A stretch of 64,000 nucleotides of DNA from Gemmobacter nectariphilus. GTDB lineage: Bacteria > Pseudomonadota > Alphaproteobacteria > Rhodobacterales > Rhodobacteraceae. The stretch's first letter is position 1, and every line of letters begins with the position of its first letter. Positions 1 to 64,000 of this stretch are shown one piece after another. Location: assembly GCA_020721445.1 (NCBI GenBank), contig DYMU01000010.1, forward strand, positions 1-64,000, in the 5' to 3' direction. The notes under the pieces are model-generated. The model had not been told where the DNA came from. It saw nothing but the letters and a program-made list of their open reading frames with translations, and ran no database searches. The translations under genes and the position numbers were made by a program.

Positions 1-140
1 ATCGCCCTTACCGCCACCGTCATAAGATTGAAATGAACGTCAACAGACCCTAGTCACGCGCGCGGCGCTGATCTGCCTGTGTCCTGCTGCTTTGGAAATA
101 CTCCCGCCGGAGGCACCCGGCAGATCGACAGGACGCGGGC
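1..140. other. Intergenic start of window
   Basis: No coding region can be supported here. A possible reverse-strand ATG lies at positions 20-22, so a gene could run leftwards out of the window, but only seven codons are visible and no ribosome binding site precedes it. The rest holds one copy of the dispersed intergenic repeat. Confidence 0.5.
84..114 (+). repeat. Dispersed intergenic repeat, copy A (AAATACTCCCGCCGGAGGC type)
   Basis: The core GGAAATACTCCCGCCGGAGG recurs nearly unchanged at 15969-16000 and, inverted, at 16063-16093; a shortened inverted form lies at 33647-33672. All copies are intergenic. CTCC...GGAG forms a short dyad. Confidence 0.7.
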
Positions 141-1088
141 TTACCTGTGCTGCCCGAACAGTTCGGCCGCCAGATCGTAAAACCGGTTGCGATGGGCGGG
201 CAGCTCCATCATCGTCTCATGCTCGGCGTTGTCGAATATCTCCAGTCGCGCGCCGGGCCAATCTGCCATGCGCTGGCGAACGGCTGCGGTGTCCACCAGT
301 TTTTCCGCCGTCCCAAGCGCCGTCAGCACCGGATAGGCCGGGGCGGGCAGCAGGCTAAGGGCGTGACGTTCGGTCAGCGCGGTATTCAGCCAGGCAAGGC
401 TGGGTCCGGCAAGTTGCAAGCCCGGCTGTTCGGTCACCTGCCGCTTCATATAGGCCCACATCTCGGGGTCTTTGGTCAGAACGTTGCCGACAAAGTCATT
501 TGCCAGAACATAGCAGTCCTTCGTTGTGCCGGGGGTGCGGCGCTGGTCCTGGCCCAGTCCCTTGGCGATCTGGGTGATGACGCTTGCAAACGGCCGCAGC
601 ACGGCCGCCATCGCAATGCCCCACATCGGCGCGGAAAACACGGCGGCCTTGACCGCAATGCCATTGGCAAGTGCGCGTAGTGCAATGGCGCCGCCCATCG
701 AATGCGACAGCAGATACAAGGGCCGGGGCAGGTCCAACCGGTCCACCATGGCCAGCACGGCCTGAATGTCGCGCTGATACTCCTGAAACTGGCCGACATG
801 TCCGATCAGCGGATCGGGCAACAGCCGGTCTGCCAACCCCTGACCGCGCCAGTCGAAGACCACGGTGGCATAGCCGCGCGCCCGAAGATCGCCAGCGGCC
901 ATGCCATATTTTTCGACATATTCGGTGCGGCCGGAAAACAGCAGCACCGTGCCGCTGTCGCCCGCAGGCCAGACCGCCGCGCGGATGCGGACGCCGTCAC
1001 TTGTGGTCAACCAATACGCAATGCCGCCCTCCGGCCCAAGCGCCAGATCGGTGAACAACGGGGCCGGGGGGAAGGGGGACAGGCTCAC
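141..1088 (-). CDS. Alpha/beta hydrolase, lysophospholipase-like
   Basis: Predicted serine hydrolase of the monoacylglycerol lipase/PldB type, 315 aa. The nucleophile elbow reads SHSMGG with Ser130; the first Gly of GxSxG is replaced by Ser. The likely acid is Asp266 and the likely base His290 in the AEHE context. A cap-like region lies between about residues 155 and 235. The start is GTG at 1088 and overlaps the stop of the upstream SCP2 gene by four bases (GTGA), so the two are probably translationally coupled. No signal peptide is seen, so it is likely cytoplasmic. A lipid-ester substrate is inferred from the family and the lipid-binding neighbour only. Confidence 0.85.
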   Translation of the reverse strand: MSLSPFPPAPLFTDLALGPEGGIAYWLTTSDGVRIRAAVWPAGDSGTVLLFSGRTEYVEKYGMAAGDLRARGYATVVFDWRGQGLADRLLPDPLIGHVGQFQEYQRDIQAVLAMVDRLDLPRPLYLLSHSMGGAIALRALANGIAVKAAVFSAPMWGIAMAAVLRPFASVITQIAKGLGQDQRRTPGTTKDCYVLANDFVGNVLTKDPEMWAYMKRQVTEQPGLQLAGPSLAWLNTALTERHALSLLPAPAYPVLTALGTAEKLVDTAAVRQRMADWPGARLEIFDNAEHETMMELPAHRNRFYDLAAELFGQHR

Positions 1089-1372
1089 CCCAGAACCGAG
1101 CCAAGTTTCATTGCCAGCCCCATGCTGCCATCGACCGCAAGTTTGCCCTGCATGAACGCCATCGTCGGGTTGGTGTTGCCATCAAGGATCGACTTGAACA
1201 CCTCGGCACTGGCGGTCAGGGTCACATCGGCGGGTTCGTCGCCAGCGCGCACGCCACCTTGGTCAAGCATGATCGCGCCTTCGCCTTCGATCACGAACTT
1301 GGCCAGCCCGTCAAATCCATCGGTCAGCCGGGCCGACAGTCGCCGGACTGCCTCATTCACAACATCGCTCAT
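1085..1372 (-). CDS. SCP2 sterol-binding domain protein
   Basis: A small protein of 95 aa consisting of a single SCP2-type lipid-binding fold. Family features are the LSARLTDGFDG opening, a central beta sheet with VTLTAS, and the C-terminal FMQGKLAVDGSMG motif. I chose the ATG at 1372 because AGAGAGGA lies just upstream; the frame stays open further but without similarity. In bacteria such domains bind hydrophobic ligands; the ligand here is unknown. It sits immediately upstream of the alpha/beta hydrolase with GTGA overlap, which suggests a joint role in lipid handling (inference). Confidence 0.88.
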   Translation of the reverse strand: MSDVVNEAVRRLSARLTDGFDGLAKFVIEGEGAIMLDQGGVRAGDEPADVTLTASAEVFKSILDGNTNPTMAFMQGKLAVDGSMGLAMKLGSVLG

Positions 1373-1442
1373 CTTGAAGTCCTCTCTGTGATGTGACGGC
1401 TTTGATATGGTCTTTTCGCGCCGCCACGCTATCCTGACCAAT

Positions 1443-2000
1443 ATGAAAAGACGGTGGCATTTTCTCAATCCTGTCGTTGCGGCACTTGCGGCATTTTTTC
1501 TGGCTGCGGGTCTGGCGGCGGCGCAGACCGGGCTGGATGATCTGTTCACCCGGTTGAAAACCGCCGACCCAAAGGCAGCCTCACGGATCGAGCGGGAAAT
1601 CTGGAACGAATGGTCGAAGAGTGGCTCTCCGGCGATGGACCTTCTGTTGCAGCGCGGTCGTGACGCCATGGCCGCCGGCAATACCGCCGAGGCGGTCGAG
1701 CATCTGACCGCGCTGACAGATCACGCCCCCGATTTCGCCGAGGGCTGGAACACCCGGGCGACCGCGTTCTTTCAGGCCCGACAGTTTGGCCCGTCGATTT
1801 CCGATATCGGTCGCACCCTGACCCTGAACCCGCGCCATTTCGGGGCGCTGGCGGGGCTTGGCGCGATTTATGAAGAACTGGACAACCCGAAGAAGGCGCT
1901 TGAGGTCTACCGTGCCGCATTGGCTATACATCCGCATTTGACCGGCGTATCTGACGCGGTAAAGCGGCTGGAAACAAAGGTTGCCGGAACCGACCTTTAG
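1443..2000 (+). CDS. Exported tetratricopeptide (TPR) protein
   Basis: 185 aa. Residues 1-28 form a Sec signal peptide (MKRR, then a hydrophobic core ending LAAAQ), so the protein is likely periplasmic. Residues about 75-170 hold three TPR-like helical pairs, including a WNTRATAFFQ segment and a GLGAIYEELDNPKKALE segment. TPRs bind proteins; there is no catalytic domain. The ATG at 1443 is preferred to an in-frame start at 1407 because it places the signal peptide at the N terminus. It is divergent from the SCP2/hydrolase pair and 21 bp upstream of the helicase, so it may be co-transcribed with it. Partner unknown. Confidence 0.8.
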   Translation: MKRRWHFLNPVVAALAAFFLAAGLAAAQTGLDDLFTRLKTADPKAASRIEREIWNEWSKSGSPAMDLLLQRGRDAMAAGNTAEAVEHLTALTDHAPDFAEGWNTRATAFFQARQFGPSISDIGRTLTLNPRHFGALAGLGAIYEELDNPKKALEVYRAALAIHPHLTGVSDAVKRLETKVAGTDL

Positions 2001-2021
2001 GGGCACATCAAGGGCAGGGCG

Positions 2022-5020
<2,999 letters not shown>

Positions 5021-5024
<4 letters not shown>

Positions 5025-5344
5025 GGCTTGGCAGGCCCGGGCCGCCCGCGCCCGCCCCCCAGCCGCGTCTGCGGCTGGACAAATGGTTGTGGCAGGCGCG
5101 GTTCTTTAAATCGCGCGGGCTGGCGGCAGAGCTGGTTGATCGTGGGCATTGCCGGGTCAATGGTCAGAAGATCAAGAAGCCCGGCCATGGCATCCTGTCG
5201 GGCGACGTGTTGACCTTTCCGCAGGGCGACACGGTTCGGGTGATCCGGGTGCTTGCGCTGGGCGAAAGGCGTGGCCCGGCGTCCGAGGCGCAGGAACTTT
5301 ATGCCGATCTGGCCCCGCCCGCGGCGCCAAGTCCGCTTGAATGA
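5021..5344 (+). CDS. S4 domain RNA-binding protein, Hsp15 (HslR)-like, with non-standard start
   Basis: S4-fold protein resembling Hsp15, which in E. coli binds stalled 50S-nascent chain complexes. The S4 core is visible: LRLDKWLWQARF, then SRGLAAELVDRG, then VNGQKIKKPG. The frame is open from 4976, but it has no ATG, GTG or TTG before the TTG at 5087, which lies inside the core after LDKW. That start would remove conserved S4 residues. The best alternative is CTG at 5021, overlapping the helicase stop as CTGA and preceded by AAGGG about seven bases upstream; it gives 107 aa. Initiation at CTG is inference; a sequencing error or frameshift is the other explanation. Confidence 0.7.
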
Positions 5345-5396
5345 TCCTGCCCGTTGCTCTAGCTAGGGGTGCAAGGAAACTTAAGGGCTTGATCCG

Positions 5397-5735
5397 ATGA
5401 CGTATGTGGTGACTGACAACTGCATAGCCTGCAAATACACCGACTGTGTCGAGGTGTGTCCGGTGGACTGCTTCTACGAAGGTGAAAACATGCTGGTCAT
5501 TCACCCGGACGAATGCATCGACTGCGGCGTGTGCGAACCGGAATGTCCCGCCGACGCCATCCGCCCCGATACCGAACCGGATATGGATGAGTGGGTGGCA
5601 TTCAACCGCAAATACGCAGAGCTTTGGCCGGTGATCACCGTGCGCAAGGATGCCCTGCCCGAGGCCGAAGCGCGTGACGGCGAAAAAGACAAGCGCACCA
5701 GGTATTTTTCCGAAGGCCCCGGCGAAGGCAACTGA
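5397..5735 (+). CDS. fdxA: 7Fe ferredoxin [3Fe-4S][4Fe-4S]
   Basis: 112 aa ferredoxin of the Azotobacter FdI / FdxA type. The first cluster region has Cys9, Cys12, Cys17, Cys21 with Cys25 following, and the second has Cys40, Cys43, Cys46, Cys50 in the [12 protein letters not shown] segment. The extended CxxCxxxxC spacing at the N terminus and the roughly 50-residue C-terminal extension are typical of the 7Fe class. It is a cytoplasmic low-potential electron carrier; partners cannot be read here. It lies 52 bp after the S4 gene, and this S4-fdxA-carD order is usual in Rhodobacterales. Confidence 0.93.
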
Positions 5736-5843
5736 TACGCCATATGGTCCGATTCGGCGTAATTGCGCCGACGGATCGCGAAGGTTTGGAAAATATCAAA
5801 TCATTTCAAGGGCCGATATTCCGGGTGCCTGCTTTCGTGGCGG

Positions 5844-5872
5844 TTGGAATCGGTCAGATATTGTGATATACA
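5844..5872 (+). promoter_or_regulatory. Candidate sigma-70 promoter of carD with overlapping dyad
   Basis: TTGGAA (5844-5849) and TATACA (5867-5872) are spaced by 17 bases. The -10 element overlaps a perfect dyad ATTGT-GATAT-ACAAT at 5860-5874, a possible operator. This would leave a leader of about 150 bases before carD. Confidence 0.5.
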
Positions 5873-6030
5873 ATCGTTACAAATAACCATGGAAGCCTGG
5901 TGCCACGCGCAGAGCTGCTTGCCTGAGGTGGGGTATATCTTGTGACAATTGCTGCCGCATCGCCGATCCCGCAGGGGTTCGGGCGGTTTCTTTGTCGCCG
6001 GACGGGTTTCGCTGTTAGGAAGCGAACTGA

Positions 6031-6540
6031 ATGACCAAGTCGAAGAAGCCTGAGTTCCGTCCGAATGAATTCGTCGTCTACCCCGCGCATGGCGTGGGAA
6101 AGATCATGTCGATCGAAGAGCAAGAGATTGCCGGCTTCACGCTGGAATTGTTCGTCATCACCTTTGAAAAGGACAAGATGACGCTGCGGGTGCCGACACA
6201 CAAGGCCACCGAAATCGGCATGCGGGCCCTGTCGGCACCGGACGTGGTGTCAAAGGCTCTGGATACCCTGAAGGGCAAGGCCAAGGTCAAGCGGGCGATG
6301 TGGTCGCGCCGCGCGCAAGAGTATGAGCAAAAGATCAACTCGGGTGATCTGATGGCCATTGCCGAGGTCGTGCGCGATCTGCACCGCAGTGATGACCAGC
6401 GGGAACAATCCTATTCCGAGCGTCAGCTTTACGAAGCCGCGCTGGAGCGGCTGACCCGTGAAGTGGCCGCTGTTGGTGGCGTCGATGCCGGGGCTGCGGC
6501 GAAAAAGGTTGATGACGTTCTGGTCAGCCGCGCGGCCTGA
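6031..6540 (+). CDS. carD: CarD family transcriptional regulator
   Basis: 169 aa. The N-terminal RNA polymerase-interacting domain (RID, about 8-65) opens with EFVVYPAHGVGKI, the signature of CarD/CdnL proteins, and is followed by a helical DNA-binding domain (about 70-165) with the RAMWSRRAQEY segment. CarD proteins bind the RNA polymerase beta subunit and stabilise open complexes, particularly at promoters with weak -10 regions. The start at 6031 is the first ATG and gives the expected length. It is monocistronic, with its own predicted promoter and terminator. Confidence 0.93.
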   Translation: MTKSKKPEFRPNEFVVYPAHGVGKIMSIEEQEIAGFTLELFVITFEKDKMTLRVPTHKATEIGMRALSAPDVVSKALDTLKGKAKVKRAMWSRRAQEYEQKINSGDLMAIAEVVRDLHRSDDQREQSYSERQLYEAALERLTREVAAVGGVDAGAAAKKVDDVLVSRAA

Positions 6541-6559
6541 TATCTGGCGCGATGGATGG

Positions 6560-6590
6560 AAAACGGCGGTCCATTGGGGGCCGCCGTTTT
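6560..6590. terminator. Bidirectional intrinsic terminator (carD / cobS)
   Basis: AAACGGCGG and CCGCCGTTTT form a stem with T tracts on both strands. It lies between the convergent carD and cobS genes and can serve both. Confidence 0.8.
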
Positions 6591-6605
6591 GCTTTGCAAC
6601 GGGTT

Positions 6606-7361
6606 TCAACCCAGCAGGGCGGTTGCCACGGCCAAGGCGGCCAGTTCTGCCAATTGCTGACTGGCCCCAAGAATGTCGCCGGTTTGTCCGCCGATCCGTG
6701 CAAGGGACAGCCGGGCGACCAGATATCCCGTCGCGATGACCGCCGCTGCCATCGGCAACGCGCCCAGACCCAACGGCGCCGCGATCATCAGGCCAAGGGC
6801 CGCTGCCACCAGCGCCACGCGGACCGAAGGCCGCCCCACGCTTTGCGACAGGCCCGAGGTGCGGGCATTGGGCAGTAGCGCCATGATCATCGCCATCGGG
6901 GCCCGGCTGATCGCGGCGGCGGCAATGATCGCGGCATAAGCCCCGGCATCAAGCAAGACGCCAAGGCTTGCCCATTTTGCCAGCGTGACCAGCAGCAGCG
7001 CCAGGGTGCCATAGCTGCCGATGTGGCTGTCTTTCATGATCTCCAGCCGCCGCTCGGGCGTCCAGCCGCCGAACAGCCCGTCGGCGGTATCGGCCAGGCC
7101 ATCCTCGTGCAGCGCACCCGTGGCCAGCGCACTGCTGGCCAGCATCAGGGCGGCGGCCAGGCCGGCAGGCAGGCCAAGGGACAGGGCGACCCACCCCACC
7201 GCTACCGACAGCCCGCCCACAACGGCGCCAACCAGCGGCCAGGCCCAGGCGGCGTCGGGGCGGTGGCGGTCGGTGCGCGGGGCAGGCAGGCGGGTCAGCA
7301 GGCCGAACGCGGACTTTACATCGTCGGTTAGCCGCGTCGTGGTGTCGCGTGGGGCGGTCAT
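6606..7361 (-). CDS. cobS: Adenosylcobinamide-GDP ribazoletransferase (cobalamin synthase)
   Basis: 251 aa integral membrane enzyme joining alpha-ribazole (phosphate) to adenosylcobinamide-GDP, the last assembly step of the cobalamin nucleotide loop (CobS in Salmonella, CobV in Pseudomonas naming). Characteristic are the [15 protein letters not shown] motif with acidic residues binding Mg2+, the [16 protein letters not shown] segment and several hydrophobic helices. The ATG at 7361 gives the family length; the frame extends upstream without similarity. It is divergent from the CobT-type gene with 79 bp between, which is too short for a cobalamin riboswitch. Confidence 0.92.
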
Positions 7362-7440
7362 CTGCTGCGCTCCCGGCTGGTCAATTCCCTGCGCAGTCTG
7401 TAGCCAAGGCGGCAAAGCCTTGCAACGCAGGATATGCCCG

Positions 7441-8472
7441 ATGACCGCCGCTTTCCAGACCGCCAACTTCCAAACCCTGGACCAGTTCCGTGCCGCCCTC
7501 GCCGATCTGCCCGGCCCCGACGCCACGGCCCTTGCCGCCGCATCCGCCCGCAACGGCCAGTTGACCAAACCGCCGGGCGCTTTGGGTCGGCTGGAGGATC
7601 TGGCAATATGGATCGGCGGCTGGCAGGGCCGCGAGCGCCCCAAGGCCGATGCGCCGCAAGTGGTGATTTTCGCGGGAAATCATGGGATTGCGGCGCGCGG
7701 CGTTTCGGCCTTTCCGCCCGAGGTGACGGTGCAGATGGTGGCCAACTTTCAACACGGCGGCGCGGCGATCAACCAGCTTTCGCGCGCCTTCGGGGCCAGC
7801 ATGACCGTGCATGCGCTGGACCTTGACCACCCGACCGCCGATTTCACCACCGAACCCGCAATGACCGAGGCCGAGGTCTGCGCCGCCCTGACCGCCGGCT
7901 GGAACGCGGTCAACCCGCAGGCCGATGTTCTGGTGACGGGCGAGATGGGGATCGGCAACACCACCGCCGCCGCTGCCATCGCCTGCGCGATCCTGGGCGG
8001 TGCGCCCGCAGATTGGGTGGGGCGCGGCACCGGGGTCGATGACCACGGTTTGCAGCGCAAGGCCAGCGCGGTGCGTGACGGGCTGGCGTGCCACGCAGGC
8101 ACCTTGGCCGACCCGTTGCAAGTGCTGCGCCGCCTTGGCGGGCGCGAGATTGCAGCGATTGCCGGGGCGATTGCCCGCGCGCGGGTGGCCCGGGTGCCGG
8201 TGGTGCTGGATGGCTTCATCTGCTGTGCTGCGGCGCTTGTGCTGCACCGCGCGGCACCGGGGGCGCTGGACCATTGCGTTGCGGGCCATGTCAGCGCCGA
8301 GGCCGGCCATGGCAACCTTCTGGCCGCCCTTGGCAAAGACCCGCTGCTAAGCCTGGGCCTGCGTCTGGGCGAAGGTTCGGGTGCGGCCCTTGCACTGGGC
8401 GTGGTGCAGGGCGCGGTGGCCTGCCTGTCGGGCATGGCCACCTTTGCCGAGGCCGGGGTCAGCGGGGCCTGA
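7441..8472 (+). CDS. cobT: Nicotinate-nucleotide--dimethylbenzimidazole phosphoribosyltransferase
   Basis: 343 aa. It activates 5,6-dimethylbenzimidazole to alpha-ribazole phosphate for the lower ligand of cobalamin (CobT in Salmonella, CobU in Pseudomonas naming). Family motifs are [10 protein letters not shown] near the N terminus, the [14 protein letters not shown] segment, and [13 protein letters not shown]. The ATG at 7441 gives the usual length; the open frame extends upstream into the divergent cobS. It shares the nucleotide-loop branch with cobS opposite. It is distinct from the cobaltochelatase subunit, also called CobT, at 37848. Confidence 0.93.
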
Positions 8473-8482
8473 TCCCGGGGGC

Positions 8483-10339
8483 CTAATCCTTTTCGTCGCG
8501 CACCTGATCCAGCGCGTCCATCAGGGCGGCTTCCAGATCGGCCTCCATCTGTTTGGTCCGCGCCACATAGGCGTCGTTCAGGTGGATCGGCTGTCCCGGC
8601 ACCCACAGGGCCGCCAGATCGCGCAGGGCGGCGCGGTCCAGCTTGAAATAGGTCTTGCTGATCTGCGCCGCCTCGTAATCGGTAAACCCCATGTTTTCCA
8701 AGACATAACGCCCGGCGCGGATCGAGCTGTCAAAGGTTTCGCGCACGATTTCATCTGCCCCCGCCTGATACAGTTCATAGACATGCACCCGGTCTCGGGC
8801 GCGGGCGACGATGTGCAGATCGGGCCGGGCATTGCGGGCGTGGCGCACGATGCGCAAGGCACTGTCACGGTTATCCACCGCCACCACCAGAACCGCCGCC
8901 TCGTCCAGCCCTGCCGCCTCCAGCAGTTCCGGGCGCGATGGATCACCATAGAACCCCTTGATGCCAAAGCGGCGCAGGGTGTCGATGGTGGCCATGTCTG
9001 AATCCAGCACCACGGTGGAAAGCCCCGACATCCGCACCAGCCGGTTGACCACCTGACCAAATCGCCCGATGCCTGCAATGATGACGCGGCCTTTTTCATC
9101 AATCTGGTCAGGGGCCGCATTGGCCGGAACGGTCAGCCGCTTGGCAATGGCTGCGGCCAGCAGGAACAGCAGGGGCGTCAGCAGCATCGACAGCGAGATG
9201 ACCATCAAGGTCAACTGTCCCAGATCCTCGGCCAATATCCCCTGCTGACGCGCAAAGCTGACCAGCACAAAGCCGAACTCGCCGGCCTGCGCCAGCCCCA
9301 GCGTGAACAAAAGCCGGTCATGCCCGCGCAGCCCGAAGGCCAGCGCAAGACCGAACAGCACCATGGCCTTGACCGCAATCAGCGCCAGTGTCAGCACGGC
9401 CACCTGCACCGGTTGGGCCATCAGGATCTGGGTGTTGATCCCGATGCCCACGGTCATGAAGAACAGGCCCAGCAGCAGGCTTTTGAACGGTTTCAGGTCG
9501 GCCTCAAGCTGGTGGCGAAATTCGGACCCTGCCAGCACCACCCCAGCCACAAAGGTGCCAAGCGCCGGTGACAGGCCGACCAGCATCATCAGAAAGGCGA
9601 TGCCCAGCACCATCAGCAGCGACACGAAGGTCGACATTTCCGGCAGGCGCGAGGCGTGGACAAAGCGAAACACCGGGCGGGTCAGGAAATGCCCGACAAG
9701 GATGATCGCGGCCACGACGGCCAGTGTCAGCCCGGCCCCCGCCCAGCCGGGCAAACTGTCCACCAGCGTCAGCAAGGGCGCCGCAGCCCCGGTATCGGCA
9801 TCGGTCTGGTCCGGGTTCGCACGGCCCGACACCGCCAGAAGCGGGATCAGCGCCAGCATCGGCACCACGGCGATATCTTGCATCAGCAACACGGCAAACG
9901 ACGCCCGACCACCGCCCCCTCGCAACAGGCCCTGTTCGGTCAGGGTTTGCAACACGATGGCGGTGGATGACAGCGACAGCAGCAGTCCCAGCACCAAGGC
10001 GACGCGCCAGTCGTGGCCCAAGGCCATCACCAGCCCCGCCAAGGCCACGGTGGTTGCCGCCACCTGCACCCCGCCCATGCCGATCAGCCGGTGGCGCATG
10101 TCCCACAGCGCGCGCGGCTCAAGCTCCAGCCCGATCAGGAACAGCATCAGCACCACGCCGAATTCGGCATAATGTTGCAGATCAGCAGTTTCCGCCCCTG
10201 CAAGCCCGATCACCGGCCCCATCAGGATGCCAGCGGCCAGATAGCCCAGCACCGACCCCAGCCCCAGCCGCACCGACAAGGGCACGACAAAAACAGCAGC
10301 GGCCAGATAGAGGCTGGCTTGAAGAAGAATGCTTTCCAT
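8483..10339 (-). CDS. CPA2 monovalent cation:proton antiporter (KefB/KefC/YbaL-like)
   Basis: 618 aa. Residues 1 to about 390 form roughly 12 membrane helices of the Na+/H+ exchanger fold, including the FGVVLMLFLIGLELEP segment typical of CPA2 proteins. From about residue 414 an RCK/TrkA-N domain begins with a Rossmann GRFG motif (IAGIGRFGQVVNRL), which binds nucleotide and gates transport. The order of domains and length match glutathione-gated K+ efflux proteins and YbaL. There is no KefF/KefG-type ancillary subunit beside it. K+ as substrate is inferred from the family. It converges with the cobT gene, ten bases apart. Confidence 0.88.
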   Translation of the reverse strand: MESILLQASLYLAAAVFVVPLSVRLGLGSVLGYLAAGILMGPVIGLAGAETADLQHYAEFGVVLMLFLIGLELEPRALWDMRHRLIGMGGVQVAATTVALAGLVMALGHDWRVALVLGLLLSLSSTAIVLQTLTEQGLLRGGGGRASFAVLLMQDIAVVPMLALIPLLAVSGRANPDQTDADTGAAAPLLTLVDSLPGWAGAGLTLAVVAAIILVGHFLTRPVFRFVHASRLPEMSTFVSLLMVLGIAFLMMLVGLSPALGTFVAGVVLAGSEFRHQLEADLKPFKSLLLGLFFMTVGIGINTQILMAQPVQVAVLTLALIAVKAMVLFGLALAFGLRGHDRLLFTLGLAQAGEFGFVLVSFARQQGILAEDLGQLTLMVISLSMLLTPLLFLLAAAIAKRLTVPANAAPDQIDEKGRVIIAGIGRFGQVVNRLVRMSGLSTVVLDSDMATIDTLRRFGIKGFYGDPSRPELLEAAGLDEAAVLVVAVDNRDSALRIVRHARNARPDLHIVARARDRVHVYELYQAGADEIVRETFDSSIRAGRYVLENMGFTDYEAAQISKTYFKLDRAALRDLAALWVPGQPIHLNDAYVARTKQMEADLEAALMDALDQVRDEKD

Positions 10340-10420
10340 GGGGGTGGCGGCCTGTTGCTTGCACAGCCCTGACCCTAGGCGTGCGTGCCGGCCAAGTCTA
10401 TTGGCCCGACCGTCGCAGCC

Positions 10421-13400
10421 TTAGCCTTTCGGCATCGCCAGCGTCAGCATCTTGCCGCTTTTCTGATAGCGGACTTCGGATTTGGTGATCGCCTGCACAC
10501 GGCCACCGTCGACGCTGTCGCCGATCTTGACCTTCTTGTATTTGCCGTTCGACTGCCGGATCAGCGCATAGCGTTTGGAGTCGGTGCCGTAGACCCCGAT
10601 CAGGTTGGTTTTTGACAGGTTGATTGCGTTGACGAAGGTGGCCTGCTTGGCCACGCTGGCCTTGGTCGGAATCCGCGGCGCGGCAGATTTTGCGCGGACT
10701 TCGGGTTCGTCATCGGCCTCTTCATCGGTCTTCGCCGGTTGCTTGGTCCTTGGCGCGGGGGCGGCGGCGGCAATCACTTCGGGTTCGGCCTGCTGGCGCG
10801 CTTCGGGTTGGCGGGTGGCGGCGGCCACGGCCTCTTCCACGGCCCGGCTCAGGTCGCGGGGCCGGGGGGCGGGTTTGCGCGAAACGGCAATTGCCATCGG
10901 GCTGGCACTGGCCTGCACCACCACGGCGGCCTCGGCAGTCGCATCGGCCACGGCGGACTGAACCGCAAGCGACGCCGCCTGCGATGCGCGCCGCGACGCC
11001 TCGCCGGCGGCAAGCACGCTGGGCGCACGCGGGCGGGGACGCAGGCTGGCAAAGCGGGTTTCGATGGCGGGGACAAGTGCGGCGTCGTCCTCGGCTGCCA
11101 CCGGTGCAAGGCCTTCGGGTCTGGCACGGGGCCGTGCGGCAGACAGGGCGGGATCGACGGCAGGGGGGGGCTCTGCCGCCGCCCGGGCTTCGGTCGCAAG
11201 GGCCGGGTCAGCCGGCGCCACCGCCTCAGTCGGGGCTGCGCTTGCAGCCGGGCGCAGTGGCGGCACGCGCGGCGGTTTGCCCGCCACCAACATGACGCCT
11301 TCCGGTGTCATGATGCCCTCTGGCGTCGGCTTGATCCGCCCGTTTTCGTCAAACTGATACACCGTGCCAAACGGCGGCGGCGGCATTTGCGCGGTGGGCG
11401 GGCTGTCGCCCGATCCGGCCGGTTGCGGCAACACGAACGGGTCGCTCAGGGCAGGCGGTGCATCCATTCCTGCCAGAAAAATCTCATCCTGCACGGTCGG
11501 GCTGGGCTGGGTGACAGCGGCCGCTTCCGTCTGAAGCGGGGTTTCGGGCGCAGGCTCGGGCGCGCTTTGCCCGGCGTCAACCTCGGCCTGTGCCGGTGCC
11601 GTGGCATCGGGCAAGTCCGGCTCGGGTGCGGGCAGCTCTTTATCCACCACAGCGGTCTGAAGGTCGCCATCGGCACTGGCCTGTGCATCGGCGGGCAGAA
11701 TGCCATCGGCCAGCATTTCATCATCGGGGGCAGGCACATCGCCGGCTGTCACCACTGGCGCGGTCACTGTCCCGGCATCTACCTCGACGTCTGTCTCTGC
11801 GGCGGACACTTGGACCGCTGCCGACTCTGGTTCGGCGCGGGTCAGCACAAACGACGACCATGCCGCAACCAAAGCCAGCAGCAGCAACAGCACGCCGGTC
11901 AGGATCAACCCCAGGTAACGCGGCTTGCCGCGCTGCGGCACCGGGCGTGACCCAAGGCCCTTGCCAAACGCGCTTGTGCTGCTTGGCACCGGTGCCGACG
12001 GACGCGATGGGCGCGCCGTGGCAGGGCTGGTCGGGCTGAGGGTGGCCCCCGTGGCGGTGACGGTGGCTGGTGCCGCAGCCAGTGGCGCTGAGGTTGGCGC
12101 GGGGCGTTCGGCGGCGGCCGGCAAGGCACCGGACGGTGCCTTTTTCTTGCGGCTTCCGGGTATCGTTGGTGACGTGACCAGATTGCCGATCGTGCGCAGC
12201 CCCTTGCCGGCCTTGCCCATCATCGACACCGCAGCCGCCGGAGGGTCGCCCGGCAACCGGGGCGGTGGGGGCACCGGGTCATCATAGCTGAACTTCGGGG
12301 CCGGTCGTGCGGCGGCAGGGCGATCAACGGGTGGTTTGGCTGCGGCCGGGCGCGCGGCGAGGGAAGGCGAAGGCTCCGCCGATACAGCAGACCTTGGCCG
12401 GGCGCTTCCCAGTCCGGGGGCCGGATTGGTGGCCTTTGGCGGCACGGCACTGCCCAGTGGGCGCGCGCCATCTGCGGCTGCGCGGCGGCTGGCAAAGGCC
12501 ACGAAAGCCGCGGTCGACAGTGGTGGTGGCAGGTCGTCCAAGGTCGGTGGCTGCACCGCCAGAACCGAGGCAGGGTTCGCGGCGGGCGCTGCATTTTCCG
12601 ACCCATCGTCAAGCGGCACATCCACCGCCATCGGGGCTTCGGCAGCCTCTTCCAGCCGCGCCATCGTCATCGGCGGCTCTGCCGGGTCATAGGCGGGCAG
12701 ATCATTGTCCGGCAGATCAGGCGCGGGCGGGTCCGGTTCCCAGAACGGCTCTGGCGCAGGAACCTCGGGCGGGGATGGGGTCGGGGTCGGCAGGTCCGGC
12801 TGCTGCCACGGCTCTGGCTCGGGCTGCGGTTCAGGCTGCGGCGATGGGACCGGCTCTGGCAGGGGCGGCGGCGTGGGGTTGGGGTCCGGAACCGGACCGG
12901 GCAAGGGTTCTGGATGCGGATCAACCTCGGGCGGCTGCGGTTCTGGCTGGGGCAGATCGGGCTGGGGCAGCTCAGGTTCTGGCAGGTCGGGTTCTGGCAG
13001 GTCGGGCGCGGGCAGTTCTGGACCGGGCACCTCAGCGTCAACCATATCTGGCGCGGGGGTGACGCCGCCTGCCGCCTGCGCGTCAAGGTCTGCCTCGGCG
13101 CGGATCAGGTCGCGGGTGACAACGCGGATCGGCTCGGCATCAGGCTCGATCCGGGTGCCTGCGGGCACCAGACTGGTGGCCCCAAAGAACGGCTCGCCGT
13201 CAAACCCGTCGGCGGGACCCGCCACGAAAGACACCGGGTTGAACCGGTGTTCTGCGGCAAAGGCCTCGGCCTCGGCCAGGGTTTCCCGCGCCACCACGGC
13301 GACAGTCACCTGCGGGCCGTTGCCAGACCAGTCAAAGGCCAACTCTGGCACATCATAGGGCGTCAGCCCTTCAAGCGCCGCCGCGATCTGCGCCCGCTGG

Positions 13401-13642
13401 CTGTCGGCATCCGGGCCGGGGGCGTCAATCTGGAAGTACCGGATTTGCGAATTCGGGATCACCAGCTTGGTCGAGACCTCGGTAGGTGACAGCCCCAATG
13501 CCGTGGCGCGCAAATAATCCAGCGCCGCCGCAAGGTCGGGTTCCGAAAAGCTGACCGATCCCACGTCCATCCAGCCACGCGCCGTGCGATGCAAGAGGGT
13601 GATGCCGTCATCCGTCAGATCAAGCGCAAAACTGGGTTTCAT
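10421..13642 (-). CDS. Large single-span protein: PilM/GspL-like head, Pro-rich linker, PilP/GspC-like tail
   Basis: 1073 aa. Residues 1 to about 190 resemble the actin-like cytoplasmic part of PilM/GspL (an ALDLTDDGITLL opening, then LVIPNSQIRYF and GLTPYDVPELAFDW). Residues about 200-315 are a Pro/Glu-rich repeat (LPEPD-type units). Further Ala/Pro-rich sequence leads to one membrane span at about 573-600 (LGLILTGVLLLLLALVAAW). A long periplasmic low-complexity part ends in about 65 residues resembling PilP/GspC: LIGVYG, then GKYKKVKIGDSVDGG. Such genes in Rhodobacterales are often mislabelled translation initiation factor 2. No pilus or type II secretion gene is beside it. ATG at 13642 is chosen because similarity starts there. 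Confidence 0.65.
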   Translation of the reverse strand: MKPSFALDLTDDGITLLHRTARGWMDVGSVSFSEPDLAAALDYLRATALGLSPTEVSTKLVIPNSQIRYFQIDAPGPDADSQRAQIAAALEGLTPYDVPELAFDWSGNGPQVTVAVVARETLAEAEAFAAEHRFNPVSFVAGPADGFDGEPFFGATSLVPAGTRIEPDAEPIRVVTRDLIRAEADLDAQAAGGVTPAPDMVDAEVPGPELPAPDLPEPDLPEPELPQPDLPQPEPQPPEVDPHPEPLPGPVPDPNPTPPPLPEPVPSPQPEPQPEPEPWQQPDLPTPTPSPPEVPAPEPFWEPDPPAPDLPDNDLPAYDPAEPPMTMARLEEAAEAPMAVDVPLDDGSENAAPAANPASVLAVQPPTLDDLPPPLSTAAFVAFASRRAAADGARPLGSAVPPKATNPAPGLGSARPRSAVSAEPSPSLAARPAAAKPPVDRPAAARPAPKFSYDDPVPPPPRLPGDPPAAAVSMMGKAGKGLRTIGNLVTSPTIPGSRKKKAPSGALPAAAERPAPTSAPLAAAPATVTATGATLSPTSPATARPSRPSAPVPSSTSAFGKGLGSRPVPQRGKPRYLGLILTGVLLLLLALVAAWSSFVLTRAEPESAAVQVSAAETDVEVDAGTVTAPVVTAGDVPAPDDEMLADGILPADAQASADGDLQTAVVDKELPAPEPDLPDATAPAQAEVDAGQSAPEPAPETPLQTEAAAVTQPSPTVQDEIFLAGMDAPPALSDPFVLPQPAGSGDSPPTAQMPPPPFGTVYQFDENGRIKPTPEGIMTPEGVMLVAGKPPRVPPLRPAASAAPTEAVAPADPALATEARAAAEPPPAVDPALSAARPRARPEGLAPVAAEDDAALVPAIETRFASLRPRPRAPSVLAAGEASRRASQAASLAVQSAVADATAEAAVVVQASASPMAIAVSRKPAPRPRDLSRAVEEAVAAATRQPEARQQAEPEVIAAAAPAPRTKQPAKTDEEADDEPEVRAKSAAPRIPTKASVAKQATFVNAINLSKTNLIGVYGTDSKRYALIRQSNGKYKKVKIGDSVDGGRVQAITKSEVRYQKSGKMLTLAMPKG
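12935..13030 (-). repeat. 18-base tandem repeat encoding Pro-Glu-Leu units
   Basis: Units of the type GGCAGGTCGGGTTCTGGC repeat in tandem, with diverged copies further left to about 12700. In the coding strand they encode the LPEPDLPEPE-type linker. Confidence 0.75.
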
Positions 13643-13730
13643 ATCCGGCGTGTAGCATAAGGGACCAAGGGCCGAAAACCGCCCCTTGCAGACAGGTTCC
13701 TTCCTACAGCAGCTTTCCGCCGAAGGGAAG

Positions 13731-13753
13731 AAAAAGCCCCGTGAAATGCGGGG
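13731..13753 (-). terminator. Terminator-like hairpin in the leader of the 10421-13642 gene
   Basis: On the reverse strand CCCCG-(7 bases)-CGGGG is followed by C and five T. It lies about 90 bases upstream of the start at 13642 and reads towards it. It could attenuate the gene or block read-through from further upstream. Confidence 0.4.
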
Positions 13754-13815
13754 TCCACCTGATAGCGTGTCGACCATGGTCTGAAACCCGTCATTGACCG
13801 CAAGGAGTTCCCATC

Positions 13816-14520
13816 ATGCAACTGCTTCACACCCTGACCTTGGTCGGCCTGTTGGCCGCCGTGCCCCTTGCCCCTGCCTGTGCCGAAACCCCGATGGTCG
13901 CCCAGATCACCGTCACCGGCGAAGGTGTGGTCGAAGGTGTGCCCGACATCGCGGCACTGACGCTGGGCGTAACCACGACGGGCGATACCGCCGTGGCCGC
14001 CATGGCCGCCAATACCACGGCGCTGACGGCCGTGATGGCGCGGTTGGTGGCCGCAGGCGTGGCCGAGCGTGACATGCAGACCACCAACCTGTCGATCAAC
14101 CCGAACTGGACCAATTATGCCAGCAGTCCCAAGCCGCAGATCGACGGCTATACCGCGTCAAACCAGCTTACGGTGACGATCCGGGCGCTGGACAGCCTGG
14201 GGGCCGTGCTGGACGCGGCCATTGCCGATGGTGCCAACACCCTGAACGGGCTGAGTTTCGGTCTGTCGCAACCGCGCCCGGCAATGGACGGTGCGCGCAG
14301 CAAGGCGGTGGCCGATGCCCGCGCCAAAGCCACGCTTCTGGTCGAAGCCGCCGGGGTGAAACTGGGGCGGATCGTGTCGATCAGCGAAGGCGGCGGTTAC
14401 AGCCAGCCCGCGCCGATGTTCCGCCAGATGGCCGAGGCGGCCGCCAGCCCGGTGCCGGTGGCCGCCGGAGAGGTGGCGACCACCGCCAATGTGACCATCG
14501 TGTTCGAGATTGCCCAGTAG
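13816..14520 (+). CDS. SIMPL domain (DUF541) periplasmic protein
   Basis: 234 aa. A Sec signal peptide covers residues 1 to about 23 (cleavage after APACA). The mature part is one SIMPL/DUF541 domain: an ITVTGEGVVEGVPDIA opening, the repeated VMARLVAAGVAERDMQTTNLSI segment that is typical of the family, and the C-terminal ANVTIVFEI strand. Family members (for example E. coli YggE) are periplasmic or membrane proteins linked to stress tolerance, with no established chemistry. A good ribosome binding site (AAGGAG) precedes the ATG. It is divergent from the large fusion gene. Confidence 0.9.
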   Translation: MQLLHTLTLVGLLAAVPLAPACAETPMVAQITVTGEGVVEGVPDIAALTLGVTTTGDTAVAAMAANTTALTAVMARLVAAGVAERDMQTTNLSINPNWTNYASSPKPQIDGYTASNQLTVTIRALDSLGAVLDAAIADGANTLNGLSFGLSQPRPAMDGARSKAVADARAKATLLVEAAGVKLGRIVSISEGGGYSQPAPMFRQMAEAAASPVPVAAGEVATTANVTIVFEIAQ

Positions 14521-14580
14521 ACGCCTGCCGCCGCCGGTCGGGCGCATCCAAGCGATGCGCCCGTCAGCCCGCGAAAAACT

Positions 14581-15873
14581 TCAGGCGGTGGCCTTGTCCA
14601 TCGCCTGATCCAGATCGGCAATGATATCGGCAATATCCTCGATCCCGATCGACACCCGCACCACATTGGGGGCTGCACCAGCCCGTGCCTGCGCCTCGGG
14701 TGACAGTTGGCGATGCGTGGTCGATGCCGGGTGGATGATCAGGCTGCGGGTGTCGCCCAGATTGGCGACATGGCTGAACAGGGTCAGGTTGTCGATCAGC
14801 TTGACGCAGGCATCATAGCCGCCCTTCAGCGCAAAGGTGAACAGCGCCCCGGCACCCTTGGGGCAGATGCGGGCGATGCGGGGCTGCGACGGACTGCTGT
14901 CCAGCCCGGCATAGGTGACCATCTCGACCCGCGGATCCGCCTCCAGCCACTTGGCCACGGCAATCGCGTTTTCGACATGGCGCTGCATCCGCAGCGACAG
15001 GGTTTCAATTCCCATCAGCGTGTAATGCGCGCCTTGCGGGTTCATCGTCATGCCCAGATCGCGCAGGCCGATGGCAATCGAGTGGAAGGTGAATGCCATT
15101 GGCCCAAGTGCCGCATGGAAGGTCAGCCCGTGATAGGCGGGTTCGGGTTGCGACAGCGATGGAAACTTGTCGCTGGCCGACCAGTCGAACCGCCCCGAAT
15201 CAACCACCACACCGCCGGTCACCGTGCCGTTGCCGGTCAGGTATTTGGTGGCGGAATGCACCACCAGCGTCGCGCCATGGTCAATCGGTTTGCACAGGTA
15301 AGGTGTGGCCGTGGTGTTGTCGACGATCAGAGGCAGGCCGACGCGGTTGGCAATTGCCGCAATCGCATCCAGATCGGTGATATAGCCGCCGGGGTTGGCG
15401 ATAGTTTCACAAAAGATCGCGCGGGTATTGTCATCGACCGCCGCCTCGATCGCCGCCAGATCGTCGAAATCAACAAACCGCGCCGACCAGCCGAAACGTT
15501 TGATGGTCTGGCTGAACTGGGTCAGCGTGCCGCCATACAGCCGGGTCGAGGCCACGATGTTCAGCCCCGGTCCCATCAGCGGGAACAGCGCCATGATCTG
15601 CGCCGCATGGCCGGACGAACAGCACACCGCGCCTGCGCCGCCCTCCAGCGCCGCCACCCGGTTTGCCAGCGCCGAGACGGTGGGGTTGGTCAGCCGCGAG
15701 TAGATGTTGCCAACCTCGGCCAGATTGAACAGCCGTGCCGCATGGTCGGCATCGCGGAACACATAGGCCGTGGTCTGATAGATCGGCACCTGCCGCGCGC
15801 CGGTCGCCGGATCGGGTGCGGTGCCTGCATGAATGGCAAGCGTGTCAAAGCCGTATTGCGCTGTTTCGGTCAT
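14581..15873 (-). CDS. metY: O-acetylhomoserine sulfhydrylase (PLP enzyme)
   Basis: 430 aa Cys/Met metabolism PLP enzyme. The PLP lysine is Lys210 in the [11 protein letters not shown] motif, and other family marks are YSRLTNPT (59-66), CSSGHAA and [13 protein letters not shown]. Length and the [15 protein letters not shown] opening fit O-acetylhomoserine aminocarboxypropyltransferase (MetY/Cys-gamma-type) rather than the shorter cystathionine enzymes. It makes homocysteine from O-acetylhomoserine and sulfide. The ATG at 15873 is preferred over upstream in-frame starts, which run into repeat DNA. No S-box-like leader was recognised. Confidence 0.9.
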
Positions 15874-15968
15874 GTCATGTCCCCCCCGTAGATATGACAG
15901 GACGGTAGCGGGGAACGGCGGTATCGGCAACTGCCTGCCCGGAAAACCGCGGGGTAGCGGCTGAGGTC

Positions 15969-16000
15969 TTGCTGCTTGGAAAAATACTCCCGCCGGAGGC
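15969..16000 (+). repeat. Dispersed intergenic repeat, copy B
   Basis: TTGCTGCTTGGAAAAATACT continued by CCCGCCGGAGGC. It pairs with inverted copy C at 16063-16093 as a large inverted repeat in the metY-lrp gap. Confidence 0.8.
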
Positions 16001-16062
16001 ATCCGACCCTGCCGCCAATGCCGCGCATGCCTTGTGGCGCTTCGCCTTGCCGGGCGGCAGGA

Positions 16063-16093
16063 GCCTCCGGCGGGAGTATTTGGCAAGCAGCAA
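16063..16093 (-). repeat. Dispersed intergenic repeat, copy C (inverted)
   Basis: The reverse complement matches copy B apart from GCC versus GGAA next to the AT core. Together B and C could form a stem of about 30 bp with a loop of about 62 bases. The 282-bp gap 15874-16155 holds nothing else I can support. Confidence 0.8.
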
Positions 16094-16155
16094 TCCATGC
16101 GCCGGGATATGGCTGCAAGGGCAGGCCGCATAGGCCAGCCGCAGGGCGCATGACA

Positions 16156-16608
16156 TCAGGCGCGCAGGTCTTTCGGGCTGCCCATCACCACGAAGGTGGT
16201 GATCGACTGCACCTGTGGCAGCACGCCCAGCACATCGGTGTGCCAGTGCTTGTAATCGGCCAGATCGGCGGCTTCGACCCGTAGCAGGTATTCCACGGTT
16301 CCGGTGATGTTGTGGCACTCGGTCACTTGCGGGGCGCGGGCGACGGCGCGCTCAAACGCTTCTTGCGCGGCCTTGGTGTGGGTGTTCAGGCCAACGGTGA
16401 CGTAGGCCACAAACCCCACCCCCATGGCCGCGGGGTTCAGCACCGCGCGATAACCCTTGATCACGCCGCGCCGTTCCAGATCCTGCACCCGGCGTAGGCA
16501 GGCCGAGGGCGACAGGCCGATGCGCCCGGCAAGGTCAAGATTGGACATGCGGCCATCGCGTGACAGTTCACGCAATATCTTTTGGTCTATGTCATCCATT
16601 TTCGTCAT
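16156..16608 (-). CDS. Lrp/AsnC family transcriptional regulator
   Basis: 150 aa. The N-terminal winged helix-turn-helix covers about residues 5-60 (DIDQKILRELSRDGRMSNLD, then GLSPSACLRRVQDLE), followed by the C-terminal RAM effector/oligomerisation domain (about 68-145) with GTVEYLLRVEA. Family members sense amino acids. It is divergent from a LysE-type exporter with 72 bp between, the classic arrangement in which the regulator controls the exporter. An alternative start at Met4 (16599) is equally possible. Confidence 0.92.
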   Translation of the reverse strand: MTKMDDIDQKILRELSRDGRMSNLDLAGRIGLSPSACLRRVQDLERRGVIKGYRAVLNPAAMGVGFVAYVTVGLNTHTKAAQEAFERAVARAPQVTECHNITGTVEYLLRVEAADLADYKHWHTDVLGVLPQVQSITTFVVMGSPKDLRA

Positions 16609-16680
16609 TTAATGCAAATTTGACATCTTTTTTGCGCCAATTGCAATTCCATGCGGTGGATAATGTGGCAGATATTGCGC

Positions 16681-17286
16681 ATGACATATGACCTGCTTCT
16701 TGCCCTGATCGGCTTTGCCTTTGCCACCTCGGTCACGCCGGGGCCCAACAACATGATGCTGCTGGCGTCGGGGGCCAACTTCGGCTTTCGCCGGTCTGTG
16801 CCGCATATGCTGGGCATCAGCCTTGGTGTGGCGGCGATGATCTTGCTGTTTGGCCTGGGGCTGGAACAGGTGCTTCGGGCTGTCCCGCAACTGACGCTGG
16901 TTCTGAAACTGGCCTCGACGGTTTATATGCTGTGGCTGGCCTGGAAGATCGCCCATGCGACGGCACCGCAGACCGGGGATGCAGAGACACAGGTCGGCGG
17001 GCGACCCTTCACCTTCTTGCAGGCGGCGGGCTTTCAATGGGTCAACCCGAAGGCCTGGGCTTTGGCGCTGACGGCGGTCACAGTTTATGCAGGCGGGCAG
17101 GGTTGGGCAGCGGTGCTGACTGTGGCTTTGGTTTGCGCGGTGGTCAATTTGCCGTCGATTTCGGTCTGGGCGGCAACCGGCACGCAACTGCGCCGCTGGC
17201 TGACCAGCAACCGACGCTTGCAGGTGTTCAACTGGACGATGGCCGTGCTTCTGGTGGCCTCGCTTTGGCCGGTGTTGCGTGCCTAG
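16681..17286 (+). CDS. LysE/RhtB family amino acid exporter
   Basis: 201 aa, about six hydrophobic segments. The family motif TPGPNN occurs at residues 19-24, and the second half has the QWVNPKAWALAL segment of LysE/RhtB proteins. They export amino acids by proton exchange across the inner membrane. I chose the ATG at 16681 because it puts the hydrophobic helix and TPGPNN at the usual position; an in-frame start at 16651 adds ten residues. The divergent Lrp gene probably regulates it (inference). The exact substrate cannot be read. Its stop overlaps the stop of the convergent gene. Confidence 0.9.
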   Translation: MTYDLLLALIGFAFATSVTPGPNNMMLLASGANFGFRRSVPHMLGISLGVAAMILLFGLGLEQVLRAVPQLTLVLKLASTVYMLWLAWKIAHATAPQTGDAETQVGGRPFTFLQAAGFQWVNPKAWALALTAVTVYAGGQGWAAVLTVALVCAVVNLPSISVWAATGTQLRRWLTSNRRLQVFNWTMAVLLVASLWPVLRA

Positions 17287-18281
17287 CGCAGCCAAAGACC
17301 TTCGCGTTTCAGCGTGTTGCGGATCACCTGTTCGCGGTGCGGCAGGTTGGCGCGGTCAAACAGCGCCCGCGCCCTTCGGCCCTGGTTTTGGTAGACCAGC
17401 GTCTTGACGGGCGGATAGTCGCGCAGCACGCGACGCAGGGGCTGATCCTTGGCCACGGCCTCCAGCACCTCGACCGCGCGGTCGCTTTCGCGGGCGTAAA
17501 GCAGGGACAGCGTGCGGTAGTGGCAGGTTACATCGCCATCCAGCCCCGCCAGACCCGGACCCGGTCTGCCGCCGCCAAAGGAATGGATGACCAGCGGCAA
17601 GGCCACCTGATCCAGCCAGGGGTTCAACTCTTGCAACGCCAGCGCCTGGGGCCGGTCATCGCGGATTGAGCGCGCATAGGACAGGAACCGCGCCCCAAAT
17701 CGCAGCGGGCTTTCGTGAAAGAACCAGCCTGCGTTGAAATAGAGATACCGCTGCCAGTATTCATCGGGCTGCGACAGATCAAGGCTTGCGGCGAAATCCA
17801 GCCCGAACCGGTCATAGAGCGACTGCCAGATCGCGCCATAGCCGGGACCATAAAGCTCGATCTGCGGCCATGTGCCTTCGCGGCGCATGCTGGCCGAGGG
17901 TCGGGTGAAATCCAAGGTCAGGCCTGCAAGATCGCCGGTGATCAGCGTGTCGCTGTCCAGAAACAGGAACGGCCGGTCGGGCAGGGCGGCAAGCGCCTCG
18001 ATCTTGTTGCCATAGGGGTAGTCCTGTCCGAACACCTTTGACTCGAAGGGAACAATCGTGGCCCCCAACGCCTCCAGCACCCCACGCGCGGGGGCGTCCA
18101 TCCGCAGATCGGCTTGCCACAGCGGGCCGGGTTGCGGCTCGCAGATCACCAGTTGACCGGCGAAACCAGGGTTGGTCAGCCGCAAGGAGGCTGCCAGCAA
18201 GATCGCCTCGTATTGCAGGCGGCCCTTCTGACCGATGGCCATCAGCGTAAAATCGTGGCGGTTTGGCCCCGGTTCGGGCAT
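17283..18281 (-). CDS. Glycosyltransferase-like protein (GT-A fold type)
   Basis: 332 aa. The layout resembles nucleotide-sugar binding GT-A enzymes: an N-terminal alpha/beta part (DFTLMAIGQKGRLQYEA), a GNKIEAL segment, and a metal-binding type DSD at 109-111 inside FLFLDSDTLITGDL. A YFNAGWFF segment and a late HSFGGG motif also fit such enzymes. No membrane span or signal peptide is seen, so it is cytoplasmic. The ATG at 18281 is the start that begins the recognisable fold. No cell-envelope polysaccharide genes are adjacent, so acceptor and sugar are unknown. Confidence 0.6.
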   Translation of the reverse strand: MPEPGPNRHDFTLMAIGQKGRLQYEAILLAASLRLTNPGFAGQLVICEPQPGPLWQADLRMDAPARGVLEALGATIVPFESKVFGQDYPYGNKIEALAALPDRPFLFLDSDTLITGDLAGLTLDFTRPSASMRREGTWPQIELYGPGYGAIWQSLYDRFGLDFAASLDLSQPDEYWQRYLYFNAGWFFHESPLRFGARFLSYARSIRDDRPQALALQELNPWLDQVALPLVIHSFGGGRPGPGLAGLDGDVTCHYRTLSLLYARESDRAVEVLEAVAKDQPLRRVLRDYPPVKTLVYQNQGRRARALFDRANLPHREQVIRNTLKREGLWLR

Positions 18282-18348
18282 GGTTTTCGTCCATCTGACT
18301 GAGCGTTTTCCAGATACCCCGCTTTGCCCCCCGACAAAAGGACAGGAT

Positions 18349-18774
18349 ATGAAAAAGCTGGCTTTCCCTTGCCTTGTGGCGGTTCTGCCCGCCATCGCCG
18401 CGCTGGCCGCAGCCGCGCAATCCTTCACCACCGCCGCCGAGGTGAAGCCGATCTTGCAAGCCACCAAATCCAGTTGGGTGGCGCTGCGGGAATATGACGG
18501 CAACGATATGTTGTATTTCACCAATCTGGAAAGCTGGCGTTGCGGCCTGTCGCAAGTGCGGTTTTCGGTCAACAGCACCGCCGCGACCAAAGTGTGGGAG
18601 ATGGAGCCCTGCCACGAAGGCGAGGCGCACCCCAACGCGCTGAAACTGGAGGCCCATCTGCCCTATACCGTGCTGCCCCTCGGGATGGCGACCTCGGTCA
18701 GCGTGGTGGTGGTCTATGATGACGGCAGCGAAGATCGCGTGGACTATGACCGCAAGGCCATCTTGATGCCCTGA
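18349..18774 (+). CDS. Secreted protein of unknown function
   Basis: 141 aa. A Sec signal peptide covers residues 1 to about 22 (MKKLAFPCLVAVL, cleavage after LAAAA). The mature protein has a TAAEVKPILQATKSSWVALR opening and two cysteines that could form a disulfide (in SWRCGLSQ and MEPCHEGE), with a beta-rich second half. I do not recognise the family. ATG at 18349 follows a good AAGGACAGG ribosome binding site; an in-frame start at 18235 would bury the signal peptide. It is divergent from the glycosyltransferase-like gene with 67 bp between. Confidence 0.7.
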   Translation: MKKLAFPCLVAVLPAIAALAAAAQSFTTAAEVKPILQATKSSWVALREYDGNDMLYFTNLESWRCGLSQVRFSVNSTAATKVWEMEPCHEGEAHPNALKLEAHLPYTVLPLGMATSVSVVVVYDDGSEDRVDYDRKAILMP

Positions 18775-18816
18775 TCGGGTGATGGTTTTGCGAATGGTTC
18801 TCAGTTGCATTGACAT

Positions 18817-18831
18817 TGCGACTTAATCGCA
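18817..18831. promoter_or_regulatory. Palindromic operator candidate upstream of metal ABC importer
   Basis: A perfect dyad TGCGA-CTTAA-TCGCA lies eight bases before the start of the substrate-binding gene, within an AT-richer stretch. Position and form fit a metalloregulator site (Mur/MntR/Zur type), but no specific consensus is matched with confidence. Confidence 0.5.
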
Positions 18832-18839
18832 TATGTTAA

Positions 18840-19805
18840 ATGGACACAGAACAGGGAACCCCGAGTGTCAGAATGTTGAATCGCCGTTCCATGCTGGGGC
18901 TGATGGCGGCCCTTGCCGCACCAAAGCTGGCCTTTGCCGCGCAGCCGGCACTTGTGGCGACAACCGGCATGATTGCCGACGCCGCCCGCGCCCTGACCGG
19001 CCTTCGCGTCACCACCCTGATCGGGCCGGGGATGGACCCGCATGGCCACCGCCCAACCCGCAGCGATATTGTCGCACTCAGCCGGGCCGATGCGGTGTTG
19101 TGGCACGGTCTCAACCTTGAGGCGCAACTCAAGGGTCTGATGGCCGATTTGGCGACAAAAATCCCGGTGCTGGCGGTGGCGGATGCGCTGCCCGCCGATC
19201 TGCTGCTTGCCAAGCCGGACCACCCCGACCGGCCCGACCCGCACATCTGGTTCGACCCCGACCTGTGGGCGCAGGCGACAGTGACGATGGAGCCATTCCT
19301 TGCCGCGTTTGCGCCGGATGTGGCCGAACGCGCCACCACCTACCGCGCCGAAGTGGCGCGGATGGGTGACTATGCCCGGTCTATCCTTGACACCATCCCC
19401 GCCGAATCCCGCCTGTTGATCACCGCGCATGACGCTTTCGCCTATTTCGGCCGCGCCTATGGCATCGAGGTTCAGGGTGTGCAGGGCATTTCCACCGAAT
19501 CCGAAGCCGGACTGTCGCGGATCACCGAACTGGTCGATCTGCTGGTTGCCCGCAAGGTTCCGGCGGTGTTTGTCGAAAGCTCGGTGTCCGACCGGGCGCT
19601 GCGGGCGCTGATCGAAGGGGCCGCCGCCAAGGGCCATGCCGTGCGCATCGGTGGCGAGCTGTTTTCCGACGCGATGGGCGCCGAGGGCACCTATGAGGGC
19701 ACTTGGGTCGGCATGATGGACCACAACGCCACTGCAATCACCCGCGCGTTGGGCGGCACCGCCCCCGAACGCGGGGCGAACGGCCTGCTGGGGGCGGCAG
19801 GATGA
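18840..19805 (+). CDS. sitA: Mn/Zn/Fe ABC transporter substrate-binding protein
   Basis: 321 aa cluster A-I metal-binding protein. Ligand motifs are DPHGHRPT (first His), DPHIWFDP (second His), a FVESSVSD segment (Glu) and GTWVGMMDHN (Asp). The last motif is typical of Mn2+/TroA-like members rather than His-rich ZnuA, and there is no His-rich loop. The N terminus NRRSMLGLMAALAA looks like a Tat or Sec signal. It begins a four-gene operon: the stop overlaps the ATPase start (ATGA). A second possible start is Met12 at 18873. Metal preference is inference. Confidence 0.85.
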   Translation: MDTEQGTPSVRMLNRRSMLGLMAALAAPKLAFAAQPALVATTGMIADAARALTGLRVTTLIGPGMDPHGHRPTRSDIVALSRADAVLWHGLNLEAQLKGLMADLATKIPVLAVADALPADLLLAKPDHPDRPDPHIWFDPDLWAQATVTMEPFLAAFAPDVAERATTYRAEVARMGDYARSILDTIPAESRLLITAHDAFAYFGRAYGIEVQGVQGISTESEAGLSRITELVDLLVARKVPAVFVESSVSDRALRALIEGAAAKGHAVRIGGELFSDAMGAEGTYEGTWVGMMDHNATAITRALGGTAPERGANGLLGAAG

Positions 19806-20530
19806 GCCAGATCCCGCTGGATGTTCGCGACCTGACGCTGCGTTATGGCGATGTGCTTGCGCTTGACGGTGCCACGGCCCGGTTTCCCAAGGCCAGCATG
19901 ACCGCCATCGTCGGCCCGAACGGGGCGGGAAAATCGTCCTTCCTGAAGTCGGTCCTTGGGCTTGAAGCCGCCAGCGGCGAGGTGCGTGCCTTCGGTGGCC
20001 CGGTGGCCGATGCCATGGCCCGCATCGCCTATGTGCCGCAACGCGCGGCGGTGGACTGGAGCTTTCCTGTCCGGGTGATCGACGTGGTGCTGATGGGTTG
20101 CTATCGCCAGACCGGGCTGCTGGGCCGGATCGACCGCCGCTTTCAGGCGCAGGCGATGGCTTGCCTCGCGCGCGTCGGCATGCAGGACTTCGCCCGCCGC
20201 CAGATCGGGGCGCTGTCAGGCGGCCAGCAACAGCGGGTGTTTCTGGCCCGCGCTTTGGCGCAAGGGGCCGAGCTTTACCTGCTGGACGAACCCTTTGCCG
20301 GCGTCGACGCCGCGACCGAGGCCGCGATCATCAACGTTCTCAAGGGCTTGCAGGCCGAAGGTGCCACGGTCATCGCTGTGCATCACGACCTGTCCACCGT
20401 GGCCGGCTACTTTGACCGGGTGCTTTTGCTGAACCGCCACACCATCGCCGAAGGCCCGGTGGCCGAGATTTTCACCCGCGACGCCTTGGCCCGCGCCTAT
20501 GGTCCGTCGCTGATGCTGGCCGCCGAATGA
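19802..20530 (+). CDS. sitB: Mn/Zn/Fe ABC transporter ATP-binding protein
   Basis: 242 aa ATPase. Walker A is GPNGAGKSS (38-46), the signature is LSGGQ (138-142) and Walker B is LYLLDEP (158-164), with the switch His in the VHHDLS segment. The ATG at 19802 overlaps the upstream stop as ATGA, and its own stop overlaps the next start in the same way, so translation is coupled. It energises metal import with the two permeases that follow. Confidence 0.93.
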   Translation: MSQIPLDVRDLTLRYGDVLALDGATARFPKASMTAIVGPNGAGKSSFLKSVLGLEAASGEVRAFGGPVADAMARIAYVPQRAAVDWSFPVRVIDVVLMGCYRQTGLLGRIDRRFQAQAMACLARVGMQDFARRQIGALSGGQQQRVFLARALAQGAELYLLDEPFAGVDAATEAAIINVLKGLQAEGATVIAVHHDLSTVAGYFDRVLLLNRHTIAEGPVAEIFTRDALARAYGPSLMLAAE

Positions 20531-21384
20531 TCATTGACGCGCTTTTGCTGCAGGCCGGGTACAACGCGGCGCTAGTCAGCCTTGGCGCGGCGCTTCTGGG
20601 GGCAGCGGCGGGGGCCGCGGGGGCCTTCCTGACCCTGCGTCGCCGCGCGCTGATGTCGGATGCCATGGCGCATGCCACCTTGCCCGGCATCGGTCTGGCC
20701 TTTCTGGCCATGGTGGCGCTGGGCGGCGACGGCCGGTTTCTGCCCGGGCTGATGCTGGGGGCGGGGCTGACGGCGGCAGCGGGCCTGTGGGCGGTGCAGC
20801 GCCTGTCGCGCCAACTGGCCGAAGATGCCGCCACCGGCGCGGTGCTGGCCAGCTTTTACGGCGCTGGTATCGTCATTCTGACGCTGATTCAGGGGCTTGG
20901 GGTCGGTCGTCCAGCCGGGCTTGAAACCGTTCTGCTGGGGTCAACCGCCGGAATGCTGCGCGCCGATGCGCTGGTGATCGGTTTTGGCGGTGCGGCTGTG
21001 GTCGCCGCACTGTGGGCCTTGCGCCGCCCGCTGGCGATGGTGGCCTTCGATCCGATCCATGCCCGCCTGATGGGCATCAACCCGCGCCAGATGGATGCCT
21101 TGCTGATGGCGCTGGTGCTGGCGGTGGTGCTGGTCGGGCTGAACGTCACCGGCCTGATCCTGATCGTGGCGCTGCTGGTCACGCCTGCCGTCACCGCCCG
21201 GCTTTGGGCCACAACGGTGTCGGGCACCGCAGGCCTCAGCGCAGCGCTTGGTGCCGCTTGCGGCTATGGCGGTGCCGCCATTTCGGCCGCCGTCCCCGAC
21301 CTGCCGACCGGCCCGGTGATCGTGCTGCTGGCGGCGGGGGCCTTTGCGCTGACGCTGGTGATCCGGGGCCACGCCGATGGATGA
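20527..21384 (+). CDS. sitC: Mn/Zn/Fe ABC transporter permease 1
   Basis: 285 aa with about eight or nine hydrophobic helices of the ABC-3 family. The conserved RRRALMSDAMAHATLPG segment near residues 38-54 and FDPIHARLMGINPRQMD are family hallmarks. Overlaps the ATPase gene (ATGA) and the next permease gene by eight bases. Two different permeases after one ATPase is the SitABCD/MntABCD layout; ZnuABC has only one permease. Confidence 0.9.
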   Translation: MIIDALLLQAGYNAALVSLGAALLGAAAGAAGAFLTLRRRALMSDAMAHATLPGIGLAFLAMVALGGDGRFLPGLMLGAGLTAAAGLWAVQRLSRQLAEDAATGAVLASFYGAGIVILTLIQGLGVGRPAGLETVLLGSTAGMLRADALVIGFGGAAVVAALWALRRPLAMVAFDPIHARLMGINPRQMDALLMALVLAVVLVGLNVTGLILIVALLVTPAVTARLWATTVSGTAGLSAALGAACGYGGAAISAAVPDLPTGPVIVLLAAGAFALTLVIRGHADG

Positions 21385-22246
21385 ATTCCTGATCCTGTCG
21401 CTGCCGCCCATGGTCATCGCCTCGCTGGCGGCGCTGGCCTGTGCGCTGCCGGGCAATTTCCTGTTGCTGTCGCGCCGCGCCATGCTGGGCGATGCCATGA
21501 GCCATGTGGTGCTGCCCGGCATCGTTGTGGCCTTTTTGCTGACGGGTTCGGGAAATGGCTGGGTCATGGGGGCAGGGGCGCTGTGCGCCGCCGGCCTTTC
21601 GGCCTTGCTGATCGAATTTGTCACCCGCCGCGCCCGGATGGAGCCGGGGGCAGCGATGGCCGTGGTCTTCACCGCGATGTTCGCGCTGGGTGTGGTGCTT
21701 TTGGAAATGACCGGCACCTCGGGCATCCATCTTGATGTCGAACACGCGCTTTACGGCAACCTGGAAACCCTGATCTGGCTGCCCGGCCCGCCGCCGGAAC
21801 TGGCGCGTCTTGCCCTGATCGCGGCAGGCCTGGCCCTGGCACTGCGTATGGTCTGGCGGCCGCTGGTGCTTGCGACCTTCGATCCGGTGTTTGCCCAGAC
21901 CATGGGCATCCCCGTGGCATGGTTGCGCGCCGGCCTGACCGCGGCCACGGCACTTGCCGCCGTCGCCGCCTTTCAGGCCGTGGGCTCGATCCTGACCATC
22001 TCGATGCTGATCTGCCCCGCCGCCGCCGCGCGCCTGCTGACCACCCGCCTGCCAGTGCAGGTGGCGGTGTCGCTAGGGTTTGCCGTGGCCTCGGCGGTGC
22101 TGGGCTATGTCCTTGCCGGCTATGCGCCGCTCTGGCTGGGCCTGCCCTATACCGTGTCGGCCTCTGGCATGATCGCCACGGTCTCGGGCCTGATGCTGGT
22201 GGGCGCGGCGCTGACCGCTTCCCATCGCGCGCGGGCCCGCCTATAA
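21377..22246 (+). CDS. sitD: Mn/Zn/Fe ABC transporter permease 2
   Basis: 289 aa ABC-3 family inner-membrane protein with about eight helices. It shares the [17 protein letters not shown] motif and an [12 protein letters not shown] segment with the preceding permease, so the two are diverged paralogues expected to form a heterodimeric channel. Last gene of the importer; hisB follows 28 bases later, so read-through into histidine synthesis is possible. Confidence 0.9.
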
Positions 22247-22274
22247 CGCTGGCAACCCGACAGAAAGACCCGCC

Positions 22275-22862
22275 ATGCGCATTGCCGAGATCACCCGCCA
22301 GACCGCCGAAACCGACATCAGCGTCAGCCTCAATCTGGATGGCACCGGCCGCTATGACGTGCACACCGGCGTCGGCTTTTTCGATCACATGCTCGACCAA
22401 CTGGCCCGTCATGCGCTGATCGACATCACCCTGCGCGCCAAGGGTGATCTGCATATCGACGACCACCACACCGTTGAAGATTGCGGCATTGCGCTGGGTC
22501 AGGCCCTGGCCCGCGCCCTGGGCGACAAGACCGGCATCCGCCGCTATGGCCACTTTGCCCTTGCGATGGACGATGCGCAAATCACCTGCGCGCTTGATCT
22601 GTCGGCGCGGCCCTTTCTGGTCTGGAACGTCGATTTCCCCACCCCCAAGATCGGCACCTTCGACACTGAACTGGTGCGCGAATTCTTTCAGGCGCTGTCC
22701 ACCCACGGCGGCATCACCTTGCATGTTGACCGTCTGCACGGCCTCAACAGCCACCACATCGCCGAGGCCACGTTCAAGGCCGTCGCCCGTGCCCTGCGCA
22801 TGGCGGTTGAGCCTGACCCGCGCATGGCGGGCCAGCTTCCCTCGACCAAAGGCGCGCTCTAG
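22275..22862 (+). CDS. hisB: Imidazoleglycerol-phosphate dehydratase
   Basis: 195 aa monofunctional HisB. It converts imidazole glycerol phosphate to imidazole acetol phosphate in histidine synthesis. Two Mn2+-binding His-rich segments are plain: [13 protein letters not shown] with [14 protein letters not shown]-like sequence in the first half, and [13 protein letters not shown] in the second half. Length and absence of the phosphatase domain fit the alphaproteobacterial type. First gene of hisB-hisH. Confidence 0.95.
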
Positions 22863-22863
22863 G

Positions 22864-22896
22864 CTTTCTCTTTCGAAAAATATCCCCGCCGGAGGC
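22864..22896 (+). repeat. Dispersed intergenic repeat, copy D
   Basis: CTTTCTCTTTCGAAAAATAT followed by CCCCGCCGGAGGC, between hisB and hisH. It shares the CTTTCTCTTTC(G)A head with copies E and G and the CGCCGGAGGC tail with A-C, and so links the two sub-types. Confidence 0.75.
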
Positions 22897-22930
22897 TCCG
22901 ACCCCTCCACCCGCGCGAAGGGCCAAACCA

Positions 22931-23569
22931 ATGCTCACCGTCCTCGTCGACTACGATAGCGGCAACCTGCACTCCGCCGAAAAGGCGTTCCAGCGCATGG
23001 CCGCCGAAACAGATGCAGGCGAGATCATCGTGACCTCGCGCCCCGAAGACGTGGCCCGCGCCGACCGCATCGTGTTGCCCGGCGATGGCGCCTTCCCGGC
23101 CTGCCGCCGCGCATTGGGCAGCTATGGCGGGCTGTTCGAGGCGATCGAAGAGGCCGTCACCCACAAGGCCCGGCCTTTCCTGGGCATCTGCGTCGGCATG
23201 CAGATGATGGCGACCTGGGGCCGCGAATATTCTGACATCAAAGGCTTTGACTGGGTGCCGGGCGAAGTGGTGCGGATCACGCCCGCCGATCCCGCGCTGA
23301 AAGTGCCGCACATGGGCTGGAACGATCTGGTGATCGACCGGCCGCATCCGGTTCTGGCCGGGGTTGCGACCGGCGACCACGCCTATTTCGTCCACTCCTA
23401 CCAGTTCCGCGTCGCCGATCCGGCACAGCGACTGGCGCATTGTGACTATGCGGGCGACATCACTGCCATCATCGGCCGCGACAACATGGTCGGCACCCAG
23501 TTCCACCCGGAAAAGTCACAGGTCACCGGCCTGCGCATCATTGCCAATTTCCTGCAATGGCAGCCATGA
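22931..23569 (+). CDS. hisH: Imidazole glycerol phosphate synthase, glutaminase subunit
   Basis: 212 aa class I glutamine amidotransferase. Nucleophile Cys87 lies in LGICVGMQM; the His and Glu of the triad are in the C-terminal QFHPEKSQ segment. It supplies ammonia to HisF (25367). The ATG at 22931 begins the VLVDYDSGNL strand. The stop is directly adjacent to the convergent Ada-like gene. Confidence 0.94.
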   Translation: MLTVLVDYDSGNLHSAEKAFQRMAAETDAGEIIVTSRPEDVARADRIVLPGDGAFPACRRALGSYGGLFEAIEEAVTHKARPFLGICVGMQMMATWGREYSDIKGFDWVPGEVVRITPADPALKVPHMGWNDLVIDRPHPVLAGVATGDHAYFVHSYQFRVADPAQRLAHCDYAGDITAIIGRDNMVGTQFHPEKSQVTGLRIIANFLQWQP

Positions 23570-23812
23570 TCAGCCCGGTTTTACCGGATTTTCCTGACAT
23601 TTCCGAACATTTCGCCAGCACCGCTTGCACAGTCGAAACCCCGCTGCCACCGCGTCGTCGCACGTTGCAAAGATCATCACATTGTGCCGAAGCGGCGTCC
23701 GCGCCGGGCAGCCAAAGCGACAGACAACCCCGGTGGTGCGGACCGCGATCACCCCGTCACGCGGCTGTCGTGCCACGACAGCCGCCCAGTCTTCCTCGCT
23801 TGGCCTGCGCAT
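23570..23812 (-). CDS. Stand-alone Ada-type zinc/methyl-phosphotriester domain protein
   Basis: 80 aa, consisting only of the metal-binding domain of Ada. The four zinc cysteines are Cys31 and Cys35 (VVCRFGCPAR) and Cys62 and Cys65 (RLCKRCWRN). In E. coli Ada, the first of these (Cys38) accepts the methyl group from phosphotriesters; the equivalent is Cys31. The AraC-type helix-turn-helix and alkyltransferase domains that normally follow are absent, and I see no fragments of them nearby. It sits between hisH and hisA on the opposite strand, probably downstream of the DUF2147 gene. Function as a DNA-damage sensor is inference. Confidence 0.8.
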   Translation of the reverse strand: MRRPSEEDWAAVVARQPRDGVIAVRTTGVVCRFGCPARTPLRHNVMIFATCDDAVAAGFRLCKRCWRNVRKCQENPVKPG

Positions 23813-23888
23813 CGACCCCTCCCGGCTGCCCCAACAGTGCCGCCAGACTAACCTTTGCCTGCCCCGCGGATCGACCCGAAAGCTGCGG

Positions 23889-24284
23889 TTACTGCACCCG
23901 CTTCCAATCCTGCTTGGAACAGATCAGACCGCCGGCCACGCAGCCCGACAGCTTCATCATGTCGCCTTTGACCGATATCTTGCCAAGATAGACCTTGTTG
24001 TTCGATGGCCGCCAGACCTTGCCCTCATAGGCCCCGCCGCCCTTGGGGGCCATCTCGCGCACCAGTTGCTTGCCAAGGTTGGCCGAGCTGTATTCTGCCC
24101 CGGCCTTGAAGGTCTTGACGATGGTGCCACAGAAGTTCGCTCCGCAGGGCGCGATCTGCACATGGGCATAGGCCCCGTCATCCTCTTGCGTCTGCCACAG
24201 ACCCTCGACCGGGTCGGCCAGGGCAAGTGTAGCGGTCGCGATCATCACAGCGGCAAGTGCCGCAGGTCGTGCCAGTCTGGTCAT
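23889..24284 (-). CDS. DUF2147 periplasmic protein
   Basis: 131 aa. Signal peptide about residues 1-23 (cleavage after LALA). The mature part matches DUF2147: DPVEGLWQTQEDDGAYA opening, Cys pair in IAPCGANFCGTIV, WRPSNNKVYLGKI, and a final CVAGGLICSKQDW with two more cysteines. Members are small beta-barrel, lipocalin-like exported proteins of unknown function. The ATG at 24284 gives the signal peptide. It is divergent from hisA (134 bp) and interrupts the histidine cluster together with the Ada-like gene. Confidence 0.85.
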   Translation of the reverse strand: MTRLARPAALAAVMIATATLALADPVEGLWQTQEDDGAYAHVQIAPCGANFCGTIVKTFKAGAEYSSANLGKQLVREMAPKGGGAYEGKVWRPSNNKVYLGKISVKGDMMKLSGCVAGGLICSKQDWKRVQ

Positions 24285-24418
24285 GGGTGCTCCTCCCGAA
24301 AGCTGGCTGCATCTTCTGCGACCACCCACCCTGCTGGCAAGCCTGACGTTGGGTCGCGCCCCCCTTGGCATCGCCGCGCGCCCGTGCCAAAGGACAACAA
24401 ACGCGAAAAAGGTGCGCC

Positions 24419-25138
24419 ATGATCCTGTATCCCGCCATCGACCTGAAAGACGGCCAGTGCGTGCGCCTGTTGCGCGGCGAGATGTCTGCCGCCACGGTCT
24501 TCGGTGACGACCCCGCCGAACAGGCCGCCACATTTCAGGCGGCGGGGTGCGACTGGCTGCATCTGGTCGATCTGAACGGCGCCTTCGCGGGCGCGCCCGT
24601 GAACGCGGCGGCGGTCGAGGCAATCCTTGCCCGCATCACCGTGCCGGCCCAACTCGGCGGCGGCATCCGCGACATGGCCACCATCGAGATGTGGCTGGCC
24701 AAGGGCCTTGCGCGCGTCATCCTTGGCACCGTCGCCGTGGAAAACCCCGCCCTCGTGCGCGATGCGGCCCGTGCCTTTCCCGGCCAGGTCGCCGTTGGCA
24801 TCGACGCTCGCCGCGGCTTTGTCGCCACCAAGGGCTGGGCGCAGGCAACCACCGTGCAGGCCACCGATCTGGCCCGCAGCTTTGAAGACGCAGGCGTGGC
24901 CGCGATCATCTACACCGACATCGACCGCGACGGCGCGATGCAAGGCCCCAACATCGCCGCGACCGAGGCGCTGGCCCGCGTGGTCTCCATCCCTGTCATC
25001 GCCTCTGGCGGCGTCTCGCGCATGGCCGACCTGATCGCCCTGAAGGCCACCGGTGTCATCGCTGGGGCCATCTCGGGCCGCGCCCTCTATGATGGGGCGA
25101 TCGACCTGGCCACCGCCCTGTCAGCCCTGCGCGCCTGA
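24419..25138 (+). CDS. hisA: Phosphoribosylformimino-5-aminoimidazole carboxamide ribotide isomerase
   Basis: 239 aa (beta-alpha)8 barrel. It catalyses the Amadori rearrangement of ProFAR in histidine synthesis. The N-terminal catalytic Asp lies in [14 protein letters not shown] and the second in [14 protein letters not shown]; the phosphate site is ASGGVS. ATG at 24419 gives family length. Separated from hisH by two opposite-strand genes, so it must have its own promoter in 24285-24418 or rely on read-through. Confidence 0.95.
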
Positions 25139-25195
25139 CTTTCTCTTTCCACAAATATCCCGGGGGAGGCCGCAGGCCGGGGGCAGCGCCCCCTT
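25139..25195 (+). repeat. Dispersed intergenic repeat, copy E
   Basis: Begins CTTTCTCTTTCCACAAATAT, then CCCGGGGGAGGC and a GC-rich hairpin GGGGGCAGCGCCCCC. Closely parallels copy G (37784-37850). Located in the 228-bp gap between hisA and hisF. Confidence 0.75.
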
Positions 25196-25366
25196 GCGCC
25201 GCTTCGGCCAGACCGATCCTTTGATTGCTTGCGCCATCTTCCCTCCCCGGCGCAAAAGCAGCCGGGCCCGCAACCGCGCACCTTTGCCATCAGCGGCCAA
25301 AAGCCGACTTTCCAGCGCCGCGCGCTGGCCCTATGAAGGGTCAGTCGCGTGCAAGGACCAACGCTT

Positions 25367-26128
25367 ATGCTGAAAATCCGCATCATCCCCTGTCTGGACG
25401 TGGCCGATGGCCGGGTTGTCAAGGGTGTGAACTTTGTCAACCTGATCGACGCGGGCGATCCGGTTGCGGCAGCCCGTGCCTATGATGCCGCCGGTGCGGA
25501 TGAACTGACGTTTCTGGATATCCATGCCACCCACGAAAACCGGGGCACGATGTTCGACCTTGTCACCCGCACCGCCGAGCAGTGCTTCATGCCGTTGACC
25601 GTGGGCGGCGGGGTGCGCAGCCACGAAGACGTGCGCGCGCTATTGCTGGCGGGGGCCGACAAGGTCAGCTTCAATTCGGCCGCCGTCGCCAACCCCGACG
25701 TGGTGGCCGAGGCCGCCGACCGGTTCGGCAGCCAATGCATCGTGGTGGCGATTGATGCAAAAACCGTAGCCCCCGGCAAATGGGAGATTTTCACCCATGG
25801 CGGGCGCAAATCCACCGGCATTGATGCCGTGGACTTTGCCCGCACCGTGGCCGCCAAAGGCGCGGGCGAGATCTTGCTGACCAGCATGGATCGCGACGGC
25901 ACCAAGGGCGGCTACAACCTGCCCCTGACCCGCGCCATCGCTGATGCGGTTCCGATCCCGGTCATTGCCTCAGGCGGCGTCGGCACGCTTGACCACCTTG
26001 TCGAAGGCGTGACCGAAGGCCATGCCTCTGCCGTGCTGGCCGCCAGTATCTTTCACTTTGGCACCTTCACCATCGGTCAGGCCAAAGCCCACATGGCCGC
26101 AGCCGGCCTTCCCATGAGGCTGACATGA
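25367..26128 (+). CDS. hisF: Imidazole glycerol phosphate synthase, cyclase subunit
   Basis: 253 aa (beta-alpha)8 barrel related to HisA. Catalytic Asp residues are in the [15 protein letters not shown] and [14 protein letters not shown] segments. It closes the imidazole ring using ammonia from HisH and releases AICAR to purine synthesis, connecting with purM/purN later in the window. ATG at 25367 gives the family start. The stop overlaps hisE (ATGA). Confidence 0.95.
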
Positions 26129-26454
26129 TCCAGACTGGCATGACCCACACCCTTGACCGCCTTGCCGCCACCATCGCCGCCCGCAAGGGGGCCGACCCCG
26201 AGTCCAGCTGGACCGCCAAGCTGCTGGCCAAAGGCCCGGAAAAATGCGCCGAGAAGTTCGGCGAAGAGGCGGTGGAGGCGATCATCGAAGCCGTCAAGGG
26301 CGACCGCGCCAAGCTGACGGCCGAGGCGGCAGACGTGCTCTATCACCTGCTGGTCATGCTGGCCGCCCGCGATGTGGCACTGGCCGATGTGATGGCGGAA
26401 CTTGACCGGCGCGAAGGCGTGTCCGGGCTGACAGAGAAGGCGGGGCGGGTCTAG
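26125..26454 (+). CDS. hisE: Phosphoribosyl-ATP diphosphatase
   Basis: 109 aa all-alpha NTP pyrophosphohydrolase. It hydrolyses PR-ATP to PR-AMP. Signature: [20 protein letters not shown] with metal-binding Glu residues, then [12 protein letters not shown]. It is monofunctional; no HisI domain is fused. The ATG at 26125 overlaps the hisF stop, though Met6 (26140) is also a reasonable start. Confidence 0.94.
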
Positions 26455-26604
26455 GGCGGGCTAAACCGCGCGTCGGTTGAGCGGACGTTTGTGGAAGCGC
26501 GACACAGGGCGGCGACTGACCGCCGGGTGGGCGCAGCAACATCCGTTCTAGGCGCTTTATGGTTCAGAATCTCCCACCGAAGTTCTGCTGATGACGGTGC
26601 AAAA

Positions 26605-26667
26605 GCGCCCGCCCGAGGGGGCGGTCGGGCGCTGCCCGGCGGCGCTACGCGCCTTGATTCCGGGCAG
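26605..26667 (-). terminator. Double GC hairpin, probable terminator of the CoA-binding gene
   Basis: GCGCCCG (26605-26611) pairs with CGGGCGC (26626-26632), followed on the reverse strand by TTTT; a second hairpin TGCCCGG...CCGGGCA spans 26633-26667. The remainder of the 267-bp gap 26455-26721 shows nothing else I can support. Confidence 0.6.
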
Positions 26668-26721
26668 AACAAAAGAAGAGAAAGAGGAAGAATAAGGTCC
26701 GCAAAGGTCTTTTTGCGCCCG

Positions 26722-27138
26722 CTACAACCCCAGCCGTGGGATCTCGATCGCCGGGCAGCGGTTCACCACCACCTCGACCCCGCGCGCCATGGCGCGGGCG
26801 GCGGCGGCATCGTCGCGCACGCCCAACTGCATCCAGATGCAGCCCAGTTCGGGAAAGCAGCGCAGCGCCTCGTCCACCACCGGGCCCACCTCTTCGGACC
26901 GGCGGAAGATGTCGACCATGTCGACATGGCCCGAAATCTCGGACAGGCTGGCGCGCACGGTTTCGCCAAGCGCGATCTGCCCGGCCTGACCCGGGTTCAC
27001 CGGAATGACGCGATAGCCCTGCCGCGCCAGATAAGCCGCCACCGAATGGCTGGGACGGTCGGGTTTGGGTGACCAGCCGACAAGGGCGATCACGCGGGTC
27101 TTGCGCAAAATCCGGGCAATGGTTTCATCTTCGGTCAT
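26722..27138 (-). CDS. CoA-binding domain protein (YccU-like)
   Basis: 138 aa single Rossmann-type CoA-binding domain. Family marks: VIALVGWSPKPDRPSHSVA near residues 16-34, YRVIPVNPG (42-50), and the WMQLGVRDD segment. Related proteins bind CoA or acyl-CoA; a biochemical role is not established. ATG at 27138 matches the start of similarity; the frame is open upstream. It is divergent from the gene at 27259. Confidence 0.85.
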   Translation of the reverse strand: MTEDETIARILRKTRVIALVGWSPKPDRPSHSVAAYLARQGYRVIPVNPGQAGQIALGETVRASLSEISGHVDMVDIFRRSEEVGPVVDEALRCFPELGCIWMQLGVRDDAAAARAMARGVEVVVNRCPAIEIPRLGL

Positions 27139-27258
27139 ATCCTTGTGATGCCACAGTGCTTTGCTGCGAACAAGCGGGGGCTGCGTCCAACCGCCATCTT
27201 GACGCGCAGCCGCGCAGGGCGCAGTCCACGGTGTCATCAATCACAGGAACCAAGTCCG

Positions 27259-27651
27259 ATGAAACAATCCATCCTGATGGAAAAATACCCGACCTTCGAG
27301 TTGTCCTTGCCCAAGGCCGAAACCTCATGCGCCGATGTGGATGCCATTGTTGCGGCGCTGAAGGCCAAGATCGACGCGCATCCCAAGGTCGCCTATATCG
27401 CCACCTTCGACCACTACGCCCACACCACCGCCATCGGTGGCACCATTGCCGCCAACATCACCGCGGCCCAGAACATCGTGTTCTGCTTTGGCATTGCTCT
27501 TCCCAATGCGCATGTGCTGGCGGTGCGCCCGCGTGCCATTGGCGTGGCCGATCTGGGCGACAGCTTCATGCTGACCTTCCTTGAGCCGCCGATGGAACTG
27601 GCCACCAAGGAAATGGAAGCCTGGTGCAAGGATCTGGCTGACAAAGCCTGA
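27259..27651 (+). CDS. Conserved-looking protein of unknown function
   Basis: 130 aa, no signal peptide or membrane span. It has features of a real gene: good codon use and a clear alpha/beta pattern with FDHYAHT, IAANITAAQNIVFCFG, LPNAHVLAVRPRAIGVAD and FLEPPMEL segments. The His/Tyr/Asn-rich middle could be a ligand or metal site, but this is speculation. I do not recognise the family. ATG at 27259 follows an AGGAAC stretch. Alone between convergent and divergent neighbours. Confidence 0.75.
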   Translation: MKQSILMEKYPTFELSLPKAETSCADVDAIVAALKAKIDAHPKVAYIATFDHYAHTTAIGGTIAANITAAQNIVFCFGIALPNAHVLAVRPRAIGVADLGDSFMLTFLEPPMELATKEMEAWCKDLADKA

Positions 27652-27653
27652 TC

Positions 27654-27686
27654 AAAAAAGCGCCCGATCCACCAAGGACCGGGCGC
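27654..27686 (-). terminator. Intrinsic terminator of rlmB
   Basis: GCGCCCG (27660-27666) and CGGGCGC (27680-27686) form a stem; on the reverse strand it is followed by six T (27654-27659). Confidence 0.75.
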
Positions 27687-27777
27687 AAAGTCGCGGAACG
27701 AGGGACAGTTTAATGCGGGACGGGGGTTCCGGGCCCGTCACACCCTTGAAATGGGCATCGCGCCGCCCGAATGAAGA

Positions 27778-28590
27778 TCATGTCGCGCTTTTGTGATTGA
27801 CCCGCTGGCTTGCGGCATAAAGCGACACCGCCGCCGCGTTTGACACGTTCAGGCTGCCAAATGCGCCGGCATAGGGGATGCGGGCCAGAAGATCGCAGGT
27901 CTCGCGCGTCTTTTCCCGCAGGCCCGGCCCCTCGGCCCCCATCACCAAGGCAATCGCCCGCGTGCCGACCAGGTCAAGCGCGCCTTCCAGCGTATGCTCG
28001 GCCTCGCCCTCCAGCCCGATCAGCACATAGCCCATGGCGCGCAATTCCTCCATCGCGTCCGACAGGTTGGCCACCCGCAGATAGGGCTGGCGTTCCAGCG
28101 CGCCACTTGCGGTTTTCGCCAGCGCCCCGGTTTCCGGTGCCGAATGGTGGCGCGGCGCGATCACGGCGCGCGCGCCGAACACCTCGGCCGACCGCAGCAC
28201 CGCGCCCACGTTGTGCGGGTCTGTCACCCGGTCCAGCAGCACCACCAACGGCAGTCCGGTGCCGGAAATCGCCACATCCTCCAGCCGGCCCCAGTTCAGC
28301 GGCCGCACTTCCATCGCGGCCCCCTGATGCACCGACCCTTCGTCGATCGGCACGTCAAAGCGGCGCGGATCGACGACCTCGGGTTCCATCCCGGACGCCG
28401 CCACCGCCTCTTCCAGCTTGTCGAGCGCGTTCTTGGTCAGCACCAGCCGCAGCTTTTCGCGCGCGGGGTTCAGCAGTGCGTCACGCACCGCATGCAGGCC
28501 GAACAGCCAGACGGTTTCGCGCGCCTCGGCCCGCTTGCCGCGTTCCTTATCGATCACCCATGTCGGTTTTGTGGTTCCGGTTTTCATCAT
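27778..28590 (-). CDS. rlmB: 23S rRNA (guanosine-2'-O-)-methyltransferase, TrmH/SpoU family
   Basis: 270 aa. An N-terminal substrate-binding domain (about 28-105, GLHAVRDALLN) is followed by the SPOUT methyltransferase domain. The three SpoU motifs are present: DPHNVGAVLRSA (motif 1), LVMGAEGPGLR (motif 2), and FGSLNVSNAAAVSLY (motif 3). It would methylate a ribose 2'-OH, in E. coli RlmB at G2251 of 23S rRNA; the exact target here is inferred. Starts at 28590 or 28587 (Met-Met). Confidence 0.88.
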   Translation of the reverse strand: MMKTGTTKPTWVIDKERGKRAEARETVWLFGLHAVRDALLNPAREKLRLVLTKNALDKLEEAVAASGMEPEVVDPRRFDVPIDEGSVHQGAAMEVRPLNWGRLEDVAISGTGLPLVVLLDRVTDPHNVGAVLRSAEVFGARAVIAPRHHSAPETGALAKTASGALERQPYLRVANLSDAMEELRAMGYVLIGLEGEAEHTLEGALDLVGTRAIALVMGAEGPGLREKTRETCDLLARIPYAGAFGSLNVSNAAAVSLYAASQRVNHKSAT

Positions 28591-28679
28591 CCGCGCCTTT
28601 GGCTTTTAGCCGTGCAGAATGGGCCGGGGCAGGGGGGATGCGCAAGCCGAAACTCTTGACCCTGCGATGCAATCGGGCC

Positions 28680-28708
28680 TTGACGCCCCCCGACCGCTTG
28701 AGTATTCC
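28680..28708 (+). promoter_or_regulatory. Sigma-70 promoter of tRNA-Tyr
   Basis: TTGACG (28680-28685) and TATTCC (28703-28708) are spaced by 17 bases; the -10 ends 10 bases before the mature tRNA. A second TTGACC lies further upstream at about 28656. Confidence 0.7.
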
Positions 28709-28718
28709 GCCCCCCATT

Positions 28719-28802
28719 GGGTGACGAGCTGCAAGGTGCGGCAGGGGACTGTAACTCCCCCGGGGCGACCCACGCCTGGTTCGATTCCAGGGTCACCCAC
28801 CA
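28719..28802 (+). tRNA. tRNA-Tyr (anticodon GTA)
   Basis: The 84-base gene folds with acceptor GGGTGAC/GTCACCC, discriminator A and encoded CCA. The anticodon stem is GGGGA/TCCCC around loop CTGTAAC (anticodon 28751-28753), and the T arm is CCTGG-TTCGATT-CCAGG. The variable region of about 14 bases fits the class II form expected for bacterial tRNA-Tyr. Confidence 0.9.
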
Positions 28803-28822
28803 TCTTTCCAAAGGTGGACGAG

Positions 28823-28858
28823 AAAACCGCCCCCAGCGTTGCGCTGGGGGCGGTTTTG
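28823..28858 (+). terminator. Strong intrinsic terminator of tRNA-Tyr
   Basis: AAAACCGCCCCCAGCG and CGCTGGGGGCGGTTTT form a 16-bp perfect stem with a tiny loop, ending in T. It would work on both strands. Confidence 0.9.
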
Positions 28859-28973
28859 TTTCGGGCCATCTCCGGTGCAAGACTGGTGGGTGCAAGACTG
28901 GCACAAGACATCACATCAGTTCGGCACCGGTGGACCTGCGCCTTTGCGCTGCCGCCCGCTGACCGTGGCAACC

Positions 28974-29549
28974 TTAGTGCTCTGCCGATGTGGTCAGGAA
29001 GTCATCCACGAACTTCGCCAGCAGTTCGGTGCGCGACGTTACCCCCGCCTTGCGAAAGATCGCTGACAGGTGCGATTTGATCGTGCTTTCGCGGCTGTCG
29101 CGCAACCGTGCGATTTCGGCAATGCGCAGGCCCTTGACCGTCAGCAAGGCAACCTCGAACTCGGCAGGCGACAGCTTCCAGTCGCGGAACCGCGCATCGA
29201 CCAACTCGGAAAAGTCGCCACGCACGGCTGCGATCCTGGTCTTGGCCAAAGCCATTTCACGACGGTGGTTGCGCAGCAGTCGGTAGGACAACACAAAGGA
29301 CGCGCCCATCAGCAGCGTTGCAAACCCCTCGATCCACAGGTGGAACAGCATGAAGGGTTGGGTTGGCCTGCTGTCCAGCAAGGTCTCGTGGATCTCACCG
29401 CCGACATCGACCAGCAGGATGATGCTGCATATCACCTGAATTACGAACAGGAGCAGCCGTTCGTCAAACCATCCGGGCCGCAAGTCAACCTGACTGACGT
29501 TTGGGTCAGACTTGCTTTGGGGGGCTGGCGACACATCAGATACAACCAT
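28974..29549 (-). CDS. Membrane-anchored LuxR-type transcriptional regulator
   Basis: 191 aa. Two membrane spans are clear (about residues 31-50 and 68-90), joined by a short periplasmic loop of about 18 residues and followed by a linker and a LuxR/FixJ-type helix-turn-helix (about 126-180: LSPAEFEVALLTVKGLRIAE, then STIKSHLSAIFRKAGV). There is no receiver domain. The layout suggests that the membrane part senses a signal and the cytoplasmic part binds DNA (inference). It is divergent from the cytochrome/propeller pair with 265 bp between, so it probably regulates them. Confidence 0.8.
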   Translation of the reverse strand: MVVSDVSPAPQSKSDPNVSQVDLRPGWFDERLLLFVIQVICSIILLVDVGGEIHETLLDSRPTQPFMLFHLWIEGFATLLMGASFVLSYRLLRNHRREMALAKTRIAAVRGDFSELVDARFRDWKLSPAEFEVALLTVKGLRIAEIARLRDSRESTIKSHLSAIFRKAGVTSRTELLAKFVDDFLTTSAEH

Positions 29550-29814
29550 GGGTTTTCCGACGAAGGTCTGAAAGGCAACAGCTTTAGTCTAAGCACAGCC
29601 TTTCGCGGTCTCAAACAGAAAACACTGCGATTGCGTGAAGGGCACGAGATCACAGTGAATAAAGGGGTGGTTGCGTAAATTATCGGACGCGCCCTGAATA
29701 TACCCGAAGTTTACGGCGCATTTCTGCCGAAGGGGATGTCTTGGGGCAATCACGACCCGACAGAAGGCCGCAAATGGCCCGCACGATTGCATTCACCAAA
29801 GTGAGGAGGACACC
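29550..29814. promoter_or_regulatory. Divergent control region, LuxR regulator / cytochrome operon
   Basis: 265 bp without a supported gene. It carries a strong ribosome binding site GAGGAGGA just before the cytochrome start. No dyad or promoter stood out by eye with confidence. Confidence 0.4.
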
Positions 29815-30687
29815 ATGACACCCACCACATACTCGACGTTATTGACCGCAGCCCTGTGCGCGGCCACGCTTGGTCTTGCCGGTGCGGCACAGGCAGATGA
29901 CGACGAAAACACCATGACCCTGTCGGAACAATATGCCGATGATCTGCGTCAGGGCAAGCTGCACATCGAAGGTGACCATGCCGCCGTCACCGAGTTGATA
30001 TTGAAAAAGAACCTGCCGATTCCGTATAGCTATGTGGCGCAATTGATGGCCACGCCGAATGCCTTTGGGTCAGGCCCGGCCTGTATCGTCTGCCATTCAT
30101 CCAGCAACCCGCAGGAAAGCTATCGCGGGCTGGACCTGTCCACGTGCGACGGCATCAAGGCCGGCTCGACCGAGGCGCCCGCCCGCGCGCTGTTCGTTGC
30201 GGGCGAAGACCCGAAAAGGGAAATCCTTGGTCGCCGCCTGCGCAACAACCGCATGCCGTTTGGGGTCAGCTTCAGCGTGTCCAAGGATCAGCCCGAGATA
30301 CAGGCGATCGAGGCGTGGATCAGCGGCGGCGCTGTCAATGACGACAATTTCCAGAAGAACATTCTGCCGCTGTTCAACACCGACAATGTGTTTGCCGAGG
30401 ATTTGCCCGCCTGTTCGACCTGCCACATGTCGAATCAGGAACCGCCCAGTTTTCACGAACTGGATATGACATCTTACGAAAGCATGATGCTGGGGGCCGA
30501 TTCTGTCGCCAAGGGCGTGGACCATGCGACCAAGGTGATCATCCCCGGTCAGCCCGAATTGAGCGGCGTGTTCCAGCATCTGACCGAAGACCGCATGCCG
30601 CCCGGCATTGATCCGACCGAAGACCGCGACCACCCGAACACCCAGATCCTGTTCGCCTGGATCAAGCAAGGGGCACAATGCCGGTAA
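29815..30687 (+). CDS. Periplasmic diheme c-type cytochrome (tandem PSCyt1-like domains)
   Basis: 290 aa. A signal peptide covers residues 1 to about 27 (cleavage after AAQA). Heme site 1 is CIVCH (90-94) with a likely axial Met147 in NRMPFG; heme site 2 is CSTCH (200-204) with Met261 in DRMPPG. Each half shows the CxxCH - GLDL/ELDM - (V/I)xPGxP - MPxG order of planctomycete-type cytochrome c domains, so the protein looks like an internal duplication. It is followed by the propeller gene with a ten-base overlap, so the two are probably co-translated and electron transfer between them is plausible (inference). Confidence 0.85.
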
Positions 30688-31769
30688 CGCTGGGCCGCAG
30701 GGGGGTTGTGCAGGGGCTTGTCGCGGGTCTGGTGTCCAGACCGGCGCTGGCCTTTGCGCCCGCCCCGATGCCAGAGTTGCCGGTGCTGGCGCAGGTTGCA
30801 ACCGGCAACCAAAGGCTGAACCCGCTGACCCATGCGGCGGGGATGGTGCTGTATTGCGGCGATGCCAGCATCGGGGCGGTGTCATTGGCGCAAACCGCAC
30901 CGCTGTGGTCGCACAGCCATGGTTTTGACAGCCCCGCCGAATATCGCCCGCGCTTTGCCCGGGGTCTGATGATCTGTGGCGGTCGCCGGTGGCTGGCCGC
31001 CTATGACGCCGCATCCGGGGCCGAGGTCTGGCGCCATGTTGCGCAGATCCAGACCGGGGTGCCATGGGTCACGCCACGCACCACCGTGTTCGGCGACGGC
31101 CACCAGATCACTGCGCTGGACACGCTGACCGGAAAACTCATGTGGCAGCACGCCGGGATCGTCGATACCCTTGCCAGCTATGCCCCGACGGGCACGGCAG
31201 ATACGGTTTTCGTCGGCCCCGGCGACGGCCATCTTTACGCGCTGAACCTGACTGATGGCGCGGTGACCTGGGTCGTGGATGGTCGCAAGACCTGGCAATA
31301 CCTGCGCCAGATTCAGGTTGAAGGTGATCTGCTGGTCGCGGGCACCTACAAGGAAAGGCTGGTCGGTCTGTCCTTGGCGGACGGGGCACAGCGCTGGTCC
31401 TTCAACGCCGGGAACTTCATCAACTCGCAGCACGTGGCGGGCGGGTCGGCCTATCTGTGGTCACCGACGGGGTGGATCTATGCCATCGACACCGGCAGCG
31501 GGCAGGTGCGCTGGCGCCATCAGACCACCGACTTTGACGGCACCGCCAGCAACTGGGCCTCGGTTCTGGCCGAGTTGCAGACGCTGGGGGATCGGCTGTT
31601 CGTGCTGGATATGAAGGACGTGCTGCACGTGTTGAACCGGGCGGGCGGCGACGGCCACAGCCAGTATCGGCTGCCCCAGAGAATTCGTCACGCCATCCTG
31701 CCGATTGCCGGGGTGGGGATCGCCTGTCCCACGCTGGGCGGCCAGATCATGCTGGCCGCGCTGCCGTAA
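30678..31769 (+). CDS. Exported PQQ-type beta-propeller protein
   Basis: 363 aa. The N terminus [15 protein letters not shown] has a twin-arginine-like signal. The rest is WD/PQQ-type beta-propeller blades, for example [16 protein letters not shown] and [17 protein letters not shown], each ending in the strand-W pattern of quinoprotein repeats. No CxxCH is present, so heme would come from the preceding cytochrome. At 363 aa it is much shorter than alcohol or glucose PQQ dehydrogenases (about 550-800), so enzyme activity, cofactor and substrate are unknown. BamB-like scaffolds are an alternative, but it has no lipobox. Confidence 0.75.
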
Positions 31770-31794
31770 GGCGGCTGTGACCGGCTTGGGGGAT

Positions 31795-31870
31795 TGGTAG
31801 GGCCGGAGGGACTCGAACCCCCAACCAAGGCGTTATGAGCGCCCGGCTCTAACCATTGAGCTACAGCCCC
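31795..31870 (-). tRNA. tRNA with CAT anticodon (Ile2 or elongator Met)
   Basis: The 76-base gene has acceptor GGGGCTG paired with CGGCCCT (two G-U wobbles, including 1-72), discriminator A and encoded CCA. The anticodon loop is CTCATAA, so the anticodon is CAT; it is not the initiator because 1-72 is not a mismatch of the C-A type. The D arm (TAGCTCAATGGTTAGAGC) and TTGGT variable loop resemble tRNA-Ile2, which needs TilS lysidine, but elongator Met cannot be excluded. Confidence 0.85.
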
Positions 31871-31988
31871 ATACCGATGCCTTGCCTAACAGATCATGCG
31901 CGGGGGTCAAGATTGGCTTGGTTTGTTGCGCGAGACACGGGAAAGGCGTATGCGGGCAGCGATTTCGGATTCCCTGCAGGAGACGGTG

Positions 31989-33035
31989 ATGAGCAAGGGC
32001 CACAACGGGCTGACCTATGCCGATGCGGGCGTGGATATCGACGCGGGCAACGCGCTGGTCGAACGCATCAAGCCCGCTGCCAAGCGCACGATGCGCAGCG
32101 GCACCATGGGGGGGCTGGGCGGCTTTGGGGCGCTGTTTGACCTCAAGGCCGCAGGTTACAGCGACCCGATCCTGGTGGCGGCGACCGATGGCGTGGGCAC
32201 CAAGCTGCGCATCGCGATTGACACCGGCAACGTCGATACCATCGGCGTTGATCTGGTGGCGATGTGCGTCAACGATCTGGTTTGTCAGGGTGCCGAGCCA
32301 CTGTTTTTCCTGGACTATTTCGCCACCGGCAAGCTGGAGCTGGATCAGGCCAGCCGCATCATCACCGGCATTGCGCAGGGGTGTGAGGCCAGCGGCTGTG
32401 CCCTGATCGGCGGCGAAACCGCGGAAATGCCGGGCATGTATCACGGCGGCGATTTTGACCTTGCCGGTTTTGCCGTGGGCGCGATGGAGCGCGGGTCCGA
32501 CCTGCCCGCCGGGGTGGTCGAGGGTGACGTGCTGCTGGGGCTGGCATCCAATGGGGTGCATTCCAACGGCTACAGCTTTGTGCGCAAGGTGGTGGAACTG
32601 TCGGGTCTTGGCTGGGATGCGCCGGCACCCTTTGCCGAAGGCAGCCTTGGCGCGGCACTGCTGGCGCCCACCCGGTTGTATGTGAAACAGGCTTTGGCGG
32701 CGGTGCGCTCGGGGGGCGTCCATGCGCTGGCCCATATCACCGGCGGTGGGTTGACCGAAAACCCGCCGCGCGTGATCCCCGAAGGGCTGGCCTGCGAGAT
32801 CGACCTTGGCACCTGGACCTTGCCGCCGGTGTTTGCATGGCTGGCCCGCACCGCCAACATGGCGGAACCGGAACTGCTGAAAACCTTCAATTGCGGCATC
32901 GGGATGATGCTGGTGGTGGCGCACGACCGGGCCGAGGCTGTGGCGGGCCTGTTGCGCGACCAGGGCGAGACCGTCACCCGCATCGGCCGCGTGGTGCCGG
33001 GCGCGGGCGTGATCTACAAGGGCCGCCTGCTGTGA
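31989..33035 (+). CDS. purM: Phosphoribosylformylglycinamidine cyclo-ligase (AIR synthetase)
   Basis: 348 aa. It closes the imidazole ring of AIR in purine synthesis. Family features: [20 protein letters not shown] opening, the ATP/FGAM-binding [12 protein letters not shown] segment, [13 protein letters not shown], and [17 protein letters not shown] took the ATG at 31989 (MSKGHNGL) as the family start; an in-frame start at 31896 adds 31 residues without similarity. Its TGA overlaps the GTG of purN (GTGA), so the two steps are translationally coupled. Confidence 0.95.
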
Positions 33036-33619
33036 CCCGGGTTGCCATCCTGATTTCCGGGGGTGGCTCGAACATGGTTCGGCTGGTGCAGGCGATGCAG
33101 GCCGAGGGGTTCGCCCAGCCGGTGCTGGTGGCGTCAAACGACCCGGCGGCCCCGGGGCTGGCCAAGGCCGCGGCCCTTGGCGTGCCGACCGCGGCTGTCG
33201 ATCACCGTGGCTTTGGCCGCGACCGGGCCGCGTTCGAGGCCGAGTTGCTGGCCCCGATCCTTGCCGCCGCCCCCGATATCGTCTGTCTTGCGGGCTTCAT
33301 GCGGGTGCTGACACCCGAGTTTGTCCGCCGGTTTCAGGGCCGGATGCTGAACATCCACCCATCGCTGCTGCCGAAATATCCCGGCCTGCACACCCATCAG
33401 CGCGCGCTGGACGCAGGCGACATGCAGGCCGGTTGCAGCGTGCATCAGGTGACAGCCGATCTGGATACCGGCCCGATCCTTGGTCAGGCCCGGGTGCCGG
33501 TGCTGGAAGGCGATACCGCCGATGCCCTTGCCGCGCGGGTGCTGGTGCAGGAACATCGGCTTTACCCCGGAGTGCTGCGCCGCTTTGTGGCGGGGGATCG
33601 CCGCGTTCTGCACCTTTAG
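33032..33619 (+). CDS. purN: Phosphoribosylglycinamide formyltransferase
   Basis: 195 aa GAR transformylase using 10-formyl-tetrahydrofolate. Motifs: [10 protein letters not shown] at the N terminus, [13 protein letters not shown], the catalytic [12 protein letters not shown] with Asn and His, and [13 protein letters not shown] with the catalytic Asp. The start is GTG at 33032, overlapping the purM stop; no ATG is available nearby. Works with purM in the same operon. Confidence 0.94.
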
Positions 33620-33646
33620 CGGGGGTGGCCACGTCGGCTGCGCTCT

Positions 33647-33672
33647 GCGCGGGAGTATTTGGCAAGCAGCAA
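33647..33672 (-). repeat. Dispersed intergenic repeat, copy F (shortened)
   Basis: GCGCGGGAGTATTTGGCAAG followed by CAGCAA; an inverted short form of copies A-C, between purN and rnd. Confidence 0.7.
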
Positions 33673-33786
33673 GCCCTTGCAGACGTTTCCTTTGGGGCAG
33701 GGGCTTTTCAAGCTTTGGTTTGGACCCTATAGCGAATGCATGATCTGTTGCGGGATGCCCCCGCGGCCCTTTGAAAGACCCGACCC

Positions 33787-34944
33787 ATGCGGACGATCAC
33801 CACGACGACAGACCTTGCCGCGTTCTGCGAGGCCGCGAAATCCGCCCCCTTCGTCACCATCGACACCGAGTTTCTGCGCGAACGCACGTTCTGGTCAAAG
33901 CTGTGTCTGATCCAGATGGCGCTGCCCGGCAAGACCGGCGACGCGGTGCTGGTGGACCCGATCGAGGGCGAGGCCATGAGTCTGGAGCCGCTGTACGATC
34001 TGTTCCGCCACAAGGCGACGGTAAAGGTGTTTCACGCCGCGCGGCAGGACCTTGAGATTTTCTTTGTCGAAGGCAACGTGTTTCCCGAACCGCTGTTCGA
34101 CACCCAGATTGCTGCCATGGTCTGCGGCTTTGGGGAACAGGTCGGCTATGAAACGCTGGTGCGCAAGATCGCGCGCGAAAATCTGGACAAGACCAGCCGC
34201 TTTACGGATTGGTCGCGCCGCCCGCTCTCGGATGCGCAAAAGGAATATGCGCTGGCCGATGTCACCCATCTGCGGGTGATCTATGAATGGCTGGCGGCGC
34301 AACTGGCCAAGAATGGCCGGTCGCATTGGGTGGCCGAGGAATTGTCGGTGCTGACCGACCCTGCCACTTATACCACCCATCCCGAAGCGGCATGGTTGCG
34401 GATCAAGACCCGCACCACCTCGGGGCGGTTTCTGGCGGTGGTCAAGGAATTGGCGCGCTTCCGCGAGGAATACGCCCAAAAGCACAACGTGCCGCGCAGC
34501 CGGGTGATGAAGGATGACGCGCTGCTGGAGCTGGCCTCGACCCGCCCCACCACCGCCGAAGAACTGGGCCGGTCGCGGCTGTTGATGCGCGAAGGCCGCA
34601 AGCCCGAAATCGCCGATGGCATCATTGCCGCGGTCAAGTCGGGCATGGCGATGAAAGCCGAAGACATGCCGCGGGTGGACCCGGACAAAGAGCAGTTGCA
34701 GGTCAACCCGGCCTTGGCCGATCTGTTGCGGGTCTTGCTGAAGGCCAAGTCGGAAAGCCTGGGCGTGGCCCCGCGGCTGATTGCGTCTTCGGGTGATCTT
34801 GATGCCATCGCCGCCGGCGGGCGCGAGGTCGAGGCGCTGAAGGGCTGGCGGATGGAAGCTTTTGGTGAAGACGCCATGCGCCTGTGCCGCGGCGAAATCG
34901 CGCTGACCGCCAAGGGCAACGAAGTGCGGGTGGTGCGGCTGTAG
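33787..34944 (+). CDS. rnd: Ribonuclease D
   Basis: 385 aa 3'-5' exoribonuclease for tRNA 3'-end processing. The DEDDy exonuclease domain shows Asp26 and Glu28 in TIDTEFLRE, the second Asp in VFHAARQDLEIFF, and the YALADVTHL motif with Tyr and the last Asp. An HRDC domain lies at about 205-290 (KELARFREEYAQKHN, PTTAEEL). ATG at 33787 gives full length. It converges with a lipoprotein gene, directly adjacent. Confidence 0.93.
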   Translation: MRTITTTTDLAAFCEAAKSAPFVTIDTEFLRERTFWSKLCLIQMALPGKTGDAVLVDPIEGEAMSLEPLYDLFRHKATVKVFHAARQDLEIFFVEGNVFPEPLFDTQIAAMVCGFGEQVGYETLVRKIARENLDKTSRFTDWSRRPLSDAQKEYALADVTHLRVIYEWLAAQLAKNGRSHWVAEELSVLTDPATYTTHPEAAWLRIKTRTTSGRFLAVVKELARFREEYAQKHNVPRSRVMKDDALLELASTRPTTAEELGRSRLLMREGRKPEIADGIIAAVKSGMAMKAEDMPRVDPDKEQLQVNPALADLLRVLLKAKSESLGVAPRLIASSGDLDAIAAGGREVEALKGWRMEAFGEDAMRLCRGEIALTAKGNEVRVVRL

Positions 34945-35400
34945 TCAGCGCCCGGTGGTGCGGGCGCTGCGGTCGCCCTGCACCGTGACGCGGGTGATGC
35001 TTTCCAACCTCTGCGGCGTCAACGTGATCGCGGCCGTCACCTCGCGCGTGCGCCGGGTGCCCACCGGGGTGCGTGCCGGCGGCGGCACGATGCGGAAATC
35101 CAGCGTCAGGTGGGTGGGATCTTCGCCCTCCACCTCGACCAGTTCGGCATTCCACCAGCCCTGACTTTCCATCACGCCGGTGGCCCGCACGATGGCGCCA
35201 CTGGCATAGGGTTCAATCGCCAGCGACACAACATCTGCCACGCGAACCACATCTTCGGCGGGGGCTGCCACGGCGGCGGCGGTCTGCACCCGCTCGGACC
35301 GGCCAAACCAGTTGAACGGGTTCAATCGCGACTCGCGCACCATGCCGCACGAGGTCAGGACCAGAACAGCGGCAAGAGCGGCGGTCAAAGGGCGTGTCAT
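34945..35400 (-). CDS. Predicted lipoprotein of unknown function
   Basis: 151 aa. A lipoprotein signal peptide ends in LVLTSCGM, with the lipid-modified Cys at about residue 18. The following NPFNWFGRSE segment is a recurring Rhodobacterales feature in small lipoproteins. The rest is a beta-rich domain of about 90 residues with no motif I recognise. ATG at 35400 is chosen to give a normal signal peptide; upstream in-frame starts at 35415 and 35442 exist. It lies tail-to-tail with rnd. Confidence 0.75.
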   Translation of the reverse strand: MTRPLTAALAAVLVLTSCGMVRESRLNPFNWFGRSERVQTAAAVAAPAEDVVRVADVVSLAIEPYASGAIVRATGVMESQGWWNAELVEVEGEDPTHLTLDFRIVPPPARTPVGTRRTREVTAAITLTPQRLESITRVTVQGDRSARTTGR

Positions 35401-35545
35401 CGGTTCATCCATCATCGCTTTGCCCTTGGGTAGCCGATACATCGGCTTTTGAAAAGGGTGGCCTTCGTTTTCACCGCGACAGCGCCAGCACTGGACGACA
35501 CAAGGTCAGCGCTTTACCTGTTGGGTCAGAAATGGAGTGTTCCCG

Positions 35546-35962
35546 ATGGCCAGCCCCGCATTCGAAGAGATCGCCGAGACGTTTGCCTTTCTGGACGATT
35601 GGGAAGACCGCTATCGCCACGTGATCGAGTTGGGCAAGGCAATGCCGCCCTTGGGCGACGAGTTCAAGGTGCCGGCGCTGAAGGTGAACGGCTGTTCCAG
35701 TCAGGTCTGGCTGCGTCCGATGCCAGAAGGGGGGCGGTTCGACTTTCAGGGCGACAGTGACGCCATGATCGTGCGCGGGCTGGTGGCGATCTTGCACGCG
35801 CTTTACGCAGGCCTGCCGCTGGATCAGATACCAGAGGTCGATGCCGCCGCCGAACTGGCGCGGCTGGGCCTGAACGACCATCTGTCGGCGCAGCGGTCCA
35901 ACGGTCTGCGCGCCATGGTGGACCGGGTCAGGCAGGCTGCGGCCGAGGCGTCGGGGGCCTGA
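35546..35962 (+). CDS. sufE: SufE cysteine desulfuration protein
   Basis: 138 aa. SufE accepts persulfide sulfur from SufS for Fe-S assembly. The acceptor is Cys50 in LKVNGCSSQVWL, inside the usual fold (EIAETFAFLDDWEDRYRHVIELG opening). ATG at 35546 is the family start; a GTG nine bases upstream is in frame. No suf operon is nearby; a separately located sufE is common in this order. Confidence 0.93.
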   Translation: MASPAFEEIAETFAFLDDWEDRYRHVIELGKAMPPLGDEFKVPALKVNGCSSQVWLRPMPEGGRFDFQGDSDAMIVRGLVAILHALYAGLPLDQIPEVDAAAELARLGLNDHLSAQRSNGLRAMVDRVRQAAAEASGA

Positions 35963-35970
35963 GCCCCGGA

Positions 35971-37776
35971 TCAGACTGCCGCAGCCAACGGCGCGCAGGC
36001 AGCCTTCAGCCATGATTTGGCGGCCTCACCCAGCCGGGGGGCGATTCTGGTCCAGACCTCGGCGTGATAGGCGTCCAGCCAGTCGCGTTCGCCCGGCGAC
36101 AGCATATCCGTCACGATCAACCGCCGGTCCAGCGGCACAAAGGTTAGCGTCTCAAAGCAATATTGCGCCCGGTTGTCGCCAAGGGCCGGGGCGTCCTTGA
36201 CCACGATCAGGTTTTCCAGCCGGATGCCAAAGGCCCCTTCGCGGTAATAGCCCGGCTCGTTCGACAGGATCATCCCCGGCTCCAGCGGCACCTCCGACAG
36301 ACGCGACAGCCGCTGCGGACCTTCGTGCACCGACAGGAACGCGCCCACACCATGCCCGGTGCCATGATCGAAATCCTGCCCTGCCAGCCATAGGTTGACC
36401 CGGGCCAAAGGGTCCAGATCACGGCCCGCCAGACCTTTGGGAAAGCGCGCGCGGCTGATCGCGATCATCCCCTGCAACACGCGGGTATAGCACAGCCGCG
36501 CCTCGTCACCCGGATCGCCACGCGCCACGGTGCGGGTGATATCGGTGGTGCCATCGGTGTATTGCGCGCCGGAATCGACCAGCAGCAACTCATTGTCCTG
36601 CACCGGGCGGTTGGTGTCTTGCGTCACCCGGTAATGCATGATCGCGCCATTCGGTCCGGCCCCGCAGATCGTGTCAAAGCTGATGTCATGCAGCCGGTTG
36701 GTGGCCCGGCGAAAGCCTTCAAGCGCCGTCACCACGTCGATCTCGGTCAGGCTGCCCGCCGGTTGCGCATCCAGCCAGGCCAGGAACTCGACCATCGCCG
36801 CCCCGTCGCGCAGATGGGCTTCGCGCATGCCGGCAATTTCGGCCGCCGTCTTGCGCGCTTTTGGCAAACGGCACGGGTCATCGCCCCAGTCCACCTCGAC
36901 CCCGGCCTCGGTCAACGCGTCGCTGACCGCCAAGGGCGCCGTGGCCCGGTCCACCCGCACCGGCCCCGGCAGCATGTGCAGCGCAGGCACAAAGGCTGCC
37001 ACCGGGCGCAGGCTGACCTGCGCCCCCAGATGCGCCCGCACCCCGGCATCCAGCTTGGCCGGGTCTGCAAACAGCATCAGCCGCGCGTCGTCATGCAGAA
37101 CGGCAAAGCCTTGCAGCACCGGGTTTTTCGGCACATCCGCGCCGCGAATGTTCAGCAGCCAGCAAATCGAATCCGGCAGCGTGATCACCGCCGCCCGTTG
37201 GCCTGCCTTGCGCAGGCCTTCGGCCAGTCGCGCCCGCTTGTCGGCGCTGTTCTCCCCGGCCAGGGCATCCGGGTGAACGAACGCCCTGCCGCAGGGTGCC
37301 GGCGGCTGATCGGGCCAGACCGCATCGACCAAATTGCGCATCGCGCGCACGCCAATGCCACTGCCCTCCAGCCCGGCCTCCAGCCGTGCCACCTCATCGG
37401 CCGTCTGCAGCCAAGGGTCAAACCCGATCACCCCTTGCGCCAGATGTGCCCGCAGCCAGTCGGCGGGCTTCACCTCGGGCCAGGGCACCGGCGTGAAATG
37501 CGCAAGGTCAACCTGCGCCTTGACCTGCACCCGATAGCGCCCGTCGATGAACACCCCCGCCGCATCCGCCAGCACGATCGCAAAGCCCGCCGACCCGGTA
37601 AACCCGGTCAGCCATTGCAACCGCTCATCGCGGGCCGCAACATATTCACCCTGATGCGCATCGGCGCGCGGCACCAGAAACCCCGCCACCCCTTCGCGCG
37701 CCATCACCGTGCGCAAAGCCGCCAGACGCCCCGCGCCCTGCCCGGGCGTTGCCATGCTGTCAAAGCTCTGGAACAT
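35971..37776 (-). CDS. M24 family aminopeptidase P (Xaa-Pro aminopeptidase)
   Basis: 601 aa, the long, three-domain form of aminopeptidase P. Two creatinase-like N-terminal domains are followed by a pita-bread catalytic domain with metal ligands in LLLVDSGAQY (Asp), TTDITR (Asp), HGTGHGVG (His), SNEPGYY (Glu) and GIRLENL (Glu). It removes N-terminal residues next to proline. No signal peptide, so it is cytoplasmic. ATG at 37776 begins the MATPGQGAGRL-containing part; an upstream start at 37833 runs into the intergenic repeat. Confidence 0.9.
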   Translation of the reverse strand: MFQSFDSMATPGQGAGRLAALRTVMAREGVAGFLVPRADAHQGEYVAARDERLQWLTGFTGSAGFAIVLADAAGVFIDGRYRVQVKAQVDLAHFTPVPWPEVKPADWLRAHLAQGVIGFDPWLQTADEVARLEAGLEGSGIGVRAMRNLVDAVWPDQPPAPCGRAFVHPDALAGENSADKRARLAEGLRKAGQRAAVITLPDSICWLLNIRGADVPKNPVLQGFAVLHDDARLMLFADPAKLDAGVRAHLGAQVSLRPVAAFVPALHMLPGPVRVDRATAPLAVSDALTEAGVEVDWGDDPCRLPKARKTAAEIAGMREAHLRDGAAMVEFLAWLDAQPAGSLTEIDVVTALEGFRRATNRLHDISFDTICGAGPNGAIMHYRVTQDTNRPVQDNELLLVDSGAQYTDGTTDITRTVARGDPGDEARLCYTRVLQGMIAISRARFPKGLAGRDLDPLARVNLWLAGQDFDHGTGHGVGAFLSVHEGPQRLSRLSEVPLEPGMILSNEPGYYREGAFGIRLENLIVVKDAPALGDNRAQYCFETLTFVPLDRRLIVTDMLSPGERDWLDAYHAEVWTRIAPRLGEAAKSWLKAACAPLAAAV

Positions 37777-37783
37777 GGTCTGC

Positions 37784-37850
37784 GCCTTTCTCTTTCGAAA
37801 AATATCCCGGGGTGAATTGGCCCGCAGGGCCAAGAGGGGCAGCGCCCCTA
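37784..37850 (+). repeat. Dispersed intergenic repeat, copy G
   Basis: CCTTTCTCTTTCGAAAAATA, then TCCCGGGG, and a GC-rich hairpin pair (TTGGCCCGCAGGGCCAA, GGGGCAGCGCCCC). Same build as copy E at 25139. It fills the gap between aminopeptidase P and cobaltochelatase cobT. Confidence 0.8.
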
Positions 37851-39719
37851 GCCAACCCGCCGCATGACAAGCACCCGCGCCCGTTTGCGCGGATCGGTGT
37901 CAAACAGCCCGGCCAGTTGCTCGGTCATGGCACCCGCCAGTTGTTCCACATCGGTGATCGTCACCGCACGGTTGTAATAGCGCGTCACGTCATGGCCAAT
38001 TCCGATCGCGATCAACTCGACCGCGCGGCGGCGCTCGACCATGGCGATCACATCGCGCAGGTGTTTTTCCAGAAAACTTGCCGGGTTGACCGACAGGGTG
38101 CTGTCATCGACCGGCGCGCCATCGCTGATCACCATCAATATCTTGCGCGCCTCGGGCCGGGCCATGGCGCGGCGGTGCGCCCATTCCAGCGCCTCGCCGT
38201 CGATGTTTTCCTTCAACAGGCCCTCTTTCATCATCAGCCCAAGGTTGGGCCGCGCCCGGCGCCACGGCGCATCGGCGCTTTTGTAGATGATGTGGCGCAG
38301 ATCGTTCAGACGGCCCGGTTGCTGCGGGCGGCCTTGCGCCAGCCAGCGCTCGCGGCTTTGTCCGCCCTTCCACGCGCGGGTGGTGAAGCCAAGGATCTCG
38401 ACCTTGACGCTGCACCGCTCCAGCGTGCGGGCCAGCACATCGGCGCAGATTGCCGCGATGGAGATCGGGCGCCCGCGCATGGAACCCGAGTTGTCCAGCA
38501 ACAGCGTCACGCAGGTGTCGCGGAATTCGGTGTCTTTCTCCTGCTTGAACGACAAGGGCGTGGTCGGGTTCGCTACCACCCGCGCCAGACGGCCCGCGTC
38601 CAGCGTGCCTTCTTCCAGATCGAACAGCCACGACCGGTTCTGCTGCGCCTGCAAGCGACGTTGCAGCTTGTTGGCAAGGCGACTGACAGCCCCTTTCAAC
38701 GGTTCCAACTGCTGATCCAGATAGGCGCGAAGCCGTTCCAGCTCGGCTGCCTCGGCCAGATCCTCGGCGCGGATTTCCTCATCAAAATCTGTGGTATAGA
38801 CGGTATAGTTCGGGTCGGCATCCGAATGCGGGGCGGGGGGTGGCGGCTCCAGCGGGGCCTCGCCTTCCGGCAATTCGGCCTCATCGCCCTGTTCCATCTC
38901 GGCGCTGTCGTCCATCGACACCTGCGCCTGGCTTTGGTCCTGCTGGTCTTCCTGACTGCGCTCGGGCGAGGCATCGGACTCGTCTTGTTCAGACTGGTCC
39001 TCGCCTTGGCTTTCGGGGCTGTCTTCGTCTTGCTGCGCCTCGTCCTGCGCGTCTTCGTCATCGGGCGCGTCAGGGTCGTCGCCCAACTGGTCGCCATAGC
39101 CAAGGTCGGAAATTACCTTGCGGGCCAGCCGCGCGAAAGCCGCCTGATCTGACAGGGCATTGTCGATGCCATCCAGCGACCCAGCGGCCTGATCCTCGAT
39201 GAAGCCGCGCCACAGGTCCATCACATTGGCAGCGCCTGCGGGCAGATCGCGCCCGGTTGCCAGATGCCGCACAAGGTATCCGGCCGCCACCGGCAAGGGC
39301 GCATCCTGCGCGCTGGTGATCTGGGCATAGCCTTTGCGGTCGGCCTCATGGCTGATCTTGGCGTCGATGTTGCCGGCGGTGCCCGGCATGTCGCGCGCGC
39401 CCATCGCCTCGCAGCGCGCGGTTTCCATCGCGTCATAGATGTCGCGCGCCAACTGCCCGCTGGGGGCATAGCGGTTTGAGACCCCCTCATCATGGAACTT
39501 GCGGCGCAGGGCAAAGGCATCGGCCGTGCCGCGCGCCAGCAGCACCTCGTCGCGCGTCATCCGGCGGCTGACCTGCGGCAGGCGCACGCCATCGCGGTTC
39601 ATCCCCGGCGGATCGACCGAATAGGTGACGGTCATCTCGGGGTCGTCGGCCATGACACGGGTGGCCTCGGCCAGGGCCTTCTTGAACGGATCAGCGGGGT
39701 TGTCGGTGGGTTTGGTCAT
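37848..39719 (-). CDS. cobT: Cobaltochelatase subunit CobT (aerobic type)
   Basis: 623 aa. With CobN and CobS it inserts Co2+ into hydrogenobyrinate a,c-diamide, the aerobic cobalamin route. Residues 1-210 are the CobT N-terminal domain; about 213-296 are very acidic (D/E/Q/S runs), and a C-terminal von Willebrand A domain carries the MIDAS motif DNSGS at about 405-409. ATG at 39719 starts the family sequence; an upstream start at 39968 lies in the inverted repeat. Downstream of the cobS subunit gene. This CobT is unrelated to the phosphoribosyltransferase at 7441. Confidence 0.93.
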
Positions 39720-39751
39720 TTTTCTACCCGCGCGCGTGCCTTGGCCCGCCT

Positions 39752-39871
39752 GCCCCCCCTCCCATCCTCCCCCACGAGGGGGGAGGAGGCGCCCCCGCGC
39801 AAAGGTCAATCGCCCTGACACCCGCCCGCGACTCCCTCCCCCCTTCGTGGGGGAGGGATGGGGTGGGGGGC
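39752..39871. repeat. Large inverted repeat between cobaltochelatase cobS and cobT
   Basis: A 38-base arm at 39752-39789 (GCCCCCCCTCCCATCCTCCC and on) is repeated nearly perfectly in reverse complement at 39831-39871. The outer pair could fold as a hairpin with a loop of about 40 bases. Each arm has its own inner dyad (CCCCC-ACGA-GGGGG type). It resembles a REP/MITE-like element and lies inside an operon. Confidence 0.75.
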
Positions 39872-40846
39872 TTAGCGCATCGCCATGCTGGCGGCGCTTT
39901 CCGGCAGTTCCTCGGCAAAGCAGCGCTGATAGAACTCGGCCACGGTCTGGCGCTCCAACTCGTCGCATTTGTTCAGGAAGGTCAGCCGGAAGGCATAGCC
40001 GACGTTGCGGAAAATCTGGGCGTTTTGCGCCCAGTTCAGCACGGTGCGGGGCGACATGACGGTGGACAGATCGCCATTCATGAAGGCTGTGCGCGTCAGG
40101 TCGGCCACCGTCACCATCTGGCCAATGATCTTGCGGCCCTTGTCGGTGTTGTAATGCGGGCTTTTGGCCAGCACGATGGCACTTTCGGCATCGTGGCTCA
40201 GATAATTCAGCGTGGCCACCAGCGACCAGCGGTCCATCTGGGCCTGGTTGATCTGCTGGGTGCCGTGATAAAGGCCCGTCGTATCGCCCAGACCCACGGT
40301 GTTGGCGGTGGCGAACAGCCGGAAATAGGGGTTGGGGGTGATGATCTCGTTCTGGTCCAGCAGCGTCAGCTTGCCGTCGGTTTCCAGCACGCGCTGGATC
40401 ACGAACATCACGTCGGCGCGGCCGGCATCGTATTCGTCAAACACGATCGCCACTTCGTTGCGCAGGGCCCAAGGCAAGATGCCTTCGTGAAACTCGGTCA
40501 CCTGCTTGCCGTCGCGCAGCTTGATCGCATCCTTGCCGATCAGGTCGATCCGGCTGATGTGGCTGTCAAGGTTGACCCGCACACAAGGCCAGTTCAGCCG
40601 TGCTGCCACCTGTTCGATGTGGGTCGATTTGCCGGTGCCGTGGTAGCCTTGGATCATGACGCGGCGGTTATAGGCAAAGCCCGCCAGAATCGCCAAAGTG
40701 GTGTCGGGGTCGAACTTGTAGGTCGGGTCGATCGCCGGCACCCGGTCGGTGCGGTCGGCAAAACCCTTCACCTTCATGTCGGTGTCGATGCCAAACACAT
40801 CACGCACATTGATTTCTTCGGTTGGTTTCATCGCGTGATCCAGCAT
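39872..40846 (-). CDS. cobS: Cobaltochelatase subunit CobS (aerobic type)
   Basis: AAA+ ATPase, 324 aa with this start. Walker A is GYHGTGKST (67-75) and Walker B is [10 protein letters not shown]; the sensor segment [11 protein letters not shown] follows. CobS and CobT form the ATP-driven motor of aerobic cobaltochelatase, analogous to BchI/BchD of magnesium chelatase. The start could be Met1 at 40846 (AGG upstream) or Met6 at 40831. Upstream in-frame sequence is unlike the family. CobN is not in this window. Confidence 0.93.
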
Positions 40847-41033
40847 CCTGCACAGCCCAATGTCACCCCGTGGGGCGTTTTCATCCGAGTTGTGGAACAT
40901 ATCGCGGGGGGGTTCAAGGGGAAGGGCGCCATTCACGATTGCCCGGGACAGATCGCTTTTGCGTGAGACTGCAACTATTCCCGTCCGCCGCGCGTCATAA
41001 CGGCATAGATTGCAAGGCAGAATGGAGATTCGG

Positions 41034-41489
41034 ATGAACAGACGATTGTTGATGCTGAGCGGGTTGGCGATGTTTGCGGCAGGACCGCTGCGCGCCGAAA
41101 GCTTTGAAGTGACCCTGACCGATGCCGAATGGCGGGCAAAACTGGACGATCTGCCGTATCGCGTGTTGCGTGAAGAAGCGACCGAGCGGGCAGGAACCAG
41201 CCCGCTGGACAAGATCTATGACAAGGGCACCTACCATTGTGCCGGCTGCGATCTGGCGGTGTTTTCGTCCGACACCAAATACGACAGCGGCACCGGCTGG
41301 CCCAGCTTTTACCAGCCGCTGCCCAATGCCATTGGCACCAAGGCCGACCGCAGCCTGTTTGGCACTCGCACCGAGGTGCATTGCCGCCGCTGTGGCGGGC
41401 ATTTCGGCCATGTGTTCGATGATGGCCCGCAACCCACCGGCAAGCGCTATTGCATGAACGGCGCGGCGCTGGTGTTCAAGGCTGCGTAA
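41034..41489 (+). CDS. msrB: Exported peptide-methionine (R)-S-oxide reductase
   Basis: 151 aa. A signal peptide ([17 protein letters not shown], ending LRA at 21) precedes the MsrB fold, so the enzyme probably works in the periplasm; NRRLLM is Tat-like. Zinc cysteines are Cys69/Cys72 (CAGC) and Cys117/Cys120 (CRRC); the catalytic Cys140 lies in KRYCMNG. It reduces methionine-R-sulfoxide in proteins. No msrA is adjacent. I chose Met at 41034 to place the signal peptide; other starts lie at 41010 and 41022. Confidence 0.9.
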
Positions 41490-41499
41490 ACCACGAAAG

Positions 41500-41520
41500 G
41501 GCGCGCAAGATTTGCGCGCC
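41500..41520. terminator. Perfect hairpin between convergent msrB and J-domain gene
   Basis: GGCGCGCAA-GAT-TTGCGCGCC is a near-perfect dyad that touches the stop codon of the J-domain gene. There is no real T tract on either strand, so terminator strength is uncertain. Confidence 0.5.
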
Positions 41521-42152
41521 TACTCGCGGAAATAGCGGCTGTCCTTGATCTGGTCCCAAGCCCAGACCACCTCTTGCAGGCGCTCTTCATCGCTGCGGTC
41601 GCCGCCGTTCATGTCTGGATGAAGATCCTTGACCAAGGATTTGTATTGCTTGCGAATCTCGGTCTTGGTCCAGGTGTCGCGGGCATCAAGGATTTCCACC
41701 GCCTTGCGTTCGGTCGGCGGCAGTTTGCGGGTCGAGGTTTGCGCGGGTTTGCCGGGGTTTTGCGTGGCGTTCTCGCCCAGCAAGGACAAAGGGTCATCCA
41801 CCCCCAACCGCGCCCAGGCCCGGCCATCATCCTTGCGGCTGAACGGCTTGGTCGGGCGTTCCCACACCCGATCCTTGTCGAGGAACTTTTGAAACTCGTC
41901 GTCCGAGGTGCCCTGAAAGAAGTTCCATTTCAGATTGTATTCGCGGACATGGTCTTTGCAGAACCAGAAAAACTCATCCAGCAGATCGGGGCTTTTCGGT
42001 GCACGGTAGGCCCCCGCCTCTTTGCAATCGGGAAAATCGCAAGGCTTGGTCGAGGTGTCGAACGCCCCCGACATCCCGCGGCGGGTGGTTTTCTTGCGCT
42101 TCTTGTCGGTCGACACGCGGATGTCGAACTCAAAGGGGGGCTTGGATACCAT
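41520..42152 (-). CDS. J-domain (DnaJ-like) protein
   Basis: 210 aa. The C-terminal J domain (about 155-207) contains the HPD motif (178-180, KDLHPDMNGG) needed to stimulate Hsp70 (DnaK). The N-terminal two thirds hold a conserved cysteine cluster (CDFPDCKEAG and FFWFCKDHV), possibly a metal site. Lacks the Gly/Phe region and zinc fingers of DnaJ itself. Such class III proteins occur throughout Rhodobacterales. ATG at 42152 is the first residue of similarity. Divergent from bolA. Confidence 0.88.
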   Translation of the reverse strand: MVSKPPFEFDIRVSTDKKRKKTTRRGMSGAFDTSTKPCDFPDCKEAGAYRAPKSPDLLDEFFWFCKDHVREYNLKWNFFQGTSDDEFQKFLDKDRVWERPTKPFSRKDDGRAWARLGVDDPLSLLGENATQNPGKPAQTSTRKLPPTERKAVEILDARDTWTKTEIRKQYKSLVKDLHPDMNGGDRSDEERLQEVVWAWDQIKDSRYFRE

Positions 42153-42243
42153 CTGGCGCCTTTCTGATTGTCCCCAAGGCTTTCCGACTCGGGCGCTACA
42201 GTTTAGGGGTTTGGGCGGCAGATTGAAGGGGCAGATAAGAAAA

Positions 42244-42495
42244 ATGACCGTGATGGAAGAGATGGAAACCCGCCTGCGAGCAGCATTTGCGCCGCAACGC
42301 CTTGAGATCGTGAATGAAAGCGCAAGGCATGCAGGCCATTCCGGCGATGACGGCACCGGCGAGACGCATTTTCGCATCACCCTGCGGGCGGAAACACTGG
42401 CCCCCTTGACCCGGGTTGCCCGGCACCGGGCGGTGAATGTGGCCTTGGGCGATCTGACCCACCGGGTGCATTCCATTGCGCTTGATGTGGGTTAA
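42244..42495 (+). CDS. BolA family protein
   Basis: 83 aa. BolA fold: METRLRAAFAPQRLEIVNES opening, the GETHFRITL strand, and the LTRVARHRAVNVALG helix-turn segment followed by a HRVHSIAL strand. BolA proteins partner with monothiol glutaredoxins in Fe-S and iron handling or act as regulators. The invariant His of the family is in RVHSIAL. The first ATG at 42244 is taken; further Met residues occur at positions 4 and 7. Confidence 0.9.
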   Translation: MTVMEEMETRLRAAFAPQRLEIVNESARHAGHSGDDGTGETHFRITLRAETLAPLTRVARHRAVNVALGDLTHRVHSIALDVG

Positions 42496-42596
42496 GGCGG
42501 CGATTGCAGGTTTGGCCCGGCCTGTCGCCGCCCCGATCTGACGGTCAGGCGTTGCTTCTGGGGGATGGACTGTGGTGCCTTTTGATCCTGCCCGGC

Positions 42597-43022
42597 TCAG
42601 CCCTCGGCCACCAGCCCTGCCGCCTCGATCCCCGCCCGGCCTGCCAAGGCATCGTTGTCGGATGTACAGCCGGTGACGCCAACCGCGCCCAAGACCGTGC
42701 CCGAGGCATCGCGCACCAGCAACCCGCCCTTGCGCGGCAGGAAGTTGCCCCCATAGGCTGCGGTCAGCGCCCCCATGAAGGCCGGGTCAGTGTCGGCCCG
42801 CGCTTGCAGGGCGGCGCCGCCAAGGCCCAGCATCAGGCAGGCATTGGCCTTGCCATGCGCAATCGCATAGCGGCCGGCCGAGGCGCTGTCTTCCCGCTCG
42901 AACGCGATCGGGTGGCCGCCGGCATCAACCACCAGAACCGAAAGCGGTTTCATCCCCGCAGCCCGGCCCTTGGCCAAAGCCTGCGCGATGATGATGCGTG
43001 CTGCTGCAAGGGAAAGGATCAT
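42597..43022 (-). CDS. GlcG/HbpS family heme-binding-like protein
   Basis: 141 aa. It matches the GlcG/HbpS family: LAAARIIIAQALAKGRA opening, VLVVDAGGHPIAFEREDSAS, and the glycine-rich C-terminal GTVLGAVGVTGCTSDNDALA segment. Some members bind heme or cobalamin or serve as sensors; others lie in glycolate or propanediol operons. No such operon is here. No signal peptide. Function unassigned. Confidence 0.82.
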   Translation of the reverse strand: MILSLAAARIIIAQALAKGRAAGMKPLSVLVVDAGGHPIAFEREDSASAGRYAIAHGKANACLMLGLGGAALQARADTDPAFMGALTAAYGGNFLPRKGGLLVRDASGTVLGAVGVTGCTSDNDALAGRAGIEAAGLVAEG

Positions 43023-43113
43023 GCTAGGGTGCCTTTTGTTTCAATACCGGTGCAACACAAGATCACAGCCAGAGTGAAATGCAACCCTTTCCATCGCGGG
43101 CCTTATCGGCGGG

Positions 43114-43290
43114 TCAGGGGGTCTTGCCACCCGGCGGGCCCGCCTTGCGCCGGGCGTCACCCCGGCAGCGGTCTGAACAATAGCGTACCTCGTCCCAGAC
43201 CTTTTCCCACTTCTTGCGCCAGGTGAACGGGCGGCCACAGGTGGCGCAGACCTTACTGGGCAGATCGCCTTTTTTCACCATCTTCGCCAT
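43114..43290 (-). CDS. DUF2256 family small zinc-ribbon-like protein
   Basis: 58 aa. The family signature is complete: [20 protein letters not shown], then [17 protein letters not shown], with two CxxC-type pairs (Cys15/Cys18 and Cys38/Cys42). The ATG is at 43290 and TGA at 43114-43116. It starts three bases after the photolyase stop on the same strand, so it is probably co-transcribed with it. DUF2256 genes are often found beside photolyase/cryptochrome genes; the role is unknown. Confidence 0.88.
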
Positions 43291-43293
43291 GGG

Positions 43294-44808
43294 TTACAAC
43301 AAAAAGCTCAACTGGTTGGATGGTGCTTGACTGCGCTTGCGTGGCGCGCGGTCATTCACAAATCGAACATCGGCGCGGCTGGCGTGGCGTTCGATGATTT
43401 CGATCACCTCGGCTTTCGGTGTGGTCTTGCGCAGGCCAAAGATCGCGTCACGCGCGGCCCGGCCCGCGGCGGCCACATCGACAATCGGTTCGGGATAGCG
43501 CTTGCCCAGAAGCCCGCCTGCGCCGTCCCAGCGCCACGGGGTTTGCAGCAGGGCGTCGGGCACTGCGGCCAGTTCGGGCAGCCAGCGGCGGGTGAAGGCG
43601 CCAGTCGGATCTTGATCCTGCCCTTGTTTCACCGGGTTATAGATGCGCGGTGTGTTGATGCCGGTAGTGCCCGACTGCATCTGCACCTGCGGCCAGTGGA
43701 TACCGGGTTCATAATCGGTGAAGGCCCGTGCCAGCACCGGCCCGGTTGCCCGCCAATCCAGCCACAGGTGATACGAGGCCACCGACGTCACCATCGCCCG
43801 CATCCGAAAGTTCAGCCAGCCCGTTGCCGCCAGATACCGCATGCAGGCATCGACGAAGGGCAGGCCGGTTTCGCCCGCGGTCCAGGCTTCCAGCCGCGCG
43901 GCATCGGGCAATTGCGGGCGCAGGCCTTCGGCGGCGCGGTGCAGGCAGCGGTGTTCGATGGCAGGCTCATCTTCCAGCTTTTGCATGAAATGGTCGCGCC
44001 AGGCGAGGCGGCTTTGAAAGCTGCTCAGCGCCCCGGGCCAGCGCCCGCCGGGGCGCATCGCCTGCCGTGCCGTTGTGGCCTGCGCCACCTCGCGCCCCGA
44101 CAGCGCGCCCAGTGCCAGATAAGGTGACAGCCGCGAACAGGCCCGCTCGCCTGTCAGCGGTGAGGACATTGCAGCGCGATAAGGCTCGCCACGGCTGGTC
44201 AGAAAACTGTCCAGCGCCAGCAGCCCCGGCACCCGCCCGCCGGTCTGGCGATGCGGGCAGCGGTCTTCGGCCAGTCGCAGGGCGCGGGCAGCGGGGATCA
44301 CCCCGGGTTCGACCCCCGCCACGGCGCGCAAGGCAAGGGGGGCGGCCAGCACCGGTTGTGCGGTAAAGGCGTCACGCTGCCTGGCCCAGCCATTGCGGCC
44401 TTGCAGTCGCCGCACGACGCCCGATTGCGGCAATTCCTGCCATTGGATGCCCGCCGTCCGGGCCCAGGCCGCCACCCGTTTGTCGCGGCCATAGGTCCAC
44501 AGATTGCCGGTTTCTTCATGGCTGAGGATATGGCTGATGCGATGCTGGCGGCACATGCGGTCAAGGATCGTGACCGCCTCACCCACCCGCACCACCAGAG
44601 GCGCGCCAAGGACTGCCAGGCTTTCGCGCAGATCGGCCAGACATTCCGCCGTGAACGCCCATTGCCGGGCCGAAGTGTCGGGCAGGGCCCAATAGTCAGG
44701 CTCGACCACATAAAGCGGCAACACACCGCCGCCCATCGCCCCGGCCTGTGCCAGGGCGGGATGGTCATGGATGCGCAGATCGCGTTTGAACCAGACAAGA
44801 ACATTCAT
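43294..44808 (-). CDS. Photolyase/cryptochrome family FAD flavoprotein
   Basis: 504 aa. The N-terminal Rossmann antenna domain opens MNVLVWFKRDLRIHDHPALA; the C-terminal FAD-binding helical domain has GETGLPFVDACMRYLAATGW and MRAMVTSVASYHLWLDWR, the FAD and DNA-contact region of this family. ATG at 44808 gives the N-terminal VLVWFKRDLR. Repair substrate (CPD or 6-4) cannot be read; it could also be a cryptochrome. The FeS-BCP-type four-cysteine pattern is not obvious. Operon with the DUF2256 gene. Confidence 0.9.
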   Translation of the reverse strand: MNVLVWFKRDLRIHDHPALAQAGAMGGGVLPLYVVEPDYWALPDTSARQWAFTAECLADLRESLAVLGAPLVVRVGEAVTILDRMCRQHRISHILSHEETGNLWTYGRDKRVAAWARTAGIQWQELPQSGVVRRLQGRNGWARQRDAFTAQPVLAAPLALRAVAGVEPGVIPAARALRLAEDRCPHRQTGGRVPGLLALDSFLTSRGEPYRAAMSSPLTGERACSRLSPYLALGALSGREVAQATTARQAMRPGGRWPGALSSFQSRLAWRDHFMQKLEDEPAIEHRCLHRAAEGLRPQLPDAARLEAWTAGETGLPFVDACMRYLAATGWLNFRMRAMVTSVASYHLWLDWRATGPVLARAFTDYEPGIHWPQVQMQSGTTGINTPRIYNPVKQGQDQDPTGAFTRRWLPELAAVPDALLQTPWRWDGAGGLLGKRYPEPIVDVAAAGRAARDAIFGLRKTTPKAEVIEIIERHASRADVRFVNDRAPRKRSQAPSNQLSFLL

Positions 44809-44983
44809 GGAACAAAGATGTAGCAATGTCCGGGGATTCGTAAAGGGCCGATCGCAAGTCAGCGCCGGAATAGCCAGACGCACCCGGGGGCCATTCCGGT
44901 GCCCCGCGCCAGAAGCATATCGGAAACGCTACGCCAGCGGGCACCCCGCGCCGGGATGTCCAGCGTGGTCAGAGGCGAAGAAA

Positions 44984-45014
44984 AACCCCCGCCGCGGGTC
45001 TGCGGCGGGGGTAG
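44984..45014 (-). terminator. Intrinsic terminator of katG
   Basis: CCCCCGCCGC and GCGGCGGGGG form a stem; on the reverse strand, downstream of katG, it ends in five T. Confidence 0.85.
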
Positions 45015-45018
45015 GGGA

Positions 45019-47354
<2,336 letters not shown>

Positions 47355-47356
<2 letters not shown>

Positions 47357-48263
47357 GATCGGTATCTCGATGCGCCATCTGCGCTACTTCGACGCCTTGG
47401 CCCAACACAGCCACTTTGGCCGTGCTGCCGAGATGTGCGCCATTTCGCAGCCTGCGCTTTCCATCCAGATCAAGGAGTTGGAAGCGATGCTTGGCGCGTC
47501 GCTGGTCGAGCGGGGCGCGCGGCAGATCAGGTTGACGCCGCTGGGCGACGCGTTTGCCCTGCGGGTGCGCGATATCCTGCGCGCGGTGGATGAGTTGGGC
47601 GATCTGGCCCGCGCCTCGTTCAGCCCGTTGATGGGGCGGCTGCGGATCGGGGTGATCCCGACGGTCGCGCCTTACCTGCTGCCGCGCGTGATCAAGGCCC
47701 TTGTCGCGCGCTATCCCGGTCTTGACCTGCGCCCGCGTGAGGCGGTGACGCAAACCCTGATCGCCGATCTGCTGGAGGGGCGTCTGGACACCGCCATCGT
47801 GGCTTTGCCGGTGTCGGAACCGTCGCTGACCGAACAGGCGCTGTTTGACGAAGAGTTCGTTCTGGTCCGCCCGCCCGAAGATGCCGACAAACCGGTGCCC
47901 AATTCCGACATGCTGCGCGAAATGCGGCTGCTCTTGCTGGAAGAGGGGCATTGCTTTCGCGATCAGGCGCTGTCGTTTTGCAACCTGTCAGCGGCGGTTC
48001 CGCGCGATCTGATGGAGGGCAGCTCGCTGTCAACGCTGGTGCAGATGGTGGGGGCGGGGATCGGGGTGACGCTGATCCCGGAAATGGCGGTGCCGGTCGA
48101 GATCCGGTCGGCCCATGTTTCGGTCGCGCGGCTGGCAGCACCGCGCCCGTCGCGCACCATCGGGATGATCTGGCGCAAGTCGAACCCGCTGGCCGAGCAA
48201 TTGGGCCTGATTGCCGAAATTGTCCGCCAGACCGCGAGGGAACCGCTGATGGCGGCACCGTGA
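47355..48263 (+). CDS. oxyR: Hydrogen peroxide-sensing LysR-type regulator OxyR
   Basis: 302 aa. An N-terminal winged HTH (about 8-66, FGRAAEMCAISQPALSIQIK) and a LysR effector domain. The peroxidatic cysteines are Cys200 and Cys209 in EEGHCFRDQALSFC, one residue off E. coli Cys199/Cys208, which supports the 47355 start; GTG at 47349 and ATG at 47370 are alternatives. It should activate katG under peroxide. It has the RDQA motif unique to OxyR among LysR proteins. Confidence 0.93.
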
Positions 48264-48393
48264 CCCATCGTAGGTTGGCCTGATCTGCCCGCCGGCACAA
48301 GACGAAAGGCCGGTCCGGACCGCGCCCTGCACGGCGAGGGTTTTCTTCCGCGCGGGAATTTGCTGTCTAGTCGCAGAAACATCGGATCATGCC

Positions 48394-48858
48394 ATGACGC
48401 CCACAATCACACTTGAATCGCCGCTTGGGCCTGACCTTGGCCTGCTGATGCAGCGCCACACCGCCGACATGCGGGCCGATACGCCGCCGGAAAGCATTCA
48501 TATGCTGGACGCAGGGCAACTGGCCCAGCCGGGCATCTGGTTCTTTGTCCTGCGCGATGCGGGCAGGCCGGTTGGCATGGGGGCGATCAAGCGCATTGAT
48601 GACAGCCATGCCGAGATCAAGTCGATGCATGTTCTGGCCGAAATGCGCGGAAAAGGCCTGTCGCGCCGGATGCTGGACCATCTGATTGACACGGCCCGCG
48701 CCAATGGCTTTGTCCGCCTGTCGCTGGAAACCGGGGTGCAGCCGACCTTTGTCGCGGCCCGCGCGCTGTATGCAAAGGCCGGTTTCGTGCCGTGCCCGCC
48801 GTTTGACGGCTATCTTGACGACCCGAACTCGGTGTTCCTGACCCGCAGTCTGGCCTGA
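48394..48858 (+). CDS. GNAT family N-acetyltransferase
   Basis: 154 aa. The acetyl-CoA site is the [18 protein letters not shown] segment (Q/RxxGxG/A type), preceded by the [12 protein letters not shown] strand and followed by [23 protein letters not shown]. The substrate is not readable; the layout resembles YafP/PhnO-type enzymes. 108 bp before tgt. Confidence 0.85.
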
Positions 48859-48971
48859 GGGGTTGCCCCTGTTTGGTCGGCCTGATGCCAGGGGGGGCGA
48901 TCTGCCCGCCCCCTTGGAATCGCGCCCAGATGCGTTATGCCGGCGCAGACGACAGTTTGAAGGGCAGCGCC

Positions 48972-50102
48972 ATGGCACAAAGGTTCGGATTTCAGCTGGA
49001 GGCGACCGATGGACGCGCGCGCAAGGGCGTGATCCAGACCCCGCGCGGCGCGATACGGACGCCTGCCTTCATGCCGGTGGGCACGGCGGCCACAGTCAAG
49101 GCGATGCTGCCCGAAAGCGTGGCGGCGACCGGGGCTGATATCTTGCTGGGCAACACCTATCACCTGATGCTGCGCCCCACGGCCGAGCGTATCGCCCGGC
49201 TTGGCGGTCTGCACCGCTTCATGAACTGGCAGCGCCCGATCCTGACCGATTCCGGCGGCTTTCAGGTGATGAGCCTTGCCGGCCTGCGCAAGCTGACCGA
49301 AGAGGGCGTGCGGTTTTCCAGCCATATCGACGGGTCAAAACACATGCTGTCGCCGGAACGCAGCATGGAGATTCAGCGGCTGCTGGGATCAGACATCGTG
49401 ATGTGTTTCGATGAATGTCCGGCCCTTCCCGCGACCGAGACCGAGGTCGCCGCGTCGATGGCGTTGTCGATGCGCTGGGCGCAGCGGTCGCGCGATGCCT
49501 TTGGCGACCGCCCGGGGCACGCGCTGTTCGGCATCATGCAGGGCGGTGTGACGCGCGAATTGCGCGAGCAAAGCGCCAAGGCCCTGACCGAAATCGGCTT
49601 TGATGGCTATGCCGTCGGCGGCCTTGCCGTTGGCGAAGGCCAAGAGGCGATGTTTGGCGTGCTGGACTATGCGCCCGGCTTTCTGCCCGAAGACAAGCCG
49701 CGCTATCTGATGGGGGTGGGCAAGCCCGATGACATTGTCGGCGCGGTGGAACGCGGCATCGACATGATGGATTGCGTGCTGCCCAGCCGGTCAGGCCGCA
49801 CCGGGCAGGCATGGACGCGGCACGGGCAGGTGAACATCAAGAACGCCCGCCATCAGGACGACCCGCGCCCGCTGGATGAAGCCTGCACCTGCCCGGCCTG
49901 CCGCGGTTACAGCCGCGCCTATCTGCATCATGTGTTCAAGGCGCAAGAGATGATCTCGGGCATGCTGCTGACCTGGCACAATCTGCACTACTTTCAGGAA
50001 CTGATGCAGGGCCTGCGCGGGGCGATTTCAGAAGGTCGACTTGCGGCCTTTGTGGCCGATTTTCACGCCCAGCGGGCGGCGGGCGATATCGAGCCGATGT
50101 GA
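48972..50102 (+). CDS. tgt: Queuine tRNA-ribosyltransferase
   Basis: 376 aa TIM-barrel enzyme that exchanges guanine-34 of GUN-anticodon tRNAs (including tRNA-Tyr, see 28719) for the queuosine precursor preQ1. Active-site segments are [11 protein letters not shown] with the base Asp and [14 protein letters not shown] with the nucleophile region; zinc ligands lie in [16 protein letters not shown] (three Cys and a His). ATG at 48972 is the family start; an in-frame ATG upstream at 48873 lies in non-conserved sequence. No queC/D/E/F seen nearby. Confidence 0.95.
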
Positions 50103-50111
50103 CAGGCAGCC

Positions 50112-50600
50112 TCAGCCGCGCAGGGCGTGGCCGATCAACCGCGTGCCGGGACGGCGTTGTGTGTTGAAGCACGGGTCAACCGGGCAGGGCAGGCAGGTCA
50201 GCCGCAGGTCTGGGCCCCAGGGCATGCGGGCCAGGGCCACCATCGCCTGCCCTACACTGTGGTCGGGGTCAGGCGTCCAGTCGGGGCGTGGCAGGCGGGC
50301 AAGGGCGGTATTGACCAACTCGGTCATCTGTTGCACGTCCATCTCGGCGACCTCGATCCCGAACGCTGTCTGGGCCACGGTGATCCCGATCAGCCGATCC
50401 GGGTCGCAAATCACCTCAATCCCGTCTTCGGTCGTCATGCGTGGCAGGCTTTCGGCGATGGCACCGGAAAACTGGCCATTGGTTTCCCAATGCGCCAGCA
50501 GTTGGCGCAGGATATCAAGGCTGACACCCTCAGGGGTCGGGGTGGACACTGGCGTTTGTGTGGCTGGAGATTTGACCTTACGTTGAAACAAGCCGAACAT
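50112..50600 (-). CDS. Small cytoplasmic protein of unknown function
   Basis: 162 aa. The N terminus MFGLFQRK is followed by a Thr/Pro/Ser linker and a domain of about 130 residues with no motif I recognise. It contains a Cys-x2-Cys-like pair in LTCLPCPVDPCFN that could be a redox or metal site. No signal peptide. It is convergent with tgt (9 bases) and divergent from the PAS-like gene. Coding use matches its neighbours, so it looks genuine. Confidence 0.65.
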   Translation of the reverse strand: MFGLFQRKVKSPATQTPVSTPTPEGVSLDILRQLLAHWETNGQFSGAIAESLPRMTTEDGIEVICDPDRLIGITVAQTAFGIEVAEMDVQQMTELVNTALARLPRPDWTPDPDHSVGQAMVALARMPWGPDLRLTCLPCPVDPCFNTQRRPGTRLIGHALRG

Positions 50601-50817
50601 GGAAATCCTTTTGTCTAGATGTGGTCAAATCCGTTCACAGGTTGGTTTGGGAACAGGGTCAGATGGCCCCCGCAGTGCAACAGACAAAAACGGCTGCAAC
50701 AGGGCAAAAATCGGCAATGCCCACGCCGCGACCTGGCCCGACGCGACAGGGCTGCGGTGCGCTGTAAAGGCGCGGGGTGATTGTTAAAAACATGCAAACT
50801 TGGTTGAGCATTTCGGG
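50601..50817. promoter_or_regulatory. Divergent control region of two unknown genes
   Basis: 217 bp, AT-richer than neighbours. ACAAAAACGG and GCAAAAATCGG form a loose repeat. No promoter or dyad is convincing. Confidence 0.3.
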
Positions 50818-51459
50818 ATGGCTCTGCTATGCTGGAAGTGTAGCGTCTTGCCGGATCGGACCGCAAGTTTGAAGTTTTTTCAAAGTTTCTGTGTGGTGGA
50901 CTCATCGCTTCGCATCCTTTGGGTTGGCGGTGACTGGGATGATTTTGCCCGCAGCAATGGCGGCGTGTCCGCCCTTTCCAACACCATCCTGTCGACCCGT
51001 CTGACCGCGCATATCGCTGATCGCGCGACGGCGGACCGGGTCAGCCAGATGGTGCAGGCGGTGCTGGAAACCCGGCGGCCGCTGCACCTGGATTACCGTT
51101 GCGACGCCCCGCATCAGGTGCGTCGCTTTCGCCTGACGATCCAGCCGATGAAGCATGGCCGCGCGGTCATGGTGCATCAGTTGCTGGATGCGGTTCAGGT
51201 CGACCCGCCGATGGTGGCATGGCGCTATGATCCGTTGGCGCGGTCACAAAAATGCTCGGTCTGCGGGGCGGTGCTTGTCGATCAGACTTGGCTTGATCCG
51301 ACCCTGCCCGAGTTCGAACACCCGTCGCGGGTGGGCTATACCACCTGTCCGACCTGCGATGCCCGGATCGCAGCGGCGCTGCGAGAGTTGGTGGAAACGG
51401 TGGCCGAAACCGAATTTGCCGAGGTGGTGGCGCTTCAGGACCGTGACCAGACAAGGTGA
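50818..51459 (+). CDS. PAS-like domain plus C-terminal zinc ribbon, unknown function
   Basis: 213 aa from the ATG at 50818. Residues about 25-120 look PAS-like: SSLRILWVGGDWDDFARSN, an LHLDYRCDAPHQVRRF strand pair and RLTIQPMKHGRAV. A zinc-ribbon follows with Cys146/Cys149 (KCSVCG) and Cys177/Cys180 (TTCPTCDAR), then a helix. No DNA-binding, kinase or other output domain exists. The start is uncertain: TTG at 50800 or GTG at 50893 could also be used. It may be a small signalling or regulatory protein. Confidence 0.65.
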   Translation: MALLCWKCSVLPDRTASLKFFQSFCVVDSSLRILWVGGDWDDFARSNGGVSALSNTILSTRLTAHIADRATADRVSQMVQAVLETRRPLHLDYRCDAPHQVRRFRLTIQPMKHGRAVMVHQLLDAVQVDPPMVAWRYDPLARSQKCSVCGAVLVDQTWLDPTLPEFEHPSRVGYTTCPTCDARIAAALRELVETVAETEFAEVVALQDRDQTR

Positions 51460-51601
51460 CGCCGGCGCATCGCACCGACCCCCGATACCTTCCCGAAACC
51501 CCGATTCATTGTCGCCTGATTTCACCTTGTGGGCCGCGCCCGCGCAGGGCATCATGCCCAGCAGTCCGGGCGGCATCACACCGGCATGAACGGCGCACTG
51601 G

Positions 51602-51632
51602 TTGACTCACCCCCACCGCCCCCCCAGATATG
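51602..51632 (+). promoter_or_regulatory. Candidate promoter and palindrome upstream of lon
   Basis: TTGACT (51602-51607) followed 18 bases later by AGATAT; the -10 lies in the loop of CCCCCC-AGATAT-GGGGGG, a 6-bp dyad ending at 51637. No sigma-32 consensus is seen. Confidence 0.4.
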
Positions 51633-51710
51633 GGGGGTGAAGAGGGGAAGGCCGGGATGCTGCCGATGATCGGGGCCGTGGTCTTCCTGCCGATGATAAG
51701 GATACGCAAG

Positions 51711-54116
51711 ATGAGCGAGCAATTTTCCCCCAGCTACCCGGTCCTGCCGTTGCGCGATATCGTGGTGTTTCCGCACATGATCGTGCCGCTGTTTGTCGGG
51801 CGCGAAAAATCGGTGCGGGCGCTGGAAGAGGTCATGCAGGACGACAAGCAGATCCTGCTGTCCAGCCAGATTGACCCGGCCATAGACGACCCGGCATCCG
51901 ATGGTATCTATCGTGTGGGCGTGTTGGCCAACGTGCTGCAATTGCTGAAACTTCCCGATGGCACCGTCAAGGTGCTGGTCGAGGGCAAGGCGCGCGTCAA
52001 GATCACCCGTTTTCTGACCAACCCCAGCTTCTTTGAGGCCGAGGTCAGCGAGTTGTCTGAAACACCCGGCGACAAATCGGCCGTGGACGCCATGCTGCGC
52101 GCTGTCGCCGATGAGTTCGAGCGTTACGCCAAGATCAAGAAGAACATCCCCGAAGAGGCGCTGGCCGCCGTGTCCGAAACCCGCGAGCCTGCCCGTCTGG
52201 CCGATCTGGTGTCTGGCCATCTGGGGATCGAGGTTGCGCAAAAGCAGGCACTGCTGGAAACGCTGGATGTCTCGGAACGGCTGGAGCGGGTTTACGGCCA
52301 TATGCAGGGCGAAATGAGCGTCTTGCAGGTCGAAAAGAAGATCAAGACCCGCGTCAAGAGCCAGATGGAAAAGACCCAGCGCGAATATTACCTGAATGAG
52401 CAGATGAAGGCCATTCAGCGCGAGTTGGGCGACGGTGAGGATGGCCAGAACGAGGTGACCGAGCTTGAGGCCCGGATCGCCCGCACCAAACTGTCGAAAG
52501 AGGCCAAGGAAAAGGCCGAGGCCGAGGTCAAGAAGCTAAAGACCATGTCGCCGATGAGTGCCGAGGCAACGGTGGTGCGCAACTATCTTGACTGGCTCTT
52601 GGGCGTGCCGTGGGGTGTGAAATCGAAGGTCAAGAAAGACCTTGGCGCTGCGCAAAAGGTGCTGGATGCCGACCATCATGGGCTGGACAAGGTCAAGGAA
52701 CGCATTGTCGAATATCTGGCGGTGCAGGCGCGTTCGACCAAGCTGAAAGGCCCGATCCTGTGCCTTGTCGGCCCGCCCGGCGTGGGCAAGACCTCGCTTG
52801 GCCGGTCGGTCGCCAAGGCCACGGGGCGCGAGTTCATTCGCATCTCGCTTGGCGGCGTGCGCGACGAGTCGGAAATCAGGGGCCATCGGCGGACCTATAT
52901 CGGGTCAATGCCCGGCAAGATCATCCAAAGCCTGAAAAAGGCCAAGACCAACAACCCGTTGATCTTGCTGGATGAAATTGACAAGATGGGCCAGGATTTC
53001 CGGGGCGATCCGGCAAGCGCGCTGCTTGAGGTGCTGGACCCTGAACAGAACAGCACCTTCGTCGACCACTATCTTGAGGTGGAATACGACCTGTCGAACG
53101 TGATGTTCATCACCACGGCCAACAGCTATAACATGCCGGGCCCGCTGATGGACCGGATGGAGATCATCCCGCTGGCCGGCTATACCGAGGATGAAAAGCG
53201 CGAGATTGCCCGCCAGCACCTGTTGCCCAAGCAGATCGCGGCGAACGGCCTGAAAAAGGGCGAGTTCGAGGTGTCGGACGCGGCGCTGACCCATGTCATC
53301 CGCTATTACACCCGCGAAGCCGGGGTGCGCAGCCTTGAGCGTGAGATTGCCAAACTGGCGCGCAAGGCGGTGACCGATATCCTGAAAGGCAACACCAAAT
53401 CCGTGTCGGTCGATGAGGCCAAGGTGGAAGAATACCTTGGCGTGCAGCGCCACCGCTATGGCCTGGCCGAACTGGAGGATCAGGTTGGCGTGGTCACCGG
53501 TCTGGCTTGGACCAGCGTCGGCGGCGATCTGTTGCAGATCGAGGCGCTTAAACTGCCGGGCAAGGGCCGGATGAAGACCACCGGCAAGCTGGGCGATGTG
53601 ATGAAGGAGTCCATCGACGCGGCAGCATCCTATGTCCGCTCGATCAGCCCGCAGATCGGGGTCAAGCCGCCGAAGTTCGAGACGATGGACATTCACGTCC
53701 ACGTCCCCGATGGCGCGACGCCGAAAGACGGCCCCTCGGCTGGCTTGGCGATGGTCACGTCGATTGTCTCGGTGCTGACTGGCATCCCGGTGCGCCGCGA
53801 CATCGCGATGACGGGCGAGGTGTCGCTGCGTGGCAATGCGATGCCCATCGGCGGCTTGAAGGAAAAGCTGCTGGCAGCACTGCGCGGCGGTATCAAGACC
53901 GTGCTGATCCCGCAGGAAAACGCCAAGGATCTGGCCGAGATCCCCGAGAACGTGAAACAGGGGTTGACGATCATCCCTGTCAGCCATGTGCGTGAGGTTT
54001 TGGCCGCCGCCTTGGTGCGCCAACCCGAACCGGTGGAATGGGACGAGGCCGCCGAAGAGGCCGCCGCCGCCGCACGGCTTGCCGCTGCCGAAAGCCGGGG
54101 GCAGACCGCGCATTGA
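51711..54116 (+). CDS. lon: ATP-dependent protease Lon (LonA)
   Basis: 801 aa. The LAN N-terminal domain ([21 protein letters not shown]) is followed by a coiled region, an AAA+ module with Walker A GPPGVGKT (354-361) and the C-terminal serine protease. Catalytic Ser676 lies in DGPSAGLAM (E. coli Ser679), and the Lys in the [11 protein letters not shown] segment. It degrades misfolded and regulatory proteins. ATG at 51711 is the family start; the frame extends upstream to 51630 without similarity. Confidence 0.96.
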
Positions 54117-54305
54117 AGGTCGGACATATTGGCTGAAACGGGGGGCGCTTCCAGTCGGGAGCGCCCTTTGGTTTTCCGATGGCGCGCCGGGATCAAGCAG
54201 ACAGTGATCCTTTTTCCAGTGGTAATGTTTCCAACCTGTGGATAAACTGGCACAATCAAACGGCTATCGCCGTCTTCGCTGTCGCGGTCTTCAGGGAGTC
54301 GTTTA

Positions 54306-54728
54306 ATGACCAGCAAACCTGCAACCAAATCTGCCCCGAAGCGTATACCCGCACCGAAAGCTGCCGCCGTGGCCGATGTCATTCCGCCGGGCGCGGTGCT
54401 GGCGGATGGCGCTATGGAACAAGATGTTTCCCCCGCGGCGGGACGCGGCACGGCTTTGAAGCTGCGCGAATTGGTGAACCGTGTGGCCGAAGCGACGGGT
54501 GGCAAGAAAAAAGGCGTGAAGGAAATCGTCGAAGCGACATTGGCCCAACTGGGTGCGGCGCTGGACAAGGGCGAAGAGCTTAATTTGCCCGGTGTCGGCA
54601 AGGTTCGCGTCGCCCGCTTGGCCGACAAGGACGGTCGTTCGATGATGACGCTGAAGGTGCGCGGCATTGGCACCCCCCGCAAGAAAGAGCAGACAGAGGC
54701 CCTTGCAGAGGCCGACGAAGCCGTCTAA
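54306..54728 (+). CDS. HU/IHF-type DNA-binding protein with basic N-terminal extension
   Basis: 140 aa. Residues about 48-130 carry the HU fold: LKLRELVNRVAEATGGKKKG, then LPGVGKVRVARLADKDGRSM, similar to HU/IHF but lacking the full beta-arm GRNPxTG. The first 45 residues are Lys/Pro/Ala-rich (SKPATKSAPKRIPAPKAAA), like histone H1-type tails. It is 12 bases upstream of a tRNA-Val gene, which may be processed from the same transcript. A DNA architectural role is inferred. Confidence 0.8.
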   Translation: MTSKPATKSAPKRIPAPKAAAVADVIPPGAVLADGAMEQDVSPAAGRGTALKLRELVNRVAEATGGKKKGVKEIVEATLAQLGAALDKGEELNLPGVGKVRVARLADKDGRSMMTLKVRGIGTPRKKEQTEALAEADEAV

Positions 54729-54740
54729 GAGACCTCGCAC

Positions 54741-54815
54741 GGGCGATTAGCTCAGCGGTAGAGCGCTTCGTTCACATCGAAGATGTCAGCGGTTCAAATC
54801 CGTTATCGCCCACCA
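54741..54815 (+). tRNA. tRNA-Val (anticodon CAC)
   Basis: Acceptor GGGCGAT pairs with ATCGCCC; discriminator A and CCA are encoded. The anticodon stem is CTTCG/CGAAG around loop TTCACAT, so the anticodon is CAC (decodes GUG). T arm GCGG-TTCAAAT-CCGT. It begins 12 bases after the HU-type gene. Confidence 0.92.
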
Positions 54816-54850
54816 TTATACGCCATTGTGAAAACAATGGCTTGCAACAA

Positions 54851-54887
54851 AAGGCCGCTTGCCATGAATGGTAGAGCGGCCTTTTTT
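54851..54887 (+). terminator. Intrinsic terminator after tRNA-Val
   Basis: GGCCGCT (54853-54859) and AGCGGCC (54875-54881) flank a 15-base loop and are followed by six T. Confidence 0.8.
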
Positions 54888-55124
54888 GCAGGATGCATCA
54901 TGGGCAAGGACACCTGCATGCCCCAGCAGTGTGAGGTGGGGCTTTCGCATCCCGGCCGCAGGCGCCGCGCTTGGCAGAACATCGGCGGCCTGCGCGCCCG
55001 TTCAGGATTGCACCGGCCGCCCGTCTTGTTCGCTGCATGCTTGATCGCGCAAACGTCCTTGCGGGTTTTGGCCCTTGGCAAGGCCAAGGTTTTTAGACCT
55101 TTGCCCGCTGTTGTCTTTCAGTGC
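54888..55124. other. Non-coding stretch before gloA
   Basis: No gene can be supported. Near its right end CCTTGG-CAAGG-CCAAGG is followed by five T (about 55075-55096) on the plus strand, a second terminator-like hairpin without an obvious plus-strand gene upstream except the tRNA. Confidence 0.4.
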
Positions 55125-55553
55125 TTACCAGTGGCCGGTGTTGCCCATGCTGAGCCATGGTTCGGCCGGGGGCAGGGCGCCGCCCTTTTGCAAAAGCTCG
55201 ATCGAGATATTGTCGGGGCTGCGCACAAAGGCCATGCGGCCATCGCGGGGCGGGCGGTTGATGGTGACGCCATTGGCCTGAAGATGGGCGCAGGTGGCAT
55301 AGATATCGTCCACCTCATAGGCCAGATGGCCGAAGTGTCGGCTGTCCGAGGGCAGGCCTGCGTCGCCGTCCCAGTTGAAGGTCAACTCGACCGGGCAGTC
55401 GGGCTGGCCGGGCGGAGCCATGAAGACCAGAGTGAAGCGGCCTGCTTCACTGTCCATCCGGCGGGTCTCTTCCAGCCCCAACAGCCGGTAGAAGGCCTGC
55501 GAGGCGTCAAGGTCCAGCACCCGGACCATGGTGTGCAGATATCGGATTGCCAT
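55125..55553 (-). CDS. gloA: Lactoylglutathione lyase (glyoxalase I)
   Basis: 142 aa VOC-fold enzyme that isomerises the methylglyoxal-glutathione hemithioacetal to S-lactoylglutathione. The four metal ligands are visible: His7 (YLHTMVRV), Glu56 (CPVELTFN), His76 (RHFGHLAYEV) and Glu119 (NISIELLQ). Length and lack of insertion fit the Ni/Co-type bacterial enzyme. ATG at 55553 is the family start; upstream in-frame starts overlap nothing conserved. Downstream of the Slam-like gene on the opposite strand side (convergent spacing). Confidence 0.92.
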   Translation of the reverse strand: MAIRYLHTMVRVLDLDASQAFYRLLGLEETRRMDSEAGRFTLVFMAPPGQPDCPVELTFNWDGDAGLPSDSRHFGHLAYEVDDIYATCAHLQANGVTINRPPRDGRMAFVRSPDNISIELLQKGGALPPAEPWLSMGNTGHW

Positions 55554-55612
55554 TGTGTCTTCCCTTTCAGTGGTGCCCGAACGATCCGCCGGAAAGGCTG
55601 GGCAATGCAACT

Positions 55613-56980
55613 TCAAAAGGAACTGGACACACCGAATGTCACACCGAAGTCAGAGGTGTCGCGGACCACAACATCCGAAAACGTCCGCGCCGCCGAAATC
55701 GTGACGGTCGGACTGAAGCCGAAAGTTTCAAGTGCGTCAAATTTCGATGTTGTCGAGATATTCACCTTCAGGTCCGGCGCGAAGCTTGGGGTCATCCAAT
55801 AGTCCCGGTGCTCAAGATTTGCCTGAAACGACAGGCCGACCGGGAATTCCTTCATCGGCGGCAACCATGCAATCCCTGCCGTAGGCCCGCGCCATGCAAG
55901 CCCCGCAGCCGCGCTGTCGACCTCTTTCAGGCCGATTTCAAAAGAGACTTTGCCAAGCTGTTGCGCATTATAGGCAAGGGAAAGTCCCAGGTTTCTGGTT
56001 TGGCTGTCCAGATTTGGGCGATCTGCGTAATCCGTTGTCTCAACGCCGACCGTTCCCCCGACACCCAGCCGATTGCTTGCTGCATGAAAGACTGACAGAT
56101 TTGCTGCCAGACTGTCGCTGCTGGGCTGGCCAGCCGTCCACCGTTTGCCGACCGATCCTGACAAGCGATAGACCGTGGACTGGTTCACCCCGGTTGCCCA
56201 AAGCTTCGAAAGCTCCAGTCCCAGCTCATCCTGGGCGAAGTCGGAGGCTTTTGCCGTCGGGTCAAGGCGTTTGGCCTTGTCACTCAGCACAACAGAACGG
56301 TGCGTCCAGGCAAGGTTGATCGACGCGGTCTTGCCCAGCCGATAGTGCAAGACTGCGGACCCGCCGTAGTTCCAACCCGACAGGGCCTGACTGATGGGAA
56401 TGTCGACGCCTTGAAAGAAAAAGCTGTCATGCAAGCTGCCACCGTTCACGTTTTGCGATGGTCCGGCAAAAATCGAGACCCCAAAGCTCAGCGGACTGTG
56501 ATCAGAGACGGTCTGATAGGCCTGCCGCAGCACCGTTTTTGCGGTCGCGTTTGGCGCGTGCAGGTCTGCCCGTCGCAGCCAGTACTTTGATACCCAGGGA
56601 CGCCCGGACGCCGCAAAAGCCTCGGCCATCAGATAGGCGCCTTCGAAGCGCCCCTCTTTCGCGGTGGCCAGATGAAACCCCGTTCTGGCTGCCGCGGCCG
56701 CCTTTTCAGGGTGGCCTGCCCGGGTCAGCCCCGCCGCCAGCAACAGGTTGGCACCTGCGTCATTCGGATAGGCGCGAAGGATCTGCTGCGCGATCTTGAC
56801 GGTCAGTTTGTGGTTGCCCTGCGCCAGCGCCTTGCGTGCCAAGGCCCGTGCCCCTTCCAGATCGGTCTGGACCGTGATCTGTTCTTTGGGGGCGGTAGGA
56901 TCGGCATGGGCCAATCCTTGGCCCAGATTACTGAGAGCCGTCGCAAGGACCGCTGCAACCCGCAGCGGCACATTACGCAT
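55613..56980 (-). CDS. TPR plus outer-membrane beta-barrel protein, Slam (DUF560)-like
   Basis: 455 aa. A signal peptide (cleaved about residue 26, after AHA) is followed by TPR-like helices (about 35-150: ARALARKALAQGNHKLTVK, AGANLLLAAGLTRAGHPEKA), then a region of about 290 residues built of amphipathic beta strands ending in GVSSSF, an aromatic C terminus typical of outer-membrane barrels. That order is the Slam layout: periplasmic TPR and a DUF560 barrel that moves lipoproteins to the cell surface. ATG at 56980 overlaps the lipoprotein stop by one base (TGATG), so the two are coupled. Slam assignment is by architecture and neighbour; not proven. Confidence 0.65.
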   Translation of the reverse strand: MRNVPLRVAAVLATALSNLGQGLAHADPTAPKEQITVQTDLEGARALARKALAQGNHKLTVKIAQQILRAYPNDAGANLLLAAGLTRAGHPEKAAAAARTGFHLATAKEGRFEGAYLMAEAFAASGRPWVSKYWLRRADLHAPNATAKTVLRQAYQTVSDHSPLSFGVSIFAGPSQNVNGGSLHDSFFFQGVDIPISQALSGWNYGGSAVLHYRLGKTASINLAWTHRSVVLSDKAKRLDPTAKASDFAQDELGLELSKLWATGVNQSTVYRLSGSVGKRWTAGQPSSDSLAANLSVFHAASNRLGVGGTVGVETTDYADRPNLDSQTRNLGLSLAYNAQQLGKVSFEIGLKEVDSAAAGLAWRGPTAGIAWLPPMKEFPVGLSFQANLEHRDYWMTPSFAPDLKVNISTTSKFDALETFGFSPTVTISAARTFSDVVVRDTSDFGVTFGVSSSF

Positions 56981-57978
56981 CAGGGGCACGCCGCCGCCCC
57001 GCCGGTTGCAACGCAGTTTGACAGCACCACTTGTCCATGCTCGAACAGTTCCGAAGATGAACTTACCGGGTTGAAGACCAGCACCGCAGCGACTTCGCTT
57101 GCGTCGATACCGCCGAACAGGCCGCCATAGGTTCCTGCGGCGACATACCCTGTGGGGTCCAATCTCTGAACGCTATTGGTAAAGCTGCCGTCGGCGGCGA
57201 TGTTGGTGGATGTCAGGGCAATAGCAGCCAAGGCAGGACCAGTCGAACCATCGTTGTTTATCTGGCTACGCTGATCAACACCGCCAGAAACGCGCATTTC
57301 GGCGAAATCTGCGGTGATCAGCGCACGCCCCGTTGTCCGTGTTGCTTGCTCGGGGTTCAAACTTCCGTCCGGTCCCGACGGTGTCGGTGTCCCGGTGTTG
57401 AGCAGACCAACGTAACTGCCCGAGTAGTTGAAGCGGCCAGTGCTTTTCTGGTCATTGACCTCGGTTTCTGTCGGCACCGTGAAGACGTCTGTGCGATACA
57501 TCGCACCACCGCCGTGATACTCGGCAAACTGACCGCCATCCACGGCAACCATGCTTGTCACTGTCCCTGCAGTCTTTATCAAGGCCACGACCTTGCGGTT
57601 GGAAGTCGTGCTTTGGTAGGTATAGGCCTCATACCCATTCAGATTAAGCGTTGGATCGCGATCATAGGGGCCGGACAGGTCTTGCGCATCGATCGTGATT
57701 TGCAGGGTGGGTGCAGCCGCAACCCAGTCTTGCAAAGCCGCCGCTGTCGCCGCCTGGTCCACGTTCTGGGCCACAGCCGCGGGCAGTCGCGCATCTTCGG
57801 TGGTTGTTCCATCGCCGTCAGTGCCGTCGTCGTCGCCACCGTCGACGTCGCCATCCGTCGAGCATTCTTCCGGGCTGAACGGGTTTTTACCGCAGACGGC
57901 TTCGTTGCCGAACGGGTTTCCACCGCAGCCGGCAACGGCAAGCCCGGCCACAAGGGCCGCGATCATACGCCAATACAT
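56980..57978 (-). CDS. Surface lipoprotein candidate, TbpB/HpuA-like barrel domain
   Basis: 332 aa. Lipobox AVAGC gives a lipidated Cys at about residue 18. It is followed by an acidic Asp/Gly-rich tether (CSTDGDVDGGDDDGTDGDG), as in surface-exposed lipoproteins. The rest is beta-rich with the GRFNYSGSYVGLL and FGGIDASEVAAVLVFNP segments characteristic of the TbpB-type eight-strand barrel of Slam substrates. ATG at 57978 follows an AGCAGG ribosome binding site. It is the first gene of the pair with the Slam-like exporter. Ligand unknown (iron, heme or other cargo). Confidence 0.65.
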   Translation of the reverse strand: MYWRMIAALVAGLAVAGCGGNPFGNEAVCGKNPFSPEECSTDGDVDGGDDDGTDGDGTTTEDARLPAAVAQNVDQAATAAALQDWVAAAPTLQITIDAQDLSGPYDRDPTLNLNGYEAYTYQSTTSNRKVVALIKTAGTVTSMVAVDGGQFAEYHGGGAMYRTDVFTVPTETEVNDQKSTGRFNYSGSYVGLLNTGTPTPSGPDGSLNPEQATRTTGRALITADFAEMRVSGGVDQRSQINNDGSTGPALAAIALTSTNIAADGSFTNSVQRLDPTGYVAAGTYGGLFGGIDASEVAAVLVFNPVSSSSELFEHGQVVLSNCVATGGAAACP

Positions 57979-58281
57979 GATTACCTGCTCGATTTGAGTG
58001 TTCTTTTGTGGATAAAATTGCCTGTAACCCCGCAATCTGTCAACGAATCCATGCCCCTGCATCCGTTCGTGATGCAGAATTGCCGCGCACCCTTGCGATG
58101 ATTACCCAACCTCTCGTATCCTGACGGCCGGTTTACGCTACATCTGCCAAAATCCGGGGATTCGAAAAATCTTCGCTTGCCGTGAAATGTCAGGCGGTGC
58201 CGCGACAGAGGCGGTCTGTGGGGTGACGGATTCAAGCCTGGGCCACCTTCTGGCCGAGCATTCCAAGGGACGGGAAACGAC
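57979..58281. promoter_or_regulatory. Control region between lipoprotein operon and thyA
   Basis: 303 bp, divergent, AT-richer than its surroundings. No gene, dyad or Fur/Irr-like box stood out convincingly. The lipoprotein ribosome binding site and the thyA GGGACGGGA box lie at its two ends. Confidence 0.35.
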
Positions 58282-59115
58282 TTGCAGCAGTATCACGACG
58301 CGCTTCGCACGGTTCTTGACCATGGCGAGCCATCGACGGACCGGACCGGCACCGGCACGATTTCGTATTTTGGCCTGCAATCGCGCTATCGTCTGTCGGA
58401 TGGGTTTCCGTTGGTGACCACCAAGAAGCTGCATCTGCGGTCGATCATTCATGAGCTGTTGTGGTTCCTGTCAGGCGATACCAACATCGGCTATCTGCGC
58501 GACAACGGCGTGTCGATCTGGAACGAATGGGCCGACGAAAATGGCGACCTTGGCCCGGTCTATGGTCAGCAATGGCGGGCGTTTCCGGCTTTGGTGCCGA
58601 CCGGCGACAGCAAGGATGGCAAGCCGTTGTATTTCGGGCGTGGGGTTGATCAGGTCTCGCAACTGATCGACACCATCAAGACGAACCCCGACAGCCGCCG
58701 CATGATTGTCTCGGCCTGGAACCCCGGCGACGTGCCGCGGATGGCGTTGCCGCCGTGTCACACGCTGTGGCAGGTCCGGGTTCTGAACGGGCGGTTGCAT
58801 CTGCAACTGTATCAGCGGTCGGCGGACATGTTTCTTGGCGTGCCGTTCAACATTGCGTCCTATGCGCTGTTGCAGATGATGCTGGCGCATGTGACGGGCT
58901 ATCAGCCGGGGGATTTCGTGCACAGCATAGGTGATGCGCATATCTATTCCAACCATATGGATCAGGTCCGCCTGCAACTGTCGCGCAGCCCGAAGGCGCT
59001 GCCGCAGCTGCGGATCACGCGCGATGTGGCATCGATCTTCGACTTACGATACGAGGATTTCGAGGTGGTGGGCTATGCCCCCGATCCGGCGATTTCCGCA
59101 CCCGTGGCGGTCTAG
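58282..59115 (+). CDS. thyA: Thymidylate synthase (ThyA)
   Basis: 277 aa. It converts dUMP to dTMP with methylene-THF. The nucleophile is Cys159 in [12 protein letters not shown], with dUMP-binding Arg in [10 protein letters not shown] and the [16 protein letters not shown] motif. The start is TTG at 58282 (no ATG or GTG gives a full N terminus); GGGACGGGA lies upstream. It is directly followed by folA (three bases), which regenerates the folate. Confidence 0.96.
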
Positions 59116-59118
59116 GCC

Positions 59119-59598
59119 ATGATCACGCTGATTGTCGCGCGGGGCCGCAACGGGGCCATTGGTCGGAACGGGGCGATCCCATGGGACGTGCCTGAGGATC
59201 TGAAGTTCTTTCAGCGCGAAACGCTGGGTGGTGCTGTGATCATGGGCCGCACCACATGGGAGGGCCTGCCGGTCAGGCCGCTGCCCAAGCGGTTCAACAT
59301 TGTGGTTTCCGCGAATGCATCGGTGGCCGAGGTTGTGGCACCTTCGGTCGCGGCGGCGATTGCCTTGGCGCAGGGGCAGGGCCAGCCGCGCATCTACGGC
59401 ATCGGCGGCGCGCAAATCTATGCCGAGATGCTGCCGCTGGCCCACCGGATGCTGATTTCCGAGGTCGATCTTGAGGTTACGGATGCCGATACCTTCTTTC
59501 CGGCTTTTGACCCCGCCCTGTGGGTCAAGATCGGCCAATGGCCAGTGCGCCTGTCTGGTCCGGCATGCTGGGCGCACGAATACCTGAGGCGGCTGTAA
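59119..59598 (+). CDS. folA: Dihydrofolate reductase
   Basis: 159 aa. It recycles the dihydrofolate produced by ThyA. Motifs: [24 protein letters not shown] opening, [11 protein letters not shown], and the [17 protein letters not shown] segment with the NADPH phosphate-binding glycines. Both are co-transcribed with thyA, separated by three bases. Confidence 0.94.
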
Positions 59599-59686
59599 GA
59601 TCACCCCTCGGACCGCGACCCGATGGCTGTCGCCTTTACCGCCGCCCGCGCCAACGGTAAGAAGCCCGCGTTCCAAGGAGGGTGGC

Positions 59687-60286
59687 ATGATCTTTACAGT
59701 CGCGATCGACGGTCCGGCGGCGGCGGGCAAGGGCACCATCAGCCGGGAGGTGGCGGCGCGTTTTGGCTTTGCGCATCTGGACACCGGGCTTTTGTATCGG
59801 GCGGTGGGGGTGCTGGGCGGCGATCCGGCACAGGCCGCGCGGACCCTGCGCCCCGAAGACCTGACCCGCGCCGATCTGCGCAGCCTTGAGGCCGGCCAAG
59901 CGGCCTCGCGGGTGGCGGCAATCCCCGAGGTGCGGGCGGCTTTGGTCGATTTTCAGCGCCGCTTTGCCCGGCGGCCGGGCGGGGCCGTGCTGGATGGTCG
60001 CGACATCGGCACGGTGATCTGCCCCGAGGCCGAGGCAAAGCTTTATGTCACCGCCAGCCCGCAGGTGCGCGCGCATCGTCGCTGGTGCGAGGTGGGGGGG
60101 GACGAGGCCAATGTGCTGGCCGAGGTGCAGGAACGCGATGCCCGTGACATGGGCCGCGCCAATGCCCCGTTGCGCCCGGCCCAGGATGCGGTGATCCTGG
60201 ACACCAGCGCCATGACCATCGACGAGGCCGTTGCCCGCGCCGTGGCGGTGATTGCGGCCCGACGCGGTGAACACCCTTACGCTTAA
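59687..60286 (+). CDS. cmk: (d)CMP kinase
   Basis: 199 aa. Phosphorylates CMP/dCMP. Walker A GPAAAGKG occurs at 9-16; the CMP-binding part has the [10 protein letters not shown] and [13 protein letters not shown] segments. It is a little shorter than E. coli Cmk (about 227) but complete. A strong AAGGAGGGTGGC ribosome binding site precedes the ATG. In most alphaproteobacteria cmk is directly upstream of rpsA; here a nitroreductase gene lies between them. Confidence 0.93.
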
Positions 60287-60442
60287 GTTCAGACGCGGCT
60301 GAACACAGGTGCGGTCAGCACCGTCACGGTTAGCACAGTCCCTGTGCGCCAACCGCCATGGCCGCCGGGACCGGGATGCTTATCTGTGCGTTCATACAAA
60401 AAGCCTGCAAGGTTGCAGGCTTTGCACAAAAGGACGTTCCCC

Positions 60443-61072
60443 ATGCTGACCGAAAAGCTGAACTGGCGCTATGCCACCAAAAAGATGGACCCGGCCAAAA
60501 CCGTGCCACAAGACAAGGTGGACCGTATCTTGCAGGCGGTGCAGCTTGCGCCCACCTCCAGCGGGTTGCAGCCGTTCGAGGTGATCGTCGTCACCAACCC
60601 CGAGGTGAAGGCGAAGCTGCGCGCGGTGGCCTTTGATCAGGCGCAGATCACCGATGGCAGCCATGTTCTGGTCTTTGCCGCATGGGACAACTACACCGCC
60701 GAACGGATTGACGCGGTTGTGGCCCAGACCGCGGCCGAGCGCGGCGCGTCAGAGACGCTGACCGGCTATTATGAACGGCTTAAAGCGACATACCTGCCGC
60801 GTTCGCCCGAGGTGAACTTTGAACACGCCGCGCGTCAGGCCTACATTGCCTTTGGCCTCGCGCTGACGGCGGCGGCCTTCGAGGGCGTCGACAGCACGCC
60901 GATGGAAGGCTTTGACCCGGCACAGGTGGATGACATCCTTGGCCTGCGGGCGCGCGGCCTGCGCTCGGTCACGCTGTTGCCGCTGGGTTATCGCGCGGCG
61001 ACGGGTGACTGGCTTCTGGGTGCCAAGAAAGTGCGCCGACCGCTTGAGGCCATGGTCAGCGAAGTCGCCTGA
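60443..61072 (+). CDS. NAD(P)H-dependent nitroreductase family flavoprotein
   Basis: 209 aa FMN oxidoreductase of the NfsB/YodC type. FMN-binding features: KLNWRYATKKMD opening with the Arg-Tyr pair, QLAPTSSGLQPFEVIVV, and the C-terminal RSVTLLPLGYRAATGDWL. Substrate is likely quinones or nitro-compounds (inference). ATG at 60443 is the family start. It lies between cmk and rpsA. Confidence 0.88.
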   Translation: MLTEKLNWRYATKKMDPAKTVPQDKVDRILQAVQLAPTSSGLQPFEVIVVTNPEVKAKLRAVAFDQAQITDGSHVLVFAAWDNYTAERIDAVVAQTAAERGASETLTGYYERLKATYLPRSPEVNFEHAARQAYIAFGLALTAAAFEGVDSTPMEGFDPAQVDDILGLRARGLRSVTLLPLGYRAATGDWLLGAKKVRRPLEAMVSEVA

Positions 61073-61090
61073 CCAGCCCGTTTGTGATGC

Positions 61091-61120
61091 GGCGGTTTCC
61101 GAAAGCGGAAGCCGCCTTTT
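61091..61120 (+). terminator. Terminator after nitroreductase
   Basis: GGCGGTTTCCG and CGGAAGCCGCC form an 11-bp stem, loop AAAG, followed by TTTT. It separates the nitroreductase from rpsA. Confidence 0.8.
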
Positions 61121-61274
61121 CCTTGCCAGCAAGGCCTGATCGGGCTATATGCGCGCATCCTGACAAGACTCGCAGCACCCGCTTTGCCGGTGTTGGGCGG
61201 TTTTTCAAGGGCCACCAAAGACCGGCGGAGCCAACCGCATGGCCAGAAAATCATGAAAAAGGACTGATCAACGC

Positions 61275-62957
61275 ATGTGCGCTAAAGCATCTATGGAAGA
61301 CTTCGAAGCCCTGTTGAAGGAAAGCTTCGAAATTGACACCCCCGAAGAGGGGTCTGTTGTCAAAGGCCGGGTCATCGCGATCGAAGCGGGCCAGGCCATC
61401 ATCGACGTCGGCTACAAAATGGAAGGCCGCATCGATCTGAAAGAATTTGCCAACCCCGGCGAACAGGCTGACATCAATGTCGGCGATGAAGTCGAGGTGT
61501 ATCTGGACCGCGTCGAAAACAGCCGCGGTGAAGCCCAGATCAGCCGTGAAAAGGCCAAGCGCGAAGAAGCTTGGGACCGTCTGGAAAAGGCCTATGCCTC
61601 GGAAACCCGCGTCGACGGCGCGATCTTTGGCCGCGTCAAAGGTGGCTTCACCGTTGATCTGGGCGGCGCTGTGGCGTTCTTGCCCGGCAGCCAGGTTGAC
61701 GTGCGTCCCGTGCGTGATGCGGGCCCGCTGATGGGCATGAAGCAGCCGTTCCAGATTCTGAAAATGGACCGTCGCCGTGGCAACATCGTGGTGTCGCGCC
61801 GTGCCATCCTGGAAGAAAGCCGCGCCGAACAGCGCGCCGAAGTCATCGGCAACCTGACCGAAGGTCAGACCGTCGATGGTGTGGTCAAGAACATCACCGA
61901 ATACGGCGCGTTCGTCGATCTGGGCGGCGTTGACGGCCTGCTGCACGTGACCGACATGGCCTGGCGTCGCGTCAACCACCCGTCGGAGATCCTTGCCATT
62001 GGTGAGACCGTCAAGGTGCAGGTCATCAAGATCAACAAGGAAACCCACCGGATTTCCCTGGGCATGAAGCAGTTGCAGGAAGATCCGTGGGATGCGGTCG
62101 AACGCGCCTATCCGATCGGCTCGGTCCACAAGGGCCGTGTCACCAACATCACCGACTACGGCGCGTTTGTCGAGTTGGAGGCTGGTGTCGAAGGTCTGGT
62201 GCACGTATCGGAAATGTCGTGGACCAAGAAGAACGTCCATCCCGGCAAGATCGTCTCGACCAGCCAGGAAGTCGATGTCATGGTGCTGGAGATCGACAGC
62301 GCCAAGCGTCGCGTGTCACTGGGCCTGAAGCAAACCCAGCGCAACCCGTGGGAAGTGTTCGCCGAGAACAACCCGGTTGGGTCGACCATCGAAGGCGAAG
62401 TCAAGAACATCACCGAATTCGGTCTGTTCATCGGTCTGGACAACGACATCGACGGCATGGTTCACTTGTCCGACCTGTCGTGGGACCAGCGCGGCGAAGA
62501 TGCCATTGCCAACTATCGCAAGGGTGATGTCGTCAAGGCCGCCGTGTCGGAAGTCGATGTCGAGAAAGAGCGGATCTCGCTTTCGGTCAAGGCACTGGGC
62601 GACGACACCTTTACCGATGCGGTGGACGGGGTGAAGCGCGGGTCGGTGATCACGGTCGAAGTGACCGCGATCGAAGACGGTGGCGTTGAAGTGGAATACA
62701 ACGGCGCCAAGTCGTTCATCCGCCGCAGCGACCTGAGCCGTGACCGTGGCGACCAACGCCCCGAGCGGTTCTCGGTCGGTGACAAGGTTGACGTGCGCGT
62801 GACCAACATCGATCCGAAAACCCGTCGTCTGGGTCTGTCGATCAAGGCACGCGAGATTGCCGAAGAGAAAGAAGCGGTTGAGCAGTATGGCTCGTCCGAT
62901 TCGGGCGCAAGCCTTGGCGATATTCTGAGCGCGGCTTTGAAAGCCGACAAGAACTGA
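61275..62957 (+). CDS. rpsA: 30S ribosomal protein S1
   Basis: 560 aa, with six S1 OB-fold RNA-binding repeats. Repeats 3-5 show the VKNITEYGAFVDLGGVDGLLH type motif most clearly. It binds mRNA leaders on the 30S subunit. The start at 61275 reads MCAKASMEDFEALLKE, the usual N terminus. It is followed by an ACCCG/GGGTT hairpin and then the GGCCCC/GGGGCC hairpin before ihfB. Confidence 0.96.
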   Translation: MCAKASMEDFEALLKESFEIDTPEEGSVVKGRVIAIEAGQAIIDVGYKMEGRIDLKEFANPGEQADINVGDEVEVYLDRVENSRGEAQISREKAKREEAWDRLEKAYASETRVDGAIFGRVKGGFTVDLGGAVAFLPGSQVDVRPVRDAGPLMGMKQPFQILKMDRRRGNIVVSRRAILEESRAEQRAEVIGNLTEGQTVDGVVKNITEYGAFVDLGGVDGLLHVTDMAWRRVNHPSEILAIGETVKVQVIKINKETHRISLGMKQLQEDPWDAVERAYPIGSVHKGRVTNITDYGAFVELEAGVEGLVHVSEMSWTKKNVHPGKIVSTSQEVDVMVLEIDSAKRRVSLGLKQTQRNPWEVFAENNPVGSTIEGEVKNITEFGLFIGLDNDIDGMVHLSDLSWDQRGEDAIANYRKGDVVKAAVSEVDVEKERISLSVKALGDDTFTDAVDGVKRGSVITVEVTAIEDGGVEVEYNGAKSFIRRSDLSRDRGDQRPERFSVGDKVDVRVTNIDPKTRRLGLSIKAREIAEEKEAVEQYGSSDSGASLGDILSAALKADKN

Positions 62958-62983
62958 TCAAATAACCCGTTTGGGTTGCTAAA

Positions 62984-63007
62984 GGCCCCGCCGAAAGGTG
63001 GGGCCTA
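62984..63007 (+). terminator. Hairpin terminator candidate after rpsA
   Basis: AGGCCCC (62984-62990) and GGGGCCT (63001-63007) form the stem. Only a short T tract follows, so read-through to ihfB is possible. Confidence 0.5.
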
Positions 63008-63138
63008 TTCGTATGGCACGGGGATTTCAGCATTTTCATTTGTGTGCCACGATGATTTTTGCCTATAGTCGGCATAACCAATCACAGTGGCGGCAGCTTG
63101 TGCAACACAGCGAACCGACCACAGGGGGGACACTTCGG

Positions 63139-63423
63139 ATGATCCGTTCGGAACTGATCCAGAAAATTGCGGACGAAAATCCGCATCTGACGCAGCGCCA
63201 TGTCGAGCGCATCGTCAACACCGTGTTTGAAGAGATTATCGAGGCCCTTGCCAAGGGGGACCGGGTCGAACTGCGCGGCTTTGGCGCGTTCTCGGTCAAG
63301 GCGCGCGATGCGCGTGTCGGGCGCAACCCCCGCACCGGCGAAGCGGTCGAGGTGGAGGACAAGAAGGTTCCCTTCTTCAAGACCGGCAAGCTTCTCCGCG
63401 ACAGATTGAACGGCAAGGGCTGA
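63139..63423 (+). CDS. ihfB: Integration host factor subunit beta
   Basis: 94 aa IHF/HU fold DNA-bending protein. [20 protein letters not shown] opening, the [20 protein letters not shown] core, and the beta-arm with RNPRTGE that intercalates in the minor groove. Partner of IhfA (elsewhere). The rpsA - ihfB order is conserved in proteobacteria. The ATG at 63139 follows the CTTCGG. Confidence 0.95.
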
Positions 63424-63500
63424 TCCACGCGTTTTGGCTTGCGCACCGGCACGCCGGGTCCGATAGTCACTACAAAGGTCCGTTTTCGGAGGTTCCGCCG

Positions 63501-63860
63501 ATGATCCGCTACTTGCGTTATCTGTTTCTGGTTGCTCTGGCTGCCGTGCTGTTGACCGTCGCACTGGGCAACCGTGGCGTTGTCACCCTCAAGGCGATGC
63601 CCGATGACCTGGCGGCCTTTGCCGGGTTCGGGCTGCAAATCGACCTGCCGCTCTATGCGGTGATCTTTGCCAGCATCGCGGCGGGTCTGCTGATCGGCTT
63701 TTTCTGGGAATGGCTGCGCGAACACAAGCACCGTTCGGTTGCTGTGTCCAAGTCGCGTCAGGTGACCCGGTTGGAGCGGGAGCTTGCCGTGATGCGCGAC
63801 GCCAAGGCCGAGCACAAGGATGATATCCTTGCCCTGCTGGACCAGCGCAAAGCAAGCTGA
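63501..63860 (+). CDS. LapA domain (DUF1049) inner-membrane protein
   Basis: 119 aa. Two membrane helices (about 5-25 and 50-74, LYAVIFASIAAGLLIGFF) with a short loop, then a basic coiled-coil tail (about 75-117, RQVTRLERELAVM). In E. coli LapA acts with LapB to control LpxC turnover and LPS synthesis. Only the membrane protein is here. It lies between ihfB and trpF, a conserved Rhodobacterales order. Confidence 0.85.
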   Translation: MIRYLRYLFLVALAAVLLTVALGNRGVVTLKAMPDDLAAFAGFGLQIDLPLYAVIFASIAAGLLIGFFWEWLREHKHRSVAVSKSRQVTRLERELAVMRDAKAEHKDDILALLDQRKAS

Positions 63861-63863
63861 CCC

Positions 63864-64000
63864 TTGGCAGATATCCGGGTAAAGATCTGTGGTCTGCGGA
63901 CCCTGTCGGATGTTGCCTGCGTGGCAGCAGCGGGGGCCGCATATGCGGGATTTGTGTTCTTTCCCAAAAGTCCCCGGCACCTGAGCATCCCCGCAGCCCG
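63864..64000 (+). CDS. trpF: Phosphoribosylanthranilate isomerase (5' part, cut by window end)
   Basis: The first 45 residues are visible from a TTG start at 63864, three bases after the preceding stop: KICGLRTLSDVACVAAAG, AAYAGFVFFPKSPRHLS, both diagnostic for TrpF (catalytic Cys in KICG). It isomerises PRA to CdRP in tryptophan synthesis. The rest lies beyond the window. Confidence 0.9.
   Translation, partial: MADIRVKICGLRTLSDVACVAAAGAAYAGFVFFPKSPRHLSIPAA

What the first reader, a model, noticed from the sequence alone, without database searches (positions are those of the whole stretch)
55613..57978. Slam-like exporter coupled to a TbpB-like surface lipoprotein in an alphaproteobacterium
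Seen: a lipobox protein with an acidic tether and beta-rich barrel-type segments is followed, with stop/start overlap TGATG, by a TPR plus C-terminal beta-barrel protein ending in Phe. Known: Slam proteins (DUF560) in Neisseria and Moraxella have this domain order and move lipoproteins such as TbpB, LbpB, HpuA and fHbp to the cell surface. Inference: this pair is a Slam-substrate system with unknown cargo, in a group where surface lipoprotein export is little studied. No TonB receptor is nearby.
Basis: partly seen in the sequence, partly recalled or inferred. Interest (0 to 1): 0.8.

Follow-up and report, generated by a model that had tools for sequence, protein, structure and literature searches.

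The report
Lipoprotein export pair in Rhodobacterales
This is a two-gene unit, a surface lipoprotein and the outer-membrane channel that most likely carries it to the cell surface; such units were described in this bacterial family in 2025, and this is a very diverged member of that known kind.

The parts
56980..57978 (-). surface-lipoprotein cargo gene (332 aa), lipobox LAVAGC
   Evidence: fold
57910..57927 (-). lipidated Cys18 and the motif behind it, CGGNPF
   Evidence: sequence; the DNA pattern for CGxNPF occurs twice in the genome as held, both times in this gene; family statistics
57877..57894 (-). second copy of the motif, CGKNPF, in front of the tether
57787..57861 (-). acidic flexible tether (about residues 40-64)
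   Evidence: low pLDDT
57442..57762 (-). handle domain of the cargo (about residues 73-179)
57016..57435 (-). C-terminal eight-strand barrel of the cargo (about residues 182-321)
55613..56980 (-). DUF560/T11SS (Slam-type) outer-membrane exporter gene (455 aa); its ATG overlaps the cargo stop (TGATG)
56498..56860 (-). TPR domain of the exporter, seven helices, residues 41-161
55616..56491 (-). predicted 14-strand barrel of the exporter, residues 164-455, with PSxNxN, GFxP and C-terminal SxF
55125..55553 (-). glyoxalase/lactoylglutathione-lyase-like gene, conserved neighbour (the Pfam scan was of the longer frame 55125-55616)
   Evidence: same strand, beside the exporter in 85 of 90 loci of at least 7 kb, window included
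58282..59115 (+). thymidylate synthase (ThyA), divergent neighbour, followed by DHFR at 59119-59598
   Evidence: ThyA in 17 of 90 loci of at least 7 kb, window included

Best explanation
A dedicated Slam-type (type 11) surface-lipoprotein export pair. The lipoprotein is made with a type II signal, lipidated on Cys18 and brought to the outer membrane. The exporter's periplasmic TPR domain receives the still unfolded cargo, and its 14-strand barrel passes it outward. The cargo's C-terminal eight-strand barrel then folds outside, leaving a handle-plus-barrel head on an acidic tether fixed in the outer leaflet. Shown here: homology, predicted folds, gene order, co-occurrence, and one clear copy of each in the genome. 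Inferred from known Slam systems: lipidation, direction of transport, unfolded transit and surface location. The ligand of the head is unknown; without a TonB receptor beside it and with no invariant or nearly invariant histidine, binding or shielding at the surface seems likelier than heme or iron piracy.
Against: The window exporter alone misses the Pfam cut-off, and the cargo has no Pfam match. The first Foldseek matches of the exporter are BcsC and PelB, because TPR-plus-barrel also occurs there; no Slam structure is listed. Nothing shows transport or surface exposure. One locus (L099) and three named loci (L273, L280, L308) have an exporter without cargo; in L280 the exporter frame is short (265 aa).
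Confidence: 0.88

Rival explanations
1. The TPR-barrel protein exports a polysaccharide, like BcsC, PelB or AlgK/AlgE, and the lipoprotein is an accessory subunit in the periplasm.
For: Foldseek ranks BcsC and PelB first for the exporter model.
Against: No polysaccharide gene among the nine neighbours scanned between 50.1 and 63 kb; barrel sequence homology to DUF560; the barrel aligns best with CymA and OmpG (their 14 strands and BcsC's count are recalled); the cargo fold is that of Slam substrates.
Confidence: 0.03
2. A T11SS pair, but the cargo stays periplasm-facing or the exporter mainly moves other substrates (such as the DUF1194 proteins discussed in PMC12282271).
For: DUF1194-like genes lie downstream in 60 of 90 loci of at least 7 kb; four exporters have no cargo beside them.
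Against: In this genome the two DUF1194 genes lie on other contigs, C50 and C5, while the lipoprotein is adjacent and has the Slam-substrate barrel; presence of cargo and exporter is tightly linked.
Confidence: 0.08

Closest known systems
Cluster 3 T11SS locus of Rhodobacteraceae/Roseobacteraceae (PMC12282271; sections 17 and 18 read, other passages seen)
   Same: T11SS outer-membrane protein, SPII lipoprotein with C-terminal eight-strand barrel, glyoxalase and thymidylate synthase neighbours; a Ruegeria pomeroyi locus fetched here (L291) has exporter, cargo, glyoxalase and DUF1194
   Different: No DUF1194 at this locus; the thymidylate synthase is ThyA with DHFR, not the flavin-dependent type of the paper's 11 loci; exporter below the Pfam cut-off
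Slam1/TbpB and Slam2/HpuA of Neisseria (PMC5449769 and PMC9090332, abstracts and passages seen)
   Same: TPR plus DUF560 barrel; adjacent lipoprotein with handle and eight-strand barrel
   Different: One cargo lobe, two in TbpB; no TonB receptor beside it
fHbp and hemophilin (HphA/Hpl) fold
   Different: about 11-17% identity; no nearly invariant histidine in the cargo alignment

Membership tests
Slam / DUF560 / T11SS outer-membrane protein | periplasmic N-terminal TPR domain | tested here: met
Slam / DUF560 / T11SS outer-membrane protein | C-terminal barrel homologous to DUF560, predicted 14 strands | tested here: met
   14 strands in the model; profile of 22 clear DUF560 proteins E 2e-8, hhalign 99.9%. 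Told against it: Pfam SlipAM alone gives 12.3 bits, cut-off 22, and no match over the cut-off in the genome
Slam / DUF560 / T11SS outer-membrane protein | moves a cargo protein across the outer membrane | not testable with these tools
   needs a surface-display assay
Slam-dependent surface lipoprotein | lipobox signal peptide | tested here: met
   LAVAGC by sequence rule; lipobox in 115 of 118 cargo, window included; of the other three L056 and L070 lack the gene start on the stretch held and L042 is split between frames; no SignalP
Slam-dependent surface lipoprotein | handle followed by C-terminal eight-strand barrel | tested here: met
Slam-dependent surface lipoprotein | exposed on the cell surface | not testable with these tools
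   needs wet-lab work
Cluster 3 T11SS syntenic locus | glyoxalase and thymidylate synthase neighbours | tested here: met
   PF00903 and PF00303; ThyA instead of the flavin-dependent type
Cluster 3 T11SS syntenic locus | one or more DUF1194 genes in the locus | tested here: not met
   the two DUF1194 genes of the genome lie on contigs C50 and C5; so I file it as the same kind of pair, not as that exact locus
Cluster 3 T11SS syntenic locus | membership in SSN cluster 3 | not testable with these tools
   the network is not available here

The most novel reading that the evidence does not exclude
The Cys-x(2-6)-[N/Q]-P-hydrophobic motif behind the lipidated cysteine is a sorting or handover signal, read by the lipoprotein carrier or by the exporter, that commits these lipoproteins to the surface; this would be a lipid-proximal surface-export signal in Alphaproteobacteria, besides the barrel that has been proposed as the Slam recognition element.
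Probability: 0.2. Interest if true: 0.65.

Novelty: new member of a known kind. Interest (0 to 1): 0.4.

Why it matters
PMC12282271 asked whether Rhodobacterales T11SS channels mostly lack cargo nearby, have cargo too diverged to recognise, or have changed function. The survey here favours diverged cargo for this subfamily and gives more than 100 channel-cargo pairs to test in harmless bacteria. The pair evolves fast (exporters 31% and cargo 33% mean identity against 74% for the adjacent glyoxalase, 107 loci), as expected of a surface structure under outside pressure.

Tried and rejected
Direct Pfam and NCBIfam scans of the two window proteins and phmmer against PDB sequences gave sub-threshold hits or none; profiles of A3 and A4 against PDB sequences gave weak hits (best 2pma E 0.075, fHbp 1ys5 E 0.24) and, in the 60 of 123 rows shown, TPR-type matches. 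The search for related loci with P0001 found no relative. L048 (best E 9.7e-4) was rejected: no exporter by profile. The glyoxalase was tried as a proxy for species history: it barely correlates with either partner (rho 0.02-0.08) and is too conserved to serve, so the exporter-cargo correlation is not corrected for shared ancestry. No Slam structure appears; that absence says nothing.

The post-Cys motif was looked for beside clear DUF560 genes: 0 of 6 lipobox ORFs in 25 loci with short flanks, too few to judge. The cargo are related sequences, so the shuffle (mean 0.95, maximum 6 of 115 in 1000 shuffles) is not a probability. Controls: 0 of 14 lipobox ORFs in the relatives' loci, several of them DUF1194-like, and 0 of 36 candidates from the window and 40 stretches of the own genome. 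These candidates come from a simple rule and some are plainly not lipoproteins; its codon-position filter also drops the window cargo itself.

Full report
Observation. The two genes are as described: a lipobox protein at 56980-57978(-), a one-base stop/start overlap, and a 455-aa protein at 55613-56980(-) ending in Phe. Downstream on the same strand lies a glyoxalase-like gene (55125-55553); divergent upstream lie thymidylate synthase (58282-59115) and DHFR. The only TonB-receptor plug domain found in the genome is on another contig.

Pairing. With the A1 profile, 258 of 394 genomes of the family have a match at E<=1e-3; the weak ones may be other TPR proteins. I examined 124 loci, mostly the better-scoring part; one (L048) has no exporter. 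Of 123, five show no cargo: in four the upstream DNA is missing (L046, L130 and L154 at contig ends, L118 cut by my own fetch), and in L099 none was found. So 118 of 119 testable loci, window included, have the cargo on the same strand; 21 of the 118 helped build the profile, leaving 97 of 98. In L070 only part of the cargo is on the contig, and in L163 cargo and exporter run on in one open frame. In 117 of 118 a possible exporter start lies within -40 to +60 bases of the cargo stop; L163 is the exception. A sample anchored on the glyoxalase instead, the best 80 of at least 591 named loci, 74 with 2.9 kb or more upstream: both 34, exporter only 3, cargo only 1, neither 36; Fisher p 3.7e-16, taking loci as independent. 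This sample is not wholly separate: 6 of its 38 exporters are identical to ones in the first set. The two genes come and go together. Exporter and cargo distances correlate (rho 0.67 on trees, 0.63 on identities, 107 loci), but shared ancestry could not be removed.

Known kind. A full-text search for type 11 secretion system, lipoprotein and Rhodobacter in the held library returned one paper, PMC12282271. [quoted passage not shown] Here the glyoxalase is found in 85 of 90 loci of at least 7 kb (window included), a DUF1194-like gene in 60 and ThyA in 17; the flavin-dependent type was not searched for. A Ruegeria pomeroyi locus, the paper's reference species, has exporter, cargo, DUF1194 and glyoxalase. 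The window pair is of that kind; its locus differs by ThyA and by the absence of DUF1194. The paper reports 0.21 cargo per channel and leaves open whether cargo lie elsewhere, are below the similarity threshold, or are gone. My survey supports cargo hidden by divergence, for the better-scoring relatives of this exporter; weaker homologues were not examined, and whether my set equals the paper's cluster was not tested.

Motif. In 84 of 115 cargo with a clear lipobox, [N/Q]-P-hydrophobic lies within nine residues of the lipidated cysteine; shuffling those stretches gives a mean of 0.95 and a maximum of 6. In the glyoxalase-anchored set it is 20 of 31. Among 36 other lipoprotein candidates from 757 kb of this genome it is 0; one in the window has NPF a little further on. 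The DNA pattern for CGxNPF occurs in the genome as held only twice, both in this gene. The main text of PMC12282271 does not contain NPF, and no paper of the held library has surface lipoprotein, Slam and NPF together. PMC5449769 predicts that the barrel carries the recognition element. The motif is kept although the tether behind it varies in length and sequence, which suggests a function near the lipid: sorting, handover or packing against the exporter. That is inference; common descent alone is not excluded.

Mechanism. Slam1 translocates unfolded TbpB in proteoliposomes, helped by the periplasmic chaperone Skp (PMC9090332, abstract and passages). The same route is the most likely one here. 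The ligand is unknown.

Noticed in passing
window 57910-57927 and 57877-57894, minus strand: Post-cysteine [N/Q]-P-hydrophobic motif, doubled in this protein and kept in most of the family's cargo lipoproteins.
   Followed up: partly
window 34945-35442, minus strand: Another lipoprotein candidate (165 aa) whose mature start is CGMVRESRLNPFNWFG, an NPF further from the cysteine; it recalls the alphaproteobacterial BamF type (label from memory).
   Followed up: no
L163, minus strand, open frame of 768 aa ending at about 3002: Cargo and exporter lie in one open frame with no stop between them: a natural fusion, a lost stop or an assembly error; described only.
   Followed up: partly
L042, just upstream of the exporter (cargo frame ends at 6208): The cargo gene appears split between two frames; described only.
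   Followed up: no
L256: A record titled Exiguobacterium profundum (a Firmicute by recall) carries a Rhodobacterales-type glyoxalase and exporter, so the title or the binning is probably wrong.
   Followed up: no
L099, L273, L280, L308: Exporter genes beside which no cargo lipoprotein was found.
   Followed up: partly
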